DNA of 64,000 nucleotides from Hydrogenimonas cancrithermarum (lineage in GTDB: Bacteria; Campylobacterota; Campylobacteria; Campylobacterales; Hydrogenimonadaceae), in assembly GCF_030296055.1 (NCBI RefSeq), contig NZ_AP027370.1, forward strand, positions 1,972,501-2,036,500, read 5' to 3'. Under the pieces are notes generated by a model, which was not told the DNA's origin, ran no database searches, and was given only the letters and a program-made list of their open reading frames with translations. The stretch's first letter is position 1. Each line of letters opens with the position of its first letter. The position numbers and the translations under genes are program-made. This document shows, one piece after another, positions 1 through 64,000 of this stretch.

Positions 1-1698
1 GCCAACATTGCCGACAACCATCCGATTCTCAAGCTCCATATCGCCCGGAACAAGAAGGTGCGGGGCAAGAAACCGACGATCATCGTGGTCGACCCGCGCC
101 ACTCCAAGACGGCGAATATGGCCGACATCTACCTGCCGATCAAACCGCGTACCGACCTGGCGTTCATCAACGGTTTGTGCTACATCATCTGGGAGCAGGG
201 GTGGATGGACGAGACGTTCATCAACGAGCGGACCGTCGGTTACAAGGAGTTTATAAAAGATATTCAGAAGTACCCGCCGCAGGAGGTGGCGCACATCACC
301 GGCATCGACGTCAAGAGACTCTACGAAGTGGCGAGGTTCTACGCCGGGGCCGATGCGGCGATGAGTGCCTGGACGATGGGAGTCAACCAGTCGGCGATGG
401 GAACCGATACCGTCAGTGCTATCGTCAACCTTGCCCTGATGACCGGCAACCTCGGCAAACCGGGCGGATCGCCGTTTAGTATCACAGGACAGTGCAATGC
501 GATGGGAACGCGCGAGAGCGGCTTTACGAGCTCGATTCCGGGCTACCGCAACTTTGCGAGTGCCGAAGACCGCAGAGAGTATGCCGAAATCGTCGGCGTG
601 CCCGAAGAGCTGGTACCCACAAGCCGCGGCTTTGCCTACCCGCAGATCATCGAAGCGATCGAAAGGGGGGAGATCAAGGCGCTGTGGGTCGTGGCGACCA
701 ATCCGTTGGTGAGTTACCCCGATCAGCCCAGGCTTCGAAAAGCGCTCGCGAAGCTCGAGATGCTGGTGGTGCAAGATAGCTTCATGAGCGACACCGCCGA
801 GCTGGCCGACGTACTTTTCGGCGCTGCCACATGGAGTGAAAAAACCGGTACCTACACCAACTCCGAGCGCCGCTGCAACCTCGCCAAAAAGTCGGTGCCC
901 AACTACAAGGATTCCAAAAGCGACTTCGAAATCGTCGTGGAGTTCAGTAAATATTTCGATGGCAAATACGAACGGCTCTTCAATGGCTGGAGCAAACCCG
1001 AAGACGCCTTCGAAGAGTGGAAAAAAGTGAGCAAAGGGCGGCTCTGTGACTACAGCGGCATGACTTACGAAAAGATCGAGAAACTGGGCGGGATCCAGTG
1101 GCCCTGCAACGACGAGCACCCCGAAGGGACGCCACGCCTTTATGACGAGGGAATGAAGACCAGCAATGCCGAGGGTAAGCCGAAGTTCGTCTTCGCCGAC
1201 TGGTTTCCGATGGAGGAGAACATTTGCACCGCGTTCCCGCTCATTCTCAACACCGGCCGAACCGTCGAGCAGTTTCATACCCGTACCAAAACCGGTACCA
1301 TCAAGATTCTCGAAGACTTGGCGCCTGAAGCCTGGGTGGAGCTGAGCCCCAAAGATGCCGAAAAGCTGCAGGTCAAAAGCGGCGACCGCATTTCGCTCAG
1401 CTCTCCCCGCGGACGGGTCGACGACGTTATCGTTCGCGTCACCGAGGTTGTCGGAGAGGGGACGGTTTTCGTACCCTTCCACTTCAACGAGCAGCTCGTC
1501 AATAGGCTGACGCAGTCGCTCTTCGACCCCAAGTCATTCGAACCCAACTACAAGCAGACAGCCATCCAACTGCACAGCGAAAAGGTGCCCGAGGGCATCA
1601 AACTGGCCGAAGAGGAGATCGCGGGGGCGTTGGGGTACGAGAAAATCGAGAGTGAAAAAGAGATGATGGTGGTATCGCAGAAAGGAGCTGGGATTTGA
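1..1698 (+). CDS. Nitrate reductase catalytic subunit, assimilatory NasA/NarB type (5' end outside window)
   Basis: The frame is open from base 1 and ends with TGA at 1696-1698, giving 565 visible residues. They belong to a molybdopterin-bis-guanine-dinucleotide oxidoreductase. A stretch reading ANIADNHPIL lies at the start, TGQCNAMGTRE and PGYRN lie near residue 180, and the C-terminal part has the molydopterin-binding beta-barrel (LNTGRTVEQFHTRTKT near residue 420, then SPKDAEKLQVKSGD). The TGQ-NAMG-RE and PGYR pattern is typical of assimilatory nitrate reductases that reduce nitrate to nitrite with ferredoxin or NADH. The missing N-terminus would carry the 4Fe-4S cysteines. Periplasmic NapA or a formate dehydrogenase alpha subunit are less likely alternatives. 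No NasA-type extra C-terminal Fe-S domain is visible. Electron-donor partners are not in the window. Confidence 0.85.
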   Translation, partial: ANIADNHPILKLHIARNKKVRGKKPTIIVVDPRHSKTANMADIYLPIKPRTDLAFINGLCYIIWEQGWMDETFINERTVGYKEFIKDIQKYPPQEVAHITGIDVKRLYEVARFYAGADAAMSAWTMGVNQSAMGTDTVSAIVNLALMTGNLGKPGGSPFSITGQCNAMGTRESGFTSSIPGYRNFASAEDRREYAEIVGVPEELVPTSRGFAYPQIIEAIERGEIKALWVVATNPLVSYPDQPRLRKALAKLEMLVVQDSFMSDTAELADVLFGAATWSEKTGTYTNSERRCNLAKKSVPNYKDSKSDFEIVVEFSKYFDGKYERLFNGWSKPEDAFEEWKKVSKGRLCDYSGMTYEKIEKLGGIQWPCNDEHPEGTPRLYDEGMKTSNAEGKPKFVFADWFPMEENICTAFPLILNTGRTVEQFHTRTKTGTIKILEDLAPEAWVELSPKDAEKLQVKSGDRISLSSPRGRVDDVIVRVTEVVGEGTVFVPFHFNEQLVNRLTQSLFDPKSFEPNYKQTAIQLHSEKVPEGIKLAEEEIAGALGYEKIESEKEMMVVSQKGAGI

Positions 1699-1890
1699 CA
1701 AACGTAAATTTATGGCAGTTTGTGAGTTATTGTCTTGAAGGGGGAATTCTGTAACTTTCGCCATGGGGGAGTATTTGCAACTTCTTATATGATCGGATGA
1801 GATAAAATACAATATTTAGGCTTAGATCTCTTTTGCTTTGAAGTTATTGGTTATCACCTGACACCAAAGATGCCAAAGATACATATTCCC

Positions 1891-1919
1891 TTGACATAAA
1901 ATACAAAGGGCGATAGAAT
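1891..1919 (+). promoter_or_regulatory. Sigma-70-type promoter of the toxin-antitoxin operon
   Basis: TTGACA at 1891-1896 and TAGAAT at 1914-1919 are separated by exactly 17 bases. The start codon of the antitoxin follows at 1946. The rest of the gap 1699-1945 holds no gene I can support. Confidence 0.75.
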
Positions 1920-1920
1920 A

Positions 1921-1938
1921 TCCTATATTGATATAGGA
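1921..1938. promoter_or_regulatory. Palindromic operator of the toxin-antitoxin operon
   Basis: TCCTATAT-TG-ATATAGGA is a perfect 8-base inverted repeat. It starts two bases after the -10 box, so it covers the transcription start and its right arm supplies the AGGA of the ribosome binding site. Type II antitoxins commonly repress their own promoter from such a site, so binding by the downstream antitoxin is inferred. Confidence 0.65.
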
Positions 1939-1945
1939 AATCAAC

Positions 1946-2212
1946 ATGAAAACTATCTCCATTTCCGACATTGCAAAAAAGCCTTCGGTACTCGACAATC
2001 TCGACGACATCGCCAAAGTCGTCAACAAAAAGACCAATGAAGTCAAGGGTATCTTTATCTCTTCTAAAGATCTTCCCCTTTTTGAAAAGCTCTTGACAGA
2101 GATGGAGTATCGCAAGTGGTTATCGAACAATAAAGGACTTGCCCATTTCCCAAGTCAAGAGGATATTTTGGAAGAAGTGCGTGATGAAATGATCGAAAAG
2201 ATACCCGAATGA
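1946..2212 (+). CDS. Phd/YefM-like antitoxin of a type II toxin-antitoxin pair
   Basis: This is an 88-residue acidic protein. Its N-terminal half (MKTISISDIAKKPSVL, then EVKGIFISSKDLPLFEKLL near residues 33-50) resembles the Phd/YefM fold that dimerises and binds operator DNA. The C-terminal half is charged and probably wraps the toxin. The stop overlaps the toxin start (ATGA, 2209-2212), so the two genes are translationally coupled. It should neutralise the MazF-like toxin and repress the operon. The family call rests on pattern and context, and the sequence is divergent. Confidence 0.65.
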   Translation: MKTISISDIAKKPSVLDNLDDIAKVVNKKTNEVKGIFISSKDLPLFEKLLTEMEYRKWLSNNKGLAHFPSQEDILEEVRDEMIEKIPE

Positions 2213-2556
2213 TCCAGCAAGGAGAAATTTACCTGGTCGATTTTGGCAAAAAGCACCATTCCGAACTGGGCAAGGTACGACCTGCCGTCGTGGTGCAGAA
2301 CGACTTTTTCAACAGAGCTTTGCAAGAGAGTCTCTTTCATTCCGTCATCGTTATTCCGTTGACGACCGACGACATCCTGACCCAGTACAAAATCACCATA
2401 CCCAAACGGGACAAACTTCAAAAACCGAGCTACATTATCACGACATGGGTGTGTAGTGTGGATATCGACCGATTTGATTTGGATACCGGCGTATTGACCC
2501 GGCTAAGTGGGGAAGAGATGGTGGCGTTGAAAGAACGATTCTGTGAGATGTTGTAA
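2209..2556 (+). CDS. MazF/PemK-like mRNA interferase toxin
   Basis: The 115-residue protein has the hallmarks of the MazF/PemK family: an N-terminal QQGEIYLVDFG strand, the KVRPAVVVQND motif near residues 24-34, and VIVIPLTT near residues 47-54. Family members cut RNA at short specific sequences and arrest growth when free of antitoxin. The length is normal for the family. The start codon overlaps the antitoxin stop by four bases. The pair sits at the edge of an A+T-rich accessory segment, which suggests horizontal gain. The cleavage sequence cannot be predicted. Confidence 0.85.
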   Translation: MIQQGEIYLVDFGKKHHSELGKVRPAVVVQNDFFNRALQESLFHSVIVIPLTTDDILTQYKITIPKRDKLQKPSYIITTWVCSVDIDRFDLDTGVLTRLSGEEMVALKERFCEML

Positions 2557-2659
2557 AAAATTTGAAAAATATGTGGCATCATATGCAAAATTCAATCCCT
2601 AACCTATAATTTCCATTGACAAAAGTGATGGGGAAGAAGGTTAGGAGTGCATCTGACAC

Positions 2660-3283
2660 TTATATATCTAGATACTTTTTGTATTGTTCTTTTCTTTGTT
2701 GAGGAGAAACACGACGATTTGCACTGGGAGATGGCGAATATAATATAAATACTTTATATACATTATTATTTATCTTTAGATTTTTTTCTTTTTTTTCATC
2801 CAATATAACTGTTTTTACCTTATTGTGGCAAATTTCTCTTCCATATACTTCTTTTAAAAGTTGAGTCATTTGTGTTTTTACACAATCACTAGTGTACAAG
2901 AGGGTGTCAATTTTTGGGTATTCAGCTAATATTTCATTAATAATATTTAAATGATCAATATCAATCAAGTCTTTGTCTGATGCAGAATCAGGTTTTCTTC
3001 TATTTGTTTTCAGCACAATATCACATATGCCAATACTGTTTTTTTCTAAAAAGTTTTTTCTTTTTTCTATCTCTTGAATAGAGTTTTCCTTTTTGAAATC
3101 AACTCCAGCAATTTCGCCGATTATATCCCAAAAATTATTGTCTTCGCTTCCATAATAGAAATTTACATCGCTTTCTGATAATTCTTTTTTTGCAAACCTT
3201 GGAGGCGGTATAGTACCTATAATCAATTTGGTTGCATTCTCTGGAACGTACGGTTTGAATGGATGTCTCTCTTTTTCAGTCAT
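2660..3283 (-). CDS. Uracil-DNA-glycosylase-superfamily protein (hypoxanthine-DNA-glycosylase-like)
   Basis: This 207-residue protein has a first motif KLIIGTIPPPRF (residues 18-30), then FYYGSEDNNFW (near 42-52), and a second motif YSPSPSANRR near the C-terminus. The G-(T/S)-x-P start, the YYG...N-FW block and the SP-S-AN block are laid out as in family 6 UDG-fold enzymes, which excise deaminated bases such as hypoxanthine. Activity on DNA is therefore inferred, and the superfamily also contains non-repair members. Its start codon overlaps the stop of the upstream LRR-GNAT gene (ATGA at 3280-3283), so the two form an operon. Base composition is very A+T-rich, unlike the flanking genes. Confidence 0.6.
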   Translation of the reverse strand: MTEKERHPFKPYVPENATKLIIGTIPPPRFAKKELSESDVNFYYGSEDNNFWDIIGEIAGVDFKKENSIQEIEKRKNFLEKNSIGICDIVLKTNRRKPDSASDKDLIDIDHLNIINEILAEYPKIDTLLYTSDCVKTQMTQLLKEVYGREICHNKVKTVILDEKKEKNLKINNNVYKVFILYSPSPSANRRVSPQQRKEQYKKYLDI

Positions 3284-4806
3284 TGCTTTTCCTTGTGTGT
3301 TTTTGTTTTAGTATCATACCTGAAAAAATCATTATAAGATTTTATTTTTTTCACTTTTTTAACCTTTTTTTTAAAGTACAAATCTCGTTTATATTTTCTT
3401 TCTTGCACTTCATGCTCCACAAATCCATATGCTTTGTACATTTTTATCGCTCTTGAGTGTTTTTTAATGTCATACGTGTAAATATATAAAGTTTTCTTGT
3501 TCATATCTTGTGCCAGTTCTATGGAAAATTCCAGGAGTTTTTCCCCAAAACTTTTTCCTCTGTATGGGTCATCGATGCAAAACCAGCCAAGCCAGCAATC
3601 TTCTTGATCGTCTTCAACCTCGGTGTAAATTCCGGTAAGTCCTATGATTTTGGCCGATATGTTTTCTCTGGCAACCCAATAATGCAGGGTTCGTATATCG
3701 TTTGTTTCAAGTATCTCTTTACTCTCTCCCGGAGAGAGACTCACCCTTAAAAGCCTCTTTTCATCTTCATCGATATCCGTAAAGACGCGATCTCTTAAGT
3801 CTTCCGCTTCCCGAAGTGTCAAAAATGAGAGGGGCTCGATATAAAAAGGCAAGATGGTTTTTTGTTCATAAGTAGAAACGTCAATCTTGTTGGGCAAAGT
3901 TGCCAAGAACCTGTTTATCTCTTTTTGCGATAAACGGTTTCTATGCAAAGCGACAAATTCCAAAGATTGTAGATTCATCTGTACGGGCAGTTTCTGAATG
4001 TTGTTATCATAAAGAACAAGCTCTTTAAGATTTGCAAGACGGTTTATCTCGTTTGAAAGGTATGCGAGTTTATTTTCCTGCACCCATAGCACTTCCAGAT
4101 TTTGGAGGGAAAATATCTCCAAAGGCAGAGCGCTCAAATGATTGTTCGCAAGATAGAGTTTTTTGAGGTTTTTTAAAACCCTGATCTGTTTTGGTATAAA
4201 ATTCAGCTGAAAACCACTTAAGTTCAATATTTCCAAATTCAATAACTCTTTTTCCGAATATGGAAGTGTATTTTCGCCAATATGACACGCTTTAGCCCAG
4301 GAGATAAGCTTTTGAGCATCGTATTTATCGCGAGACTTCAGATTTTTCCCCGGAATGTCAAATTCAAGATGGTCGAGCACATCCATGAGGGATTCTGGAA
4401 TATTCTCTTTTTCTTTTTCATTATTGTTGAACGCATCGATGAAAAATTCCAACTTATGATGCAAAAAACTCAATGAAAGCATTGCATGATAGTTGTCTAT
4501 ATATTCATTGGCGATGACGAGTCCAAACTGATTTGAACGACACACTTCGCTTCCTATGAAGGTAAGTATATTCGACTTTTTTACCGAGTAACTCAAGTCT
4601 ATAGTGAGGACATATTCATCAACTTCAAAATTGGCCAATATGGCATCATGAAGTTGATAGATGATCTCACCCAACTCCAATACCTGAATAGGTCTTAGCA
4701 GTTCCTGGAAAATTTTGGCAAGAGCGTAATGGATGAGGCTATAACGATGAAGCGAAGAGTGATACTGCAAAAAGTCTCCTTCAGGGATTTTTCGAAAGTT
4801 ACACAC
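3280..4806 (-). CDS. Leucine-rich-repeat protein fused to a GNAT acetyltransferase
   Basis: The 508-residue protein has three parts. Residues 1-170 are an unrecognised helical domain. Residues about 188-295 hold leucine-rich repeats (LxxLxLxxNxLxxLP units such as LKKLYLANNHLSALP). Residues about 375-465 form a GNAT domain with the acetyl-CoA loop YRGKSFGEKLL and the SRAIKMYKAYGF signature. The tail is lysine-rich. LRRs usually bind protein partners, so a GNAT enzyme targeted by an LRR scaffold is the natural reading. There is no signal peptide. The gene is co-transcribed with the DNA-glycosylase-like gene and shares its strong A+T bias: row 3301-3360 has only 10 G/C of 60. Substrate and role are unknown. 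Confidence 0.75.
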   Translation of the reverse strand: MCNFRKIPEGDFLQYHSSLHRYSLIHYALAKIFQELLRPIQVLELGEIIYQLHDAILANFEVDEYVLTIDLSYSVKKSNILTFIGSEVCRSNQFGLVIANEYIDNYHAMLSLSFLHHKLEFFIDAFNNNEKEKENIPESLMDVLDHLEFDIPGKNLKSRDKYDAQKLISWAKACHIGENTLPYSEKELLNLEILNLSGFQLNFIPKQIRVLKNLKKLYLANNHLSALPLEIFSLQNLEVLWVQENKLAYLSNEINRLANLKELVLYDNNIQKLPVQMNLQSLEFVALHRNRLSQKEINRFLATLPNKIDVSTYEQKTILPFYIEPLSFLTLREAEDLRDRVFTDIDEDEKRLLRVSLSPGESKEILETNDIRTLHYWVARENISAKIIGLTGIYTEVEDDQEDCWLGWFCIDDPYRGKSFGEKLLEFSIELAQDMNKKTLYIYTYDIKKHSRAIKMYKAYGFVEHEVQERKYKRDLYFKKKVKKVKKIKSYNDFFRYDTKTKTHKEKQ

Positions 4807-4863
4807 ATAGTTTTAAAATTTTCTTAACAATGCTTTGAAAAAGGAGATGTAAGAAGTGGGGCA

Positions 4864-4912
4864 GGGCTCGAGTTTTGTGTTTTATTGCCCGATTATTGGG
4901 AAACTCAAGCCC
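4864..4912 (-). terminator. Imperfect inverted repeat downstream of phnA/yjdM
   Basis: Bases 4864-4875 and 4901-4912 pair over 12 positions with one mismatch around a 25-base loop, which itself contains a CCC/GGG hairpin. It lies between the end of the PhnA gene and the start of the LRR gene, both on the minus strand. There is no clean T-run, so it could be a terminator or an mRNA-stabilising structure. Confidence 0.35.
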
Positions 4913-4937
4913 CGAAGAACGGATGTATGAAGGGGTT

Positions 4938-5282
4938 TTACGCTTTTTTGACGAACTCCTGTTTGAGCTTGATGGCGCCGATACCGGGGACTTTGCAGTC
5001 GATGTTGTGGCCGTCGTTGCTTTCGACGAGACGGATGTTCTTGATCTTGGTGCCGGCTTTGATGGGGCTCGAGGCGCCTTTGACTTTCAGGTCTTTGATG
5101 ACGGTGACGGCGTCGCCATCTTTCAGTACATTGCCGTGGGCGTCTTTGACCACCAGGCCCTCCTCCTGGGCGGGTGCGGTTTCGGGGTTCCATTCATGGG
5201 CACATTCGGGGCAGACCAGCAGATCGCCGTCTTCGTAGGTATAGGGGCTGCCACACTGGGGGCAGGGGGGAAGCTGTTGCAT
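4938..5282 (-). CDS. yjdM: PhnA/YjdM family zinc-ribbon protein
   Basis: The 114-residue protein begins with a zinc ribbon (CPQC near residue 8, CPEC near residue 25) followed by the characteristic PhnA C-terminal domain ([26 protein letters not shown] and ending [13 protein letters not shown]). Length and motifs match the family closely. The name PhnA comes from its place near phosphonate genes in E. coli, but no phosphonate function is shown and none is suggested here. It is a conserved cytoplasmic protein of unclear role. Confidence 0.9.
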
Positions 5283-5506
5283 GAAAAGGTCCTTTTTTTT
5301 GCGTAATTATACCATTAACGACGCCCATCGACGCTTCGCTCTTTTTCACAAAATTTTTTTGCCCGAAAAAAGTGATGGATCACTCTCTTGTATTACAAAA
5401 ACAGATCGAAAAAATAACAAAAACAAAAAATAATAAAATTAATTTATTTTAAAGACCAAAAGCTTTAAAATGTAGTTTTTCAAATGAAAGTCAGAAGGAG
5501 TCTGTA

Positions 5507-6730
5507 TTGAAACTATCTTTCAAAAGTTGGTCGATGGCTTGTGTTACGGCCATTCTTCTATCGGGTTGTGGTGCCGCCAGCAATGAGGCCGATGCGTTGA
5601 GTCCGGAACAGAAACAAGCATTGTTTCAGGCGTTGATGCAGAAGATGCAACAACCCTCTTCCAGCCCCGTTCAAAAAAGCGCATCGTTGCACCATGCAGT
5701 AGAAAATGCGACCAAAACCCTTGATGAAAAGGAACTTCTGGCCAAAATCGGAGAGTATCCCTCTGCCGCTACCGGTATTCGTCTGGAGAGGAAATCGGAC
5801 GGTTTTTTGCTCAATGGTGAGAAGATGTATGTCGATTTCGAAGGCCCGATCGTTCGGCTCGGGTACGATTGGCGAAGTGGTGACGCTTTTTATATCGTCA
5901 AACTTTCCAACGATACGTATCGAATCAAATATCAAAAAATGTTGAGTGGCCGGGATCCTCTAACTGTGGGTTTGATTAGAAGGGACGGATTGAGCATGCG
6001 TGTCGAAACGGTCACGGGCAAGCGCTTCAACGGACGAAATATCATTCCCACGTCCAAAGGTTTCGTGGTGACGAGAGAAAAAACGGCTTTCGTGTATGAA
6101 GTGGGCAAGCGTCCCGTTACGTTTATAGCTCCTGAAGGCTGGCATATCGCCGCTTTTCAAAATGGCGATGTCGCGACCACGGGATTCATTCTGCTCGAAC
6201 GGGACGGTGAAAGCGAAACGGGCAACCCTTTCAGCGATTTGATGAAATCGACGGTGGAGCTGGGCAATGCTCTGGGAGTTACCACCAAAAGCGATTATAT
6301 GTTGGTCAACATGAAAAATCCTACCCAACGAAAAATGATCAATGTCACCCTCGGAGAAAAAGAGGTGGCCCTCTTCTCCCAATGTAGAAAGCAGAACCGG
6401 TATGTGAGAATTTGCGATACGATGGAAATCAAAAAGAGCCTCTACCAGCCCAATGGTTTGAAAAACTTCAACCACTACTATTGGAACATTCACTGGTTCA
6501 AAGGAAAGAAAAACATTTTCTCGATTACCAAGGAGAGCAACAACAGGGTGGTGCTTGTGAGCGACCTGGAGCATAATCGTTCGGTGGAAGTGGCTTCCCG
6601 CGTCACCGGATTTCCCGAATATGTTGCAAAACAGAGTAGAGATGGTGTGGTCAAGGTGCATGTAGAAGGGGGATTGTTGCCTTCTGTAGATATCGACGAT
6701 GCCGAAGCGGTTTTGGACGAAAGTATCTGA
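5507..6730 (+). CDS. Predicted lipoprotein of unknown function
   Basis: The gene starts at TTG 5507 behind AGAAGGAG. The 407-residue product begins with a signal peptide ending in the lipobox LLSGC (cysteine 21), so it should be lipid-anchored. The segment after it is low-complexity and Gln/Ser-rich (about residues 30-60). The rest appears beta-rich and resembles a repeated-strand or propeller-like envelope protein, but I recognise no family. The 224-base gap upstream is A+T-rich and probably holds its promoter; I could not settle on boxes. It converges with sfsA directly at 6730/6731, with no spacer. Confidence 0.7.
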   Translation: MKLSFKSWSMACVTAILLSGCGAASNEADALSPEQKQALFQALMQKMQQPSSSPVQKSASLHHAVENATKTLDEKELLAKIGEYPSAATGIRLERKSDGFLLNGEKMYVDFEGPIVRLGYDWRSGDAFYIVKLSNDTYRIKYQKMLSGRDPLTVGLIRRDGLSMRVETVTGKRFNGRNIIPTSKGFVVTREKTAFVYEVGKRPVTFIAPEGWHIAAFQNGDVATTGFILLERDGESETGNPFSDLMKSTVELGNALGVTTKSDYMLVNMKNPTQRKMINVTLGEKEVALFSQCRKQNRYVRICDTMEIKKSLYQPNGLKNFNHYYWNIHWFKGKKNIFSITKESNNRVVLVSDLEHNRSVEVASRVTGFPEYVAKQSRDGVVKVHVEGGLLPSVDIDDAEAVLDESI

Positions 6731-7447
6731 TTAAACAGGGATAGGGCGATCCGTTTCGCATTGCCTCAGTTCACCGTCGTAAAGCAGTTGCCTGTTTTCG
6801 ATCCGAACGAAAAATCCACGAAACTCCACGCCGTTTTCGAGCGCTTCGTAAAAGGTGTGCCGAAATGCTTCGTCCCGCTCGGGATGGGGCTCGAAGCAGT
6901 CGCAGGGGCGCAGCGCCATGATGAGCAGTATCGCGCCGTGGCCCGCCGCTTTGGCGGCCATGAGCTCTCGCAGATGCCTGACGCCCCGGGTGGTAGGGGC
7001 GTTGGGGAAGCGGCAGTGGCTTCGCTGCACCAAAGAGCACCCTTTGAGCTCCACGAAGGTATCGTCGGCCAGGTAGTCGAAGCGGCTGTCGCCGAAGCGC
7101 ACCTCGTTGCGCACCGTATGGGGGACGAACCCCAATACCCCCAGTTCGATGGCCCGACGGGCGACAGGTGCGTGCAGGCGCGTGTTTACGAGTACCCATC
7201 CCTCTTCCATCCGCGCCGCCAGCAGGGTGTAGGCGGTCTTCATGCCGGGACGGTTCTTCAGCAGCCACAACGTTCTGCCGGGGGTAAGGATCTCTTCGAG
7301 CCGGCCCGTGTCGGCCACGTGGACCCGTACTTTTTCACCCGCCACCTCCGCCAGGGCGACGAAGCGGTTGAGTCTGTGCGAAAATTGTCCCGTTACCGGT
7401 TCGCCCAGGGTCGAAAGGTCGTATAAAATGTCGCCGATTTCGGGCAT
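6731..7447 (-). CDS. sfsA: SfsA family DNA/RNA nuclease-like protein
   Basis: The 238-residue protein matches SfsA over its length: VADTGRLEEILTPG near residues 45-58, the VNTRLHAPVARRAI segment, SRFDYLADDTFVELKGCSL near residues 120-140, and FPNAPTTRGVRHLREL. SfsA was named sugar fermentation stimulation protein. It has an OB-like N-domain and a PD-(D/E)xK-like core, here the D and ExK of FDYLADDTFVELKG. The physiological role is unclear. It lies eight bases downstream of the small membrane protein gene and may be co-transcribed with it. Confidence 0.9.
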   Translation of the reverse strand: MPEIGDILYDLSTLGEPVTGQFSHRLNRFVALAEVAGEKVRVHVADTGRLEEILTPGRTLWLLKNRPGMKTAYTLLAARMEEGWVLVNTRLHAPVARRAIELGVLGFVPHTVRNEVRFGDSRFDYLADDTFVELKGCSLVQRSHCRFPNAPTTRGVRHLRELMAAKAAGHGAILLIMALRPCDCFEPHPERDEAFRHTFYEALENGVEFRGFFVRIENRQLLYDGELRQCETDRPIPV

Positions 7448-7454
7448 GGCCGGA

Positions 7455-7874
7455 TCAGAACGCCCACATGATCTGGGATAGGATGATGATGAGCACCACT
7501 ACCCCGAAGGGGAAGTAGTGGCTTTTGAAGAGCCAGGGGTTGATTTTGAAGATCTTCTGGTTGAAGCCGCGGATGCCGAGCCAGAGGCCGAAAAATGCCT
7601 TGACGAGCAAAATGGTCTGCATCGTCGTCAGCCCATCGGGCCCCACCTTGCCGAAGACGGTGGGAAACATGACGATGCCGGTACCCACGACGACGAAGAG
7701 GGCGTAGGGCACCACCTTGCGTACGTGGACCATGATCGCTTCGCGGCAGGCGGCCCCTTCCTCGGCGGGGAGGCCCTTTTGCATTTTCTGAATGAAGAGG
7801 ATGTCGGTGAAAAGGAAGCCCCCGTAGACGAAGGCGGCGAGCAGATGGATCGTGTGGATCAGGGTGAAGAACAT
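7455..7874 (-). CDS. Small four-helix membrane protein, CopD-like
   Basis: The 139-residue protein has four predicted membrane helices (around residues 5-22, 53-73, 85-103 and 120-138) and conserved histidines in the first (LIHTIHLLAAFVYGG). This layout resembles the short CopD/DUF2269-like membrane proteins, some of which bind haem or copper, but the match is loose. I place the start at ATG 7874, preceded by AAGGGGT on the minus strand, rather than at the GTG six codons upstream. It is followed closely by sfsA. Confidence 0.65.
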   Translation of the reverse strand: MFFTLIHTIHLLAAFVYGGFLFTDILFIQKMQKGLPAEEGAACREAIMVHVRKVVPYALFVVVGTGIVMFPTVFGKVGPDGLTTMQTILLVKAFFGLWLGIRGFNQKIFKINPWLFKSHYFPFGVVVLIIILSQIMWAF

Positions 7875-7933
7875 GGGACCCCTTTTTTGCACGCGATTAT
7901 ACTCAACCGTATCTCAAAAAAGGTTGTCCGAAG

Positions 7934-9379
7934 TCAATTGCCGGCCGGATGGGAGGAGACGGTACGTTTTGCGAGGTCGGCCGGGTAGCCTCTGTCGATT
8001 CCGAAGCGTTGGGCAAGGGAGGCGATTTGCGTTTCTGGCGGAGGTGCGGTCTCTTCCACTGCCCGGTTCCGGTGGTATGAGCGTTCCAAAAGCCTCTCTT
8101 CCCACATCTTCTTTACGATCGTTTCAGCCATATCCAATGCCGAAGAGACCTTGACGATTTCGCAACGGGCGTAGCGCGGCAGCGGAAAGTCGACCTCGGC
8201 GACGCGCCGCGTGATATCGGTGCCGGGGATCTGCTGGGCGCCGAAGAGCGGCACGGGTGTGGGTTCGGCGGCGGTGAAGCCGGGAATGAAACGTGCCAGG
8301 TGGGCGATGGCGGCGCGGGTGCGGGAGAGCGCCACATCCTCGGGCCAGCCTCTGTCGATCTTTTCGATGAAACGGCTGTCGAGCCTTGGCTGGGCGTAGC
8401 CCGATGGGGCGACGGCGAGGCCGCCCTCGAAGAGGGTGATGGTTTTGGTCATGCCGTGAAGCTGGAAGTGGCCGCCGGGGTAGGGGGTGAACTGCCCCAT
8501 GCCCCGGGGGGTGCCCCGCTCGCCGTGGAAGATGATTTCGGGCCACGTTTCGCCGGTCTCCCACTTCGTGACGTAAGCTGCCTTGAACTCCACCATCCGG
8601 GGGCTCGTCACGCCGACCATCTCGTCGATCTCGCCTGTTTTGAAGCCCGCGGCATTGACGAGGTAGTCGAACCGTTCGCTTCGCGTCCCCGTTTCGTCGG
8701 TGTACGTGACGCGCCACCCCTCTTTCTCCTTTTCGATCCGCGCCACCGCGGTTCGGGTGCGCAGGCGGACGTAGGGCATCGCCTGCAATCTCAAGGTCGC
8801 TCCCGCTCCCAGCCTGAAGAGGTTCAGGCCGTACTCCTGTACCAGGATCAGGGGAAATTTGACGCGCGAAAAATCGAGATGCTTCGCCACAGGTACCATC
8901 CACTCGTCGACCGTTCTCGGCTTTTTTGGGGAAGGGCGTGCTTTCAGCGCTTCGAGCGTTTTACGGCCGTAGATCTTGAAGTACTCTTCGGGCGCACCCA
9001 GCAAGGCGTTTTCGGGATCTTTCGCGACAAGTTCTCCGTACACTTTTTGTAACATCTCCAGGCGCGACAGCAGGTCGGCGGGCTCGCCCGGGTCTTCGAG
9101 GGGGATGGCGATGACGGTGGGGCGGTAGTCGACGCTGCAGGGGTAGAAGCGCGCGAAGTCGATCGACTGTTTCAGGAGCGCCACGCACTGCGCGTCGGAA
9201 ATTTCACGGTAGAGGTTGCCTCCGGCATGGAGGTGGCAGAAGGGCGGGCCGCTGACGAGACTCTCGCGTTTTTCCAGAAGCGTCACATCGGCTCCTGCGC
9301 CGCCCAGCTTCAGCGCCGCCGTCACCCCCGCCACGCCGCCGCCGATGACGGCGACTCTCACCGCGTTCTCATGCGCCAT
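7934..9379 (-). CDS. FAD-dependent oxidoreductase of unknown substrate
   Basis: The 481-residue protein opens with a Rossmann dinucleotide-binding site (VAVIGGGVAGVTAALKLGGAG, glycines near residues 13-18, and the acidic end of strand 2 in TLLEK). A later FDYLVNAAGFKTGEID segment is typical of the second FAD-contact region of DAO/GR2-type flavoproteins. No substrate-defining motif is clear. The start codon lies inside the end of the phosphatase gene (overlap 9369-9379), so they are translationally coupled. A quinone-linked dehydrogenase is possible, but it does not resemble the Mqo-type sequences I know. Confidence 0.7.
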   Translation of the reverse strand: MAHENAVRVAVIGGGVAGVTAALKLGGAGADVTLLEKRESLVSGPPFCHLHAGGNLYREISDAQCVALLKQSIDFARFYPCSVDYRPTVIAIPLEDPGEPADLLSRLEMLQKVYGELVAKDPENALLGAPEEYFKIYGRKTLEALKARPSPKKPRTVDEWMVPVAKHLDFSRVKFPLILVQEYGLNLFRLGAGATLRLQAMPYVRLRTRTAVARIEKEKEGWRVTYTDETGTRSERFDYLVNAAGFKTGEIDEMVGVTSPRMVEFKAAYVTKWETGETWPEIIFHGERGTPRGMGQFTPYPGGHFQLHGMTKTITLFEGGLAVAPSGYAQPRLDSRFIEKIDRGWPEDVALSRTRAAIAHLARFIPGFTAAEPTPVPLFGAQQIPGTDITRRVAEVDFPLPRYARCEIVKVSSALDMAETIVKKMWEERLLERSYHRNRAVEETAPPPETQIASLAQRFGIDRGYPADLAKRTVSSHPAGN

Positions 9380-10067
9380 CGTTTCCCCCTTTTTCGAGGT
9401 AGCCGAGGATCTCTTCGAACCGCTCCGCGACGGCGTCGGGGGCGTGCAGGGCGATATCTTCGCCGTAGTTGTAGCCGTAGGTCACTCCCACGACCTCGAT
9501 GCCCGCCGCTTTGGCGGCGAGGATGTCGTTTTTGGAGTCGCCCACCATCAGGGTGTGCGCAGGCGGTACGTCAAGAAGCCCGCACAGATGCAGCAGCGGC
9601 ATCGGGTCGGGCTTCTTTTTCGGCAGGGAGTCGCCTCCCAGGATCGCATCGAAAAACGTTTCCAGCGCCAGCGTTTCCAGAATCGGTGAAACGAAGACGT
9701 GGGGTTTGTTGGTGGCGATGGCCAGTCGATGGCCGCGCGTATGGAGTCTTTCCAGCGTTTCTCGCACACCGGGGTAGAGGCGGGTGCGGCGGCAGAGATT
9801 TTGGGCGTAGCGGCCCAGGAAAATCTCCAGCGCTTCCTCGAACAGGGCGTCGTCGAGCTTTTCGTCGATCGCGGTGGAGCCGCTGAGGGCCCGCTTGACG
9901 AGCGTCCGGGCACCGTTGCCGACCCAGCCGCGGATCGTCGTTTCGTCGAAGGGTGCGTGGCCGAGCGTTTCGAGCGTACGGTTCACCGCGTCGGCCAGGT
10001 CGGGCGCGCTGTCGATCAGCGTGCCGTCGAGGTCGAAGATGATCAGTTCTTTTTTTCTCATAAGCAT
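9369..10067 (-). CDS. gph: Phosphoglycolate phosphatase-like HAD hydrolase
   Basis: The 232-residue protein has the four HAD motifs: FDLDGTLIDSAPDL near residue 10 (nucleophile Asp and acid/base Asp), the ATNKP threonine/serine motif, a lysine in KKPDP, and MVGDSKNDILAAKAAG. The cap domain is of the Gph type (ETTIRGWVGNGARTLVKRAL). Gph removes phosphate from 2-phosphoglycolate made during DNA repair or oxygenation reactions. The start may be ATG 10067 or the ATG two codons further in. It leads a two-gene unit with the FAD oxidoreductase. Confidence 0.85.
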   Translation of the reverse strand: MLMRKKELIIFDLDGTLIDSAPDLADAVNRTLETLGHAPFDETTIRGWVGNGARTLVKRALSGSTAIDEKLDDALFEEALEIFLGRYAQNLCRRTRLYPGVRETLERLHTRGHRLAIATNKPHVFVSPILETLALETFFDAILGGDSLPKKKPDPMPLLHLCGLLDVPPAHTLMVGDSKNDILAAKAAGIEVVGVTYGYNYGEDIALHAPDAVAERFEEILGYLEKGGNDGA

Positions 10068-10086
10068 CGTGGATTTTCCGCTTTTT

Positions 10087-10115
10087 TTGGCGGATTATAG
10101 CGAGCACGATATAAT
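10087..10115 (+). promoter_or_regulatory. Sigma-70-type promoter giving a probable leaderless transcript
   Basis: TTGGCG at 10087-10092 and a perfect TATAAT at 10110-10115 are separated by 17 bases. The ATG of the next gene begins at 10122, only six bases after the -10 box, so transcription should start at or next to the start codon. No Shine-Dalgarno sequence precedes the ATG. Confidence 0.6.
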
Positions 10116-10121
10116 ACCGCC

Positions 10122-10358
10122 ATGAATGAAGAGCGAACGATCAAGCCTTTAAGGCTCAGACCCGAAACCGTAGAAAACCTGCACCTCTTTTCCGAAATTC
10201 TGAAAAAGCCGCCCGAGCGGATCGTCGAAGAGGCACTGGAGGCATACTTCGATATCGTCCAGAAAGAGCTGATGGAGAAGAACCTGATGGACGAGAACGC
10301 CCAGACCAACCTCAGTTACGACGAATTCTGGGAAGGAGTGGAGCTGGACGAGTCATAG
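10122..10358 (+). CDS. Small ribbon-helix-helix-like protein
   Basis: The 78-residue product starts with a beta-strand-like LRLRPETVENL followed by two helices (HLFSEILKKPPERIVEEALEAYFDI). This is the layout of CopG/Arc ribbon-helix-helix DNA-binding proteins, where the last helix often contains EAL-xxY. The C-terminal 30 residues are acidic. No toxin gene follows within a plausible distance. The match is structural guesswork on a short sequence, but codon use and the strong upstream promoter support a real gene. Confidence 0.55.
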   Translation: MNEERTIKPLRLRPETVENLHLFSEILKKPPERIVEEALEAYFDIVQKELMEKNLMDENAQTNLSYDEFWEGVELDES

Positions 10359-10512
10359 CCTCATCGATACGAAGTAGCGCATTGGAGATGATCGAATCGA
10401 TCGAGAGCGAAGAGTCAAATATCGGACTCCAATCGGACGTTTTGATACTTCGGTCGCAGAGGTTCGCGGCGCTTTACGCTACAATGGCGGCAAAAACCAA
10501 AAAGGAAAAAAA

Positions 10513-10998
10513 ATGAAAAAAGAGCTCAAACGGACCAAAAAGGCTATCGAAGAACTGTTGAAGGTGCTGGGAGATACCGAAGAGAGTCTCGACGACATCA
10601 ACCAGGCGATCGTCAAAACCCATGAAAAGGTGACGAAACTGGAAGAGGAGGTGATGCAGCTGGTCACAAAAATGCAGCGCCTCGAACGCAAGATCCACAA
10701 GAAGCTCAACAAAATCGCCAAAGTGAAGCGGCTCATTCTCAAAGCCGATACCGACCGGAAGCTCAAGATGTACGAGAAAGATTACGATCGGCTCGTCGAA
10801 GAGCTCCAGACGCTGGAGAAGAAGTATAAGAGATTCCATGAAAAGTACGAAACGCTGGTGCTCAAAGAGGAGAAGGCGGTGGAGAAGGAGATGGCCCTCG
10901 AAGAGGAAGCGGCCCGCATTTCCGAAGAGCGGTACCATGCCATCGCGGCGGTTCAGGAGTCGATGGGCCGTCTTTCCGGCAAACTCAACCGCTACTAA
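10513..10998 (+). CDS. Coiled-coil protein of unknown function
   Basis: The 161-residue protein is almost wholly charged alpha-helix (runs of E, K and L with heptad spacing) and has no signal peptide, membrane helix or enzyme motif. A possible -10 box TACAAT lies at 10480-10485 and an A-rich AAAAAGGAAAAAA precedes the ATG. It is convergent with the EamA transporter gene. The 154-base gap upstream (10359-10512) contains only this promoter and the short palindrome TCGATCGA near 10396-10403. I recognise no family. Confidence 0.65.
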   Translation: MKKELKRTKKAIEELLKVLGDTEESLDDINQAIVKTHEKVTKLEEEVMQLVTKMQRLERKIHKKLNKIAKVKRLILKADTDRKLKMYEKDYDRLVEELQTLEKKYKRFHEKYETLVLKEEKAVEKEMALEEEAARISEERYHAIAAVQESMGRLSGKLNRY

Positions 10999-11034
10999 AC
11001 CCCTTCCGGGCTCTCGGGCCCGCCCCCTTCAAAC

Positions 11035-11943
11035 TCAACTCTTTTTCAGCAGCACCCCCGCCGAGACGATCAGCCCGATGCCGAGCCAGACCCATATGTC
11101 GGGAAATGGATCGCCAAGCATCCAGCCGAAGCCGATGGCGAATGGGATGTTGGTGTAGCTGACGACACCGACGATGCCGGCGCGGCCGAGACTGTATGCT
11201 TTGGTGAGTAGCCACTGCGAGAGGGTGGAGATGATTGCCATAAAGGCGATGAGCGCCCAGGTCGTGTTCGATGCGGGCAGGGTAAACTCCGGAAAGAGAA
11301 ATGCCAGTGTCTCGGGGGCGTCGACGAATGGGGCAACAAGAAAGAGCAGCAGCGGCAACACGGTACCGAGTCCGACGAATGAAAGGACGATGACGCGGGC
11401 GTCGTAAATGTCGCGGATGCGCTTGATCGTGGCGTAGGCACAGGCAGCGAAAAAGCCGCCGAGAAGCCCAAGAAAATGGTCGTAGCTCATCGAAAAACCG
11501 GCCGGTTTCGTAATGAAGAGCACACCCGAAAAGCCGACGACGAGTGCGAGGATGGCGTAGGTGTTCAGCCGCTCTTTCATTAGAAAAAAGGCGAGGATCG
11601 CGACGAAGAGTGGGGAGGTTTTGTTGAGCGTGATCGCTTCACCAAGCGGAATCGTGGTGATCGTATAGAAAAAGAGGATCATCGCACTGAAACCGAAGAA
11701 CCCGCGCATCAGGAGCAGATGGAGCCTGCCTCCGGGCAGAGCAGCCGGTGTATGACGAAGCGTAGCTAGGATGATGAGCACGCCGATCATATTGCGGAAA
11801 AAGACGATCTCCATGGCGCTCATCCCATCTCCAAGAACTTTGGCTACGGCACCGTTCATGGCGGATATGAGGGCGCTCGCGAGCATAAAGAGGATGCCCC
11901 TGTCGATTGTATTGAGTCTGTGGACTGTCTCTCTCATCTTCAT
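11035..11943 (-). CDS. EamA/DMT superfamily transporter
   Basis: The 302-residue protein has ten predicted membrane helices arranged as two EamA halves. Typical sequences are AMEIVFFRNMIG early in the first half, and GEAITLNKTSPLFVAILAFFLMKERL at its end. The second half repeats the pattern and ends IGLIVSAGVLLKK. DMT transporters export amino acids, purines or other metabolites. The substrate cannot be read from the sequence. It is followed upstream on the same strand by the GGDEF-EAL gene, with 25 bases between them. Confidence 0.85.
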   Translation of the reverse strand: MKMRETVHRLNTIDRGILFMLASALISAMNGAVAKVLGDGMSAMEIVFFRNMIGVLIILATLRHTPAALPGGRLHLLLMRGFFGFSAMILFFYTITTIPLGEAITLNKTSPLFVAILAFFLMKERLNTYAILALVVGFSGVLFITKPAGFSMSYDHFLGLLGGFFAACAYATIKRIRDIYDARVIVLSFVGLGTVLPLLLFLVAPFVDAPETLAFLFPEFTLPASNTTWALIAFMAIISTLSQWLLTKAYSLGRAGIVGVVSYTNIPFAIGFGWMLGDPFPDIWVWLGIGLIVSAGVLLKKS

Positions 11944-11968
11944 TGCACTCCAGAAATTTGAAGCGGCA

Positions 11969-14269
11969 TTATAGCAGGTTGGATGTGGTGGAAGTGCTCT
12001 TTTCGATAAATTTCATCAATTTGTCTATGCGCATCGGTTTTGCGAAAAGGTACCCCTGGTAGAGATCGCACCCTTTTTCAACGAGCCAGGTGTATTGTCG
12101 ACGCTCTTCGACACCTTCCGCGACGATGTCGAATCCGAGATTTTTACCGAGTGTGATAATCGCGTTGACCATCGCTTCCGACTCTTTTTCGGTAAGAAGC
12201 GTGTCGATAAAACTTTTATCGATTTTCAGTTCATCGATCGGGAGTTTTTTGAGCAGACTCAAGGATGAGTAACCGGTACCGAAATCATCGAGTGCAATAC
12301 GCACCCCTTTTGTCTTGATCTCCTGAAGCAGTCGGACAATCTGTTCCAGCTCCTCGATAAAGAGCGATTCTGTGATCTCAATGACGATGCGGGATGGATC
12401 GAAACCGGTTTCTTGAATCTCTTCGAGGAGCTTTCCAGTGAAATCGTTCTCATGGAATTGACGAATCGATACATTGATCGAAACGAAGAAGTTTATATCA
12501 CACTGTTTTTGAAGGTTTCCGATCTCTTCCAATGATTTTTTCAGAACGAAATGGCCGATTTTCGGCATCAGGCCGCTCTCTTCCGCGATTTGAACAAACC
12601 GGTCCGGCGGAACGTTTCCAAGTTTTTTACTTTCCCAACGGATCAGTGCTTCCACGCCGTGCAGATCTCCGTTTCGATCGATTTGAGGTTGGTAGACCAC
12701 ATAAAATTCCTCTTTTTCGAGAGCGCTTCGGAGCTCTTGTTCGATGATGCTGTTTCTGTCACGAAGTGCTTTGAATTCCGTGCTAAAGAAGGCGAAACTG
12801 TTTTTTCTCTTTTTTGCCGTGTACATTGCGATATCGGCGGCACTGAGCAGTTCGAAAAGCTCTTCTCCATTATCCGGATAGCAACTGATGCCGATGCTGA
12901 CACCGAGAGTGAAAACCGTCTTGCCGATCTGCATCGGTTTTGAAACCGACTCGATGATTTCGCCGGCTATTTTCGCGAGGGATTCCTGCCGACATTCCGG
13001 GAGGAGCAAAATGAATTCATCCCCTCCATGGCGGATGAGCAGCGTATTTTTCGAGAGTGTCGATTTCAACCGTTTTGCCACCTCGACCAGGATGAGGTCA
13101 CCGTAGTGATGGCCCATCCTGTCATTGATGTTTTTGAAATTGTCGAGATCGATAAAGCAGATGGCGAAAGGTGGCGCATCGGGATAGATCCAGTTGCGTA
13201 TGGCACGCTGTAGGAAGATACGGTTGGGCAGATCTGTCAGTCTGTCGTGAAGCGCCTGATGCAGAAGCTCTCTTGTGCGTTTTTTTTCGATGGTATCGAT
13301 TGTTCTGAAAAGATAGAAGACGATAGCCAAAACAATAAAATAGAGTATGAGAATATTGCGCCAGGCGGGGAGCAGTTCGCTGACCACGTGACGGAATGGA
13401 AGATGGTAGTGGATCCAGAGCCGATAGCGGGGAAGATAGTACCATGAAATAAGCTCTTTTTCATGCAAAAACGAAGGAAATGTGATGAGAGCACATCGGT
13501 CCGATTTTCGCAGATCTTCCAGATGCATGCCGTTTTCTCTGAAAAGAGCTTCTTCTATTTTATCGATTCGCTCGGTATCGAGAGGACGATTATAAAACCG
13601 AGGGTATCGCGATGCCGGTTTGTCGCTTTGATAGATACGGTACCAGCTTTTGTCGAGAACGATACTGAGTATGGTGTTGGATTTGACCTGTTCTTTCCAG
13701 ATTGTAATGGCGTCGTCGAGTTTCAGCCCGATAGAGATGACGGCGAGTACTTTTCCATCTTGCGTGCGGATGGCCTTTCTCAAAGGTAAAATCCAAGTGT
13801 CTATCGCGTTGAGGTAATAGACTCTTCCGGGAACCATATATTGACTGTCAAGTGCCTCCAAGAATGTTTGTCTGCTTTCGGGCTGCTGTTTGAGATTGGG
13901 AATTTTTTCAGGATCGTTGTTGCTGCTGACGATATAGACGTTTCCATCGGGATCACTGATGGCAAATCCTGCAATTGCAGGATTGATTTTCATGAGACGG
14001 TCGAAAAGTGCTTGAAGGTGTTCTCTTCGAACAGTCCGTCCGCTTCTTGTAATCTCGGACCCCAGCAGGTCGAGCAGCATCTCCTGCTGCATGAGATAGT
14101 GAAGTGTCGTACTCTGTGCAGCTTTGCTGAGATATACCAACTCCGTACGAAATTTTTCGAGACTGTTCCTGTATTGGGCATATCCGATGAGCAACAAAAG
14201 AAAAAATCCGATAATCGCGAGCGTATTGAAAAGTGTCCATAGATTTTTTTTGAACAGATATTTCAACAA
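11969..14269 (-). CDS. Membrane Cache-GGDEF-EAL protein (c-di-GMP synthesis and breakdown)
   Basis: The 766-residue protein has a membrane helix at about 14-32, a periplasmic double-Cache-like sensor to about 300, a second helix at about 304-322, then GGDEF (intact GGDEF at 415-419) and EAL (EALIRW at 541-546, DDFGTGYSSL near 660). Both active sites look complete, so it may make and hydrolyse c-di-GMP, or use one activity under control of the sensor. The I-site position reads SKNT rather than RxxD, so product inhibition is unlikely. The 171-base gap upstream to 14441 is A+T-rich with no extra gene. Confidence 0.92.
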   Translation of the reverse strand: MLKYLFKKNLWTLFNTLAIIGFFLLLLIGYAQYRNSLEKFRTELVYLSKAAQSTTLHYLMQQEMLLDLLGSEITRSGRTVRREHLQALFDRLMKINPAIAGFAISDPDGNVYIVSSNNDPEKIPNLKQQPESRQTFLEALDSQYMVPGRVYYLNAIDTWILPLRKAIRTQDGKVLAVISIGLKLDDAITIWKEQVKSNTILSIVLDKSWYRIYQSDKPASRYPRFYNRPLDTERIDKIEEALFRENGMHLEDLRKSDRCALITFPSFLHEKELISWYYLPRYRLWIHYHLPFRHVVSELLPAWRNILILYFIVLAIVFYLFRTIDTIEKKRTRELLHQALHDRLTDLPNRIFLQRAIRNWIYPDAPPFAICFIDLDNFKNINDRMGHHYGDLILVEVAKRLKSTLSKNTLLIRHGGDEFILLLPECRQESLAKIAGEIIESVSKPMQIGKTVFTLGVSIGISCYPDNGEELFELLSAADIAMYTAKKRKNSFAFFSTEFKALRDRNSIIEQELRSALEKEEFYVVYQPQIDRNGDLHGVEALIRWESKKLGNVPPDRFVQIAEESGLMPKIGHFVLKKSLEEIGNLQKQCDINFFVSINVSIRQFHENDFTGKLLEEIQETGFDPSRIVIEITESLFIEELEQIVRLLQEIKTKGVRIALDDFGTGYSSLSLLKKLPIDELKIDKSFIDTLLTEKESEAMVNAIITLGKNLGFDIVAEGVEERRQYTWLVEKGCDLYQGYLFAKPMRIDKLMKFIEKSTSTTSNLL

Positions 14270-14440
14270 GCGGATCCTATGAAAATTTATGGCGCTATTA
14301 TAACCTGAATGTATTACGTATTTGTTAATTCGACGCTCTGAATAAATATCGATCGGAATCCGCTCTTTTTTGCACCATTTATAGTGATTGTAATACTTTT
14401 TAAGCTACCATCCGAAAAATTATCTTGTAAAGGGTCGGAA

Positions 14441-14791
14441 ATGATGCCATTTTCAGATGAAGATATCTATACTGCCGTCAAAAATCATCTGCCATCCGTC
14501 AGCGAGTATGTCAAATCCCATGGCGGAGGGATCAAGCTTATGGGTGTCAAAGATGGAAAAGTCTATATTCAGCTTACAGGAACCTGCCACGGCTGTTCGA
14601 TGAGTCTCATGACAACGAAAATGGTTGTTGAAAAAAGGCTTAGAGAGCTGATTCACCCGAATCTTGAAGTGGTGAATGTGGAGATAGGACAAGAGGGCTC
14701 TCTCCCTGAAGACCTCGTATCCGACACCGAAGGGGATGAGTCCGAAGTGAAAAAAGAGAGTTTGGTCCAAAAGATAAAAAAAATATTTTAA
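14441..14791 (+). CDS. NifU C-terminal-domain (Nfu-like) Fe-S protein
   Basis: The start is ATG 14441, six bases after AGGG. The 116-residue protein begins with a NifU/Nfu domain (VKNHLPSVSEYVKSHGGGIKLMGVKDGKVYIQLTGTCHGC). The C-x2-C pair in CHGC binds a 4Fe-4S cluster between two subunits for delivery to apo-proteins. The final 40 residues are acidic and then basic. A start 19 codons upstream is possible but has no ribosome site. It is followed by the beta-barrel candidate, with 25 bases between them. Confidence 0.88.
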   Translation: MMPFSDEDIYTAVKNHLPSVSEYVKSHGGGIKLMGVKDGKVYIQLTGTCHGCSMSLMTTKMVVEKRLRELIHPNLEVVNVEIGQEGSLPEDLVSDTEGDESEVKKESLVQKIKKIF

Positions 14792-14816
14792 CGCCAGTTC
14801 TGAAAAAGGAGAAGGT

Positions 14817-15674
14817 GTGCGGCGTATATGGATTTTTGCAGTGGTCGCGTGCATGGCTTTCGGCGGAGAGATTCGATACGGTGACGGCACGTTCGAGATG
14901 GAAGGCGGGTTTTTGGGGCTCACTGTGTCGAGATCTACAGATATAGAGAGTTATTCTCTGGTGGAACAGCACAAAAATATTTCAGATTCGGTGTGGTACT
15001 ATGCCTACAATCTCACATGGTTTGATTCGAAAAGACTCCAACAGGCCAGCCAGTCGTTGGTGACGGGGGGCGAGCCGTATGCGACGTCCGTCATAGAGAT
15101 GCCATCGCTCGATTACCGTTTCGAAGGGTTCGATGCAGAGGGTGTTGTCGGATACGACTTTTATCATGATTCGGAGAGGACGTATGCGGGTGCAGGGTTG
15201 ATGTTCGGTCTCTCTACGCCATGGATCGATTCGCAAAAGAGTGGCGACAGCAGCACGGATCCGGCGTATGACGACCTTTACGAAAAGAGTAAAACGGAGA
15301 TTTTGACATTTCGGGTAGGACCAAGCATACAGGTGTCGAAAGCGCTGGGAAGTATCTTTTCGATTTACGGTTCCGCGACGATCGGCTATCAGTTCGGTTC
15401 CGTGAAAAACGATTATGCCCGTACCGACTCGAATGTGCAGGGTTGGTTCGATGCCGTGGATATAGGGCTTCGGCTTCAGGCTCTCTCGTATGACAAAGAT
15501 ATGGGGTGGTTTACATTGAGTCCGAGACTCTATGCGACGGCAGGGTTTCGTTACACATATTGGCAGCTGAAGGATCTCGCTGTCGATACCAGTGGAAGCG
15601 GTATCGCGTTTGGCGAAAGCGATTTGAAAATGTCGACTTCCACCGTGTATGCGGCTATCGGCTACGCTTTTTGA
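14817..15674 (+). CDS. Predicted outer-membrane beta-barrel protein
   Basis: Translation starts at GTG 14817 behind AAAGGAGAAG. The 285-residue product has a short signal peptide (RRIWIFAVVACMAFGGE) and then alternating aromatic and polar strands (GFLGLTVSRS, AGAGLMFGLSTPW, GSATIGYQFGS), ending in YAAIGYAF. A C-terminal aromatic residue is the usual insertion signal for outer-membrane barrels. I recognise no named porin family. It follows the NifU-like gene and precedes the DUF1538 gene by 48 bases, so it may belong to either unit. Confidence 0.65.
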   Translation: MRRIWIFAVVACMAFGGEIRYGDGTFEMEGGFLGLTVSRSTDIESYSLVEQHKNISDSVWYYAYNLTWFDSKRLQQASQSLVTGGEPYATSVIEMPSLDYRFEGFDAEGVVGYDFYHDSERTYAGAGLMFGLSTPWIDSQKSGDSSTDPAYDDLYEKSKTEILTFRVGPSIQVSKALGSIFSIYGSATIGYQFGSVKNDYARTDSNVQGWFDAVDIGLRLQALSYDKDMGWFTLSPRLYATAGFRYTYWQLKDLAVDTSGSGIAFGESDLKMSTSTVYAAIGYAF

Positions 15675-15722
15675 GAAAAAGTGAGACTGATAAAAGTGAC
15701 GAAAAAGGGTAACGGGTAGAAA

Positions 15723-17231
15723 ATGGTTGCGGCATCGGTGAAAATTTTTCTGTATGATCTGAAGAATTCGTTCAAAGACCTCGTTCCGATCATCGCCGTC
15801 GTTACCTTCTTTCAGGCCGCCATCGTCCAGGCCATGCCTGAAAACCTCTTTTCCATCGTTGTCGGTCTGTTTATCGTCGCCGTCGGATTGGCACTCTTTA
15901 TCCGGGGCCTTGAACTCGGGATTTTCCCGATCGGTGAAAATCTGGCGATCGACTTCGCCAAAAAAGGGTCGCTTTTCTGGCTGCTGCTCTTCGCGTTCAC
16001 CATCGGCTTTTCGACGACGGTGGCCGAGCCGGCACTGATCGCCATCGCCGATAAGGCGGCGGCGATCAGTGCCGGCAAGATCGATGCCTTTTTTCTGCGC
16101 ATGACCGTCGCCTTTTCAGTCGGTTTCGCCATCGCACTCGGAGTCTTTCGCATTCTGACCGGCCATCCGATCCATTACTATATCATTACGGGCTACGTTC
16201 TTGTCGTCGGAATCACCTTCTTCGCCCCAAAAGAGATCATCGGTCTGGCTTACGACAGTGGCGGGGTGACCACATCGACGGTGACGGTACCGCTCGTCGC
16301 GGCACTCGGTATCGGCCTGGCCTCTTCGATCAAGGGGCGGAATCCTGCCATCGACGGCTTCGGGCTCATCGCCTTCGCTTCGCTCACTCCCATGATCTTC
16401 GTACAGCTTTACGGCATCATCGTCTACGCGTTTGCACCTGAAAGTGCGGAAACCGCATTTGCCGTCATGGAAGAAGCGGTAAAAGCGACAGTCGAAGCGA
16501 AAGAGCATTTCGACCCGTGGGACATTCTTTGGGACCTGGTCGCCGTGGTCAAAGATGTGCTTCCGATTTTGGCTGTCATCTTCTTCTTTCAGTATGCCAT
16601 CATCAAGAAAGCGGTAGCTCACCTGCACAAAATCGTCGTCGGTATCGTACTTGTCATCCTCGGTCTTTACGCTTTCATTCTCGGCCTCGAAATGGGACTC
16701 TTCCCGATCGGAGAGACGATAGCCTTTCAGCTGACGGGGATGAAGAACGATCTGCTCATCTATCTCTTCGGTTTTCTGATCGGCTTTTCGACGACGATGG
16801 CGGAGCCGGCGCTTCTGGCCATCGCCATCAAAGCAGAAGAGGTGAGCGAGGGGCGAATCAACCAAAAAATTCTGAGGATCGCGGTCGCGACCGGAGTCGC
16901 GATCGGCATCGCGTTGGGAGCCTACCGTATCGTCACAGGAGATCCCATTCACTACTATATCATCGTCGGATATCTGCTCGTTATCGCGATGACCTACTAC
17001 GCCCCCCGCTACATCATTCCGATCGCTTATGACAGCGGCGGGGTGACCACATCGACGGTGACTGTACCGCTTGTGGCCGCTCTGGGGCTTGGGCTCGCCG
17101 AAAATATCGAAGGGCGTAATCCGTTGATCGACGGCTTCGGGCTCATCGCGTTCGCGTCGCTTTTTCCGATGATTACAGTGATGGGTTACGGTATCTACGC
17201 CCATTATCTTGCCAAAAAGGAGGCATCATGA
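15723..17231 (+). CDS. DUF1538 membrane protein with two homologous halves
   Basis: The 502-residue protein has about twelve to fourteen membrane helices in two similar halves (about residues 1-245 and 260-500). Each half contains [14 protein letters not shown], GFSTTxAEPALxAIAxKA, and [20 protein letters not shown], followed by [20 protein letters not shown]. The glycine/serine/threonine-rich segments suggest an ion or small-molecule channel or transporter, but the substrate is unknown. Its stop overlaps the start of the P-II-like gene (ATGA at 17228-17231), and a CBS protein follows. That arrangement implies a nucleotide-regulated transporter. Confidence 0.85.
16260..16285 (+). repeat. 26-base exact direct repeat, copy 1 (within DUF1538 gene)
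   Basis: This stretch is identical to 17037-17062, 777 bases downstream in the same frame. It encodes the GGVTTSTVT motif in each half of the DUF1538 protein. Confidence 0.9.
17037..17062 (+). repeat. 26-base exact direct repeat, copy 2 (within DUF1538 gene)
   Basis: This is identical to 16260-16285. Identity at silent positions suggests recent gene conversion between the halves or strong constraint. Confidence 0.9.
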
Positions 17232-17578
17232 AATTTGTTGCGCTGGTGGCCATCGTGCCTGAAGAGAGAGAAGAGGAAGCGGTGGGGCTCGCCAAGAACG
17301 CCGGAGCGGGTGCCGTGACGATTCTTCGTGGACGCAACCTCGGCCTCAAGGAGAAGAAGATCTTTTTCGGTTTGACGCTCGAAGAGAATGTATCGCTGCT
17401 TCTGTTCGTTCTTCCACGAAGAATTTCGATGCGCGTACTGAAGGCACTCGTGAACGAGATGGATATGCAAAACGACGAAAACAGTTCGTTGGCTTTCACT
17501 GTGCCGGTTGGACATGTGGCGGGTTTGAATATCGAAGTGCTTCACAAATTCGAAGACGAAATAAAAAATTTGCTTTAA
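17228..17578 (+). CDS. P-II-like signalling protein
   Basis: The 116-residue protein has the ferredoxin-like beta-alpha-beta pattern of the P-II superfamily: [12 protein letters not shown], then [21 protein letters not shown], a central loop, and [14 protein letters not shown]. Trimeric P-II proteins bind nucleotides and dock on membrane transporters or enzymes. The T-loop region is short and lacks the uridylylation tyrosine of GlnB. An AAGGAGG site lies just before its start, and it overlaps the DUF1538 gene by four bases. This makes the DUF1538 protein its probable partner. A role in nitrogen control is not implied. Confidence 0.8.
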
Positions 17579-17592
17579 GCAGGAGGTTTATG

Positions 17593-17988
17593 ATGCTGGT
17601 AGAAGAGGTAATGACACCCAAAGAGAGATTGGTGATCGTATCCCCGATGGCGCCTGTACGCGAAGCGTTGCTACTGATGAAAAAACATCAAGTCAAAGCG
17701 GTGATCGTGGAGAAGAGTTCTGAACATGGTGCCTACGGGCTGGTGACATTCAAAAACATTTTACAGTCGATCGTAGCGGAGGATGGTGACATCGACCTTC
17801 TCAACGTCTACGACATCGCTTCCACACCCTCCGTCTCGGTCTCGAGAAAACTCGATATGAAGTATGCCGCACGGATGATGGTCAAAAACAGTATAAAACG
17901 GCTGCTCGTGATCGACGAGAATGAGATCTACGGCATTTTGACAATGAGCGATATCATCGGGGTGCTATTGAATGAAGTGGAAGATTAG
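17593..17988 (+). CDS. CBS-domain pair protein
   Basis: The 131-residue protein consists of two CBS motifs: VEEVMTPKERLVIVSPMAPVREALLLMKKHQVKAVIV (residues 2-40) and ASTPSVSVSRKLDMKYAARMMVKNSIKRLLVIDENEIYGILTMSDII (about 80-125). CBS pairs bind AMP, ATP or related nucleotides. AGGAGG at 17581-17586 is six bases from ATG 17593 and three from ATG 17590, so I prefer 17593. It is third in a unit with DUF1538 and P-II-like genes and probably senses adenylate state for that transporter. Confidence 0.88.
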   Translation: MLVEEVMTPKERLVIVSPMAPVREALLLMKKHQVKAVIVEKSSEHGAYGLVTFKNILQSIVAEDGDIDLLNVYDIASTPSVSVSRKLDMKYAARMMVKNSIKRLLVIDENEIYGILTMSDIIGVLLNEVED

Positions 17989-17993
17989 TGGTT

Positions 17994-18443
17994 TCAGTAG
18001 AGGATTTTCGAAGCATCGACCAGAACGGTTTTCTCATCGGTGCCCGCTTCGTGCAGTGCGATGATGAGACGTTCAATGATCTCTTCCGGTGTCGTTTCCG
18101 TCTCGCCGAGCTCCATAATGGCCGCGCGCACTTCTCCTTCGTGAATCTCTTTGGCGAAGAGGCGGAGAATCTTTCTGAAAGCGATTTTCCCTTTATCGAT
18201 GGGTGTGTTTTGATAGATGACGAAAAAGAGGTTTTGGTCGAGGGCCATCACCATATCGGTTTTCCGTGTATACCGCTCCAGTGTCAACAGCATTTTCAAA
18301 GGTGCCTGGACGAGCACGGTGCTTGAACTCAGCCCGTAACGTTCGTAATCGTACTGCGCCATGTCGATATAGTTGGTGATCAGCGGTTTGACCTGCCGCA
18401 GCATGATTTTCAGACGCGGATTTTTTCGGATAATTTCATTCAT
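17994..18443 (-). CDS. Degenerate GGDEF-fold protein that keeps an I-site
   Basis: The 149-residue protein has a helical start (residues 1-35) and then a stretch that aligns with a GGDEF domain: YGLSSSTVLVQAP for strand 1, RKTD at the I-site position, then five residues and DQNLF where GGDEF should be, followed by FVIYQNT and IERLIIALHEAG. The 17 or so residues that normally carry the first metal-binding aspartate are missing. Catalysis is therefore impossible, but RxxD could still bind c-di-GMP. A TACAAT box ends six bases before the ATG. It converges with the CBS gene, five bases away. Confidence 0.55.
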   Translation of the reverse strand: MNEIIRKNPRLKIMLRQVKPLITNYIDMAQYDYERYGLSSSTVLVQAPLKMLLTLERYTRKTDMVMALDQNLFFVIYQNTPIDKGKIAFRKILRLFAKEIHEGEVRAAIMELGETETTPEEIIERLIIALHEAGTDEKTVLVDASKILY

Positions 18444-18501
18444 AGCATTATTGTACCATTCCTAATTAAATATATCGTCATTTGGTGTTCAAATGTTATG
18501 T

Positions 18502-18518
18502 TATAATAAATTATTATA
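18502..18518. promoter_or_regulatory. 17-base palindrome with -10-like boxes on both strands
   Basis: TATAATAA-A-TTATTATA is a perfect inverted repeat in the 97-base gap between divergent genes. It presents TATAAT on each strand. It may be a bidirectional -10 region or an operator. No good -35 box accompanies either orientation. Confidence 0.4.
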
Positions 18519-18540
18519 GCTTGACCAGGGAGGTATCGTC

Positions 18541-19299
18541 GTGGCTGGAATCAAAGCGCTTTTACTGGATATCGACGGGGTTTTGTACGAAGGCGAAAAC
18601 GTGGTCGAGGGAGCACTGGATGCGGTACGGATTTTGAGCGGGCGCTTTCCCGTCCGATTCATCACAAATACGACACGAAAGACCCATGCGATGGTCCATG
18701 AAAAACTGCGAAGCATGGGTTTCGACGTAGAGAGCGGTTCCATTTTTACCGCACTCGATGCCGCCAAGTCGTACCTCGAACAAAAAGATGCGACCGCCTA
18801 TCTCCTACTCTATCGCAACGTGGCTGGCGAATTTGCAGAGTACCTCGGTGAACACCCCGACTATGTTGTCGTAGCAGATGCCTACATCGACTTCACTTAT
18901 GAAAATCTCAACACGGCTTTCCGTCATTTGATGGATGGGTCGAAACTGCTCGCCATCGCGAAAAACCGCTATTTCAAAGACAAAGACGGTGCTCTCAGTC
19001 TCGACGCCGGCGGGTTCGTGGCGCTGCTCGAGTTCGCGGCACAGAAAGAAGCGACGATTCTGGGAAAACCGAGCCGCAACTTTTTTCATCTTGCCGCCGC
19101 ATCGATGGGAGTGGAGCCTTCCGAAGTTCTCATGGTTGGCGACGATATCGAAAGCGACGTTCTCGGAGCGCAAAGAGCCGGTATGAAAGCGTGTCAGGTC
19201 AAAACGGGAAAATTTCGGCCCGAAGATCTTCAACGAGGTATCGAACCCGATTGTCTTCTCGATTCAATTGCCGATTTGCCGGGGATGCTGCTCGAATGA
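18541..19299 (+). CDS. HAD-IIA phosphatase (LHPP/TIGR01458-like)
   Basis: The start is GTG 18541 after GGGAGG. The 252-residue protein has the HAD motif LLLDIDGVLYEG (residues 7-18), FITNTTRKT as motif II, a lysine in GKPSRNFF, and MVGDDIESDVLGAQRAGMKACQVKTGK as motif IV. A C2a-type cap (about 80-170) separates them, as in phospholysine/phosphohistidine inorganic pyrophosphate phosphatases and sugar-phosphate phosphatases. The substrate is not predictable. The asparaginase-domain and AddBA genes follow on the same strand. Confidence 0.88.
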   Translation: MAGIKALLLDIDGVLYEGENVVEGALDAVRILSGRFPVRFITNTTRKTHAMVHEKLRSMGFDVESGSIFTALDAAKSYLEQKDATAYLLLYRNVAGEFAEYLGEHPDYVVVADAYIDFTYENLNTAFRHLMDGSKLLAIAKNRYFKDKDGALSLDAGGFVALLEFAAQKEATILGKPSRNFFHLAAASMGVEPSEVLMVGDDIESDVLGAQRAGMKACQVKTGKFRPEDLQRGIEPDCLLDSIADLPGMLLE

Positions 19300-19347
19300 G
19301 CGCTTAATCGGTTTGGCGATATAATAGCCGTTAAAAAACAGGACAAA

Positions 19348-19851
19348 ATGATTCGAGTTATAAATACGGGCGGGACCTTCAACAAACGCTATGATCCGGT
19401 CAACGGTTCGCTTTTCGTTCCTGCGGACGATGAAGCGGTGGAGGCGGCGGCCGCTTCTTTGCGGCACGGGTGTGAAATGAAGATCAGCGGGACGATCTAC
19501 AAAGACAGTCTCGAGATGGACGACGCCGACCGGGATCTTCTGTGTGAGATCGTGGCGAAAGTAGAGGAGAAGGCGATCGTCGTCGTGCACGGGACCGACA
19601 CGATGGACCGAAGCGCGAAGGCGCTGGATAGATGGCTTGGCCGCTCACACGACAAACGGGTGGTACTGACGGGGGCGATGGTGCCCTTTTCCATCGATCC
19701 CGTGGAGGCGACGGCCAACCTGGCGATGGCGGTGACGGCGGTTCGGTTTCTGGAACCGGGGGTCTACATCGCGATGCATGGCCTGGTGTTGCCATACGAA
19801 AAGATCCGGAAGAATCGGGAAGTTGGCATTTTCGAGGCGGTCGTGCCGTGA
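19348..19851 (+). CDS. Stand-alone asparaginase N-terminal-domain protein
   Basis: The 167-residue protein has the asparaginase motifs INTGGTFNK (residues 5-13), VVVHGTDTMDRSAKAL (near 76-92) and VVLTGAMVPF. It stops where the N-terminal domain of a normal asparaginase of about 330 residues would end. The catalytic threonines of both motifs are present, but the C-terminal domain that completes each active site in the tetramer is absent. Asparaginase activity is therefore doubtful. The TGA overlaps the GTG start of addB (19848-19851), so this is the native end rather than a frameshift remnant. Confidence 0.8.
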   Translation: MIRVINTGGTFNKRYDPVNGSLFVPADDEAVEAAAASLRHGCEMKISGTIYKDSLEMDDADRDLLCEIVAKVEEKAIVVVHGTDTMDRSAKALDRWLGRSHDKRVVLTGAMVPFSIDPVEATANLAMAVTAVRFLEPGVYIAMHGLVLPYEKIRKNREVGIFEAVVP

Positions 19852-22130
19852 AGTGTCTCGTTTTCTCGACCCACCGGCAGATCCGCGACTACGTGGCCGA
19901 ACACGACAACACCATCTTGCCGAAACTCTACACGATCGACGAGTTCCTGAAGCGCTGCGTCGTCGTGCCCGAGCGTGTGTTCGTGGACGAGGCGACCCGG
20001 GTGCTCTATCTCTACCGGGCGATCGAAGGGGTCGATATCGGGAAACTGGGATTTGAAAAGAGTTTTTTGAGTTTCGTGCAAAACAGCACCTTCATCTTCC
20101 GTTTTTTCGAGGAGCTCTTTGCGGAGCGGGTGACGCTCGACGCGATCCGTATGGCGGACACCTATGCAGATTTCGAGGACCATTTGAGGCTTCTGGAAGA
20201 GATCTACAGCCGCTACAGGGCGCTGCTGGAAAGCGAAGGGATGGCCGACCGGATAACGATCGGCGACTATCGGCTGGGTGAGCGTTTTCTGGAGCAGTTC
20301 GAGCGCATCGACCTTTACGTGGAGGGGTACCTGAGCCGTTTCGAGATCGGTGTGCTCGAAAAGATCACGACGCCGCTGCGGCTGCATTTCGTTTCGACCC
20401 CCTTCAACGCGAAGCTGATCGACCGGCTGGGGATTGAAGAGCGGCTGCCGGTCGATTACCGGTTCGAGCTCGACTGGCAGAGGCGGAAGATCGCAAACCG
20501 TGCACCGCTGCCGAGGCTGAAACGCGAGCGTATCGACGTGGCGGCTTTCGAGGAGCGGATCAACCAGGCGGCGTTCGTGCTCAAACAGGTGGACCGTTTC
20601 ATCGAGGATGGGGCCGTTCCGGACCGGGTGGCGGTCATCGTCCCGGACGAGGGTTTCGCGGAGTATCTGAAGCTCTTCGATGTGGCGAAAAATTTCAACT
20701 ACGCGATGGGGACCCCATTCGTGCAGAGCGGCTACTACCGGAAACTGGCCGACCTCTACGATGCGCTGACCGATGCGAAAGCGAGTGCCAAGGCGAAGAT
20801 GGCCGGCAGTGTAATCGCCGAAAAGTTCGCCAAAGTCGACGGATTCGATAGTTTTCTGGAGTTTTTGCAGACGGTTCCTGCGACGCCCAGGGAGATGGAG
20901 GCGATCGACGAGGCGATGTTCATGTTCAAACGGTTCGCGCCGCTGCTGCGGCATGAAAAGCCGCTCCATCTGCTCCACAGCTGGCTGCAGCGCATCGAAG
21001 GGTTGCAGATCGACGACGTCGGCGGGGGGCGGGTGACGGTGATGGGGGTGCTCGAGAGCCGCGGCAAACGGTTCGACGGGGTTGTCATCGTCGATTTCAA
21101 CGAAGAGGTGGTTCCGAAAGTGAGCGAAAAGGATCTCTTTCTCAACTCCGCCATCCGAAAACATGCCGGGATGCCGACGCGAAAAGAGAAAGAGAATCTT
21201 CAGAAAAACTACTACTACCGCCTGCTGCAAAACAGCGAGCGCGCGGCGATCTGCTATGTCAAAAACGAAGAGAAGCTGCCGAGCCGCTTTCTGCTGGAGC
21301 TTGGGCTCGAAGAGGCCGAAACAGAGGATGTACGCTACCGGAGCATCATCGCACCGCAGAGCGAACCTCCCGTCCGCTACGACGCTGCGATCAGAGCCGA
21401 GAACCTCTTTCTTTCAAGGCCGAAGCTGACACCATCGCGCCTCAAAGACTACCTCGTCTGCCCCCGCCGTTTCTACTACAAATATCTTCAGGGTATCAAA
21501 GTGGAAGCGGAAGAGGAGGAACCCAACATCGGTACGCTGATCCACGAGGCCCTGGAAAAGGGTGCCAGAGAAAAAGAGAGGTTCGACAGCTGGCAAAGCT
21601 ACCACGCCTTCGTGATGGACGCACTCTACAAAAGGGCCGCCTCGCCGCTTCAGAGGTTCGAGATTTCACTCGAGTGGGAGCCTAAACTTCGCGCCTTCTG
21701 CGAAGCCGATTTCGAAGCGCTCAAAGGGTTCGAGCAGGTTCGCCTCGAAGCGTGGTGTCCCGTCACATATGGTGGATTCGAACTGAGCAGCAGAATCGAC
21801 CGGGTCGACCTGGGGGAGAGGGTTGTGCGGCTTATCGACTACAAAACGACATGCTCCATCGACAAGACGGTGGAGGACGAGAACGATTTTCAGCTCCTTT
21901 TTTACAGGCTCTGGGCCGAGTCTGTCTATCCAAACAGGCGCATCGAGACACTCTACTGGGATATTTGCGGCAGCAAGGTCGTGACGGTCGACACGGCACC
22001 GCAAAAAGAGCGGTTGGAAGAGATTTTGACAGCGATGAAGCAGGAGAATCGTATAGAGTACGCGATGACCGATGAGGTGAAGGCATGCCGTTATTGTGAC
22101 TACAAAACTGCCTGCGGGAGGGATGGATAA
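19848..22130 (+). CDS. addB: AddB-like subunit of a helicase-nuclease (double-strand break repair)
   Basis: I start the gene at GTG 19848, which overlaps the previous stop. This gives 760 residues, the usual size for epsilonproteobacterial AddB. The N-terminal part is an inactive helicase-like fold. The C-terminal part is a PD-(D/E)xK nuclease (IHEALEKG, then SRIDRVDL and VRLIDYKTT). An Fe-S staple is formed by the cysteine in LVCPRRFYYKYL and C-x2-C-x5-C at the end (CRYCDYKTAC). With AddA it should resect DNA ends and load RecA. The last base of its TAA is the first base of the addA ATG. Confidence 0.85.
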   Translation: MKCLVFSTHRQIRDYVAEHDNTILPKLYTIDEFLKRCVVVPERVFVDEATRVLYLYRAIEGVDIGKLGFEKSFLSFVQNSTFIFRFFEELFAERVTLDAIRMADTYADFEDHLRLLEEIYSRYRALLESEGMADRITIGDYRLGERFLEQFERIDLYVEGYLSRFEIGVLEKITTPLRLHFVSTPFNAKLIDRLGIEERLPVDYRFELDWQRRKIANRAPLPRLKRERIDVAAFEERINQAAFVLKQVDRFIEDGAVPDRVAVIVPDEGFAEYLKLFDVAKNFNYAMGTPFVQSGYYRKLADLYDALTDAKASAKAKMAGSVIAEKFAKVDGFDSFLEFLQTVPATPREMEAIDEAMFMFKRFAPLLRHEKPLHLLHSWLQRIEGLQIDDVGGGRVTVMGVLESRGKRFDGVVIVDFNEEVVPKVSEKDLFLNSAIRKHAGMPTRKEKENLQKNYYYRLLQNSERAAICYVKNEEKLPSRFLLELGLEEAETEDVRYRSIIAPQSEPPVRYDAAIRAENLFLSRPKLTPSRLKDYLVCPRRFYYKYLQGIKVEAEEEEPNIGTLIHEALEKGAREKERFDSWQSYHAFVMDALYKRAASPLQRFEISLEWEPKLRAFCEADFEALKGFEQVRLEAWCPVTYGGFELSSRIDRVDLGERVVRLIDYKTTCSIDKTVEDENDFQLLFYRLWAESVYPNRRIETLYWDICGSKVVTVDTAPQKERLEEILTAMKQENRIEYAMTDEVKACRYCDYKTACGRDG

Positions 22131-24775
22131 TGCAACGGCTCTATGCACTCAGCGCCAGTGCGGGCAGCGGCAAGACCTTCGCACTGGTGGCGCGTTACCT
22201 CGCGCTTCTGTTTACGGGGGCGAAGCCCTCCGAAATTCTGGCCATCACCTTTACCAACAAAGCAGCGGGCGAGATGCGCGAACGGCTGTTGGGCTCCCTG
22301 CGGGATATGCCCGAGGCTATGGCGCAGGAGGTGGCGAAGATGAGCGAGCTGACTCCCGAAGCCATCGAGGCGAAGCGGCCGGAGATTTTCCGTGCCTTTT
22401 TGCAGAGCGACCTGAAGGTGATGACGATCGACAAGTTTGTCCATCAGGTGCTGAGAAAGTTCTGCTGGTATGCGGGGCTTCAGAGTGACTTTACCGTGGA
22501 GGCACAGCCAAGAGATGCCTTTTTCGAGCGCTTTTTGGAGGAGCTGGACGAGGGGCGCTACCGCGACCTGATCGATTTCGCCCGTTTCGAGGCGCAGAAA
22601 CGGCAAAACATCGCCGATTTTTTCGAGCTTCTATACGAAAAAGAGAAAGAGCTGCCGCCCACGGCGTTTCGTGTGGAGCCCTACGACGAAGAGGCGGCGA
22701 TGCGGTGGGCGTTCAAGATCAAGGAGTTCGTCCTGAGCGGCAACTTCAGTGCGACTGCCAAAGGGATGATGCAGTTCGAGAATCTTCGCGAGGTGGTCGA
22801 AAAGGGGTGGTTCGGCAGAGAATCGCTCAACTACCGCACCTTCTCCAGGGGGTTTGTGGAGGAGATGGATGTATGGCTCCACAACCTCTACCGCGAAACG
22901 GCCTGCTATTACGAAAGAAAAGAGCAGTTCTTTCTGGCACGTATGTTTGGCCTCTACGACGCCTACCGCCGGAGCAAACAGAACCACCTCAAGCGCACCG
23001 GCAAACTCCACTTCAAAGATATCGAGCATCTGGTCTACGAACTGCTGCGCCAGAGAGCGTTTACCGACTTTCTCTATTTCCGCCTCGATGCGCGGATCGG
23101 GCACATCCTCTTCGACGAGTTTCAGGACACTTCGGTGACGCAGTATCGGATCTTCGAGCCGATCATCGAAGAGATCGCCGCGAGCGAGAACGGCCGCACC
23201 TTCTTCTACGTCGGCGACACGAAGCAGTCGATCTACCGCTTTCGCGGCGGGCAGAAGGCGCTTTTCCACCATGTCGCCGAGCGGTTCGGCATACCGGTCG
23301 GATACCTCGAGACCAACTACCGCTCCAAAGCGACGATCGTCGATTTCGTCAACCGCACTTTCCCCTATGTACAGCCGCCACAGAAAGCCCACAAAGCGGG
23401 GGGCTACGTGGAGGTGGCCGAAGCGGCCGAGGTGCTCGAGAGTATGGGAGATGCGCTACAGCGGCTCTTCGACGCGGGTGCGGCGGACGAGCAGATCGCC
23501 GTGCTGGTGCACGACAACAAAGAGATCCTGCAGGTGGGCGACGCTATCGCCGAGCGTTTCGGCAAGCCCATCGCCACCCACAAGCGGGCCAAAGTGGCCC
23601 AGCAGCCGAGTGCCAAGGCGCTCATCGAGCTGATGCGGCTTATCTACGCGAAGCAGAAAGGAATGGAAGGGGCGCTGCACCGTCTCAACTTCCTCTCGCT
23701 CATCGGCCGCCCCTACGACGAAACCTTCAGCCCCGATATCCCATTGCAGCGCCCCGCCGCGATGATCAAAGCGGCGATGGAGCGCTACAAGCTCTTCGAC
23801 GAGGCGGCGATGAAACTGCTGGAGTTTGCGATACCGCTGCACGACCTGAACGAATTCGTCTACGAGATCGGGAACTACGAAGAGGAGCTGCCGCCCAAAG
23901 AGGTTGCGGGCATCAACGTCCTGACGATTCACAAATCCAAAGGGCTCGAGTTCGAACATCTCATCGTCCTCGACCGCCTGGGGCGCAGCCGTAACGATAC
24001 GTCGCCTGTTATTTTCGACTACGAGGGGATCGAACTCAAGGCGGTGCGGATGAAGTTCAAGAAGCGTGAACTGATCGACGAAACCTTCAAAACCGTTGCC
24101 GACAAAGAGAAGCGGCTGGCTGCAGAAGACAGCATGAACAAAATCTATGTCGCCTTCACCCGTGCCAAAAACAGCCTCTTCGTCATCAAAAAACCCAAAA
24201 ATTCCGTTTTCGACTTCCTGGAACTTCCTCCACAAACCATCGGCCGACTCGAAACCGAAACTATGCATCATCTACCCTCCATCCACCAGACTCCCTTGAC
24301 GCTGAATGTCAGAGATTACGGCCGTCAGGAGGTCGCACCACCGCTCGAAACCTACAAAGCGAACGACTTCGAGGCGATCTTTCTGGGGCTCGGTGTCCAC
24401 TACCTCTTCGAAACCGGAGACGAAGAGGCCTTTTTGAACCGCTACGGAGCGCTGTGCGACAAATCCAAAGCACTGGCACTGGCCGAAGCGGGTGAGGCGA
24501 ACCTGGAGTATAGGATGCTCACCGAAGGCAAAAAGATCCATGAACTCCCCTATGTCTACCAAGGCAAGCCGGGGATCGTCGATCTTTTTGTCGACCAGGG
24601 GGATCGCGGCGTCATCATCGATTACAAAACCACGACGCCGCACGATATGCAAAATTATATGCAACAGCTGCGGCGCTACAAAGAGGCACTGCAACGTTTG
24701 ATGCCTAAATTCAAGGAGATCGAGGCCTATCTCTACTTCCTCGACAGGCTGGAGTTGGTGAGGTTAGAAGGTTAG
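22130..24775 (+). CDS. addA: AddA-like UvrD/RecB-type helicase-nuclease subunit
   Basis: The 881-residue protein has SF1 helicase motifs: Walker A SASAGSGKT (residues 8-16), motif Ia AITFTNKAAGEMRERL, DEFQDTS, YVGDTKQSIYRFRGGQ, TIHKSKGLEFEHLIVLD, and YVAFTRAKN. A nuclease domain closes the protein (KPGIVDLFVDQ and GVIIDYKTT). It should unwind and degrade DNA ends as the motor subunit of AddAB. The ATG overlaps the AddB stop by one base, so the two are made together. Length fits the family in Campylobacterota. Confidence 0.9.
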   Translation: MQRLYALSASAGSGKTFALVARYLALLFTGAKPSEILAITFTNKAAGEMRERLLGSLRDMPEAMAQEVAKMSELTPEAIEAKRPEIFRAFLQSDLKVMTIDKFVHQVLRKFCWYAGLQSDFTVEAQPRDAFFERFLEELDEGRYRDLIDFARFEAQKRQNIADFFELLYEKEKELPPTAFRVEPYDEEAAMRWAFKIKEFVLSGNFSATAKGMMQFENLREVVEKGWFGRESLNYRTFSRGFVEEMDVWLHNLYRETACYYERKEQFFLARMFGLYDAYRRSKQNHLKRTGKLHFKDIEHLVYELLRQRAFTDFLYFRLDARIGHILFDEFQDTSVTQYRIFEPIIEEIAASENGRTFFYVGDTKQSIYRFRGGQKALFHHVAERFGIPVGYLETNYRSKATIVDFVNRTFPYVQPPQKAHKAGGYVEVAEAAEVLESMGDALQRLFDAGAADEQIAVLVHDNKEILQVGDAIAERFGKPIATHKRAKVAQQPSAKALIELMRLIYAKQKGMEGALHRLNFLSLIGRPYDETFSPDIPLQRPAAMIKAAMERYKLFDEAAMKLLEFAIPLHDLNEFVYEIGNYEEELPPKEVAGINVLTIHKSKGLEFEHLIVLDRLGRSRNDTSPVIFDYEGIELKAVRMKFKKRELIDETFKTVADKEKRLAAEDSMNKIYVAFTRAKNSLFVIKKPKNSVFDFLELPPQTIGRLETETMHHLPSIHQTPLTLNVRDYGRQEVAPPLETYKANDFEAIFLGLGVHYLFETGDEEAFLNRYGALCDKSKALALAEAGEANLEYRMLTEGKKIHELPYVYQGKPGIVDLFVDQGDRGVIIDYKTTTPHDMQNYMQQLRRYKEALQRLMPKFKEIEAYLYFLDRLELVRLEG

Positions 24776-24920
24776 AAGGTTGGAACCGAGTTTTCAATAC
24801 TGAATAGCTTGTTGCTTCTTACCCATTCACCTTCCCACCAGGCTCTCGAAGGCGCGTCTCACCATATTTTAATATCTCCTGTATTATGCTGTAGAAAACA
24901 GTATGTAAAAGGAGGTTGAG

Positions 24921-25946
24921 ATGGTAGCCGATGCATGGCTTTCGAAAGAGTTGAAAGATCAAAAAGTTCTCTGTCTGGCGTGTGGCCACGCCTGTAAACT
25001 CGAACCGGGTGAATACGGCAAATGCGGTGTCCGGGTCAATGAAAATGGAAAGCTCAAATCGACGGTCTATGGTTTGGCGGCTGCGGTGCATGTCGATCCG
25101 GTCGAAAAGAAACCGCTTTTTCATTTCCTGCCAAGTTCCGATGTATTCTCGATCGGGACGGTCGGATGCAACTTCTGCTGCAAGTTCTGCCAGAACTGGG
25201 AGATCAGCCAGCATCCGCAGACGCACAATCACGAGGTTTTCGGCCGTGAACTTCTTCCAGAAAAGATTGTCGAACTCGCCATCGAGAGCGGTTCGAAGTC
25301 GGTCGCCTATACCTACAACGAACCGATCGTCTATTTCGAGTACACTTACGATACGGCGAAACTCGCCAAAGAGAAGGGGCTGAAAAATATCTACGTCACC
25401 AGCGGTTTCGAGACACGAAAAGCGATCGACGAACTCGCCCCCTATATCGATGCGATGAATATCGACATAAAATTCTACGACGACGAGAGTTATCAGAAGA
25501 TCAGCTGTGCCCGCCTCAAGCCGGTGCTGGAGGCGATCAAATACGCCCATGAAAAAGGGATCTGGATCGAAACGACGACCCTGGTCATCCCCGGTGTCAA
25601 CGACAGCGACGAAGAGCTGCGGGCCATCGCGAAGTTCCAGGCCGAACTCGACCCGGATATGCCATGGCACATCTCCCGATTCCACCCCGACTACAAGATG
25701 CTCGATGTTCCTCCAACACCCATAGAGACGCTGGTCCGCGCCTACGAGATCGGAAAGGAAGAGGGACTCAACTATATCTATGTCGGGAACTATCCCGATG
25801 CCGACAGGGAGTCGACCTACTGTCCAAAATGCGGATTCAAAGTGATCGAGCGGCAGGGGTATATCGGTGAACGCGTCGTCAACCATCTGGACGAAGAGGG
25901 AACGTGTCCCAAGTGCGGTCACCACATCGCGGGCGTCTGGAAATAG
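24921..25946 (+). CDS. amrS: AmrS, AmmeMemoRadiSam-system radical SAM enzyme
   Basis: A strong AAAAGGAGG precedes ATG 24921. The 341-residue protein has a zinc-type cysteine set at the start (CLACGHACKLEPGEYGKCG), then the radical SAM motif C-x3-C-x2-C in GCNFCCKFCQN (near residue 78), and GNYPDADREST followed by two C-x2-C pairs at the C-terminus. This is the AmrS family, the radical SAM member of the AMMECR1-Memo-RadiSAM triad, whose reaction is not established. AMMECR1 and Memo partners are not in this window. The 145-base gap upstream has no supported feature. Confidence 0.9.
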   Translation: MVADAWLSKELKDQKVLCLACGHACKLEPGEYGKCGVRVNENGKLKSTVYGLAAAVHVDPVEKKPLFHFLPSSDVFSIGTVGCNFCCKFCQNWEISQHPQTHNHEVFGRELLPEKIVELAIESGSKSVAYTYNEPIVYFEYTYDTAKLAKEKGLKNIYVTSGFETRKAIDELAPYIDAMNIDIKFYDDESYQKISCARLKPVLEAIKYAHEKGIWIETTTLVIPGVNDSDEELRAIAKFQAELDPDMPWHISRFHPDYKMLDVPPTPIETLVRAYEIGKEEGLNYIYVGNYPDADRESTYCPKCGFKVIERQGYIGERVVNHLDEEGTCPKCGHHIAGVWK

Positions 25947-26048
25947 CGGACGGTTCCGAAGCCGAAAGAGGGAAACTTTTTCCGGAAGAGGAAAATTGGA
26001 AAGGTTTTTGCTTTAGAGTGACGAACAACGCAAAAACAAAGGCTGTAT

Positions 26049-27848
26049 GTGGAGCTTGACCATCCGCTGGAATCCTGCACGCTGCTATATGTCGAGAACG
26101 ATAAGGAAGCACGCAGGTTTTTCATACCTTTTTTGGCTCCACGTGTCAAAACACTTTGGGTGGCACACAATGCGAAAGCGGCGCTCGATCTTTATGAAAG
26201 ACATCGTCCCGATATCGTTTTGACCGATTTGAAGATGCCGAAAATGGACGGTGTCGAACTCGCGAAAATCATACGGCGGGAGGCGCGTGAGACTCCCATC
26301 GTTTTGATGGCCGCTTTCAGCGAACAACACCACCTGTTCGCCGCCATCGAAGCGAGAATCGATGCCTTTGTTCCCAAACCGGTCAAAGTGAACGAACTGC
26401 TCCGTACGCTCGAGGATATTGCAAAAAAAATCGTTTATGACCGGGTACAGTCGCAGGTACAGGCCAAAATGGCGCAGCACTATCTGGCGATCGAAGAGGA
26501 GGCGCTGCTTATCTATATCGATAAAGATGGCCGGATCAAACAGGTGAATGAATCGATGGCGCTTCGGCTCAACTATCCGCTCGATATTCTGATCGGGGAA
26601 CCTTTCGAAAGTCTTGTTTTCAAAGATGACCACTTCAACCGATATTATCCGCTCTTCGAGGCAATCAGGAATGGGGATAGCTGGCACGGTGAGCTACATC
26701 TTGTCACGCAGCTCGATCATGAGTTGATTTTCAAGGCCACCTTGGTGCCGATCTACGAGATCAACAGTACCTCTTTTCAACTCATGCTTCTGCTCGAAGA
26801 TATTACGGAGCTCGTCAATTACAGAAAAATCCTGAAAAACGAATTGGACGAAACGCAAAATACACTGCAGGAGAAGATCCATTTTCTCGAACAGTATCAA
26901 AATGCGATTAACGAAGGGACCGCTATCTGCCGCTTTCTGGAGGACGGAACGATACTCAAAACCGACAGCCGTTTCGATGAGATTTTCGGATACGAGAAAC
27001 GTGAGCTGGTGCGTCGCTCTTTTTACCAACTCTGTCCCAATATAGAAAAGAAACTTCGTCTAAAAATCAAGGAAACGGTCCAAAAGCGTACTGTATTGAG
27101 AAGCAGGATTCGCTGCCAGGATAAAGAGAACATCATCCATGTGGCCGATTCTGTTTTTATTCCGATTTATAAAGTCAATGGGAAAATCGAGGAGATTATA
27201 AGTATACACAACGATATCACCGATATTATAAAGCTCAACGAAGAGATCAAAAATACGCAAAAAGAGCTTCTTTATATTCTCGGAGAGGTGGCGGAAAGCC
27301 GATCACAGGAGACGGGGTATCATGTCAAGAGGGTTGCGGAATACAGCCGGATATTGGGACGGCTCGCCGGTTTGAGCGATGAAGAGGTCGACCTGTTGGG
27401 GATCGTCGCTCCGATGCACGATGTCGGCAAGATCGCGATTCCGGATGCGATACTGCTCAAACCCGGAAAACTGGATGCCGAAGAGCGTGCCATCATGCAG
27501 ACACATGCATCGATCGGCGGTGAACTCTTTGGCCATTCGGAACGCCCTTTTATGAAGGCGGCGCGTATCGTCGCGCTGGAACATCATGAAAATTACGACG
27601 GCAGCGGGTACCCAATGGGGAAGAAGGGGCGAGAGATCCACATTTTTGGCCGAATCGTGGCGATAGCGGATGTATTTGATGCCTTGAGTATGGACCGTGT
27701 CTATAAAAAAGGGTGGCCGATCGAAGAGATAGTCGCTTTTTTGAAAGAGGAGAGGGGGAGAAAGTTCGATCCCCATCTGATCGACCTCTTTTTGAAACAT
27801 CTGGAGCTCTTTCTTGCAGTACGCGACAAACAGAAGGATATTTTTTGA
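26049..27848 (+). CDS. Response regulator with PAS-like domains and HD-GYP phosphodiesterase
   Basis: The start is GTG 26049, the only in-frame start before the receiver domain. The 599-residue protein has a receiver domain (phosphoacceptor Asp 60 in VLTDLKMPKMDG), two PAS-like regions (about 150-270 and 290-405), and an HD-GYP domain. The domain shows YHVKRVAEYS, MHDVGKIAIPD, HHENYDGSGYP and IVAIADVFDAL, so all metal ligands and the GYP signature are present. It should hydrolyse c-di-GMP to pGpG or GMP. It converges with a diguanylate cyclase response regulator eight bases away. No kinase is adjacent. Confidence 0.92.
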   Translation: MELDHPLESCTLLYVENDKEARRFFIPFLAPRVKTLWVAHNAKAALDLYERHRPDIVLTDLKMPKMDGVELAKIIRREARETPIVLMAAFSEQHHLFAAIEARIDAFVPKPVKVNELLRTLEDIAKKIVYDRVQSQVQAKMAQHYLAIEEEALLIYIDKDGRIKQVNESMALRLNYPLDILIGEPFESLVFKDDHFNRYYPLFEAIRNGDSWHGELHLVTQLDHELIFKATLVPIYEINSTSFQLMLLLEDITELVNYRKILKNELDETQNTLQEKIHFLEQYQNAINEGTAICRFLEDGTILKTDSRFDEIFGYEKRELVRRSFYQLCPNIEKKLRLKIKETVQKRTVLRSRIRCQDKENIIHVADSVFIPIYKVNGKIEEIISIHNDITDIIKLNEEIKNTQKELLYILGEVAESRSQETGYHVKRVAEYSRILGRLAGLSDEEVDLLGIVAPMHDVGKIAIPDAILLKPGKLDAEERAIMQTHASIGGELFGHSERPFMKAARIVALEHHENYDGSGYPMGKKGREIHIFGRIVAIADVFDALSMDRVYKKGWPIEEIVAFLKEERGRKFDPHLIDLFLKHLELFLAVRDKQKDIF

Positions 27849-27856
27849 GAAGGGTT

Positions 27857-29635
27857 CTAATAGGCGATACGGTTTCGACCCAGCCTTTTGGCTTCGTACA
27901 TTTTGGAATCGGCTTTCGAGATGAGTGTATCGAGCGTTAGCGCGGACTCCCATTCCGCAGCACCGAAACTTGCGGTGATGGGAACGGGAATGTTGCCGTT
28001 TCTGCTTTCGATCTGTTCCCGAAGTTTTCGGGCGATTTGGATGGTATCTGAGAGCGGTGTCTCCGGCAGGATAATCAGAAACTCTTCACCTCCCCATCGA
28101 ATGATGGAATCGGTCGATCGAAGAGAGTTTTTGATGGCTTTTACAGCTTTGATCAAAACGTTGTCCCCGATCGTATGACCATAGGTATCGTTGATTCGCT
28201 TGAAATGGTCTATATCGAAAAAGATGACGGAAAAGGTGTGGCCGTAGCGTTTGGCCCGGGCGATCTCGTGCTCGAGAATCTCGATACCTCTGTGGCGGTT
28301 GAGGCTTCCGGTCAGTTTATCGGTATGTGCAAGCCTGTCGAGTTTCATGATCAGTGCATCGCGTTCGAGTTTCGCCTGGATCGATTCCATGCCGAAGGTG
28401 ACGGTATCGGTGACGCTCTGCCATAGATCCAGCTCCTCTTTGTCGAATGTGTGGTATCGGCTGAACAGAAGAGACAAGACACCCGCTGCTTGCTTTTTCG
28501 ATTGGATTTTCATCGGTATGGAGATGACGGTGACGATACTCTCTTTTGAGAGTATCTCTTTGAGCGGCGATTGCGCCAGATGGGAGATATCGTCAATGAA
28601 AACTATCTGATTGTGTTTTGCGCAAAGAAAAAAGGGAAGGTAGCGGAACTCGTTCCCTTTTTTTGCAAGATCGATAGGCTCGGGTATCAGCCTTTCGAAA
28701 TCGATTGAAGTTCCTGTAGGAAAAAAACCTGGCTCCAGCCAAGAGGCTTTTTGAATCGTGATGAAACTGGCGACCTCCGGATCGATCTCACCGAGCCTGT
28801 TGACAACATCTTGCAAAAACTCTTCGATACTGCGTGAAGAGATGATTTTCTGACTGATTTCCGCATGAAATTTCATCAGAGATTTTATGTAAAATTCTTT
28901 TTCGAGCCTCTCCCTGATCTGTTTGTTGGAACGGATAATACAATCGATCGGGTGCCATTGTGTGATGAACTTTTTGCCATGTTCCGGATCTGTTGCACTG
29001 GTGGTAGAACCGTTCATGACGATTTCCGATCCATCTTTCTTTCTAAAAATGGCATGAATATGTTCGTTTCCGTTCGCTTGAGACAGCCGTTTGAGCAAAA
29101 GAGAATGATCGGTGTCGTGCAGAGGGTTGAACACTCTCTCTATCGGTCGGGAAAGCAACTCATCTTTATGGAACCCGAGGAGTTTTGCAAAAGTGTCGCT
29201 TATGGAGAGAATAGTGCCTTCTTCCGAAAACTCCAATGTCAAAAATGTATGATACATACTTTTGAAAAAGTCCCGGATCGTTTCGACGAGCTTGTCCGGT
29301 TCAGAGCTTTTGGAGATATATTGGGTGATTCCGAGTTTGATGGCATCGGTGAGATAGAGTGTGTCATCGAACGCTGTCGTGACGAAAATCGGTGTTTCGG
29401 GCTTTTTCGTTTTGATCTTTTTGATCATTTCGAGACCGTTCATGTTGGGCATCATGAAATCGGTCACGATCGCATCGGGGTCGTTTTCCAGAAAGAGTCG
29501 AAGACCCTCTTCTCCATCGCGAGCCGTATAGAGTATGTCGACATGTTTCTGGAGGTGGGAAGAGATCTTTCGACGGATGATCTCATCATCTTCGACATAG
29601 ACCACTTTGATAGGTAGCTTTTGAAATTCCTGCAA
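27857..29635 (-). CDS. Response regulator diguanylate cyclase with PAS and GAF-like domains
   Basis: The 592-residue protein has a receiver domain (phosphoacceptor Asp 59 in AIVTDFMMPNMNG), a PAS domain (about 130-240), a GAF-like region (about 255-425) and a GGDEF domain whose active site reads GGEEF at 515-519. RSTD at 506-509 sits exactly five residues before it and forms a product-inhibition I-site. It should make c-di-GMP when phosphorylated. The HD-GYP response regulator with a similar receiver converges on it, so the two may act as an antagonistic pair. Confidence 0.93.
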   Translation of the reverse strand: MQEFQKLPIKVVYVEDDEIIRRKISSHLQKHVDILYTARDGEEGLRLFLENDPDAIVTDFMMPNMNGLEMIKKIKTKKPETPIFVTTAFDDTLYLTDAIKLGITQYISKSSEPDKLVETIRDFFKSMYHTFLTLEFSEEGTILSISDTFAKLLGFHKDELLSRPIERVFNPLHDTDHSLLLKRLSQANGNEHIHAIFRKKDGSEIVMNGSTTSATDPEHGKKFITQWHPIDCIIRSNKQIRERLEKEFYIKSLMKFHAEISQKIISSRSIEEFLQDVVNRLGEIDPEVASFITIQKASWLEPGFFPTGTSIDFERLIPEPIDLAKKGNEFRYLPFFLCAKHNQIVFIDDISHLAQSPLKEILSKESIVTVISIPMKIQSKKQAAGVLSLLFSRYHTFDKEELDLWQSVTDTVTFGMESIQAKLERDALIMKLDRLAHTDKLTGSLNRHRGIEILEHEIARAKRYGHTFSVIFFDIDHFKRINDTYGHTIGDNVLIKAVKAIKNSLRSTDSIIRWGGEEFLIILPETPLSDTIQIARKLREQIESRNGNIPVPITASFGAAEWESALTLDTLISKADSKMYEAKRLGRNRIAY

Positions 29636-29715
29636 AAACCGTTCCCTTTTTGCGTAATACGATACAGCAAATCATATTTTGATAAATAATAACATACTTA
29701 TGTTTCTTTAAACTT

Positions 29716-29759
29716 AAATTAGAGTAATTTGTACTTTTTTGCATTAAATTAGATAGAAT
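29716..29759 (+). promoter_or_regulatory. Promoter region with palindrome upstream of the Cu/Zn permease gene
   Basis: AAATTA-GAG-TAATTT (29716-29730) is a perfect inverted repeat, and a third AAATTA lies at 29746-29751. TTGTAC at 29729-29734 and TAGAAT at 29754-29759 are 19 bases apart, a long spacer like those of MerR-controlled metal promoters. Base composition here is very A+T-rich, so chance repeats are possible. Confidence 0.4.
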
Positions 29760-29818
29760 CACCACGGTAGTATGATTAAAATATTTGATAATAGCTCATC
29801 TAACCGGAAAGGTTGGGA

Positions 29819-30946
29819 ATGGATCTTTTTTTCGCTTTTTCGATGGCGCTTTGGGAATTGACGGGTGCCATGGCACCCTTTATACTCTTCGGACTCTTTT
29901 TCGCAGGCCTGTTGCATGAACTGGTCCCCGGCGATTTCGTTCAAAAACATTTGGGGCGTGACAATGTCGTATCCGTCATCAAGTCGACGTTTTTCGGGAT
30001 TCCTCTGCCTGTCTGCTCGTGCGGGGTCATACCGCTGGCGGCGGCAATTAAAAAAGAGGGGGCGAGCCGGGGTTCGGTGCTCAGTTTTCTTATCTCGACA
30101 CCGATTACCGGGGTCGATTCGATTTTGGCGACATTCGGAATGTTCGGCTGGATTTTTACACTATATCGGGTCGTTACATCGGTCGTCATTGCCTTCGTTG
30201 CCGGAATTTTGACCAATTTTTACGGGGAAAAAGAGGAGAAAGCAGTGGCAAAACCTCTCTTTTCGGAAGCTGCACCTGAAGCATTGCAGGGGGCTGCTTT
30301 TGTCGCGATCCAACCGCAAGAAAGCGGCTCATGCGGCTGTGATGATGTGTGTGCCGAAAGGAAAACGAAGCGCTTTTCGATGAAAGAGGCGATGCGCTAC
30401 GGTTTTGTGACTCTGATGGGCGATATCGCCAAGCCACTCCTGTGGGGGCTTCTGATCGGTGCGGCGATTACCGTGGCGATTCCGGAAAACTTTGGAGAGT
30501 GGCTTGCGGACTATAGTTGGCTGGGATATTTTATCGTTATTCTCATCGCCGTACCGATGTATGTGTGTGCTACCGCGAGCCTTCCCATTGCCGCTTCGTT
30601 GGTACTTGGCGGTGTAAGTCTTGGAGCGGCCTTCGTCTTTTTGAGTGCTGGGCCGGCGACCAACACCGTGACGATGGGAGTGGTCAAAAAGATGCTTGGC
30701 CCCCGTTCACTCGCGATCTATCTTGCGACAATCATCATCGGGTCGCTGCTGTTCGGCCTCGGGCTCGATCTCTTTTTCGATTCGTTTCAGATCGATCCGC
30801 GTTCTGTCGTCCATCTTGAAGAGGAGGGCGGCTGGGTGGCGATCTCCTCTTCGCTTGTGCTGTGGGCATTGATCGTCTGGTTCGTTGCGCAACCGCTGTT
30901 TCGTAAACAGAGCTGTTGCAGCCAAGGGAGTTGTTGTGAAAAATAG
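29819..30946 (+). CDS. SO_0444-like Cu/Zn efflux permease (DUF318 family)
   Basis: I start at ATG 29819, eight bases after GGAAAGG. The 375-residue protein has about eight membrane helices and the permease signature PVCSCGVIPLAAAIKKEGAS near residue 60, followed by FLISTPITGVDS. Additional cysteine clusters occur in the central loop (SCGCDDVC) and at the C-terminus (SCCSQGSCC). These suit soft-metal binding. Proteins of this type export copper or zinc or traffic them across the inner membrane. The second half repeats the helix bundle (VCATASLPIAASLVLGG). Confidence 0.8.
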   Translation: MDLFFAFSMALWELTGAMAPFILFGLFFAGLLHELVPGDFVQKHLGRDNVVSVIKSTFFGIPLPVCSCGVIPLAAAIKKEGASRGSVLSFLISTPITGVDSILATFGMFGWIFTLYRVVTSVVIAFVAGILTNFYGEKEEKAVAKPLFSEAAPEALQGAAFVAIQPQESGSCGCDDVCAERKTKRFSMKEAMRYGFVTLMGDIAKPLLWGLLIGAAITVAIPENFGEWLADYSWLGYFIVILIAVPMYVCATASLPIAASLVLGGVSLGAAFVFLSAGPATNTVTMGVVKKMLGPRSLAIYLATIIIGSLLFGLGLDLFFDSFQIDPRSVVHLEEEGGWVAISSSLVLWALIVWFVAQPLFRKQSCCSQGSCCEK

Positions 30947-31056
30947 ATCTGGCGTTGTGCGATACGCTCCGTTATACGCCTCGTTTCCAAAATGCATCAC
31001 ATTTGGAAGTGGCGATTTTTGGGTAGAATTGTCCCATCTGAATGTGAGGAGCCGAA

Positions 31057-32880
31057 TTGTCGAATAAAACGGTTGACGTGTTAAAAGAGATTTTCGGACA
31101 TACCGGGTTTCGGCCTCTGCAGAAAGAGGCGGTCGATACGACGCTGCAAAACCGAGATCTGCTGATGATCCTTCCCACTGGCGGCGGCAAGTCGCTCTGC
31201 TATCAGCTTCCCGCACTTCTCAAGAAGGGGGTGACAGTGGTCGTCTCTCCGCTTCTGGCACTGATGCACGACCAGGTGCGTGCATTGAAAATGCAAGGCA
31301 TCGCTGCGGAGATGATCGGCTCGATGCAGACGCCGCAAGAGATCGGCGAGATCGTCACACGACTTCGTAACGGTGAACTGAAACTTCTCTACGTGGCGCC
31401 CGAGCGTTTTTCGGCCTACGGGTTTCTGGATCTTCTCAAATCGATCCCCATCGCGTCGTTTGTCATCGACGAAGCGCACTGTGTGAGTGAGTGGGGTCAC
31501 GAATTTCGCGAAGATTACCGGCGTCTGCATCTGCTCAAGGAGCAGTTCCCGAACGTTCCCGTCTCCGCATTCACCGCGACGGCGACATCTCAGGTAGAGG
31601 CGGACATCGTCCGCCAGCTCGGGCTGAAGAGTCCCGTGCGGCTTCGCGGATCGGTCTACCGGGAGAATCTTCTGGTGCGTGCCGAACCGCGCATTGGCGA
31701 TGGGAAGCGTCAGCTGTCGGAGTTTCTGGAGCGTTTTGAAGGTGAAAGCGGCATTGTCTACACCTTTACCCGCAACAGTGCCGAAACAGTGGCGGCCTAT
31801 CTTCAAAAAAGCGGCATCAAAGCGATGGCCTACCATGCAGGTTTGCCAAAAGAGGAGCGTCAGGCGGCGTATCGTGCCTTTGTCCACGACGAAGCCGCCG
31901 TCATCGTGGCGACTGTGGCATTTGGCATGGGAATCGACAAATCGAATATCCGTTACGTCGTCCATATGAGTATGCCCAAGACGCTTGAAAACTACTACCA
32001 GGAGATCGGCCGGGCGGGGCGTGACGGACTGCCGAGCGAAACACTATTGCTCTATAGCGCCGCCGATGCCGCGCAGCGCGCCTCGTTGATCGAAGGACTG
32101 GAAGAGGGAGGCTACAGGCAGAGCGCTTTCGATAAACTCGAAAAGATGGTCGGCTACTGCCGCAGCGAGTCGTGCCGTCACCTGCAGCTGGCCGATTATT
32201 TCGGCGAATCGATGGATGCGTGTGGTACGAAGTGCGACAACTGTACGGCACCAACGCACGAACAGCGCGACATCACGATCGAAGCGCGTAAACTTCTTTC
32301 CGCGATCTACCGGACTTCCCAGCGGTTTGGGAAAAACCACATCATAGAGCTGCTGCGCGGGAGCGAAAACCGGAAGATACTTCAATTCGGGCACGAGCGC
32401 CTTTCTGTCTATGGGATCGGCAAGGAGCTGACGAAGGCGCAATGGGAGGTCGTGACGGAGCGGCTTCAGGAGCTTGGTGCGCTTGCACGGGGCGAACACC
32501 GAAACTTCACGATCACCGAAATCGGGGCAGAGATTCTCAAGGGGGGCGCATCGGTTTCGATCAAGGCGTCGCGTTTGGACGTGCAGGAGAAGAGAAAACG
32601 GACGCAAAAGGCGGATATGGGGGAAACGGGCGATTTCGATCGTGAAATTTTCGATGAATTGCGCAGAGTACGCAAAGCGATCGCAGACGAGAACCAGGTG
32701 CCCGCCTATATCGTCTTTGGCGATAAAACGCTTAAAGAGATGGCAGCAAAGCTCCCGCGAACGAAAGAACAGATGTTGGAGATAAGCGGTATCGGAGAGG
32801 TGAAGTTTTCCCGTTTCGGAGAGCCATTTTTGGAGCGTTGCCGCGAACTTGCCGAGCGGGTGCCCGTGCAGGAAGCGTAA
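31057..32880 (+). CDS. recQ: RecQ-type DNA helicase
   Basis: Translation starts at TTG 31057 after GAGGAG. The 607-residue protein has SF2 motifs: TGFRPLQKEAV, LPTGGGKSLCYQLPALL (Walker A), VIDEAHCVSEWGHEFREDYRRL (DEAH box and aromatic loop), and YYQEIGRAGRDG. A zinc-binding cysteine set (CRSESCRH...CGTKCDNC) and winged-helix RQC region follow. A C-terminal HRDC domain closes it (IFDELRRVRKAIADEN...). It unwinds branched DNA 3'-5' in recombination repair. TAGAAT at 31024-31029 is a possible -10 box with a poor -35. Confidence 0.95.
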   Translation: MSNKTVDVLKEIFGHTGFRPLQKEAVDTTLQNRDLLMILPTGGGKSLCYQLPALLKKGVTVVVSPLLALMHDQVRALKMQGIAAEMIGSMQTPQEIGEIVTRLRNGELKLLYVAPERFSAYGFLDLLKSIPIASFVIDEAHCVSEWGHEFREDYRRLHLLKEQFPNVPVSAFTATATSQVEADIVRQLGLKSPVRLRGSVYRENLLVRAEPRIGDGKRQLSEFLERFEGESGIVYTFTRNSAETVAAYLQKSGIKAMAYHAGLPKEERQAAYRAFVHDEAAVIVATVAFGMGIDKSNIRYVVHMSMPKTLENYYQEIGRAGRDGLPSETLLLYSAADAAQRASLIEGLEEGGYRQSAFDKLEKMVGYCRSESCRHLQLADYFGESMDACGTKCDNCTAPTHEQRDITIEARKLLSAIYRTSQRFGKNHIIELLRGSENRKILQFGHERLSVYGIGKELTKAQWEVVTERLQELGALARGEHRNFTITEIGAEILKGGASVSIKASRLDVQEKRKRTQKADMGETGDFDREIFDELRRVRKAIADENQVPAYIVFGDKTLKEMAAKLPRTKEQMLEISGIGEVKFSRFGEPFLERCRELAERVPVQEA

Positions 32881-32918
32881 GGTATCGGTATAATAGATTA
32901 TTTCAAAGGAGAGTGACG

Positions 32919-33194
32919 ATGGCAAAGTGTGAAGAGCTGAAAGAGCTGCTTGAGATCGAGGTGATTCCCGATATCGAAGAGGTGATCGACGCGTTGTTCG
33001 AGCAGATTGCCGAAGCCAAAAAGGCGGACGATGCAACGAAAGAGGAATATGCCCAGCTGCAGGAGCTGCGCGCTGCCTTTCTGGAGCTGCTTCACGACCT
33101 CGAAGCTGCAGATGTGAGCGAAGAGGAGTGTGCCGAAATCTTTTCTGAACTCGAAGAGATGATCGAAGTGTCACAGGAGGATGAGAGTGTGTGA
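32919..33194 (+). CDS. Small acidic helical protein of unknown function (first of a pair)
   Basis: AAAGGAG precedes ATG 32919 and TATAAT lies at 32889-32894. The 91-residue protein is acidic and nearly all helix (CEELKELLEIEVIPDIEEVIDALFEQIAEAK...), with single cysteines near residues 4 and 70. There is no signal peptide. The N-terminal xFQELIExDLIP/ELLEIEVIPD theme is shared with the next gene, so the two are likely paralogues. It overlaps that gene by a few codons. I recognise no family. Confidence 0.65.
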   Translation: MAKCEELKELLEIEVIPDIEEVIDALFEQIAEAKKADDATKEEYAQLQELRAAFLELLHDLEAADVSEEECAEIFSELEEMIEVSQEDESV

Positions 33195-33432
33195 GAGGTT
33201 TCAGGAACTGATTGAAAAGGATTTGATACCGTATATCACAGCCGCCAGAGACGAGTTCGCGCGCGAGGATGACGACGAGCGTGTCGAAGAGATGGAGGAT
33301 CTGATCCGTACATTCGTCGAGATCATCGACGATATCCAAAACGATATCATGGACGAATGGGAGTGTGGGGAACTTTACGAATCGTTCAAGCGTTCTCGTG
33401 AAAGCGGCGAGTTTTTGGATAAAATAAGTTGA
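33187..33432 (+). CDS. Small acidic helical protein of unknown function (second of a pair)
   Basis: AGGAGG at 33175-33180 touches ATG 33181 but is six bases from GTG 33187, so I prefer the GTG. The 81-residue protein is acidic and helical, starting with CERFQELIEKDLIPYI, which resembles the start of the preceding protein. The central stretch is rich in D and E (AREDDDERVEEMEDL). The gene lies in frame offset within the end of the previous one, which shows coupling. Chorismate mutase follows 24 bases later. Function is unknown. Confidence 0.6.
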   Translation: MCERFQELIEKDLIPYITAARDEFAREDDDERVEEMEDLIRTFVEIIDDIQNDIMDEWECGELYESFKRSRESGEFLDKIS

Positions 33433-33456
33433 AACAACCTGAAAAAGGGAATGGAG

Positions 33457-33756
33457 ATGGAAATCAAAACGTGTGATACATTGGAAGAACTGCGCACAGA
33501 GGTCGATAAAGTCGATGAGAAGATCGTCGAGTTGATCGCCGTGCGTAACCACTACATCAAGCAGGCAGCGAAGTTCAAGCATACGGTCGACGAGATCAAG
33601 GCGGACGAGCGGATCGAGGATATTTTAAACCATGTGCGTCATAAGGCATTGACACTCGGCGTCTCTCCCAACATGGTCGCCGATCTGTACAGACAGATGA
33701 TCGATGCGATGGTCGAAACGGAGATCGCCGAATTTCGCAACAAAGGCTCTTTTTAA
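33457..33756 (+). CDS. AroQ-class chorismate mutase-like protein
   Basis: AAGGGA at 33445-33450 is six bases from ATG 33457 and adjacent to ATG 33451, so I use 33457. The 99-residue protein has three helices with the AroQ pattern: ELRTEVDKVDEKIVELIAVRNHYIKQAAKFK, then ERIEDILNHVRHKALTLGVSP, then MVADLYRQMIDAMVETEIAEF. This matches chorismate mutase, which converts chorismate to prephenate, and the related isochorismate-pyruvate lyase PchB. The two cannot be told apart without structure. Context favours neither. Confidence 0.75.
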   Translation: MEIKTCDTLEELRTEVDKVDEKIVELIAVRNHYIKQAAKFKHTVDEIKADERIEDILNHVRHKALTLGVSPNMVADLYRQMIDAMVETEIAEFRNKGSF

Positions 33757-33760
33757 ACCA

Positions 33761-33788
33761 CTGAACCTCCATCTGGGCACTCTATAAT
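33761..33788 (+). promoter_or_regulatory. Probable fumC promoter with adjacent hairpin
   Basis: CTGAAC at 33761-33766 and a perfect TATAAT at 33783-33788 are 16 bases apart. Directly after it, GCTCTC (33789-33794) and GAGAGC (33803-33808) form a 6-base stem that would lie at the 5' end of the transcript, or it may end the upstream unit. Confidence 0.5.
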
Positions 33789-33876
33789 GCTCTCTCATAA
33801 GGGAGAGCTCTTCTTTGTAAGTACTGCACACTACTTGCACAATCAGATACTATTATCCGTTAAAAGGAGTTCTACC

Positions 33877-35274
33877 GTGAAATTCCGTATAGAAAAAGAT
33901 ACGATGGGAGAGGTCCGTGTTCCCGATGACAGATATTGGGGTGCCCAAACCCAGCGGAGTCTCGAAAACTTTCCCGTCGGGCGTGAAACGATGCCCTTGG
34001 AGATCATCCATGCCTACGGTTTTCTGAAAAAGGCGTGTGCCGAGGTCAACCATGAATTGGACACACTGGATGAAAAAAAGGCCGATGCGATAGCCAAAGC
34101 GTGCGACGAGTTGATTGCGGGAGTTCTCGACGACCATTTTCCTCTCAAAGTGTGGCAGACGGGAAGCGGAACGCAGAGCCATATGAACGTGAACGAAGTG
34201 ATCGCCAATCGGGCGACGGAGATTCTCGGTGGCGATTTCAGAAAAGAGAAACTGGTCCATCCAAACGATGATGTCAATATGGCGCAAAGCTCCAACGACA
34301 CCTTTCCGACCGCCATGCGCATTGCCGTGCTTTCCTCTTTGAAACTCGTTTTGCTTCCGGCGCTCGAACAGCTCGGGGAAGCGCTGGAAGAGAAGGTACG
34401 GGCGTTCGATAATATTGTCAAAATAGGGCGTACCCATCTGCAAGATGCCACACCATTGACGCTTGGACAGGAGTTTTCCGGCTATGTGGCGATGATGGAT
34501 GCGGCGAAAATGCAGATTGAAGAGGCGATGGGATGGTGTGCCCAGCTTCCGATCGGAGGCACGGCCGTCGGAACCGGGATCAATGCACCGAAAGATTTCG
34601 ATAAAAGGGTGGTCGAAAGAGTCAACAGTTATTTTAACGGCACCTTGACGTTTGCGGTGCAGCCGAACAAGTTTCACGGCTTGACCTCTCATGATGCGGA
34701 AACCGTGACAAGTGGTGTCCTCAAAGCGCTGGCGGCCAATCTCATGAAGATCGCCAACGACATCCGCTGGATGGCATCGGGGCCGCGCTGTGGCATCGGG
34801 GAGATCACGATACCGGCGAACGAGCCTGGAAGCTCCATTATGCCCGGCAAGGTCAATCCGACGCAGGTGGAGATGGTAACGATGGTCGCCGTGCAGGTAA
34901 TGGGCAACGATGCGGCGATCGGGTTTGCGGCGAGTCAGGGAAACTTCGAACTCAACGTATTCAAACCGGTCATCGCCTCCAACCTTCTGCATTCGATCCG
35001 GCTTCTCGGCGATGCGATGCGGAGTTTCGCGACCCGCTGCGTCGAGGGCATCGAACCCAACCGTGAGAAGATCGAAGCCCATCTTCACAACTCTTTAATG
35101 CTCGTCACGGCACTCAACGAGCATATCGGGTACGAAAAGGCGGCGCAGATCGCGAAAAAGGCGTATGAAGAGAATTTGACGCTCAAAGAGGCTGTCCTTG
35201 CACTCGGCTATCTGAGTGCGGAGGCGTTCGATCGGTGGGTCGATCCTTTGAAAATGGTAGGCAAAGTGGTATAA
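33877..35274 (+). CDS. fumC: Class II fumarate hydratase
   Basis: AAAAGGAG precedes GTG 33877, which I take as start; the open frame further upstream has no ribosome site. The 465-residue protein has the family signatures [68 protein letters not shown] and the active-site loop [13 protein letters not shown]. It hydrates fumarate to malate, in the oxidative or reductive TCA cycle. Aspartase shares the fold, but the GSGTQSHMN and HLQDATPL sequences are those of fumarase. Confidence 0.95.
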
Positions 35275-35283
35275 AGGCGATTC

Positions 35284-36444
35284 TCACGTCTGTTTGAAGG
35301 TAATGGTAAAGGTGCTTCCTTCACCCTCTTCGGAGTGAACCTCCACTTTGTACCCATAAAGCTTGCAGATGCTCTCGACGATGTTGAGTCCGATGCCAAA
35401 TCCCCCCTCCACACTGTTTTCTCTATGAAAGCGTTCGAAAATTATTTTGAGTTTCTCTTTGGGTATGCCGATACCCGTGTCGGAAACGGTCAGTACACAC
35501 TTTTTCAATGTTACGTCGATACGCCCTCCGGGACGGGTATATTTGATCGCATTGTCGAGAAGATTTTTGATGAGCAGTTCGATATGATGGGCATCCGCTT
35601 CGACTTGATACGGTTCGATGGAGGTTTTGACATCGACTCTTTTCTGTTCCGCGAGGATCGAGAAGAAATCGATGCTCTCCATCACTTTTTTATCGATCGC
35701 GACTCGGGTGAGATGTTCGGGTTCCGGCGACTCCTGTTTAAGCAGCAGAAAACTCAAATCTTCGTAAACCCTCGCTATGAGCCGGCCACTCATCTGAAGC
35801 GCTTTGAGATAGATCGGTTTGCACTCCTTTTTTTCTATTTTCTGCAGGGCCAGAAGCATCGTCGTCACGGGCGTATTGAGCTCATGGGTGCTGTCTTTGA
35901 TAAACCGGTCCATCGTTTCGATCTTTTCCCGCATCGGTTCGAGGAAAAGGCGTCCGAGGTACCATCCGACAAAGACAAGAAAACCATACGCCATCACGGC
36001 CATCATCGTTACGTTGCGACTGCACCGGAGCATCTGTCGGTGTAACGAGCAGTCCCGTACGACGATCGCGTCGATTCCCATATGCCCACGTACGCTCCTG
36101 TCGATATAGTAGGCACACCCATCTTCGACATACCGGTCACGGCTCAGATCGACCGATTCGGCGATACATCCGCCAATGGCACGGCCGTCGTGACCTATCA
36201 GCCGATACTCGCACCCCACACTTTGGGGAATTTCGAAAGGGGTGCCGCGCATCTGTGCATCGACGGCGGAGGCGGAAATCTGCATCGCTTCCATGCGAAG
36301 GTGGCTGAATACACGCTCTTTTATCGATTTGGAGTCGATCTGGTAAAAGAGAATCGAAAAAGCGGTGACGACCAGAAAACTCGCCCCCAGATAGATCGCC
36401 ATAAAACGGAAGAGCGAGCGCTTCTCATAGGGACTCAAAGCCAT
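35284..36444 (-). CDS. Sensor histidine kinase of an OmpR-type two-component system
   Basis: The 386-residue protein has a membrane helix at about 13-33, a periplasmic region of about 115 residues containing several cysteines (near residues 78, 93, 110, 132 and 141), and a second helix at about 146-165. The H-box STHELNTP (His 187), N-box NLLDNAIKY and G-box GIGIPKEKLKIIFERF follow. The cysteine-bearing sensor could detect redox or metals, but this is a guess. Its start lies within the end of the response regulator gene (overlap 36425-36444). Confidence 0.92.
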   Translation of the reverse strand: MALSPYEKRSLFRFMAIYLGASFLVVTAFSILFYQIDSKSIKERVFSHLRMEAMQISASAVDAQMRGTPFEIPQSVGCEYRLIGHDGRAIGGCIAESVDLSRDRYVEDGCAYYIDRSVRGHMGIDAIVVRDCSLHRQMLRCSRNVTMMAVMAYGFLVFVGWYLGRLFLEPMREKIETMDRFIKDSTHELNTPVTTMLLALQKIEKKECKPIYLKALQMSGRLIARVYEDLSFLLLKQESPEPEHLTRVAIDKKVMESIDFFSILAEQKRVDVKTSIEPYQVEADAHHIELLIKNLLDNAIKYTRPGGRIDVTLKKCVLTVSDTGIGIPKEKLKIIFERFHRENSVEGGFGIGLNIVESICKLYGYKVEVHSEEGEGSTFTITFKQT

Positions 36445-37081
36445 AGCCGACGCCCCTTTCCGTCACGATGTTGGGCACGAATTTCCGTAAAACTTTGATA
36501 TAGCTTCGCAAGGTCGCATCGGTGGGTTGCTCTTCGTAACTCCAGATATTTTGCAAGAGCTCTTCTCGCGAAACGATTCGGCCGCGGTTTTTGTAGAGGT
36601 AATGGAGGATTTCGGCGGCTTTGGGGGTGAGTAATTCGTTCTTCCCCTCGATTTTCAGTGTATGGGTGGGTATGTCGAAGTAGAGGTTTTCGGCCAGTTG
36701 GATCGGTTCTTTTTGGTCGATGCCGTACACACGTACGATATGCTCGATGCGGGCGTCGAGTTCTTCGAATTCGAACGGTTTTTTGATGTAGTCGTCGCAT
36801 CCCAGGTCAAATCCCTCTTTGAGGTCTTTGCTGCTGTTGCGTGAGGTGATCATGATGGCAGGGGTCATGTCTTTGCGTTCGCGCATGGCATGCAGAAGCT
36901 CGAAACCGTCGATGCCGGGTACGTTCACATCAAGAAGAAGCAGATCGAATTTTCCACGCAAAAGTGCATCTTCCGCTTTCTCTCCATCGATGAAGTGTTC
37001 GACACTGTGACCACTCTCCTCCAGATGTTCGACCACGAGTTCGGCCAACATCGAATCATCTTCAAGCAATAATATTTTCAT
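36425..37081 (-). CDS. OmpR-family response regulator
   Basis: The 218-residue protein has a receiver domain (acidic pair EDD at 7-9, phosphoacceptor Asp near residue 52 in LLLDVNVPGIDG, and KKPFEFEELDARI) and a winged-helix DNA-binding domain (LTPKAAEILHYLYKNRGRIVSREELLQNIW, then DATLRSYIKVLRKF). It is translated before and overlaps its kinase. A TAAAAT box ends six bases upstream of the ATG. It is divergent from the beta-barrel/MMPL genes, which may be its targets. Confidence 0.93.
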   Translation of the reverse strand: MKILLLEDDSMLAELVVEHLEESGHSVEHFIDGEKAEDALLRGKFDLLLLDVNVPGIDGFELLHAMRERKDMTPAIMITSRNSSKDLKEGFDLGCDDYIKKPFEFEELDARIEHIVRVYGIDQKEPIQLAENLYFDIPTHTLKIEGKNELLTPKAAEILHYLYKNRGRIVSREELLQNIWSYEEQPTDATLRSYIKVLRKFVPNIVTERGVGYGFESL

Positions 37082-37108
37082 GATTCGATTTTAGCATAAA
37101 CCCTGGTG

Positions 37109-37123
37109 TTAACTTTGTTTTAA
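37109..37123. promoter_or_regulatory. TTAA direct repeat with 11-base period in the regulator/barrel intergenic region
   Basis: TTAACTTTGTTTTAA contains TTAA at 37109-37112 and 37120-37123. An 11-base step is typical of sites bound by OmpR-family regulators. It is a plausible autoregulatory or divergent-control site for the adjacent response regulator. The motif is short and A+T-rich. Confidence 0.35.
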
Positions 37124-37178
37124 TCGCCACCGTAATAATATATTGTTATATTCATACAAAAATTCCACTGGGGTGCCG

Positions 37179-38513
37179 ATGCGGTCTGTTCTTTCTCTCT
37201 CTTTTTTTATTTTCACTCTGACGGCAGTGTGGGCCGATTCGTTGTTTCAAAGAGAGAACAGTGCCGTAACCCAACTGTTCCGGACCGATTTCGGAACGTT
37301 GCGGGGCTCCTCTTTTCCCTCTGCCCTGTTGCTTTTCGAATCGCAGGCCCAAACCGGGGAGTGGCAGACCGAAGCATCTTTGATCTTTCAGGGAAACGGC
37401 GATTTTACCGATACCGGGTTCGATTTCAACCAGCTTTCCATGACCCGCTATCTGGAGGAGGATGAGATAAAGATCGGAAAATTCGTCACCTCCGTAGGGG
37501 TATTGGACTATCTCTCTCTCGCCAACGTTCTAAACCCTGTCAGGGCACAGTTTTTCGACGATGCAAATCCAAATATCCGCCGTATTCCCCTCTGGATGGT
37601 TCAGGGTACTCTCTCTCCTGCGGACGAAACGACGTTCCGTTTTTTCATCGAGCCTTTCGACAGTCGTTACCAAGATTACACCAGTACCTACCTTTCGATC
37701 GCGCTCGACCGCCTTTTGCCGCAATATTTCTCTTCCTACAATCTCGACGACGAGACGCTGGAAGTGATACGAAATGAAATTTTCCTTCCGGCCTATACCC
37801 AGGGCATCGCACCCTCCATCAAAAGAAAAGTGGGCAACTACTACAGTTTCGACAACTTTACGCTTGACAAAACAATGATCGGCTTCGATTATACCCATGC
37901 GGATTTCGATACCATGGTGGGTGTCAACTGGTTCAACAAATATTCGGAAGTTCCCTTTATCGAAGTCGATCCGGATCTGATCGCACTGATTCAGAACGAA
38001 GGGGATGCTGCCGAACATATCAAAGAGTATCTGGATCAAAATGACCTTTCGGTCGTCAAATCGGTCGAAGGGTTTCGTTACAATCAGGTCTCCATCTATG
38101 GAGAGGGGGCGTTTTCCGAGTATGGCATGCGTTTCGAGGCTACGTATCGTGATAAAATTCCGTTGATAGACGATTTTTCCGCACTCTTCATGGTCGGGGC
38201 GGGTATCGATCACAGCGGCGCTTCCTCATATAACGATTTCGAACTCCAATGGATCTATCTCGACGAGAGTGGACAAAACATATTTGCGACGATCTGGGTC
38301 TACAAATATCCTCCATTTTTTTTGAACGGAATTTCCATTCGTCCGGAAAACTATACGATGTACGGCGCTACGGAGGGTGCACATCAAATCAGTTTTCTCC
38401 CCAATCTCACATTCGACTATCGGGAACATCTGCAGCTTCGTATTCAGTACCTCTTCTATCCGGACGATGCCTATTACAACACCTTTATGGCCACGTTGGG
38501 AGTAAGGTTTTGA
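37179..38513 (+). CDS. Predicted outer-membrane beta-barrel protein coupled to an MMPL transporter
   Basis: I start at ATG 37179 (MRSVLSLSF). The 444-residue product has a signal peptide (LSLSFFIFTLTAVWA) and then a long series of amphipathic strands (WQTEASLIFQGNGDF, DEIKIGKFVTSVGVLDY, HLQLRIQYLFYP), ending TFMATLGVRF with a C-terminal phenylalanine. That supports an outer-membrane barrel of about the size of a DUF1302-type or fatty-acid-channel-like protein; no family is certain. The TTG start of the MMPL gene overlaps its TGA. This points to a joint inner/outer-membrane export path. Confidence 0.65.
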   Translation: MRSVLSLSFFIFTLTAVWADSLFQRENSAVTQLFRTDFGTLRGSSFPSALLLFESQAQTGEWQTEASLIFQGNGDFTDTGFDFNQLSMTRYLEEDEIKIGKFVTSVGVLDYLSLANVLNPVRAQFFDDANPNIRRIPLWMVQGTLSPADETTFRFFIEPFDSRYQDYTSTYLSIALDRLLPQYFSSYNLDDETLEVIRNEIFLPAYTQGIAPSIKRKVGNYYSFDNFTLDKTMIGFDYTHADFDTMVGVNWFNKYSEVPFIEVDPDLIALIQNEGDAAEHIKEYLDQNDLSVVKSVEGFRYNQVSIYGEGAFSEYGMRFEATYRDKIPLIDDFSALFMVGAGIDHSGASSYNDFELQWIYLDESGQNIFATIWVYKYPPFFLNGISIRPENYTMYGATEGAHQISFLPNLTFDYREHLQLRIQYLFYPDDAYYNTFMATLGVRF

Positions 38514-40378
38514 GGCTTTCCGGCAAAGTCGCGCTTCTCATCCTCGTCTGGGCCATGCTTTTCTCTCTTGTCGGTAGACTCAACTTCGTTCAGATAGACT
38601 GGGAGAGTTTTTTCCCGCAACGTTCCCATGCCGCGATCGAAAAGAGTTGGTTCGCTCCCACTGTTCAATATCTTTTCGTCGAACTTCCGAACGCTGAAGT
38701 GCTTGAAGCTTTGAAAAGCCGGGGGGTTGTACGCTCCTTCTATCCCGTTGTGACGGGGCATACCACCCTTTTTCTCATTCTGTTTGAACGTAGGTTGCAA
38801 CAAGAGGTTCTACGAAGCGTTCGCGATTTTCCCCATGCCGGTACGGTCATGGCTTCGACGATGCTTCTTGAAAATTTCTATGGGGCGCTTCGTAGCTATC
38901 TCGGTATCGTGGTCCCTCTGCTTTTGGCCTTCAGCTTTCTCGTTTTTCCTTTGCGCTATTGGATCTCCGTTTTGCTGGAGCTTTCGATCTATCTTCTTTT
39001 CAATATGGGGGTACTCTTTCTTTTTCGGATTCCCGTCAGCCCTATATCGATGCTTGCATGGCTCTTTCTTTTTATCTACGCTTTGACGCTGCTCAACTAT
39101 ATGCATCTTGGAGAGATGAATCGCGGAAAACTGGCATTGGGTATCGGCGTTTCCATTGTCACGACATTGATCAGTGCCATCTATCTCAATTTCTCCGATT
39201 TCGGTCTCATTCACGAATTCGGAGAGAGTTTGACGCTCGGGCTTCTATTGCTGGGCCTCTTTCTCGTTGTGCGGATGTTTGGAATACGCCACACCCAATT
39301 CGTCTCCGTGTGGGTCGAAAGAGTACGTAAAAAGCTTGAGGGGTTTCGTGTTCATCGCCTGTTGTCACTTTTTTACATAGGTGTTCTTGGGCTGCTTCCG
39401 TTTTTCGGCAATGCACTCACCATCGATCTCAACCCTTTCAACATTTTTGGAAACGACTCACGGGTACGGGAGGGGATCGCATCGTTCGAAAAGGAACATG
39501 TACCGGCTCTCCCTTTTGTGGTTTCGCTTCGATTTGATAATGTCGACGCCGATTTTTACCGCTTCGAAGATGCGAAAAGGTTATCGAAGGCGATCGGAGA
39601 GATTGAAAAGAACATTTCAGCAGTGCCTCTCGTGACACTGCACACGCTTTACGAATCGTTCGCCGGACAACCTTTTTCCAAAGCCACAGACGCGAGCTAT
39701 GCACAATTTCTTCTGGCACTCGAAATGCTGGAAGAGCCTCTTCCCATCTTCACTACGGATGGAAAAACGGCATATCTTACCTATTCGCTTTCGTTGACGA
39801 CACCCTCCGAAAAGATTCGGGCGCTCGTCGGAAAAATCCGGGAGTTGAACGCGTCTTTCCCGAATGTCACACTTCGGGTGATGGGGAAAGTGGCAGATTT
39901 CGAGTTTATGTCGAAACGATTCTTGAACGAAGCGGCCGTCGGATTTGGAATGTCGTTTATTTTCATTCTGGCTTTTTTTCTCTTTTACTGCAAAACATGG
40001 CGTATCGTACCGGCCATTGTCGTCAGTGCCTGCTTTCCGCTCGTCATGTTCATCGCTTTTCATATGGCATTCGGTATGCCGTTTACACTGATTTCCATGA
40101 TCGCCCTTATTCTCTATGCCGGGTTGTACGCCGACTCTTTCATCCACATATTCATCTGTTATGCACAAGAGAAAGGGCGTTGCCTTTCAGCGGTGCTTCG
40201 CCCCATCGTCATCTCCAATCTGACGATGATCGCAGCACTTGCGGGAATGGTGTTTTCCGGCTCGATACTCGGCGGTTTCGGCATCGAAATGACGCTGCTA
40301 CTCTTTTCCAATCTGATCGGGGTTTTCGTTCTGCTTCCTGCACTCCTGATAAGGTGGGTCAGGAACTGCAACGTTTGA
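38510..40378 (+). CDS. MMPL/RND-superfamily membrane transporter
   Basis: I start at TTG 38510, which overlaps the barrel stop codon. The 622-residue protein has a first helix (KVALLILVWAMLFSLVG), a periplasmic loop, five to six helices, a second periplasmic domain (about residues 300-460), and another helix bundle at the end (GFGMSFIFILAFFLFYC, IALILYAGLYADSFIHIF). This is the half-RND topology of MMPL-type exporters, with an Asp in the putative proton-relay helix (GLYADSFIH). Such proteins move lipids, hopanoids or lipoproteins using proton flux. No adaptor protein is encoded next to it. Confidence 0.8.
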   Translation: MRLSGKVALLILVWAMLFSLVGRLNFVQIDWESFFPQRSHAAIEKSWFAPTVQYLFVELPNAEVLEALKSRGVVRSFYPVVTGHTTLFLILFERRLQQEVLRSVRDFPHAGTVMASTMLLENFYGALRSYLGIVVPLLLAFSFLVFPLRYWISVLLELSIYLLFNMGVLFLFRIPVSPISMLAWLFLFIYALTLLNYMHLGEMNRGKLALGIGVSIVTTLISAIYLNFSDFGLIHEFGESLTLGLLLLGLFLVVRMFGIRHTQFVSVWVERVRKKLEGFRVHRLLSLFYIGVLGLLPFFGNALTIDLNPFNIFGNDSRVREGIASFEKEHVPALPFVVSLRFDNVDADFYRFEDAKRLSKAIGEIEKNISAVPLVTLHTLYESFAGQPFSKATDASYAQFLLALEMLEEPLPIFTTDGKTAYLTYSLSLTTPSEKIRALVGKIRELNASFPNVTLRVMGKVADFEFMSKRFLNEAAVGFGMSFIFILAFFLFYCKTWRIVPAIVVSACFPLVMFIAFHMAFGMPFTLISMIALILYAGLYADSFIHIFICYAQEKGRCLSAVLRPIVISNLTMIAALAGMVFSGSILGGFGIEMTLLLFSNLIGVFVLLPALLIRWVRNCNV

Positions 40379-41081
40379 GGCGGTTCTTTTTGAAAAGTGT
40401 GGCCGAGATGTCGGATGTGATCGTCGATTTGTCGACGCGAAATCTAAGAATACGCTTTTTATCGTGATCGACGATATGCCATGCGAGCACCATCGCCTCT
40501 TCACCGATATTTCCGATGTCGTCGATCACGATCTCTTTTTTGAGCCGGCCGTTTTCATAGGTTTCGATTTTTTTCAGCCGTTTCGAGTTTTTTTCGACCA
40601 GATAGACGGTAATACATCCCGGCCTCTTCCTCTTCGTGATTTTGTAAAGTTCCCCCGTTTCGGTTTCGATCGTCTCGATGGGGAGAAATGTACCGCTCAT
40701 GTCGTGCAGTTCGGCATATGAGATTCCCAGCCCCACCGCTTCTTTGTTTTCCTTGTTTTTGGGGATGATCCGAACTCTGCCGAGAGAGGGGAAGTAGACA
40801 TAGGTCTGTGTCATGGTACCGCTTTTGCGTGTCAGAATCGTTGTACATCGAAGCGTGGATGGAGCCAGGAATCGTATCAAAAGATCGCTGTTGCGGGCAT
40901 CGTTTTTCTTTGCCACGACAAAGGAGCGTTTTTGAACCCCATTCTCTCTTTCCACTGTCGAGTGCACGAGAAAACGGATGTTTTTATGGGAGAAAAGACG
41001 AACGCTTCGTTCGAGTATCTCTTTAGGACTTTCGGCAGAAAGCAGGATGGGTAGTAAAACGAGAATCACATATTTTTTCAT
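40359..41081 (-). CDS. LolA-like outer-membrane lipoprotein-sorting protein
   Basis: The 240-residue protein has a signal peptide (KKYVILVLLPILLSAES) and the pattern of the LolA-like / DUF4292-type outer-membrane lipoprotein-sorting family: long beta-strands such as DLLIRFLAPSTLRCTTILTR, MTQTYVYFPSLGRVRIIP and the GETGELYKI region. The fold is a half-open barrel that holds lipid or lipoprotein acyl chains in the periplasm. This subfamily often accompanies MMPL transporters. Its gene converges with the MMPL gene, overlapping it by 20 bases, and its start overlaps the lipoprotein stop. Confidence 0.75.
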   Translation of the reverse strand: MKKYVILVLLPILLSAESPKEILERSVRLFSHKNIRFLVHSTVERENGVQKRSFVVAKKNDARNSDLLIRFLAPSTLRCTTILTRKSGTMTQTYVYFPSLGRVRIIPKNKENKEAVGLGISYAELHDMSGTFLPIETIETETGELYKITKRKRPGCITVYLVEKNSKRLKKIETYENGRLKKEIVIDDIGNIGEEAMVLAWHIVDHDKKRILRFRVDKSTITSDISATLFKKNRLKRCSS

Positions 41082-43123
41082 GCGGCAGGTGTGCTCCCAT
41101 CGGTGGTGTTGGTGTCATCCTCTCCCTGCATCGCCTCCATCGCGAGAATCCAGTCGAGCGCATCGAGCGTCACTTCCCTCAAACTCTTCTGATTTTCCAG
41201 AACGGCCAGCGCATACTCCTGCATGTTTTCCATCATCTGCTCCGTATTCTTGCCGATCAGCGTCACGATCTGGTCTTTGGTTTGCGGTTTGTACCACTTC
41301 CGATCGAGAATCAGTGCAATGCCTGTTAGAATGAGGTTGACGATCAATTTCATGCCCCCGTAGATCAACAGGCCGAAATCGAGGATCAACATCTCTGTAT
41401 AGACGATCAGCTGTTCGGTATAGACGATACGATCCGACATTTCTCCAATGCGGTCGGCCATCTGCCCGATCTGAACCGCCATCCATAAAACACGATCCGC
41501 CATGATGCCGACCTCTTCACCGCGTGATGCGAAGAGGTATCCCCACTCCATGCCCTGCAGTGCGAAGTTGTAGGCGTCATCTTCGATCTTCATCGTAAAA
41601 CCGTATGCAAGATCGGCCATATGGGTGGCGAAGTCGTAAGCATCCGACTCGGTCTGTGCCGTGAAGGTGTAAGAGAGGTTCGCCATCAGCGATGCGAAAT
41701 TGTAGGCATCGGTTTCGGTCTGTGTCGTGAAATCGAAAGCGTCCCCTTCCGTAGTCACCGCAAAATTGTACGCCTGTGTCGAAAGTGTATCGATGAGCTC
41801 CGTGATGGTCGTCGCCACATCGCCGCTTTCGTCCCCTGTCGTGATGGATGCGATCAGATCGTGAAGATAGCTGTTGAACGTTTCATCGTACGGATTGATC
41901 TGTGATCCGAAAAGAAATTCGAAACTCTGCGCTTCCGATCCTTCGGCAAAACCTGCACTCTCTTCCAGGACCGCCTGGAAACCGTTTTGGGCCAGCAGGT
42001 TGAAAAGCGATTTGAGTGCCAGAGCGAAGACGGCCATTATTTTGGAGCGTCTTTTCAAATTGTCGACAAGCTCTTGGTCTTCGGGGCTTAGCGTATAACT
42101 GCTATCGGCGGAAAGAGCCTCCATGAGCCTTTTGGCTTTCGCCTGGGTATCAGCTGTAACATTCGTCATCACCTGGGTCAGGAACGCCAGAAGAACGGAG
42201 ACGAGTTGGCTCTGGGTGACGACATTTTGTAAAAAACCGACAAGCTCCTGTTCCTCTTCCGCGCTCAAATCCCGTGTCGAAACGGCGGAAACCTGTGCCG
42301 AACCACCCTCCGCGAGTCTGTCCAGCGATATCAGCCCGAAGAGTGAAATCGCCGCGATGACCATCTTCCCGAGGCTTATGACGATATTGTCGTTATCGTC
42401 GAAATTGAGGTCGTTCAGACTCTTCTCTTTTACAATCTGGAGCAGTTGATCGATGGCGAGATAGGTCAGTACCGTATAGGCCAATCCTTTGACCTTGTCC
42501 TGGTCGAGCAAAAGTTCGAGCGTATTTTTCAACACTTCCATCGAAACCGTCAGGAGGTTGACGATCGTTTCGGAAAAATTCCCTTCCGCGAGTTGCTGAA
42601 CAAGATCGTTGAAACCATCGAGTGCACCGGTGTCGGTTTCTCGAAGCTGCATCGCCGCAATCGATCGAATCTCCACCGAATCGAGTGCCGTTGCAGTCGT
42701 TTTGTCGACTTTGTAGCCGATAAGACGAAGCGAAGCGATCATTTTTTCGAACTGGTGGTTGTACTGCTGCCCGGCGATCTCGTGATAGGTCAGATAGTGT
42801 TCCCATACGCTTTTCCCACCGACGCTTCTCAGATAAGAAGCTTCCGGCTGTCGGGTTTTGAAAAACGTACTTGTATCCAGAGCCCCCAATGCACGTTGCA
42901 TCAAACCTCCGGTGGTACCCGTACCGGTGACTGTCGAAGCCGCCGTTTGGTTGAACTCTCCGAGTGTCGTGTTCAGTCCGCTCTGCTTTCTCTTCAGTGC
43001 CGTCACCGAACTGTCGAGCTTTGAAAGCGTTGAAGAACCACCTCCACCACCACATCCGCTGAAAAAGACAGGTCCTGAAAGCGTAGAGGCCGCAGCTACA
43101 CTGATAAAACTTCTCCTATCCAT
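41078..43123 (-). CDS. Tat-exported lipoprotein with 11- and 7-residue repeats
   Basis: AAGGAG lies five bases before ATG 43123, which I prefer over GTG 43129. The 681-residue protein has a twin-arginine signal (MDRRSFISVAAAS) ending in a lipobox FFSGC (Cys 24) and a poly-glycine linker, so it should be lipid-anchored. Residues 50-445 are helical. Residues 451-538 hold eight tandem 11-residue repeats (consensus AYxFA-x5-D/L). Residues 541-603 hold nine 7-residue repeats (MADRIGE, MSDRIVY and similar) that grow hydrophobic. The overlapping downstream gene encodes a LolA-like protein. Function is unknown; a lipid-surface or scaffold role is inferred. Confidence 0.75.
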   Translation of the reverse strand: MDRRSFISVAAASTLSGPVFFSGCGGGGGSSTLSKLDSSVTALKRKQSGLNTTLGEFNQTAASTVTGTGTTGGLMQRALGALDTSTFFKTRQPEASYLRSVGGKSVWEHYLTYHEIAGQQYNHQFEKMIASLRLIGYKVDKTTATALDSVEIRSIAAMQLRETDTGALDGFNDLVQQLAEGNFSETIVNLLTVSMEVLKNTLELLLDQDKVKGLAYTVLTYLAIDQLLQIVKEKSLNDLNFDDNDNIVISLGKMVIAAISLFGLISLDRLAEGGSAQVSAVSTRDLSAEEEQELVGFLQNVVTQSQLVSVLLAFLTQVMTNVTADTQAKAKRLMEALSADSSYTLSPEDQELVDNLKRRSKIMAVFALALKSLFNLLAQNGFQAVLEESAGFAEGSEAQSFEFLFGSQINPYDETFNSYLHDLIASITTGDESGDVATTITELIDTLSTQAYNFAVTTEGDAFDFTTQTETDAYNFASLMANLSYTFTAQTESDAYDFATHMADLAYGFTMKIEDDAYNFALQGMEWGYLFASRGEEVGIMADRVLWMAVQIGQMADRIGEMSDRIVYTEQLIVYTEMLILDFGLLIYGGMKLIVNLILTGIALILDRKWYKPQTKDQIVTLIGKNTEQMMENMQEYALAVLENQKSLREVTLDALDWILAMEAMQGEDDTNTTDGSTPAA
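41510..41773 (-). repeat. Eight tandem 33-base units encoding 11-residue repeats
   Basis: The encoded units start at A or S (G in the last), have Y/F at position 2 and F at position 4 in all eight, and A or T at position 5. Most end in an acidic or hydrophobic residue. Units run from the minus-strand position 41773 down to 41510 with no insertions. Confidence 0.85.
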
Positions 43124-43269
43124 CGCCACTCCTTATTTATATAAATTTTACTAATCCATGATAACTGATGAATGATTAGTTCAATATTAAATTAACTTAT
43201 ATGTTTAACTTCTTTTTACCATTTCGAAAAATTATTTTACGGGTTTTTGGATGCATTTATTCGCCATTC

Positions 43270-43299
43270 CACACTTTTTCCACACTTCTTTTTTACAAT
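43270..43299 (+). promoter_or_regulatory. Copper-type promoter (site 1): CACA direct repeat plus -10, before FixH-like/CusCBA
   Basis: CACACTT occurs at 43270-43276 and again at 43281-43287, an 11-base step. TACAAT at 43294-43299 starts 13 bases after the second copy, so the repeats replace the -35 box. The same geometry recurs at 59286 and 63840. The remainder of the 208-base gap 43124-43331 is A+T-rich and otherwise featureless. Confidence 0.7.
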
Positions 43300-43331
43300 C
43301 CCTCAACCAAACAACACAAAAGGAGAAAGCA

Positions 43332-43715
43332 ATGAGACTATTGCCATTCGCAGCAACCATTCTGCTCGCATTTATATCCCTTCAGGCGGCCGCGTTCGAA
43401 AAGACGGCCAGGTATAGAAACCTGAAAGTCGAAATGGTTTCGGACAAACCGCTGACACCGGGCACGAATCGCCTCAAACTCAAAGTTCTCAAAGGGGGCA
43501 TGCCGCTCGACGACGCCAAAGTGGCGCTCAAAATCTTCATGCCGGCGATGCCGGGCATGCCCTACATGGAATCCAAAACGGTAGCCAAGCCGCTTGGCGA
43601 CGGCCTGTACGAAGCGACCTTCAATACGGCGATGGGCGGTACGTGGCAGGTGTACATCTTCGTAACGACCAAAGCGGGCAAAAAGTACCGCATCAAAACT
43701 TCATTGAACTTATAG
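43332..43715 (+). CDS. FixH-like periplasmic protein leading the CusCBA-like operon
   Basis: AGGAGAAAG precedes ATG 43332. The 127-residue protein has a signal peptide (LLPFAATILLAFISLQAAA) and a FixH/YtkA-like immunoglobulin fold (VSDKPLTPGTNRLKLKVLKGGMPLDDAKVALKIFMPAMPGMPYM). The methionine-rich MPAMPGMPYM loop suits Cu(I) binding, as in CusF-type metallochaperones, although the fold is different. It lies nine bases ahead of the TolC-family gene. A role delivering copper to the efflux pump is inferred from context. Confidence 0.75.
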   Translation: MRLLPFAATILLAFISLQAAAFEKTARYRNLKVEMVSDKPLTPGTNRLKLKVLKGGMPLDDAKVALKIFMPAMPGMPYMESKTVAKPLGDGLYEATFNTAMGGTWQVYIFVTTKAGKKYRIKTSLNL

Positions 43716-43724
43716 GAACAAAAG

Positions 43725-44924
43725 ATGCGACTTTGGCTTCTTTTCATCGTGTTTGTGGCATCTGTGCAAGCAACGACCTTGCAACAACTTATCGATTCGG
43801 CACTTGCGAACCATCCAAGTTTGGATGTTGCCAAATCACGCATTGCAGCGGCCGACTATGCCGTGCAGCGGGCGAAAAACTTCGACAATCCGGTACTGGG
43901 GCTCTCGGTCAACGACCTTCGGCTCGACGATTTCACAAACCGCTCACTCGAACCGATGCAGACCCAGGCCGTAACACTGTCGCAGAAAATCCCCTGGTTC
44001 GGCAAACGTGAGACCAAAAAAGCGATCGAAGAGGCCAAAAAGTCACTGCTTTTTGCTTCAATGAAGGAAGCCGAAGCGGAGCTCGTCGCACGCATCAGGC
44101 AAAACGGCTACCGCATTTGGGAGATCGAGCGCCTGATCGCCATTACACGCGACACGATCGCGCTGACTGAGCAGAACATTGAACTCTACGAAGCCTACAC
44201 CGCTTCGAGCGAATCGGGCAACACCCATATGGGCATCATGTCCGCCGAACTGGTCAAGTCACGTCTGAAAACTTCGCTGAGCCGCTTTGAGGCACAAAAA
44301 GCCCAAACCCTCGCACTGCTCGAATATCTGAGCTTTCAAAGTATCGATCATCTGCAAGTCGATCTTCCTGCCGAGAAACTTCTGCCGCTGCAAAAGCTGA
44401 AAGAGAAAATTGTTCAAAGCCCTTCGCTTAAAAGCAAAATGGCGGGAAAAGATGTCGTGAAAGAGAAGCTCTCGCTTGCCAGAACGCAAACCAGTATCGA
44501 TCCGGTGCTTCGTGTCGGCTACTACCAGCGGGCATCTTACGACGATTATATTTCGATCGGTGTCGGCTTCGCAATGCCGGTCTACGGTACTGAAAAGAGC
44601 AAAATCGAAGAGACACGGGCCAATCTTCTGGCACAACGAAGCAACGTTGCCGATACGAAAATGAGACTGACTGCCAAACTCGAAGAACTCTATGCGAGAG
44701 CGAAAAGCGAACGAGAAATCCTGCAGATCGTCAAAAACGAGAGCCTGCCGCAGATCGGCCATATGTTTGACCTGATCCGTGCCGACATCGCCGCAGGCGG
44801 GGATCTTTATAAATTCGTCGATCTTGTTGAACAAAAGTTGGCTCTGGAAGCTCAGGCGATCTTGGCGCGGGCGAATTTTCACAAAACAATGGCACAGATC
44901 GATGCCCTTTTAGGAGAATATTAA
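43725..44924 (+). CDS. TolC-family outer-membrane efflux protein (CusC-like)
   Basis: The 399-residue protein has a signal peptide (RLWLLFIVFVASVQA) and two outer-membrane-efflux repeats, starting LQQLIDSALANHPSLDVAKSRIAAADYAVQRAKNFDNP. Long helices (ESGNTHMGIMSAELVKSRLKTSL) form the periplasmic tunnel. It should be the outer-membrane exit duct of the pump encoded by the next two genes. Its stop touches the start of the adaptor gene. No lipobox is visible, unlike some CusC proteins. Confidence 0.9.
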   Translation: MRLWLLFIVFVASVQATTLQQLIDSALANHPSLDVAKSRIAAADYAVQRAKNFDNPVLGLSVNDLRLDDFTNRSLEPMQTQAVTLSQKIPWFGKRETKKAIEEAKKSLLFASMKEAEAELVARIRQNGYRIWEIERLIAITRDTIALTEQNIELYEAYTASSESGNTHMGIMSAELVKSRLKTSLSRFEAQKAQTLALLEYLSFQSIDHLQVDLPAEKLLPLQKLKEKIVQSPSLKSKMAGKDVVKEKLSLARTQTSIDPVLRVGYYQRASYDDYISIGVGFAMPVYGTEKSKIEETRANLLAQRSNVADTKMRLTAKLEELYARAKSEREILQIVKNESLPQIGHMFDLIRADIAAGGDLYKFVDLVEQKLALEAQAILARANFHKTMAQIDALLGEY

Positions 44925-45917
44925 ATGAAAAAACTCTGGATATGGCTGATCCCTTTGGGGCTCATGGCCGAACCGCCGAGCGTCGAGCAGCTCTTCAACG
45001 TGCAGACGGTGAAGGTGAAAAAAGTGACCACGGCTTACGAAAAAAGTTTTTACGGTCTGCTCAAAGCCGACGAACGGCGTATCGTCGACGTCGTACCGCG
45101 ATTCGGCGGCTTCGTCGTCGAACTCTATGCCGACAGGATCTACACCCGCATCAAGAAGGGTGAAGCGTTGGCCAAAGTCTACTCGCCGGAAGTTTTCAAG
45201 GCCAAAGAGGAGTATCTCAACTCTCTGCGTTACGCAAAGAAACGGGGCAATAGGGGGATGGTCGAAAGTGCCAAGCGCAAGCTTCAGCTATTGGGCATCG
45301 ATAATAATGAGATCGTACAATGCACAAAAACAGGCAGAGCCGACCCCTACACTCTCATCCGCGCCCCGCAAAGCGGATATCTTTTTGGAAAGGATCTTTT
45401 TAATGGGAGTGCGTTCAATGCCAAGTCACGCATCTTCCGTATTGTAGGATTGGAGAATATCTGGGTCGAAGCCAAAATCAGCGAACCCGACATTCCGCGC
45501 GTCATGGGGGCCAAAGCGTTTTCGGTGACGACCAAAGCGGTCAGCGGAACGTTTGAAGCCAAGCATCCGTTTCTCTATCCGTCCATCGATCCACAAAGCG
45601 CACTGGCAACACTGCGACTCGATGTCAAAAATGAAAATGGAAAACTGATGCCCGGCATGTTCGCCACGCTGCATGCCAAAAGCGCTCCCAAAGCGATGCT
45701 GGTCCTGCCGAGGAGGGCCGTCATACGCAAGATGAACCGCTGGTACGTCTTCAAAGCAGGCGAATTCGAAGGGGAGTACGAACCGGTGGAGGTCTCCATC
45801 AAACCGATCGACAACGAACGATATGCCATTCTTTCGGGGCTCTCGGAAGGCGATGAAGTGGTGAACAATGCCTTGTTCATGATCGACAGCGATGCGCAGA
45901 TCAATGGATCGTTTTAG
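44925..45917 (+). CDS. Periplasmic adaptor of a CusA-type RND pump (CusB-like)
   Basis: The 330-residue protein has a signal peptide (KLWIWLIPLGLMAEP) and the membrane-fusion layout: a barrel-sandwich lipoyl half (VDVVPRFGGFVVELYADRIYTRIKKGEALAKVYSPEV), a helical hairpin (FKAKEEYLNSLRYAKKRGN), the second lipoyl half (IRAPQSGYLF), and a beta-barrel (NIWVEAKISEPDIPRVMG). The lipoyl and hairpin pattern is that of CusB. It lacks the long N-terminal metal-binding extension of E. coli CusB; the FixH-like protein may serve instead. Confidence 0.88.
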   Translation: MKKLWIWLIPLGLMAEPPSVEQLFNVQTVKVKKVTTAYEKSFYGLLKADERRIVDVVPRFGGFVVELYADRIYTRIKKGEALAKVYSPEVFKAKEEYLNSLRYAKKRGNRGMVESAKRKLQLLGIDNNEIVQCTKTGRADPYTLIRAPQSGYLFGKDLFNGSAFNAKSRIFRIVGLENIWVEAKISEPDIPRVMGAKAFSVTTKAVSGTFEAKHPFLYPSIDPQSALATLRLDVKNENGKLMPGMFATLHAKSAPKAMLVLPRRAVIRKMNRWYVFKAGEFEGEYEPVEVSIKPIDNERYAILSGLSEGDEVVNNALFMIDSDAQINGSF

Positions 45918-45925
45918 GTGCCGCC

Positions 45926-48900
45926 ATGATTGAAAAGATCATCGATTTCAGCGTCAAAAACCGTTTCCTGGTCCTTATGGCGACGCTTTTCATTATCATG
46001 GGTTCGATCTGGGCCGTTCGCAACACACCGCTGGATGCCCTGCCTGACCTCTCGCCGCCGCAGGTGATCGTACAGGTCAAATGGAACGGTCAGAGCCCGA
46101 ACATCATCGAAGACCAGGCGACCTATCCGCTCATTACAAAGTTTCTGGCCATCGCCGACATCGAAACGGTGCGCGGTTTTTCGACCTACGAAAATGCGCT
46201 CATCTACATCATCTTCAAGGACGGTACCGACTTCTACTGGGGCCGCAGCCGCGTCCTCGAGCAACTGGCAGCCATTCAAAGCAGACTGCCGCCGGGTGTG
46301 GAAGTGTCGCTGGGGCCCGACGCGTCGGGAGTCGGCTGGGTCTACGAGTACGCGTTGGTCTCCCAAACCAAAAACCTCGCCGAACTGCGTACCCTGCAGG
46401 ATTACACCTTCAAATACGCCCTGATGGGCGTCGACGGCGTCAGTGACGTCGCGACCATCGGCGGCTTCGTGCCGACCTGGCAGGTGACGGTGAGCAACGA
46501 TGCGCTGGTGCGCCACAATCTCTCCATCGGCGACGTGGCCCGCGTACTGAAAGCCAACAACAACGACACGGGCGGACGCATCGTCATCCAGAACGGCTAC
46601 GAGTGGATGGTGCAGGCGCGCGGTTACATTCGAAACAGGGGCGACATCCGCAACCTCGTCATCGTGCAGCGTGACGGCGTGCCGGTCACCATCGGTGACA
46701 TCGGACGCGTCGAAGTGGTGCCGGCACCTCGCCGCGGCATCGCCGATCTCAACGGTGAAGGGGAAGTGGTCGGTGGCATCGTGATGGTCCGCTACGGTGA
46801 AGACGCCTACCGCGTCATCGAGCATGTCAAAAAGAAGCTGAACGAGATCGAAGTCGAGGGTGTCGATATCGTCGAAACCTACGATCGCAGCGGGCTCATC
46901 GAAAAGGCGGTCGATACGCTCAAAAACACGCTCTTTGAAGAGAGCCTCATCGTCGTCGTTGTCATCGCCCTCTTTCTGGTGCATCTGCGCAGCTCCCTGA
47001 TCGTGCTGATCATCCTGCCCCTGACGATCGGCATGACCTTTTTGCTGATGAAACTCTTCGGCATCGGCAGCAACATCATGAGCCTCGGCGGCATCGCCAT
47101 CGCGATCGGCGCGATGGTCGACGCTTCGATCGTCATGATAGAAAACGCCCACAAGGCGATCCTCAAAATCGTCGAAGAGAAAGGTTCGATCACGAACGAA
47201 GAGCGTATCGCCGCCATCGTAAGCGCTTCCAAAACGGTCGGACGCCCCATCTTTTTCGCACTGGCACTCGTCGTGGTCTCATTTCTGCCCATCTTCGCGC
47301 TTTCGGGCCAGGAGGGACTGCTCTTCACCCCGTTGGCGTTTACCAAAACCTTCGCGATGACGGCAGGTGCACTGCTGGCGGTGACCCTGGTACCGGTGCT
47401 GATGGTCTGGTTCGTGCGCGGCAAGATCCCGAGTGAGAAAAAGAACCCGCTCAACCGTTTTTTCATCTGGCTCTACCACCCGCTGCTGATCGTGGGACTG
47501 AAATTCAAGTATCTCATCATCTTGGCCGCCGTCCTTTTGCTGGCGTGGATGGTGCCGGTGTACGAAAAGCTCAAGTGGGAATTCATGCCGCCTCTCAACG
47601 AACAGACCTTCATGTATATGCCGGTCACGCCGTACGGCATCAGCGTGGACCTCAGCAAAGCGCTGACGCAAAAGACCGACAAGATCATCAAGAGCTTCCC
47701 GGAAGTGGCCACGGTCTTCGGCAAGGGCGGCCGTGCCGACACGGCGACCGACCCGGCACCGCTGGGGATGCTGGAGACCATCATCACCTTCAAACCCAAA
47801 AGCGAGTGGCGGGAAGGGATGACTTACGAAAAACTGCAGCAAGAGTTCGAAGACGCCCTGCAGGTGCCGGGCCTCGTCAACTCCTGGACCTACCCTATCC
47901 GAGGGCGCATCGACATGCTGCTTAGCGGCATCCGGACGCCGCTTGGCATCAAGCTCTACGGCGATGACCCCAAAACGCTGCAAACCGTCGGAGTCGTGAT
48001 CGAAGAGAAGCTGCGCGGCATGGGTGAGACGATGTCGGTCTTCGCCGACCAGTCGGATGCGGGCTACTACATCGACATCGACATCGACGAAACGGCGCTG
48101 GCGCGCTACGGTATCACGAAAAAGAGATTGCTCGAATATACCTCTTCGGGCATCGGCGGCATGAAAGTGAGTACGATGATCAAAGGGTTGGAGCGTTACC
48201 CCATTGCCGTGCGCTTCGAAGAGGAAGACCGCCGCACGATCGAGGCGATCCGCAACATTCAGGTCAAGACGCCGCTGGGATTCGTGCCGCTCTCTACGCT
48301 GGCGAATGTCCACTACAAAGAGAGCGCCTCGGTCATCAAGACCGAAATGGCCAAACCGGTCACCTTCATCTACATCACGCCGCGCAGCGGCATCAGCCCG
48401 GCCGAGTACAAAGAGAAGGCACAAGCCATGTTGCGCGACTTGAAGCTGCCGGCCGGTTATTACATCGAGTGGGCGGGGCAGTCGGAGTATCTGGAGAGCG
48501 CGATGCGAAAGATTTCCTGGATCGCCCCGACGGTGCTGCTGGTCATTCTGGTGCTGATCTACTTCGCACTTAAAAAGATCGTGCCGACACTCATCGTCTT
48601 TTTCACGCTGCCCTTCGCGCTGCTGGGCGGCCTGCTCTACATCGACTGGCTCGATTTCAACATGAGCGTCGCCGTCATCGTCGGTTTCCTGGCACTGCTG
48701 GGTGTCGCGGCCGAAACGGCGATCATCATGATCGTCTATCTGCAGGAGAGCGTGCATGAAGCGAAAGAGCGTTACGGAACGCTCGACAAGAAGCAGCTTC
48801 GAAAAGCGATCTTCGAAGGCGCCGTACAGCGGGTGCGACCGAAACTGATGACCGTCTTCGCGATCCTGGCCGGATTGCTGCCGATTATGGTCAGCCACGG

Positions 48901-49033
48901 CGTCGGCAGCGAAGTGATGCAGCGCATCGCCGCCCCGATGATCGGCGGCGTCGTCAGCTCGGCGGTGCTGAGCCTGTTGATCATTCCGATTTTGTACGAG
49001 ATTTACGCGGCACGCAGGTATTTGTCGAACTGA
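45926..49033 (+). CDS. cusA: CusA-type heavy-metal RND efflux pump
   Basis: The 1035-residue protein begins MIEKIIDFSVKNRFLVLMATL and shows HME-RND features: TPLDALPDLSPPQVIVQVKW, the membrane-helix-4 signature GGIAIAIGAMVDASIVMIEN that matches CusA, and GVAAETAIIMIVYL near the end. It has twelve membrane helices and two large periplasmic domains. The Met-containing MYMPVTPYGIS segment is in the area where CusA binds Cu(I). It should export Cu(I)/Ag(I) by proton exchange together with the preceding adaptor and TolC-type genes. Exact metal is inferred from similarity. Confidence 0.93.
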   Translation: MIEKIIDFSVKNRFLVLMATLFIIMGSIWAVRNTPLDALPDLSPPQVIVQVKWNGQSPNIIEDQATYPLITKFLAIADIETVRGFSTYENALIYIIFKDGTDFYWGRSRVLEQLAAIQSRLPPGVEVSLGPDASGVGWVYEYALVSQTKNLAELRTLQDYTFKYALMGVDGVSDVATIGGFVPTWQVTVSNDALVRHNLSIGDVARVLKANNNDTGGRIVIQNGYEWMVQARGYIRNRGDIRNLVIVQRDGVPVTIGDIGRVEVVPAPRRGIADLNGEGEVVGGIVMVRYGEDAYRVIEHVKKKLNEIEVEGVDIVETYDRSGLIEKAVDTLKNTLFEESLIVVVVIALFLVHLRSSLIVLIILPLTIGMTFLLMKLFGIGSNIMSLGGIAIAIGAMVDASIVMIENAHKAILKIVEEKGSITNEERIAAIVSASKTVGRPIFFALALVVVSFLPIFALSGQEGLLFTPLAFTKTFAMTAGALLAVTLVPVLMVWFVRGKIPSEKKNPLNRFFIWLYHPLLIVGLKFKYLIILAAVLLLAWMVPVYEKLKWEFMPPLNEQTFMYMPVTPYGISVDLSKALTQKTDKIIKSFPEVATVFGKGGRADTATDPAPLGMLETIITFKPKSEWREGMTYEKLQQEFEDALQVPGLVNSWTYPIRGRIDMLLSGIRTPLGIKLYGDDPKTLQTVGVVIEEKLRGMGETMSVFADQSDAGYYIDIDIDETALARYGITKKRLLEYTSSGIGGMKVSTMIKGLERYPIAVRFEEEDRRTIEAIRNIQVKTPLGFVPLSTLANVHYKESASVIKTEMAKPVTFIYITPRSGISPAEYKEKAQAMLRDLKLPAGYYIEWAGQSEYLESAMRKISWIAPTVLLVILVLIYFALKKIVPTLIVFFTLPFALLGGLLYIDWLDFNMSVAVIVGFLALLGVAAETAIIMIVYLQESVHEAKERYGTLDKKQLRKAIFEGAVQRVRPKLMTVFAILAGLLPIMVSHGVGSEVMQRIAAPMIGGVVSSAVLSLLIIPILYEIYAARRYLSN

Positions 49034-49050
49034 CATCAAAGGAGTATTCC

Positions 49051-49089
49051 ATGTTAGCAGGCAATTTATTGACAACTATTCTCAAATAG
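49051..49089 (+). CDS. 12-codon micro-ORF upstream of the second efflux operon
   Basis: ATG 49051 is preceded by AAAGGAG with a six-base spacer and reads MLAGNLLTTILK before TAG at 49087-49089. It overlaps the promoter boxes of the next operon. It could be a translated small peptide at the end of the cusA transcript or the remnant of a lost gene. Nothing else supports it. Confidence 0.3.
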   Translation: MLAGNLLTTILK

Positions 49090-49097
49090 GTTAGAAT
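49069..49097 (+). promoter_or_regulatory. Sigma-70-type promoter of the second metal-efflux operon
   Basis: TTGACA at 49069-49074 and TAGAAT at 49092-49097 are 17 bases apart. An inverted repeat CTATT-CTCA-AATAG (49076-49089) lies in the spacer and could bind a regulator. The CACA repeats of the copper promoters are absent, so control probably differs. Confidence 0.7.
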
Positions 49098-49126
49098 GAA
49101 CCACTGATCTTACGAAAGGAGAGCAC

Positions 49127-49432
49127 GTGGGCAAAAAAGCGATTCATCTGATGCTGCTGTTGTCGCTTTTTTTGAATATTGCGCATGCCACCGTCATCTC
49201 CTTGACTGAATCGTGCGACCATGAAACGGTTTGCGAATATGTGATCGAGCTCGATCACGGGAGTGATTGCGGGGATCTGTGCGATATGCACCATATGTTT
49301 CACCTCAGTGCCATACCCACCGCAACACTCCTCGTCATTCCCGGACTTTCGATCTCCGCAAGCGTCGATTACAGCCCGGGGCACTATCTGCCGCCCCATC
49401 TCGAACCCTCCTACCGCCCTCCTATCGTTTAA
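49127..49432 (+). CDS. Small exported Cys/His-containing protein
   Basis: AAAGGAG precedes GTG 49127. The 101-residue product has a signal peptide (IHLMLLLSLFLNIAHA) and then a cluster of cysteines and histidines (ESCDHETVCEY, HGSDCGDLCDMHHMFH), which suggests metal binding in the periplasm. The C-terminal third is proline-rich. It is the first gene of an operon with CzcCBA-like genes, the position where small regulatory or metal-buffering proteins such as CzcI occur in other bacteria. I recognise no named family. Confidence 0.65.
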   Translation: MGKKAIHLMLLLSLFLNIAHATVISLTESCDHETVCEYVIELDHGSDCGDLCDMHHMFHLSAIPTATLLVIPGLSISASVDYSPGHYLPPHLEPSYRPPIV

Positions 49433-49505
49433 TCTTTCTCCAAAACAACTGAATCACTCCTTATCTAATTTAAGGAGAACTCTACCCATTTTACAAGGAT
49501 GAACG

Positions 49506-50678
49506 ATGAAACTCTTTCTGACTATCTGTCTATGCGCCGCTGCAGGCTTTGCCGTCGACTTCAAGACATTTGAAACAATGGCGCTCCAAAATGCCCCGGC
49601 GATGCAGGCGGCCCGGCTCGAGAACAATGCTGCGAAACTTCAGGGGCGTATCGCACTGCGTTACGCCAACCCGTCGATCGAGGGGGAAGTGAGCGGCTTC
49701 GACGCCGATGCCGGAGGAAGCGATACCGGCTGGCGCACCGCGATTTCGCAGCCTGTTCGGGTTTTCGGACTGGGTCATGACCTGCAACGCTATGCCGACA
49801 GGCTGAACATTCTGGCGGAGAAAGGGTACGAAAAGGGCCGTGCCGGCTTTATGGTGCAGCTTCGCCACCGCTATGTCGATTATGTCAAGGCCGTACACGC
49901 CAAAGCGCTCCTGGAACAGAAGATCGCACTGGCCAAACGGCTCGAGACGATCGCGCAGGAGCGTTTCGAAAACGGTGCCGGCACCCGTGCCAAAGTGATG
50001 CAGGCGTCGCTACAGCGCATCGCGGCCGAAACGAAGTTGATCGAAGGGCAAAGAGAGATCGTTGCACGCTACTACGACCTGCTGGCAGATGCGGGGATGA
50101 CAGAACAGGTGACACTCGATGCAGCCTTTCTCTACCCTGTCGAAGTCGACAACCACGCCGATACGGCATTGAAAAATCCCGAGCTCCAAGCCATGCAGGC
50201 TCTAAGCAACCTCTATGAGGCCGAAGCGAAGACCCACGACCGCTCCATCAAAGCCTACCAGCTGTTTGCGGAGTATGAAGAGGAACCCGACCAGTCGATT
50301 GCACGCTTCGGTGTCGGGATCGACCTTCCTCTTTTCAACCGGAACAAAGAAGAGTACCAGCTGGCCCGTATCCGTGTGCAGCAGGCTTCATTGCGAGTGG
50401 CACAGCTCAAAAGTGAGCAAAAAGCGCAACTCGAATCGCTGCAGCTACAGCTGGCGACACTCGGAAAACACTATGCGGCACTCAAACAGCGGCTCGAAAA
50501 AGAACAAGAACTTCTATCGCTTTTCGAAGAGGGGTACCGCGCAGCGCAGAGTTCGCTGCTCGATCTCATTCAGACTAAAAACGCCCTCATCGATACGAAG
50601 CGGCAGCTGCTCGAGACCGAGTATCTGGCCAATCTCTACCACATCCAAATCGATTATCTGAAAGGTAAATTGAAATGA
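49506..50678 (+). CDS. TolC-family outer-membrane efflux protein (CzcC-like)
   Basis: The 390-residue protein has a signal peptide (KLFLTICLCAAAGFA) and the TolC-family repeats: FETMALQNAPAMQAARLENNAAKLQGRIALRYANPSIEGE and later GVGIDLPLFNRNKEEYQLARIRVQQASLRV. The GxGIDLPLF-NRN segment is typical of CzcC. It should form the outer-membrane exit of the second pump. ATG 50675 of the adaptor overlaps its TGA by four bases. The upstream 73 bases carry AAGGAGAA and AAGGATG ribosome-site-like sequences. Confidence 0.9.
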   Translation: MKLFLTICLCAAAGFAVDFKTFETMALQNAPAMQAARLENNAAKLQGRIALRYANPSIEGEVSGFDADAGGSDTGWRTAISQPVRVFGLGHDLQRYADRLNILAEKGYEKGRAGFMVQLRHRYVDYVKAVHAKALLEQKIALAKRLETIAQERFENGAGTRAKVMQASLQRIAAETKLIEGQREIVARYYDLLADAGMTEQVTLDAAFLYPVEVDNHADTALKNPELQAMQALSNLYEAEAKTHDRSIKAYQLFAEYEEEPDQSIARFGVGIDLPLFNRNKEEYQLARIRVQQASLRVAQLKSEQKAQLESLQLQLATLGKHYAALKQRLEKEQELLSLFEEGYRAAQSSLLDLIQTKNALIDTKRQLLETEYLANLYHIQIDYLKGKLK

Positions 50679-51799
50679 AAAAAATATCACTTTTTATAGT
50701 TTTTACATTTGTTCTGCAGGCTTCCGACATCGTCATCGAAAAGGCGACGATGCAGAGCTTCGGCAAACAGCTGCGCGTCAACGCCAAGATCGTGCAACTC
50801 TCCAACCAGCGCCAGCAGATCGTTTCGCGTCTTGGCGGGCATCTGGAAACCTATTATGTCGAACCTGGACAAACGGTTAAAAGAGGGGGCAAAATCGCCA
50901 AGATCCAATCGCTCGAGCTTTCCAAAATGACGGCCGACTATCTTGCACTCGGCAAGAAGATCGAAGCAGTCCGGGAACGTCTTGCATCGACGAAAAAGCT
51001 CTATGAAAAAGGTTTGGCTTCCAAGCAGGATCTCAACCGGGAACAGATCGCGCTGGCAGGTGTGGAAGCCGATCGCAACGCACTCGCTTCACAGCTTCGA
51101 TCGCTCGGGATCGACCCGGGGCGACTGAAAAGCGCAACCGATACGCTGATCATCCATGCCCATGCCGACGGTCTGGTGAGCCGCCTGCTGGTACCGCTGC
51201 ACACCAATGTGAGCGCCGAAACGCCGATCGTCTCGCTGGTCCAGAAGAGCGGTTACTACGCCGTCGCCTATATCGGTGTCAAGGAGGCACTGAAGATGCC
51301 CGAAAAGGTCGAAGGGAGACTCTATATCGGTGACGAAAGCTTCAGTTGCCGCTACCTCTATCTCATGCCCAAAGTCGATGAAGAGACACAGCGCGCACAG
51401 ATGCTTTTCTGGATCGAAAGCAGCGACAAGCCGCTGCTGCTGAATGCCTTCGCCGAAATGGATATCGATCTGCCGCCGTACGAAAAACGTGTCGCCGTGA
51501 AGCGGTCGGCACTGACGATGTTCGAAGGGGAGTGGGTCGTTTTCGTACCCAAAGCCGGAGAGGGGCATGAAAAGCATGAACATGAGGGGCATGAGGAACA
51601 CGACGAACATGGCGAAGAGGATGAAGAGCATCACCATGAAGAGGTCCCTTTCGAAACACGTGTCGTCGAAATCATCGCGTCTTTTGGTGATTTCGCCGCG
51701 GTCAAAGGTATCGAGCCAGGCGTTGCCTACGTCGCTGATGGGGTTTACTTCGTCAAGTCGATGATGCTCAAGTCCGAACTCGGCGGGCATGGGCATTGA
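50675..51799 (+). CDS. Periplasmic adaptor with a His/Glu-rich loop (CzcB-like)
   Basis: The 374-residue protein has a signal peptide (KKISLFIVFTFVLQA), a lipoyl half-domain (RLGGHLETYYVEPGQTVKRGGKIAKIQSLELSK), a helical hairpin (RLASTKKLYEKGLASKQDL), and a barrel region. At about residues 293-324 it has a run of histidine and acidic residues that begins HEKHEHEGHEEHDEHGEEDE, a likely Zn/Co/Ni-binding site. Such loops occur in CzcB- and CnrB-like adaptors. It overlaps the upstream gene and ends ten bases before the start of the pump gene. Confidence 0.88.
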   Translation: MKKISLFIVFTFVLQASDIVIEKATMQSFGKQLRVNAKIVQLSNQRQQIVSRLGGHLETYYVEPGQTVKRGGKIAKIQSLELSKMTADYLALGKKIEAVRERLASTKKLYEKGLASKQDLNREQIALAGVEADRNALASQLRSLGIDPGRLKSATDTLIIHAHADGLVSRLLVPLHTNVSAETPIVSLVQKSGYYAVAYIGVKEALKMPEKVEGRLYIGDESFSCRYLYLMPKVDEETQRAQMLFWIESSDKPLLLNAFAEMDIDLPPYEKRVAVKRSALTMFEGEWVVFVPKAGEGHEKHEHEGHEEHDEHGEEDEEHHHEEVPFETRVVEIIASFGDFAAVKGIEPGVAYVADGVYFVKSMMLKSELGGHGH

Positions 51800-51809
51800 G
51801 GATGATCAT

Positions 51810-54800
51810 ATGAAACAGTTTTTTCAACTTTTAATACGTTACAAATTTCTCGTCATCGCCCTTTTTGTCGCGATTGCAGGGTTCGGGTACAAGGCGTATC
51901 AGGATATACCGGTTGACGCCTTTCCCGACATTACTCCCAAACAGGTAATGATCTATACCGAAAGCCCGGGCAACTCGGCTCAGGATATCGAGAAACTCAT
52001 CACCTTTCCCGTAGAGTCGGCGATGGCGGGGCTGCCGGGAGTCAAGATGATCCTGAGCAACTCCATCTTCGGACTCTCTTATGTCTCGATCTTTTTCGAA
52101 GACGACTACGACACCTATTTTCTGCGCCAGCTGGTGACCGAGCGGCTGAACACCGTCGACATTCCCGAAGGATGGGGAAAACCGGCCATGGGGCCCAACA
52201 CGACGGGACTGGGGCAGGTGTTTTGGTATCAGCTGGAAGACAAAAGCGGTAAACAGAGCCTCACACAGCTTAGAGAGCTGCAGGAATATGTCGTCGCGCC
52301 GATGCTCAAAGCGGTCGACGGCGTCGAAGAAGTGATCGGTTGGGGCGGATTTACGAAGCAATACGAAGTGCTGATCGACCCCAAACGATTGCAGGCGGTG
52401 GATGTGACCTACGACGAGATCGTCGAAGCGCTGCAAAAAGCCAACCGGAGTGCCGGCGGGCAGTATCTGGAGATGAACCGAGAGCAGTACCTGATCCGCG
52501 GCAGCGGTTTCTACCAGAGCCTCGACGATATCGAAAACACGGTCGTACGGGCCAAAGAGGCCCGAGCCGTCACGATCGGCGATATCGCCGAAGTCGTCGA
52601 AGGCAAAGCCCCCCGTTTCGGTGCCGTGACGATCGACGGCAAAGAGGCGATGTTCGGGATGGTTCTGCAAAGAAATGGCACCAATGCCGCCCGAGTGGTC
52701 GAACGCCTTAAAGAAAAACTTCCGCTCGTCAATGCCGCCCTGCCCGAAGGAGTGGAGATCGCTACGGTTTACGATCGTACCGAAATCACCGACAAAGCGG
52801 TGGGTACGATGACAAGTGCGCTGGCAAGCGGGGCGATTCTCGTGGCGATTGTGCTCTTTTTGTTTCTTTTCGAGCTGCGCAGCGCCTTTATCGTCATCCT
52901 CTCGCTGCCGCTTTCACTGCTCATCGCTTTTTTGCTGATGAAACAGTACGGCATCAGTGCCAACCTGATGAGCCTAAGCGGCCTTGCCATCGCGATCGGG
53001 ATGATCGTCGACGGTACGATCGTCGTCGTCGAAAATGCCTTTCGGCTGCTGCACGACAAGCCGGAAGCGAGCAAGATCGACATCATCGCCGAAGCGACGG
53101 CCGGCGTGGCCAAGCCGGTCATCTTCGCGCTGCTCATCATCGCCGCCGTCTTCATTCCGCTGCTGAGCCTCACGGGTCTTGCCGGCAAACTCTACGCGCC
53201 GATGGCGATTGACATCGTCTTCGTGATGCTGGGGTCTCTGGCCGTAGCGATGCTGCTGGTGCCGGTGCTGAGCTACCTGCTGCTCAAACCCGCCAGACAC
53301 GGTATCAGCCCCCTGATGCGAGCGATCAAAGCGGTCTATACGCCGGCGCTCGAGTTTTCGCTTCGCCATGCCAAAACGGTGACGATCGCCGCTTTCGTGC
53401 TTTTCGGAGCCGCGGCCTATCTGCTGAGTCAGCAGGGGCGTGAATTCATGCCGGAACTGAACGAGGAGTCGATCATGTACCGCGTCATCGCCATTCCCGG
53501 TACGGCGCTTTCACAGAGTGTCACAACGGCCAAGGCGATCGAAACCTACATCAAACAGAGCTACTCTTCTCAGGTCGAGAGTGTACTGAGCATGATCGGC
53601 CGGAGTGAAAAGGGGGAGACGGCGCAGGCCAACTATATGGAGGTACTGCTGACGCTGAAACCGGGCATCGAAAACCTGCCGGAACTGGCCAATCGGATGA
53701 CACACGATCTGCAGGAAAGGTTTGGCTATGTGCAGTTCGTCCCGACCCAGCCGATCGCGATGCGGATCGAAGAGCTGCTTGAAGGGATCAAGGCGGAACT
53801 TGCCGTGAAGATTTTCGGCGAAGACCAGAAGGTGATGGATGCCATTGCCGCCCAGATTCAGCGTGCACTCGGCGGCGTCGAAGGGCTCGAGCGCACCGAA
53901 GTCGAAACGCAGTTGGGGCAGGCACAGATCACGATCCGCCCCGATTTCCTGGCACTCTCGAGGTTTGGCATCGGTGTGGACGAAGTGATGCGCGTGATTC
54001 GCCACGGCATCGGCGAGGAGCCTGTGACCGAAAAGATCGAAGGGGTGCGGCGATTCGGCATCGTGCCGAAAATCAAAGGTGCCAAAACCGACATCGAAGC
54101 ACTGGGAGCGGTGATGTTGCGCAACCGAAGCGGCAAGATGGTGCGGTTGGATGAGGTGTGCGACATCTCCGTCGTACAGGGCCCGTCGTTCATTAAGCGC
54201 GAGGATCTGAGCCGCTATATGGTCATTTCGATGGAGGTCGAAAACCGCGACATCGCCTCGTTCGTCAAGGAAGCCGACGAAACCATCCGGCAAAACGTCA
54301 CGATCCCCAAAGGGTACTACATCCGCTGGGCGGGCGATTTCAAAAACATGGAGGAGGCGACGAAAAAGCTGATGGTCATCATCCCGATCACGATCGCCAT
54401 CATCGTCCTGCTGCTCTATACGGCGTTCAATTCGATCAAGAAATCGCTTCTGATTCTGCTGGGCGTGCCGCTGGGGCTCATCGGCGGCATCGCGGCGCTG
54501 GTGATGAGCGGCGAATACCTCAGCGTCTCGGCCATCGTCGGGTTCATCGCGATCTTCGCCATCGCGATCCTCAACGGCATCGTGCTGGTCAGTTTCATCG
54601 ACGAACTGCGCGAAAGATTTCCCGACGTGGGGCTTGAGACACTGCTCAAAGACGCCGCATCGCTTCGCTTGCGCCCGGTGCTGATGACCGCCTTTACGAC
54701 GCTGTTCGGCATTCTGCCGCTGCTCTACGCATCGGGGGTGGGCAGCGAGATCCAGTACCCGCTGGCGGTCGTCGTCACCGGCGGTATCGTCAGTTCGACA

Positions 54801-54878
54801 CTGCTGACGCTGTTGGTGCTGCCGGCGCTCTACCTCCTTTTCTACGATGAAAATGGCGATCGGAGTGTGCGTGGATGA
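51810..54878 (+). CDS. czcA: CzcA-type heavy-metal RND efflux pump
   Basis: I start at ATG 51810, nine bases after GAGG; the preceding in-frame codons have no ribosome site. The 1022-residue protein has HME-RND features: DIPVDAFPDITPKQVMIYTE near residue 33 and the helix-4 signature GLAIAIGMIVDGTIVVVENAFR, with a different pattern from the first pump (MIVDGTIVVVEN versus AMVDASIVMIEN). Twelve helices are predicted. It should export divalent metals such as Zn, Co or Ni. The His-rich adaptor supports this, but the metal is not proven. Confidence 0.92.
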   Translation: MKQFFQLLIRYKFLVIALFVAIAGFGYKAYQDIPVDAFPDITPKQVMIYTESPGNSAQDIEKLITFPVESAMAGLPGVKMILSNSIFGLSYVSIFFEDDYDTYFLRQLVTERLNTVDIPEGWGKPAMGPNTTGLGQVFWYQLEDKSGKQSLTQLRELQEYVVAPMLKAVDGVEEVIGWGGFTKQYEVLIDPKRLQAVDVTYDEIVEALQKANRSAGGQYLEMNREQYLIRGSGFYQSLDDIENTVVRAKEARAVTIGDIAEVVEGKAPRFGAVTIDGKEAMFGMVLQRNGTNAARVVERLKEKLPLVNAALPEGVEIATVYDRTEITDKAVGTMTSALASGAILVAIVLFLFLFELRSAFIVILSLPLSLLIAFLLMKQYGISANLMSLSGLAIAIGMIVDGTIVVVENAFRLLHDKPEASKIDIIAEATAGVAKPVIFALLIIAAVFIPLLSLTGLAGKLYAPMAIDIVFVMLGSLAVAMLLVPVLSYLLLKPARHGISPLMRAIKAVYTPALEFSLRHAKTVTIAAFVLFGAAAYLLSQQGREFMPELNEESIMYRVIAIPGTALSQSVTTAKAIETYIKQSYSSQVESVLSMIGRSEKGETAQANYMEVLLTLKPGIENLPELANRMTHDLQERFGYVQFVPTQPIAMRIEELLEGIKAELAVKIFGEDQKVMDAIAAQIQRALGGVEGLERTEVETQLGQAQITIRPDFLALSRFGIGVDEVMRVIRHGIGEEPVTEKIEGVRRFGIVPKIKGAKTDIEALGAVMLRNRSGKMVRLDEVCDISVVQGPSFIKREDLSRYMVISMEVENRDIASFVKEADETIRQNVTIPKGYYIRWAGDFKNMEEATKKLMVIIPITIAIIVLLLYTAFNSIKKSLLILLGVPLGLIGGIAALVMSGEYLSVSAIVGFIAIFAIAILNGIVLVSFIDELRERFPDVGLETLLKDAASLRLRPVLMTAFTTLFGILPLLYASGVGSEIQYPLAVVVTGGIVSSTLLTLLVLPALYLLFYDENGDRSVRG

Positions 54879-54946
54879 GGATTTCAGTACTTTCAAATAT
54901 TATCAGGATATAATCTAAAGAAACAAAAGATCCGGGAGGAGTGGAG

Positions 54947-57067
54947 ATGGATGTGTCGGCCGAAAGGGGGAACGGGAGTGCGAAACTTTTCGAGAACGGT
55001 CCTCTTCTGCTCTACAGCTTCGATATCAGCGATCCGGACTCCCCGAAGGCGGTATACGGCACGCCGAACGTCCATAGACATCTCGGTTACAGGCCCGAGG
55101 AGATCGTCGAAGGGAAAGTGACCCTTCGGCAGATACTCCATCCCGAAGACCACGAGATACTGCTCGAACGCATCCGCATGCTCGAGGAGAGGAGAGATAT
55201 CGATTCTCTTTCACACGACTACAGGGTCATCAAAAAAAATGGGGAACTCTGCTACATGCGGGCCTATACCTCCGTGGAGCGGGACGAAACGGGGAAGGCG
55301 CGCTTCTATCACGGCTACCTGACCAACATACACGAAGAGGAGATCTACAAAAAACAGCTGGAAAACGTTATCGAAGGTTCCCGTCTCGGCTATTGGATAT
55401 GGAATCTGAAGAGTGATTTCCACGAAGTGAACGATTTTTGGCTCGCAATGCTGGGCCTGACCCGCAGTGATATCCGAAACAGTATCGAGGATTGGAGAGA
55501 GCGGGTTCACCCGGAGGATCTGAGCCATATTCTGCCTCTGGTGGAGAGGTCGATAGAGGAGGAGACACTCTTCACGGCGGAGTTCAGGATGCGCCACAGT
55601 GACGGCTCCTGGATATGGGTCCAATCTTCGGGAGGGGTGGTGGAACGCTCTCCCGAAGACGGAAAACCCCTGTTGATGAGCGGAACGCACCAGGAGATCG
55701 GGCATCGCAAGCGGGCGGAGGAGAGGATCAGCCACATGGCGTTTCACGACACGTTGACGAATCTACCCAACCGTACACTTCTTTTCGACAGGATCGAACA
55801 GGCGGTACGCCATGCCGGGCGACACGGAAAAGTCGGCGCGCTTCTCTTTATCGATCTAGACAATTTCAAGCACATCAACGATACGCTCGGGCACAAAACG
55901 GGTGACAGGCTTCTGAAGCGAATCGCCGGTAGGCTCAGGAAATGCGTACGCTCCGAAGATACGGTGGCGAGATTCGGCGGTGACGAGTTCGTGGTGCTTT
56001 TGACCGATCTCGACCCCGGCCGTGCGGACGAATTCGCGCTCTTCGTGGCGGGAAAGATCGTCGAAAAGGTGTCGCGCCCCATCAAAGTCAAAAACTTTTC
56101 TCTCCATACCAATGCGAGTGTCGGCATCACGATCTTTCCCTATTCCGACAACCTTTCAAAAAGCGATCCCGCCGAAATCGTGAAACGGGCGGATGCGGCG
56201 ATGTACCATGCGAAAAACGAAGGGAAAGGGACGATCCGTTTTTTCGATCGACTGCTCGACGAGAAGGCGCAGCGCAGGATGGCGCTTGACAGCGGCATGC
56301 GGAAGGCACTTGAAACGGGAGGATTCGAGCTCCATTACCAGCCGATCGTCGAGATCGACTCCGGCGAGGTGACGGGCCTCGAAGCACTGATTCGATGGAA
56401 ATCGAACGGAGAGAGCCAGCGTCCAGCCGATTTCATTCCGGTCGCGGAAGAGAATTCTCTGATAGTCGAAATCAGCGAGTTCGTACTCGAGAGTGTCTGC
56501 CGCGATCTCGAAAACGGAGCCATTCTCCGCGCTTTCCCCAAACTCGAAAGTGTCTGCGTCAATCTCAGCATCAACCTCTTCAGGCTGGCGGAGTTCGAAG
56601 AGCGTGTGGTCCGCCTGATGCGAAAGCGGTCGGTCGACCCATCCTGGTTCACTTTCGAACTGACCGAGAAGGTTTTTATCCGGGATTTTCGGAACATCTC
56701 CGAAAAGATAGACGCCCTCAGGCGTCGGGGCATCAGGTTCGCCATCGACGATTTCGGAACGGGCTTCGCATCTCTGACATCTTTGAAGAGGCTCCCGGTC
56801 GATTACATCAAAATCGACAAATCCTTCATCCGCCGGGTCGATGAAGAGAGAGACAACGCCAAGATCATGGAAACGATCGTGAATCTCTCCGACCATTTTG
56901 GATTTCAGGTGGTCGCCGAAGGGGTCGAAACGGAAGGGGAATTCGGGTTTTTGAAAAAGATCTCCTGTCGATACGCGCAGGGCTACTTCATTTCGGAACC
57001 GGGATCGATCGAAACTTTTTTCAACGATGGATCGAAAGGGGGAACCGATGGCGCTCTCCAACAGTGA
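54947..57067 (+). CDS. PAS-PAS-GGDEF-EAL protein (c-di-GMP turnover)
   Basis: GGGAGGA ends six bases before ATG 54947, which I prefer over GTG 54941. The 706-residue soluble protein has two PAS domains (about 20-130 and 140-255), a GGDEF domain (intact GGDEF near 344-348, with RSED at the I-site five residues before it), and an EAL domain (EALIRW near 466, ELTEKVF, DDFGTGFASL and VAEGVET). Both activities appear possible. Its end overlaps polX by 20 bases. No cofactor ligand for the PAS domains can be read. Confidence 0.92.
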   Translation: MDVSAERGNGSAKLFENGPLLLYSFDISDPDSPKAVYGTPNVHRHLGYRPEEIVEGKVTLRQILHPEDHEILLERIRMLEERRDIDSLSHDYRVIKKNGELCYMRAYTSVERDETGKARFYHGYLTNIHEEEIYKKQLENVIEGSRLGYWIWNLKSDFHEVNDFWLAMLGLTRSDIRNSIEDWRERVHPEDLSHILPLVERSIEEETLFTAEFRMRHSDGSWIWVQSSGGVVERSPEDGKPLLMSGTHQEIGHRKRAEERISHMAFHDTLTNLPNRTLLFDRIEQAVRHAGRHGKVGALLFIDLDNFKHINDTLGHKTGDRLLKRIAGRLRKCVRSEDTVARFGGDEFVVLLTDLDPGRADEFALFVAGKIVEKVSRPIKVKNFSLHTNASVGITIFPYSDNLSKSDPAEIVKRADAAMYHAKNEGKGTIRFFDRLLDEKAQRRMALDSGMRKALETGGFELHYQPIVEIDSGEVTGLEALIRWKSNGESQRPADFIPVAEENSLIVEISEFVLESVCRDLENGAILRAFPKLESVCVNLSINLFRLAEFEERVVRLMRKRSVDPSWFTFELTEKVFIRDFRNISEKIDALRRRGIRFAIDDFGTGFASLTSLKRLPVDYIKIDKSFIRRVDEERDNAKIMETIVNLSDHFGFQVVAEGVETEGEFGFLKKISCRYAQGYFISEPGSIETFFNDGSKGGTDGALQQ

Positions 57068-58769
57068 AATCGCCGATATTTTCAACCAGATGGCCGACAT
57101 GCTGGAGATCAAAGGAGAGAATCCTTTCAAGGTACGGGCCTATCGAAACGCCGCCAGAACGGTGCAGAATCTCGGCAAGAGTCTCGACAGCCTGATGGAG
57201 GAGGGGATGGAGCTGACCAAGCTCCCGGGCATCGGGCACGACTTGGCCGAATCGATCGCCGAGATCATAGAGACTGGGAAATTCTCCAAACTCGAAGCGC
57301 TGAAAAAGGAGATGCCCGAAGGCCTGGACAAACTGCTTTCCATCGAGGGGTTGGGCCCCAAACGGATACGGCAGCTCTACGACACGTTCCATATCACCTC
57401 CCTCGAAGAGTTGGCCAAAGTGGCCGAAAGCGGCGAAATATACACTCTCAAAGGGTTCGGCCCCAAACTGGTCGAAAAGATTCTAAAAGGGGTGCGGCTG
57501 GCCAAGAAGGCGGGACACCGTTTCCGCTTCGATGTCGCCAAACCTTTCGCCGAAGAGCTGCGCAGTTACCTCGAAAATTTCGAAGGGGTGATCGACGTGG
57601 AGGTGGCAGGGAGTTATCGGCGGAAAAAGGAGACGGTGGGGGATCTGGACATTCTGGTCGTCGCGGAGAATTGGGAGAGGGTGGTCGACTGGTTCGTCGC
57701 ATTCGAAAAGATCAAGGAGGTAGTTTCAAAAGGTCCGACCCGCTCCACCGTCATTTTGCGCAACGATCTGCAGGTCGATCTGAGAAGCGTGGCCAAAGAG
57801 AGTTACGGTTCCGCACTCCACTACTTCACCGGCTCCAAAGCCCACAACATCAAAATCCGGAAAATGGCGATCGAAAAGGGGTGGAAGATCAACGAATACG
57901 GCGTCTTCCAGGGTGAGCGTCGTATCGGAGGCGAAACGGAGGAGCAGATTTACCGGATGCTGGGGCTTCGCTATATCGAACCGGAACTGCGGGAGGACCG
58001 TGGGGAGGTCGAAGCCTCCCTCGAGGGTCGTCTTCCGAAGCTGGTCACGCTCGAAGAGGTCCGGGGCGATCTGCATGTGCATTCGAACTGGACCGACGGC
58101 CACGCCTCCATACGGGAGATGGCCGAAGCGGCGAAAGCGAAGGGGTATGACTACATCGCCATCACCGACCATTCGCGGCACCTCACCGTCGCCAAAGGAC
58201 TCGACGAGAAGCGGTTGCGCGAACAGATGGAAGCGATCGACAAACTCAACGAAACACTGGATGGCATCACCGTTTTGAAAGGGATCGAGTGCGACATCCT
58301 CGAAGATGGTTCGCTGGATTTGCCCGACTCGGTTTTGAACGAACTCGACATCGTTTTGGGTGCCGTTCACTACAAATTCAACCTCTCCAAAAAAGAGCAG
58401 ACCCGCCGTATCGTCAAGGCGATGCAGCATCCCTGCTTCAACGTTCTGGCCCATCCGACAGGCCGCATCATCGGCCATCGCAATGCCTACGAACTCGATA
58501 TGGGCGAGATCTTCAAAGCGTGCAAAAACGAACAGGTGGCACTCGAAATCAACGCACAGCCCGAACGGCTCGATCTGAACGACATCTATGCCAAAGTCGC
58601 AAAAGAGGAGGGCATCAAACTTTCCGTCGCAACGGATGCGCACGATCCGATGAGCCTCGACTTTATGGAGTACGGTATCAACCAGGCACGCCGGGGGTGG
58701 CTCGAAAAAGAGGAGATCCTCAACACCCGAACGCTGAAGCAGCTCAAAGCCCTGTTGAAAAAAGGTTAA
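57048..58769 (+). CDS. polX: Family X DNA polymerase/3'-5' exonuclease PolX
   Basis: AAAGGGGGA lies five bases before ATG 57048. The 573-residue protein has helix-hairpin-helix motifs near residue 45-130 (LTKLPGIGHDLAESI, LLSIEGLGPKRIRQLY, LKGFGPKLVEKIL), a family X nucleotidyltransferase core (ETVGDLDILVV, LQVDLRSV) and a C-terminal PHP domain (DLHVHSNWTDGHASI, ITDHSRH, ATDAHDP). The Asp pair and the PHP histidines are present, so both polymerase and exonuclease activity are expected in base-excision repair. The gene ends by overlapping the convergent DsrE-like gene. Confidence 0.95.
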   Translation: MALSNSEIADIFNQMADMLEIKGENPFKVRAYRNAARTVQNLGKSLDSLMEEGMELTKLPGIGHDLAESIAEIIETGKFSKLEALKKEMPEGLDKLLSIEGLGPKRIRQLYDTFHITSLEELAKVAESGEIYTLKGFGPKLVEKILKGVRLAKKAGHRFRFDVAKPFAEELRSYLENFEGVIDVEVAGSYRRKKETVGDLDILVVAENWERVVDWFVAFEKIKEVVSKGPTRSTVILRNDLQVDLRSVAKESYGSALHYFTGSKAHNIKIRKMAIEKGWKINEYGVFQGERRIGGETEEQIYRMLGLRYIEPELREDRGEVEASLEGRLPKLVTLEEVRGDLHVHSNWTDGHASIREMAEAAKAKGYDYIAITDHSRHLTVAKGLDEKRLREQMEAIDKLNETLDGITVLKGIECDILEDGSLDLPDSVLNELDIVLGAVHYKFNLSKKEQTRRIVKAMQHPCFNVLAHPTGRIIGHRNAYELDMGEIFKACKNEQVALEINAQPERLDLNDIYAKVAKEEGIKLSVATDAHDPMSLDFMEYGINQARRGWLEKEEILNTRTLKQLKALLKKG

Positions 58770-59242
58770 GGTACCGGAATGTAGGCGAAGCCGGCATTTT
58801 GCCGTTCGATCAGTTCGGTCAAAGAGCTGAAGACCGGCTGAATGAAGGGGTAGAGGTTTTGGGTATCGATCTTCCGCTTTTTCAGTCCGATGGAACATAC
58901 TCTGAACTCGACCCCGTAATTTTCATGTAACGATCCAAGCCGTTTGCCCAGATCGGTGTGCACTTTCGAGAGGTTGGTATCATCGGCATAAGGGGAGTTT
59001 TTCAGATTTTTCAGAAAAAACCGGTAGGCTCCCCCATGAATCACCACCACACTCCGCAGCTCTTCGAGTTTTCCCTGGTAGTGGTCGTAATGGGCCACGA
59101 TACCGCTGAGTATCTTTTTCTCAAACGTTGCGACATCGCCGGTCGTCACATCGAAAACCACCCGATGGACTGATGCTTCATCCGCTTCGACGAAGCCGGC
59201 AGAGAGTATGATCGTCATCAAAAATATTACGATATGTTTCAT
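58766..59242 (-). CDS. Exported DsrE-like protein
   Basis: The 158-residue protein has a signal peptide (KHIVIFLMTIILSAGFVEA) and the DsrE/DsrF-like pattern: RVVFDVTTGDVATFEKKILSGI, EELRSVVVIHGGAYRFFLKN, and GVEFRVCSIGLKKRKI with a single conserved cysteine. Soluble DsrE proteins carry sulfur; exported versions of this size are of unknown function. It is divergent from the copper ATPase gene and shares the intergenic region with its regulatory site. Its tail overlaps polX by four bases. Confidence 0.75.
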   Translation of the reverse strand: MKHIVIFLMTIILSAGFVEADEASVHRVVFDVTTGDVATFEKKILSGIVAHYDHYQGKLEELRSVVVIHGGAYRFFLKNLKNSPYADDTNLSKVHTDLGKRLGSLHENYGVEFRVCSIGLKKRKIDTQNLYPFIQPVFSSLTELIERQNAGFAYIPVP

Positions 59243-59285
59243 CGTTTTCCCTTTTGCAAATTTTCCATATCATAACATTTTCTTA

Positions 59286-59315
59286 CACATCTTCTGCACA
59301 CTATCTTTTTACAAT
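59286..59315 (+). promoter_or_regulatory. Copper-type promoter (site 2): CACA direct repeat plus -10, before the Cu ATPase
   Basis: CACA at 59286-59289 and 59297-59300 are 11 bases apart, and TACAAT at 59310-59315 starts 13 bases after the second copy. The geometry is identical to sites at 43270 and 63840. The ATPase ATG follows at 59338. Confidence 0.7.
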
Positions 59316-59337
59316 ATGAAAAATCGAGGAGTAGACG

Positions 59338-61338
59338 ATGAAACACGATCATGAACACCACAACGGAGACGGAGATGCCAACATGCACGACCACACCACG
59401 ATGGGGCACATCCACCACATGGAAGATATGAAACGCCGTTTCATCGTTTCGGTGATCGTCACGGTGCCGATTTTACTGCTCTCGCCGATGATCCAGGCGT
59501 GGTTCGGCTTCACACTCGACGTGCCTTACCGCGAAGCGGTCGTCTTTATCCTCTCGACTTTCATCTACCTCTACGGCGGCAAGCCGTTTCTGACGATGAC
59601 GGTCGATGAGATCAAATCACGAAAACCGGGGATGATGACACTCATTTCCATGGCGATCAGTGTCGCCTACTTCTACTCGGCAATGACGCTCGTGATGCCG
59701 GACGGCAAGGCCTTTTTCTGGGAACTCGCCACGCTGATCGACATCATGCTCATCGGCCACTACATCGAAGCCAAAAGCGTGCTTGGAGCCGCCGATGCAC
59801 TGCAGGATCTGGTGAAGATGATGCCGAAGACCGCCATGCGCGTAGCGAAAGACGGTACGCTCGAAGAGGTAACGGTCGATGCTCTCGAAAAGGGTGACAC
59901 GATTCTCGTGCGTCCCGGGGAGAAAGTACCAGCCGATGGCGAAGTGCGTGAGGGCGAAAGCATGACGGACGAAGCCTTTTTGACGGGCGAGTCCAAGCCC
60001 ATCTACAAAAAGCCCGGCAGCAGAGTCTACATGGGAAGCACCAATCTCGACGGCGCGCTTCGCATCACCATCACCAAAAGTGGCAAAGAGAGCTATCTCT
60101 CACAGGTCATCGCACTGGTCGAAGAGGCGCAGCGGAGCCGGTCGCACACGCAAGACCTCGCCAACCGCGCCGCGGGGTGGCTCTTTTACGCCGCGACAGG
60201 TGTCGGCGCCGTGACGTTTGCCGTCTGGTCGGCCATCGCCTCGCCGATGGATGCTGTGTTGCGAAGCGTCACGGTGCTCATCATCGCCTGTCCGCATGCG
60301 CTGGGTCTGGCCGTACCGCTGGTTGTGGCCATCACCACGTCGATGGCGGCAAAACGCGGTATCCTCATCCGTAACCGACAGGCGTTCGAGACGCTTAAAA
60401 GTGCGGGGGCTATCTGTTTCGATAAAACCGGCACCATCACCGAAGGAAAACTCGCTGTCCATGAGGTCGTCGCGCCCGAAAGTGAAGCGGCTCTGCTTCG
60501 CTACGCTGTCTCGATCGAGCAGAACTCCGAGCATATCATCGCCAAATCGATCATGGCGTATGCCAAATCCAAAGGCGTTGAACCGCAAAAGGCCAAAAAC
60601 TTTACCGCCTATCCCGGCATTGGAGCCAAAGCGATCGTCGAAGGGCACACGGTGATGGTCGGCGGGCCGCAACTTCTGAACAAAGAGGCACTGCAACTTC
60701 CCGAAACGCTGAGGCAGTATGAGACGAGCGAATCAACCAAAGTATGGGTTGCCGTCGATGGGAAAGTCATCGGTGTCATTTTGCTGACCGACACGATCCG
60801 TGAGACCTCGGTCGAGGCCATTAAAGCGCTTCAGTCGCTTGGCATCGAGACTTGGATGCTCACCGGCGACAACGAAGCGGTCGCCAAAGAGGTGGCCAAA
60901 GCGTGTGGCATCGACCACTACCAGGCCGACCTGCTGCCAGACCAGAAACTGAACATCATCAAACAGATCCACGATGAAGGAAAGATCGTCGCGATGGTCG
61001 GCGACGGCATCAACGATGCGCCGTCACTTCTGACCGCCGATATTGGCATCGCGATCGGCGCAGGTACCGACATCGCGATCGAGAGTGCCGATATTATTCT
61101 CACAAAAAGCGATCTGATGAGTGTTGTTCACGCCATTCGCCTTAGCCGCGCCACCTATAAAAAAATGGTGCAGAACCTCTGGTGGGCGAGTGGCTACAAT
61201 ATCGTCGCCATCCCGCTGGCTGCCGGCGTCATGGCACCGTGGGGCATCGTCGTCGACCCGGCGGTCGGTGCCGTGTTGATGTCGGTCAGTACCGTTGTCG
61301 TGGCGCTCAACGCCCAACTGCTCAAGCGGGCGCCATAG
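59338..61338 (+). CDS. copB: CopB-type copper P-ATPase
   Basis: The 666-residue protein has a His/Met-rich N-terminus (KHDHEHHNGDGDANMHDHTT) in place of the CxxC metal-binding domains, then six to eight membrane helices. The helix-6 motif is CPH (Cys 318, in ACPHALG), which defines the P1B-3 / CopB class. The phosphorylation site is DKTGT (Asp 362), with TGES and GDGINDAPSL as actuator and hinge motifs. Such enzymes export Cu(I)/Cu(II) from cytoplasm to periplasm. It converges with the outer-membrane copB gene. Confidence 0.95.
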   Translation: MKHDHEHHNGDGDANMHDHTTMGHIHHMEDMKRRFIVSVIVTVPILLLSPMIQAWFGFTLDVPYREAVVFILSTFIYLYGGKPFLTMTVDEIKSRKPGMMTLISMAISVAYFYSAMTLVMPDGKAFFWELATLIDIMLIGHYIEAKSVLGAADALQDLVKMMPKTAMRVAKDGTLEEVTVDALEKGDTILVRPGEKVPADGEVREGESMTDEAFLTGESKPIYKKPGSRVYMGSTNLDGALRITITKSGKESYLSQVIALVEEAQRSRSHTQDLANRAAGWLFYAATGVGAVTFAVWSAIASPMDAVLRSVTVLIIACPHALGLAVPLVVAITTSMAAKRGILIRNRQAFETLKSAGAICFDKTGTITEGKLAVHEVVAPESEAALLRYAVSIEQNSEHIIAKSIMAYAKSKGVEPQKAKNFTAYPGIGAKAIVEGHTVMVGGPQLLNKEALQLPETLRQYETSESTKVWVAVDGKVIGVILLTDTIRETSVEAIKALQSLGIETWMLTGDNEAVAKEVAKACGIDHYQADLLPDQKLNIIKQIHDEGKIVAMVGDGINDAPSLLTADIGIAIGAGTDIAIESADIILTKSDLMSVVHAIRLSRATYKKMVQNLWWASGYNIVAIPLAAGVMAPWGIVVDPAVGAVLMSVSTVVVALNAQLLKRAP

Positions 61339-61371
61339 AAGCGGGGTTTCGATTGGCGGGGGCGTCGCGCA

Positions 61372-62052
61372 TCAAAACCAGAACCGAACCCCTGCTACGA
61401 AACGGGTCTCTTCCTCTTTCCCGTACAGATCTTTGGTGTCGCCGAAGGTATTGGCGTATTCGATGCCGATATAGAGAGCGAACTCCCTGACAAACTCGTA
61501 GCGCAGGCGCAAACCGGCATCGAGGGACGAGAGGCCGGAGCCCACACCGATTTCCGGGACATCGTCACTGTACGCCTCCATTTCGATGCGTGGCGTCAAA
61601 ATCAGTTTCTGGGTGATCAGGGCTTCGTATTCGAAATCGAAATTGACGCCGACGGCGTCTTCGCCGACTTTCAGGCGTATGCGTGTGTCGATAAAGTAAG
61701 GCGCCAGCCCCTGCAGCGCCACGACGCCCCACATTTTACTTTCACTTCCGGTTTTGTCGTATTCGACACCGCCTTGTAGGTCCCAAAAGGGTGTAGCCGC
61801 CCGGCTGTAGAGCAGCTCGTTATGGCTTTCGGTCTCATCAGAGGTCGTGGAGCCTTCGCTGTAGAGGTAGAGTTTGTCCAGATCTTTGCCGATGTAGGCC
61901 GACATATCCCACGCGACGGGGGTATCGCTGACAGCTTGTACTTCGAGGCGGTCCATCAGCAGTGTCGCGCGCAGTGGATCGTCGTTCATCTCGGCAAACA
62001 TGGTTTGCCCCAGCACTGCACAGAGCGGCAGAATCATCAGCACCTTTTTCAT
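61372..62052 (-). CDS. Outer-membrane copper resistance protein B
   Basis: I start at ATG 62052, which overlaps the stop of copA. The 226-residue product has a signal peptide (KKVLMILPLCAVLGQTMFA), a short Asp/Met segment, and then a beta-barrel of the CopB (copper resistance protein B) family: PFWDLQGGVEYDKTGSESKMWGVVALQGLAPYFIDTRIRLKVG, ITQKLILTPRIEMEAYSDD, SLDAGLRLRYEFVREFALYIGIEYANTFGDT, ending FVAGVRFWF. It works with CopA in the outer membrane. The Met-rich N-terminal repeats of Pseudomonas CopB are missing. Confidence 0.92.
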   Translation of the reverse strand: MKKVLMILPLCAVLGQTMFAEMNDDPLRATLLMDRLEVQAVSDTPVAWDMSAYIGKDLDKLYLYSEGSTTSDETESHNELLYSRAATPFWDLQGGVEYDKTGSESKMWGVVALQGLAPYFIDTRIRLKVGEDAVGVNFDFEYEALITQKLILTPRIEMEAYSDDVPEIGVGSGLSSLDAGLRLRYEFVREFALYIGIEYANTFGDTKDLYGKEEETRFVAGVRFWF

Positions 62053-63782
62053 CACACCACCTCCACTTTTCTGAACATGCCGAGCATGTGGTAGAGCATG
62101 TGGCAATGGTAGGCCCACGCTCCCTTCGCGTCGACGGTGACACGGTAGCTGATCTTGCTGCCTGGCTGCACCAGCACCGTATGCTTGCGCACGAGACGGT
62201 TTTCATCGCCCGTCTCTAGATCGCTCCAAAGCCCATGCAGGTGCATCGGATGGTTCATCATCGTGTCGTTGATGAAGGTGATGCGCAGCCGCTCGCCATA
62301 GTGAAACTTCAAAGGTTCGGCATCGGCATATGTGATGCCGTTGATCGACCAGATGTAGCGCTCCATGTTACCGGTCAGATGAAGCACGATTTCGCGGTCC
62401 GGTTTCGGGTCGTTCGCCGTCGAATAGTAGTTTTTCAAATCGGCGTAGGTCAGCACCCTGCGGCCGTTGTTTCGCAAGCCCACGCCCGGATCGCCGAGCC
62501 GGTAGCGCGGGTCCATGGCGCGCATCGTCGTACCCACACCCCACTTGATCGGAAGTTGGGTGACTGGGTAGTCCGGCTCTTTTTTCGTCGGCATCTTCAT
62601 CTTCGAATGGTCCATTTTCATGCCGCCGTGACCGCCATTCGGATTTTTCCAGTCGCCCATGCCCATATCCGCCATCGTCAGGGGCTGGGGCTTGTCTATT
62701 TTCGGACGCAGCACTTTCATCGAAGCGTCTGGCGCCAGCGTGCCAGCCGCGAAACCCGAGCGGTCGATGCTTTGTGCAAAGATGCAGTAGGCTTTTTCCT
62801 CGGGCTCGACGATGACGTCGTAGGTTTCGGCCACGGCGATGCGGAACTCATCCACTTCCACCGGTTGCACCGGGTTGCCATCGGCCGCGACCACGCGCAT
62901 CTTGAGCCCGGGAATGCGGACATCGAAGATCGTCATCGCCGACTGGTTGATAAAGCGTAGCCGTACTTTGTCACCGCGTTTGAAGCGTGCACGCCAATCC
63001 TGCGTATCGGTCAGCCCGTTCATCAAAAAGGTGTAGGTGTGGCCCGTAATATCGGAAAGATCGCGGTCGCTCATGCGCATCTCGTTCCACATTTTTCGCG
63101 CTTTGAAAGCTTCGACAAAGCCAAACTTCTTCACCTCTTCGAAAAAGTCGCCGAGGGTACGCTGGTTGAAGTTGTAGTAGTCGCTTTGGATTTTCAGTTT
63201 ACGGTAGATGTTTTCCGGTTTTTCATCGCTCCAATCCGAGAGCGAGACGACATAGTCACAGTCAAACGCAAACGGTTCGGGCACTTTGGGCTCGATTACG
63301 ATCGCCCCGTGCATACCGGTCTGTTCCTGAAAACCGCTGTGGGAGTGGTACCAGAAGGTGCCGCTCTGGCGGACTTCGAAGCGGTAGGTGAAGGTTTCGC
63401 CCGGTGCGATGCCCGGGTAGCTGATATCCGGCACGCCATCCATCCGATAGGGCAGGATGATGCCGTGCCAGTGGATCGAACTGCTTACCGGGAGGTTGTT
63501 GGTGACATGAATCGTCACCTTTTCGCCCTCTTTCCACTTCAGCGTAGGGCCCGGCAGCATGCCGTTGATCGTCGTGGCGATTCTTTGTTTGCCCGTGATG
63601 TCGACCAGTGTCTCGTCGATCGTCAGATGGAACTCTTCGCCTTCGAGTACTTCAGCTGGTCTGCGTTTAACGAACGTGCGGCTCTCTTCGCCTGCAAAAA
63701 GCGTTTCTCTTCCACTCAACAATATCGCGGATGCCGCAATGCCCTGCACAAACTTTCTTCGCGAGAGGTAGCCGATATTCAT
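62052..63782 (-). CDS. copA: Multicopper oxidase, copper resistance protein A
   Basis: The 576-residue protein has a Tat signal (SRRKFVQGIAASAIL) and copper-site motifs in all the expected places: SSIHWHGIILP (near residue 100), FWYHSHSGFQEQTG, HPMHLHGLWSD, and HCHMLYHMLGM with the T1 cysteine. A Met/His-rich loop (MADMGMGDW and MKMDHSKMKMP) lies around residues 375-400 and should bind Cu(I). It oxidises Cu(I) in the periplasm. The gene is upstream of, and overlaps, the outer-membrane copB gene, forming a copAB unit. Confidence 0.95.
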   Translation of the reverse strand: MNIGYLSRRKFVQGIAASAILLSGRETLFAGEESRTFVKRRPAEVLEGEEFHLTIDETLVDITGKQRIATTINGMLPGPTLKWKEGEKVTIHVTNNLPVSSSIHWHGIILPYRMDGVPDISYPGIAPGETFTYRFEVRQSGTFWYHSHSGFQEQTGMHGAIVIEPKVPEPFAFDCDYVVSLSDWSDEKPENIYRKLKIQSDYYNFNQRTLGDFFEEVKKFGFVEAFKARKMWNEMRMSDRDLSDITGHTYTFLMNGLTDTQDWRARFKRGDKVRLRFINQSAMTIFDVRIPGLKMRVVAADGNPVQPVEVDEFRIAVAETYDVIVEPEEKAYCIFAQSIDRSGFAAGTLAPDASMKVLRPKIDKPQPLTMADMGMGDWKNPNGGHGGMKMDHSKMKMPTKKEPDYPVTQLPIKWGVGTTMRAMDPRYRLGDPGVGLRNNGRRVLTYADLKNYYSTANDPKPDREIVLHLTGNMERYIWSINGITYADAEPLKFHYGERLRITFINDTMMNHPMHLHGLWSDLETGDENRLVRKHTVLVQPGSKISYRVTVDAKGAWAYHCHMLYHMLGMFRKVEVV

Positions 63783-63810
63783 GATACTCTTCCTTTACTT
63801 CTTTGAAACA

Positions 63811-63840
63811 AATATAGCGCGGCTATGTGGAAGAAATGTG
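63811..63840 (-). promoter_or_regulatory. Copper-type promoter (site 3): CACA direct repeat plus -10, before copA
   Basis: On the minus strand CACA occurs at 63840-63837 and 63829-63826, 11 bases apart. TATATT at 63816-63811 starts 13 bases after the second copy. This matches the other two copper promoters exactly in spacing. It sits in the 68-base gap between copA and the upstream gene. Confidence 0.7.
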
Positions 63841-63850
63841 TAAAAAATAT

Positions 63851-64000
63851 CTACAGCATCGACTCTTTGAGCTCCTTGATAATTTCGAGCTGTCGGTGTG
63901 CGACGAAGGGGGTGAGGATCTCTTCGATAATTTTACATGGCTCCAATGTGATCACGAGTCTGATATTCAGCCCACTCTTTTTCATTTTGAAGATGTGTCC
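63851..64000 (-). CDS. C-terminal end of an unidentified protein (5' end outside window)
   Basis: The minus-strand frame is open to the window end and stops with TAG at 63851-63853, giving 49 residues. They read as a basic/hydrophobic tail with a single cysteine (RLVITLEPCKIIEEILTP, then a helix ending ELKESML). I recognise no family. It is upstream of copA on the same strand, so it may be part of the copper locus or its regulator; the copA promoter lies just after it. Confidence 0.5.
   Translation of the reverse strand, partial: GHIFKMKKSGLNIRLVITLEPCKIIEEILTPFVAHRQLEIIKELKESML

Follow-up and report, generated by a model that had tools for sequence, protein, structure and literature searches.

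Described systems and the four-gene locus

The AmeABCD system of Castellaniella defragrans consists of a DUF1302 barrel, a DUF1329 protein of the LolA superfamily, a COG4447 protein and an HAE3 RND pump, and its deletion lowers monoterpene tolerance and increases the accumulation of Nile Red (PMC6394551). In P. putida, growth on Tween20 requires PP_0765 (DUF1302) and PP_0766 (DUF1329) together with PP_2018 and PP_2019, and the four proteins were proposed to form a transport system (PMC10866462). In a culture that degrades benzene, a DUF1329-YCF48-MMPL cluster showed high expression (PMC13101534).

Here we describe a block of four genes, P1 to P4, in a window of 64,000 nucleotides from Hydrogenimonas cancrithermarum (contig NZ_AP027370.1, positions 1,972,501 to 2,036,500 of the forward strand). 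Its features are as follows (positions within the window):

37179-38513, + strand: P1 (444 aa), DUF1302-like putative outer-membrane beta-barrel with a signal peptide
38510-40378, + strand: P2 (622 aa), short MMPL/HAE3-like RND protein, the candidate pump, with an N-terminal periplasmic loop of ~100 aa
40133-40135, + strand: codon of P2 Asp542, invariant across the MMPL proteins compared
40359-40378, both strands: convergent 3'-end overlap of P2 and P3, 20 bases
40359-41081, - strand: P3 (240 aa), LolA_like (PF17131) periplasmic protein with a signal peptide
41078-43123, - strand: P4 (681 aa), Tat-exported lipoprotein, predicted all-helical, without a family
43052-43123, - strand: twin-arginine signal and lipobox of P4 (residues 1-24, MDRRSFIS...FSGC)
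41525-41776, - strand: 11/22-residue hendecad helical repeats of P4 (residues 450-533)
41339-41527, - strand: heptad helix of P4 (residues 533-595) with the motif IGxMADRIGEMxDRIVYTEQLIVYTE
41324-41593, - strand: best-conserved stretch of the whole block (P4 residues 511-600)

The original prediction had placed four open reading frames here, in two overlapping pairs that converge at 40359-40378, and the coordinates bear this out: the P1 stop and the P2 start (a TTG codon) overlap by 4 bases, P4 and P3 overlap by 4 bases on the - strand, and the two pairs run into each other at their 3' ends. It had also held that no system of this composition has been described, which has to be withdrawn in view of AmeABCD (PMC6394551), the four P. 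putida proteins (PMC10866462) and three-gene operons from the same bacterial order (see below).

Like the block, AmeABCD encodes a barrel, a LolA-superfamily protein, an extra non-pump part and an HAE3 pump together, and a barrel, a LolA-fold protein and an HAE3-type pump indeed stand in one locus here (P1 being assigned via its orthologue and P2 via its profile). However, the AmeABCD genes form a single cassette in a row whereas the block is split and convergent, and the LolA-like part of AmeABCD is a DUF1329 protein whereas P3 belongs to PF17131. AmeC is a periplasmic COG4447 (YCF48-like) protein; the fourth part of the block is instead the helical Tat lipoprotein P4, for which Pfam, NCBIfam and PDB sequence searches gave no COG4447/YCF48-like match. 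The P. putida system likewise has a barrel, a LolA-fold protein, a periplasmic partner and an RND-type transporter, with predicted contacts, but it is encoded at two separate loci, has another fourth part and lacks P4. The hopanoid transporter HpnN resembles P2, being the best solved-structure match of its profile, but, unlike the block, it works with neither a barrel nor a LolA-like protein of its own (PMC6394551). BstABC, a sterol transport system, has an RND inner-membrane part, a periplasmic binder and an outer-membrane-associated helical part, as the block does, but its periplasmic and outer parts are different ones, it sits in a sterol operon and it has no barrel (PMC10942540). Thus, judged by analogy, the working principle of a barrel with a LolA-like protein and an HAE3/MMPL pump is already known in outline; what is new here is the split convergent layout, the shortening of the first periplasmic loop in P2, and the presence of P4 where AmeABCD has a YCF48-like protein.

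Co-occurrence and synteny of the four genes

Profile searches were run separately with P4, P1 and P3 in ~395 sampled genomes of the phylum Campylobacterota, and each time the full-strength matches fell in the same seven genomes. The P3 profile scored 333-374 bits in these seven and at most 70 elsewhere, and the P1 profile gave two additional weak barrel matches outside them. A search with P2 in a 200-genome sample returned the same three genomes as a search with P4 in a separate 200-genome sample. The identical convergent four-gene order was present in all of the carriers (7/7), including another family of the order, and independent occurrence of the two pairs was not seen among the ~395 genomes. 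When named genomes were scanned with P4, the block was found in an uncultured Campylobacterales MAG (L082) and in a MAG labelled Sulfuricurvum (L084), whereas a contig scan of named genomes with the MMPL alignment gave no matches. The Sulfuricurvum STB_144 MAG (L080) also carries the block, with the same coordinates and sequence as the locus in genome G390 (L064). Outside the phylum, it occurs in Thiomicrorhabdus sp. 6S3-12 (L081), a member of the Gammaproteobacteria, and in another Thiomicrorhabdus (L083) the copy is broken and lies beside a transposase-like ORF near the end of the contig. Transfer of the whole block between phyla is the simplest reading.

The fine structure of the locus is kept as well. 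The 4-base P1/P2 start/stop overlap is seen in the complete copies listed, the relatives having an ATG start of P2 at the identical overlap, and the 20-base tail-to-tail overlap of P2 and P3 recurs in L064, L082 and L084. In complete loci P4 was never seen without the other three genes. The surroundings vary: the genes flanking the block differ between genera, no conserved cargo genes adjoin it, and within the genus to which the window belongs, some members do not carry the block. An OmpR-type two-component system had been noted next to these genes; it is present beside the block in the window but was not adjacent to it in any relative inspected, so it was rejected as a part of the unit. As the arrangement recurs in every genome found with the complete family, it is not due to chance, and a joint function, first guessed from proximity, is now backed by co-occurrence and synteny across two phyla. 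These observations support the view that the four genes are one conserved unit.

The two weak barrel matches led to co-directional LolA_like-barrel-MMPL operons (L074 and L075), whose LolA_like parts match PF17131 (2.3e-49 and 2.1e-56) and whose pumps match MMPL (6.1e-33 and 2.6e-27, respectively); the L075 barrel matches DUF1302 (1.4e-11), and the trio MMPL protein is HAE3-like by NCBIfam (TIGR00921, 1e-53). Seven of eight further DUF1302 loci carried the three-gene set (L126-L130, L132 and L133; in L127-L129, L132 and L133 the barrel was identified from its position and its match to PF06980 rather than with the P1 profile), while L131 lacked an adjacent MMPL gene. These trios come from the same order as the block and place the same three families side by side. 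However, they are co-directional and not split into convergent pairs, their pumps are longer (~754-803 aa versus 622 aa for P2), and they are distant in sequence, with P3-profile scores of ≤70 bits as opposed to those of the block carriers given above. No P4-like gene was found among the ORFs listed at the nine trio loci inspected. As these loci contain the same families and no P4, the four-gene block is best seen as a derived branch of the trio, split into convergent pairs, with its pump shortened and P4 added.

The trios also bear on the explanation that the locus serves two independent functions, one pair (barrel and MMPL) being for export and the other consisting of the lipoprotein and the LolA-like protein, with the two pairs adjacent by chance or through shared regulation. 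The convergent orientation, which makes a single shared promoter impossible, would fit such an explanation. On the other hand, the families of P1, P2 and P3 form a single operon elsewhere, so the split separates parts of one known system. Strict co-occurrence and a constant layout, in two families of one order and in a different phylum, with changed flanks, therefore make independent functions side by side by chance unlikely. The pairwise divergences of P1, P2 and P3 correlate at 0.965-0.98, a value that partly reflects how closely the species themselves are related and counts as additional support only; those of P4 correlate less (0.62-0.72). Taken as a whole, we regard two independent functions as very improbable.

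Assignment of P1, P2 and P3

P3 matches PF17131 (LolA_like) over the full profile (positions 3-184 of 184) with 9.6e-15 and 55.1 bits against a cut-off of 30, and its profile finds solved ‘outer membrane lipoprotein-sorting’ proteins (9tp6, 1.1e-9; 3bk5, 2.4e-8). P3 is thus a member of this family. It is not matched by PF03548, the only match to which in the genome lies elsewhere, and this separate LolA argues against P3 being the housekeeping LolA.

P1 and P2, which had been predicted as a barrel and an MMPL transporter, belong more weakly to their families than P3. P1 itself has no Pfam match, including to PF06980 (DUF1302), but its orthologue in L064 scores 38.8 bits against the PF06980 cut-off of 23.2; the DUF1302 membership of P1 is thus transitive, via an orthologue that is ~33% identical. 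A signal peptide and a beta-barrel fold are both present: the AF2 model (pLDDT 72.5) is of the beta-barrel type with ~20 strands, and its structural matches are porin/AlgE-like with modest TM scores of 0.4-0.5. P1 is therefore best described as a probable DUF1302-like barrel.

P2 has no Pfam MMPL match in a single-sequence search, but its profile and topology agree with the prediction. The best match of the profile among solved structures is HpnN (6wu0, 1.5e-4), and 12 hydrophobic segments are arranged as 6+6, with periplasmic loops at residues 22-122 and 300-475. The first of these loops has ~100 residues and is much longer in ordinary relatives. In the C-terminal half, the acidic relay residue Asp542, which is invariant in all MMPL proteins compared, is in our view presumably a proton-relay residue with the role it has in RND proteins. 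The acidic relay residue of the N-terminal half is absent (the sequence there is IYALTLLNY), as it also is in some full-length relatives. As one of its two acidic relay residues is missing, P2 may be weakly active or no pump at all. P2 thus appears to be a diverged RND/MMPL protein. An assignment as the HpnN equivalog was ruled out, since P2 reaches 18.6 bits (3.8e-4) with the HpnN NCBIfam model against an equivalog cut-off of 751.85 bits, and the genome yielded no squalene-hopene cyclase.

P4 carries the most conserved segment of the block

Orthologues of P4 with an intact N terminus keep the RRxF motif and the lipobox Cys, followed by a glycine-rich linker, in agreement with the predicted Tat lipoprotein. 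Beyond the N terminus, nothing above the cut-off was found for P4 in Pfam or NCBIfam, there was no PDB sequence match, and the literature searched contained nothing on the lipoprotein or on the four-gene block. A weak haemolysin-like Pfam match (E 0.022) is below the cut-off, has no other backing and was taken as coiled-coil noise. The AlphaFold model, built from seven sequences, was unusable (pLDDT 36), and an all-helical structure is predicted with low confidence.

P4 is mostly poorly conserved outside residues 511-600. Within this stretch the mean pairwise identity of the seven orthologues is 78-93% per 30-residue bin, and the window and Thiomicrorhabdus proteins are 80-90% identical, while the highest 30-residue bin in P1, P2 and P3 is not above 57%. 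Residues 450-533 show a hydrophobicity period of 3.65 and 11/22-residue repeats (lag-22 identity 0.47); at residues 533-580 the period is 3.45 with 7-residue repeats (lag-7 identity 0.44), and the lag-7 identity over residues 540-600 is 0.39. This repeat pattern is that of a single long helix of ~140 residues that changes from hendecads to heptads. The heptad motif IGxMADRIGEMADRIV also occurs in small secreted proteins of genomes that lack the block.

Two further readings of P4 and this helix were weighed. First, P4 might be the cargo, P3, P2 and P1 forming a dedicated route to the outer membrane or the surface and the conserved C-terminal helix being the sorting signal; such a recognition signal would account for one highly conserved segment in a diverged protein. 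It would also agree with the overlap of P4 and P3 in one likely transcription unit, with the lipoprotein-sorting-like family of P3, with the tie of P4 to the other genes in complete loci, and with the separate housekeeping LolA. On the other hand, P4 is absent from the parent trios, those DUF1302/DUF1329 relatives for which genetic data exist act on small hydrophobic molecules, and no RND pump is known to move folded Tat proteins. We therefore consider P4 unlikely to be the cargo.

Second, and somewhat less probably still, P4 could be an envelope-bridging subunit of a new class at the outer membrane, whose oligomeric, periplasm-spanning helix would serve as a conduit or track between the RND pump and the DUF1302 barrel. 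The helix, 11-mer to 7-mer over ~140 residues, would then measure ~200 angstrom if continuous, P4 would, with an unrelated fold, play the part of the membrane-fusion protein in AcrAB-TolC pumps, and the secreted proteins with the MADRI motif would be members of a larger group of helical assemblies of this kind. The long helix could also be an ordinary coiled coil with no bridging role.

A proposed envelope-spanning transport machine

We favour, with moderate confidence, the interpretation that the products of the four genes make up a single transport machine that spans the envelope and goes back to the DUF1302-LolA_like-MMPL trio. In this machine a shortened proton-driven pump would export a lipid or other hydrophobic cargo and P4 would act as scaffold, adaptor or acceptor. 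P2 would pick up the cargo in the inner membrane or the periplasm, the LolA-fold protein P3 would carry or shield it, and P1 would hand it on to the outer membrane or let it pass through. P4, with its long helix and probably with its anchor in the outer membrane, would most likely link P3/P2 to P1, and may stand in for the YCF48-like protein that is the fourth subunit of AmeABCD-type systems. The parts thus fit the originally predicted transport chain of the HpnN/MMPL kind, from the inner membrane through the periplasm to the outer membrane; beyond this, we infer that transport is outward, that the cargo is hydrophobic and how P4 takes part. A hopanoid cargo is unlikely, because the genome has no detectable squalene-hopene cyclase.

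The same parts could instead import hydrophobic substrates or keep the phospholipid balance of the outer membrane, without exporting a special compound. This would agree with the Tween20 growth requirement of the P. putida homologues (PMC10866462) and with the finding that in other members of the order an MMPL protein is paired with both MlaA and a protein resembling MlaC; MlaA was not detectable in this genome, where another lipid-balance system could be useful. However, the HAE3 relatives with data, HpnN and AmeD, export lipids or localise them outward, and the block is patchy within the genus, unlike a housekeeping lipid-balance system. Import or lipid balance thus seems quite improbable to us, and outward transport remains our preferred interpretation.

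DUF1302 barrels, LolA_like/DUF1329 proteins and HAE3 pumps are common families of which the mechanism is little known. The block offers a compact, strictly co-inherited set of genes with which one could test how a lipid or hydrophobic compound travels all the way outward. Its layout is the same in Campylobacterota and in a gammaproteobacterium, and it brings its own anchored helical subunit, which has the most conserved core of the four proteins.

Genes beside the block and in its relatives

The genes adjoining the block in the window (43251-49033) probably make up an operon for metal efflux: they encode a YtkA-like protein, a TolC-like outer-membrane factor, a membrane-fusion-like protein and a CusA-like RND pump. 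Sulfuricurvum-like copies of the block have two additional exported genes past P1 (the DUF1302-like barrel), encoding a small barrel-like protein and a protein of 328-331 aa; in Thiomicrorhabdus the corresponding position is occupied by a DUF481 protein.

Features in other genomes (coordinates within each inspected locus, L)
L064:6423-8282, L082:15459-17348, L084:5737-7629: two extra exported genes past P1
L081:16280-17026: DUF481 protein past P1, Thiomicrorhabdus
L006:1096-1740, L007:906-1403, L008:1150-1833, L010:1108-2253, L012:1252-1707; further, L048, L050: P4-like motif
L079:3269-7025, L078:3433-7136: MlaA/MlaC-like/MMPL operon, family f3

The Thiomicrorhabdus NP51 copy (L083:9941-13075) is damaged: P4 (the Tat lipoprotein) is broken across two frames, P3 (LolA-like) is truncated, and a transposase-like ORF adjoins it, with a contig end nearby.

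P4 shares the helical motif LSDDIGxMADRIGEMADRIVxTE with other Campylobacterota proteins, namely small signal-peptide proteins and repeat proteins of ~2400 aa, whose genomes are mostly without the block. Five small motif proteins were scanned against Pfam, and none (0/5) had a match above the cut-off.

In family f3 of the same taxonomic order, MlaA, an MlaC-like protein and an MMPL protein of 813-814 aa are encoded in one operon, as if the Mla ABC transporter had been swapped for an MMPL pump.

Follow-up and report, generated by a model that had tools for sequence, protein, structure and literature searches.

Gene organization of the lipoprotein locus

The window, comprising the whole 64,000-nucleotide stretch of DNA analyzed here from the hydrothermal-vent bacterium Hydrogenimonas cancrithermarum (contig NZ_AP027370.1, positions 1,972,501 to 2,036,500), harbors a gene encoding a putative surface lipoprotein of the Tat type alongside genes for putative transport components of the cell envelope. 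The genes of this cassette and the export signal of the lipoprotein are as follows.

37143..38513 (+): outer-membrane barrel, DUF1302-related, with 33% identity to the corresponding neighbor in Sulfuricurvum (L056)
38249..40378 (+), with homology from near 38528: RND-like inner-membrane transporter, convergent, proposed on weak HpnN/SecF matches and on co-occurrence
40359..41081 (-): LolA-like periplasmic protein (PF17131; Pfam E 9.6e-15)
41078..43123 (-): Tat-type lipoprotein, defined by its open reading frame, a Shine-Dalgarno sequence (AAGGAG) 5' of the ATG and the alignment of full-length homologs
43052..43123 (-): twin-arginine signal peptide (DRRSFI) and lipobox (FFSG/C), with a Gly-rich tether after it

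The lipoprotein measures 681 aa from the ATG at 43123 and 683 aa from a GTG at 43129, and its residues are numbered here from the GTG. Judging by the sequence, the ATG appears the more likely start, because the GTG overlaps the ribosome-binding site AAGGAG. The designation of this protein as a lipoprotein in the initial annotation is backed by the twin-arginine signal (RRSF) and by the lipobox (FFSG/C), which places the lipidation site at Cys26 (43052-43054, -). Both elements are conserved in homologs, and the alignment reveals conservation of RR-x-F and of a CGGG tether in those of loci L056, L057, L059, L061 and L063. A Pfam scan of the lipoprotein did not return any family above its cut-off.

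The stop codon of the lipoprotein gene overlaps the start codon of the LolA-like gene (ATGA), an arrangement of translational coupling, and a whole-genome search identified the latter as the only PF17131 gene of the genome. The best family match of the RND-like protein was HpnN (E 4e-4), far below the cut-off, and other RND homologs encoded in these cassettes presented no family match or a weak match to SecF; the Hydrogenimonas transporter and that of a Thiotrichales bin share 27% identity over 625 aa. The L056 barrel matches PF06980 (DUF1302) at 7.7e-10, and no Pfam match above cut-off was obtained for the barrel in the window or for several other cassette barrels.

Loci L056-L061 and L063 show the same order of lipoprotein, LolA-like protein and convergent transporter, and also the barrel where the contig reaches it; a PF17131 protein is encoded in the window and in L056-L063. 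The cassette is found in Sulfuricurvum, Sulfurimonas, Thiomicrorhabdus and Thiotrichales. The LolA-like gene lies directly downstream of the lipoprotein gene at every locus with enough sequence, in both Campylobacterota and Gammaproteobacteria. The RND-like gene was detected in all seven genomes that encode a full-length lipoprotein, whereas the 33 genomes without it yielded at most a weak partial match and no copy near full length. These 40 genomes were chosen by hand, from earlier draws, so that every positive observed was among them, and the figures hence describe an association and not a random sample.

Two other gene groups flank the cassette. The adjoining cluster at 43251-49033 (+) encodes a YtkA/FixH-like protein, a TolC-like protein, a membrane fusion protein and an RND pump of 1035 aa, and resembles a metal exporter of the Cus/Czc type. 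The other group, at 35284-37081 (-) beside the barrel gene, encodes a sensor kinase paired with a response regulator, and it is possible that this pair regulates the cassette.

Repeat architecture of the lipoprotein

The C-terminal third of the lipoprotein contains the following features.

41516..41779 (-): eight 11-residue repeats, residues 451-538, with the family consensus D-D-A-Y-x-F-A-S-K-[GT]-E
41321..41509 (-): nine 7-residue repeats, residues 541-603, read from the sequence
41378..41515 (-): core MADRI heptad module, residues 539-584, common to many otherwise unrelated proteins
41435..41773 (-): continuous stripe of small residues, residues 453-565, with a spacing of 4-4-3 across the 11-mers and of 4-3 across the heptads
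41309..41365 (-): C-terminal segment of highest hydrophobicity, residues 589-607, with a mean Kyte-Doolittle value of 1.84 over 19 residues
41117..41272 (-): conserved C-terminal helix, residues 620-671, as predicted from the alignment and the model (pLDDT 53-71 over most of it)

The initial annotation had described eight perfect 11-residue repeats at 41510-41773, coordinates that cover residues 453-540, with a strict period defined by Tyr or Phe at position 2, Phe at position 4 and Ala or Thr at position 5. All eight units fit this definition, with the pattern [ASG]-[YF]-x-F-[AT], their cores reading, in order, AYNFA, AFDFT, AYNFA, SYTFT, AYDFA, AYGFT, AYNFA and GYLFA. Autocorrelation of the protein sequence confirmed the period, with peaks of 0.27, 0.37 and 0.26 at lags 11, 22 and 33 against 0.02-0.12 at other lags, and none of 20,000 shuffles was as periodic as the array, even with the period left free. 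The peak at lag 22 is the strongest because Ala and Thr alternate at position 5 along the units (A T A T A T A A). The repeats are perfect at the pattern positions, but not elsewhere, since the units share just 2-7 of their 11 residues pairwise. A recent duplication of the 11-mers at the DNA level was rejected: any two units agree at 12-22 of 33 bases, and the DNA of the repeat region revealed no tandem array with a 33-bp period. The divergence of the units and the lack of a matching DNA tandem array suggest that the repeat is old and has been maintained by selection.

All nine of the heptads first described (GIMADRV, LWMAVQI, GQMADRI, GEMSDRI, VYTEQLI, VYTEMLI, LDFGLLI, YGGMKLI and VNLILTG) are present, with Ile or Val at position 7 in eight of them, but just about four are MADRI-like. 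The junction between the 11-mers and the heptads is highly conserved (GM-x-x-GY-x-FA-x-x-GEE-[VL]-G-x-MA-[DN]-R) in the Tat lipoproteins of Sulfuricurvum, Sulfurimonas, Thiomicrorhabdus and Thiotrichales, and also in signal-less proteins of Sulfurimonas and Thiovulum and in signal-less proteins of ~290 aa from Desulfobulbaceae and other Proteobacteria bins. The initial annotation had named loss of the period in close homologs as evidence against its reading, and this was borne out in part: homologs have between 3 and 8 of the 11-mers, and the close homologs of L057, L059, L060 and L063 just 3-4, whereas the junction and the heptads are never absent. The heptad module is therefore the conserved core of the region, and the 11-mers are a variable extension of it.

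Both repeats contribute to a continuous stripe of small residues, made by positions 3, 7 and 10 of the 11-mers (spaced 4-4-3) and by two positions of the heptads (spaced 3-4). Read position by position from residue 453 to residue 565, the stripe is AATATTAAMSTTAAMATIAAGGAGGALAGAGS. Gly, Ala, Ser or Thr occupy 28 of its 32 positions, compared with 14 of the 84 other positions of the region (Fisher p about 2e-12). Because this register was picked after inspection, shifted registers are a fairer control than the p value; the best of them reaches 20 of 32 small residues, and most reach 1-16. The stripe is unbroken in 12 homologs, signal-less ones included, with 84-94% small residues. Since a single stripe runs through both repeats, the switch from an 11-residue to a 7-residue period keeps phase. 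Such an in-phase stripe is what would be expected of one long helix packed closely on another.

Structure prediction and fold searches

The AlphaFold model of the lipoprotein, built with an alignment of 19 sequences, presents helices at residues 436-491, 495-539, 542-607 and 620-671, with pLDDT values of 32-54 in the 11-mer array and 53-60 in the heptads. In the model of a signal-less Sulfurimonas relative, one helix (residues 183-280) runs through the 11-mers and another (286-353) through the heptads, and the models place a low-confidence helix break at the V-G junction between the two repeats. Only helix is hence predicted across the repeats, albeit with low confidence (pLDDT 32-60), and the repeat region is likely to be helical. 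The proposal that an 11/3 helix continues into a 7/2 helix draws support from the in-phase stripe in 12 relatives and from the all-helix models, but is tempered by the low confidence of these models, by a Fauchere-Pliska moment of the 11-mer that is larger at a beta-like angle (0.30 at 164 degrees) than at a helical one (0.21 at 98 degrees), and by a Kyte-Doolittle helical moment that is just borderline (p = 0.049).

Searches by sequence did not identify a solved relative of either the lipoprotein or the MADRI module. A structure search using a profile of the cytoplasmic forms returned weak, coil-like matches (best E 0.012), and fold searches with the models produced no match at E <= 0.001. 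The Z values of the fold matches to the helices are of a size that long helices can reach by chance, values below about 13 being uninformative for such helices. The sole likeness to a known fold was observed for the N-terminal domain of the Sulfurimonas form, which resembles 4ye7 (Z 9.0, rmsd 2.6, 90 residues), a fold that we take to be of the KilA-N/BRO-N type.

Distribution of the MADRI module

A genome scan using a six-sequence alignment of the MADRI module (QIGxMADRIGEMADRIVYTExLI) as query detected it at a minimum of 77 loci. Among the matches listed, carriers include Sulfuricurvum, Sulfurimonas, Sulfurovum, Thiovulum and Hydrogenimonas in the Campylobacterota, as well as Thiomicrorhabdus, Thiotrichales, Thiomargarita, Marithrix, Halochromatium, Gallionellales, Desulfobulbaceae, Anaerolineae, an Aquificales bin, a Gracilibacteria bin and the haloarchaea Natribaculum, Haloferax and Halomicrococcus. 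The heptad is very similar between Campylobacterota, Gammaproteobacteria (among them sulfur oxidizers), Desulfobulbaceae, Anaerolineae and haloarchaea. The module was present in 15 of 397 genomes sampled from the phylum, and its distribution is therefore patchy. The proteins carrying it range from a signal-less form of 85 aa, through Tat-secreted haloarchaeal proteins, to proteins of ~2400 and 3675 aa. None of the representatives scanned scored above the cut-off of a Pfam or NCBIfam family that covers the module, the nearest being DUF7162 (25.7 versus a cut-off of 27 bits), and a literature search on the module sequence returned nothing. On the basis of these comparisons, MADRI is an undescribed and widespread module, predicted to be helical, with no name in Pfam or NCBIfam. 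With a name for it, many hypothetical proteins of 85 to 3675 aa could be annotated, and its association with the 11-mers would provide a natural example of a coil that stays in phase as its repeat changes from 11 to 7 residues.

The haloarchaeal carriers are Tat-type proteins of ~160 aa (L025 5704-6186, on a plasmid of Natribaculum luteum; L066, L067 and L070) with a C-terminal MADRI module. These modules are 70-84% identical to bacterial ones, reaching 84% identity over 32 residues, which suggests transfer of the module between domains. A phage or plasmid origin was also considered and found to be unsupported, with no phage match and no confirmed relative in viral contigs; the only plasmids with the heptad module in our search were haloarchaeal.

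Several other architectures were observed among the carriers. Giant proteins encoded at L139 (G440 C1:305000-320000) and L096 carry several MADRI modules; one, of 3675 aa, contains 17.5% methionine and 0.7% arginine and lacks cysteine, and the other, of 2399 aa, contains 10.4% methionine and ends in RTX repeats. It is very unusual for methionine to be this abundant along thousands of residues. At L112, L116, L118 and L120-L129, adjacent genes encode pairs of secreted proteins of ~390 aa, each with MADRI modules; the pairs are conserved across bins that include Desulfobulbaceae, Sulfurovum and Helicobacteraceae, and one of these paired proteins scores just below the DUF7162 cut-off. The signal-less Sulfurimonas forms (L072 4130-7470, L075 4379-9524) sit amid a cluster of small uncharacterized proteins, one of which shares their N-terminal domain type, and some of which present Lys/Ala/Pro-rich N-terminal stretches together with a common GGENK-GYMGEA module. 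Many carriers oxidize sulfur, which raised the possibility of a role in sulfur globules; this would be no more than a lead, and haloarchaea and Anaerolineae carry the module too.

Putative role of the lipoprotein

HAE3-type RND cassettes are little characterized. A lipoprotein that co-occurs with the pump and presents a predicted long repeat helix is a candidate for the missing link by which their cargo would cross the periplasm. The reading that we favor, and to which we assign an even chance, is that the protein encoded here is a coiled-coil lipoprotein dedicated to an envelope exporter of the HAE3/AmeABCD kind, within which it is probably a rod-like part of an apparent inner-to-outer-membrane system for lipids. 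The cassette would then comprise an RND-like pump, a LolA-like periplasmic carrier, a DUF1302-type barrel and the dedicated lipoprotein. The latter would be exported by Tat and subsequently lipid-anchored, most likely in the outer membrane as judged by the Gly at +2. Its C-terminal third may form one long helix, 11-mers first and heptads after, with a single stripe of small residues flanked by Phe and Tyr and then by Ile and Met. We infer that this stripe could pack tightly on a partner helix, in an oligomer or a hairpin, yielding a stiff rod that would link, scaffold or gate the transporter between the two membranes. Of this scheme, the repeats, the stripe and its conservation, the gene cluster and the co-occurrence are direct observations, whereas the helix, its oligomer, the membrane and the part played in transport are interpretation.

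Two observations qualify this scheme. The variation in 11-mer number (3-8) argues against a periplasmic ruler of fixed length. Furthermore, signal-less relatives in Sulfurimonas, Thiovulum and Desulfobulbaceae have the 11-mer-plus-heptad part in the cytoplasm and lack the cassette, indicating that the rod itself is not specific to export. A bolder version of the scheme holds that the lipoprotein is a separate-subunit, envelope-spanning needle for a short RND pump, the split counterpart of the MmpL5 needle, and that MADRI is a cross-domain self-packing module reused in exporters, in giant Met-rich secreted proteins, in small cytoplasmic proteins of giant sulfur bacteria and in haloarchaeal Tat proteins. 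We consider this combined proposal unlikely.

The main rival to a structural role is that the lipoprotein is itself the cargo, with the RND-like pump and the LolA-like carrier constituting a private sorting route to the outer membrane or cell surface, where the rod would act as a spacer or matrix protein. The ATGA coupling to a gene of the LolA-like lipoprotein-sorting family, which is moreover the only PF17131 gene of the genome, is in keeping with such a route, as are the Cys-Gly-rich tether and the resemblance of other secreted MADRI proteins, including the giant RTX-tailed ones, to surface or matrix proteins. Nonetheless, the combination of a DUF1302-type barrel and an RND pump suggests a small hydrophobic cargo, as in AmeABCD, and PF17131 proteins are found also in genomes without this lipoprotein, so that we regard the cargo reading as rather unlikely, though to be taken seriously.

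The 11-mers could instead lie flat on lipid in the manner of apolipoproteins or perilipins, with Tyr and Phe at the edges, coating an exported lipid or an inclusion. The initial annotation had likewise suggested that the paired aromatics could face a lipid layer. Proline-free 11-residue repeats are compatible with this notion, apoA-IV appears among the weak fold matches, and on an 11/3 wheel drawn for the consensus of 114 units an apolar face lies between Phe (131 degrees) and Tyr (295 degrees), opposite the acidic and polar positions. The same wheel, however, weakens the lipid-facing idea: the two aromatics are ~164 degrees apart, at the edges of the apolar face, and the positions between them are [G/T/M], A/G, A/T and [E/A/M]. 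A face centered on Ala, Gly and Thr suits helix-helix packing at least as well as lipid. The helical moment of the 11-mer is borderline (p = 0.049 by the Kyte-Doolittle scale and 0.41 by the Fauchere-Pliska scale), and the Pfam scan of the lipoprotein revealed no perilipin or apolipoprotein family. The array is also strongly acidic, with 2 basic (K/R) and 14 acidic (D/E) residues, a net charge of -12 and no proline, although this charge is not decisive for lipid binding in general. An apolipoprotein-like role hence seems improbable. More improbable by far is a helical membrane-inserting protein of the HBL/ClyA type, with hydrophobic helices entering a target membrane: a Pfam match to Bacillus_HBL (E 0.022), several 19-residue hydrophobic helices and a ClyA pore chain among the structural matches of the signal-less relative (Z 9.5) point that way, but the Bacillus_HBL score of 15 bits is far under the cut-off of 29.1, the Z value lies in the uninformative range for long helices, and the gene is tied to a transport cassette.

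Overall, these results confirmed the repeats described in the initial annotation and partly supported its interpretation. Helix packing now takes precedence over lipid contact, and the unnamed heptad module and the conserved export cassette take precedence over the 11-mers.

Comparison with known systems

Among repetitive proteins, the lipoprotein may be likened, by description only, to the sulfur globule protein SgpD, a secreted, repetitive protein of a sulfur oxidizer with predicted helices, but the repeats of SgpD are marked by regularly spaced prolines (PMC10386293) and the repeat region here has none. Perilipin 4, apolipoproteins and alpha-synuclein share with it tandem 11-residue repeats able to form an amphipathic 11/3 helix (PMC5889406). 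The array analyzed here differs from them in its two aromatics per repeat, its acidic net charge, its Ala/Gly stripe and its in-phase run into heptads. Perilipin 4 needs the Lys residues of its 11-mers (PMC5889406), and the acidic character of the present array, unlike those Lys-bearing units, further weakens the lipid-facing idea.

The closest parallel to the cassette as a whole is AmeABCD of Castellaniella defragrans, an HAE3 RND exporter that protects against monoterpenes and in which AmeA is a DUF1302 protein, AmeB belongs to the LolA superfamily and AmeD is the HAE3 RND component (PMC6394551). As in AmeABCD, an outer-membrane DUF1302-type barrel and a LolA-superfamily periplasmic protein are encoded together, here with a putative RND pump. 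The two systems differ in that AmeC is a COG4447 protein, for which no match was found among the cassette proteins scanned, and a putative coiled-coil Tat lipoprotein takes that place here. In addition, the RND-like protein is diverged and shorter (about 613-640 aa in the homologs versus 787 aa), and the LolA-like protein matches PF17131 and not DUF1329.

A precedent for the proposed mechanism is provided by MmpL5, an RND protein that reaches the outer membrane by means of a 125 A trimeric coiled-coil needle (PMC12262633). Like MmpL5 with its PD3 needle, the system described here would combine an RND pump with a long helical coiled coil directed toward the outer membrane; the coil of MmpL5 belongs to the pump itself, whereas here the predicted long helix resides on a separate lipoprotein.
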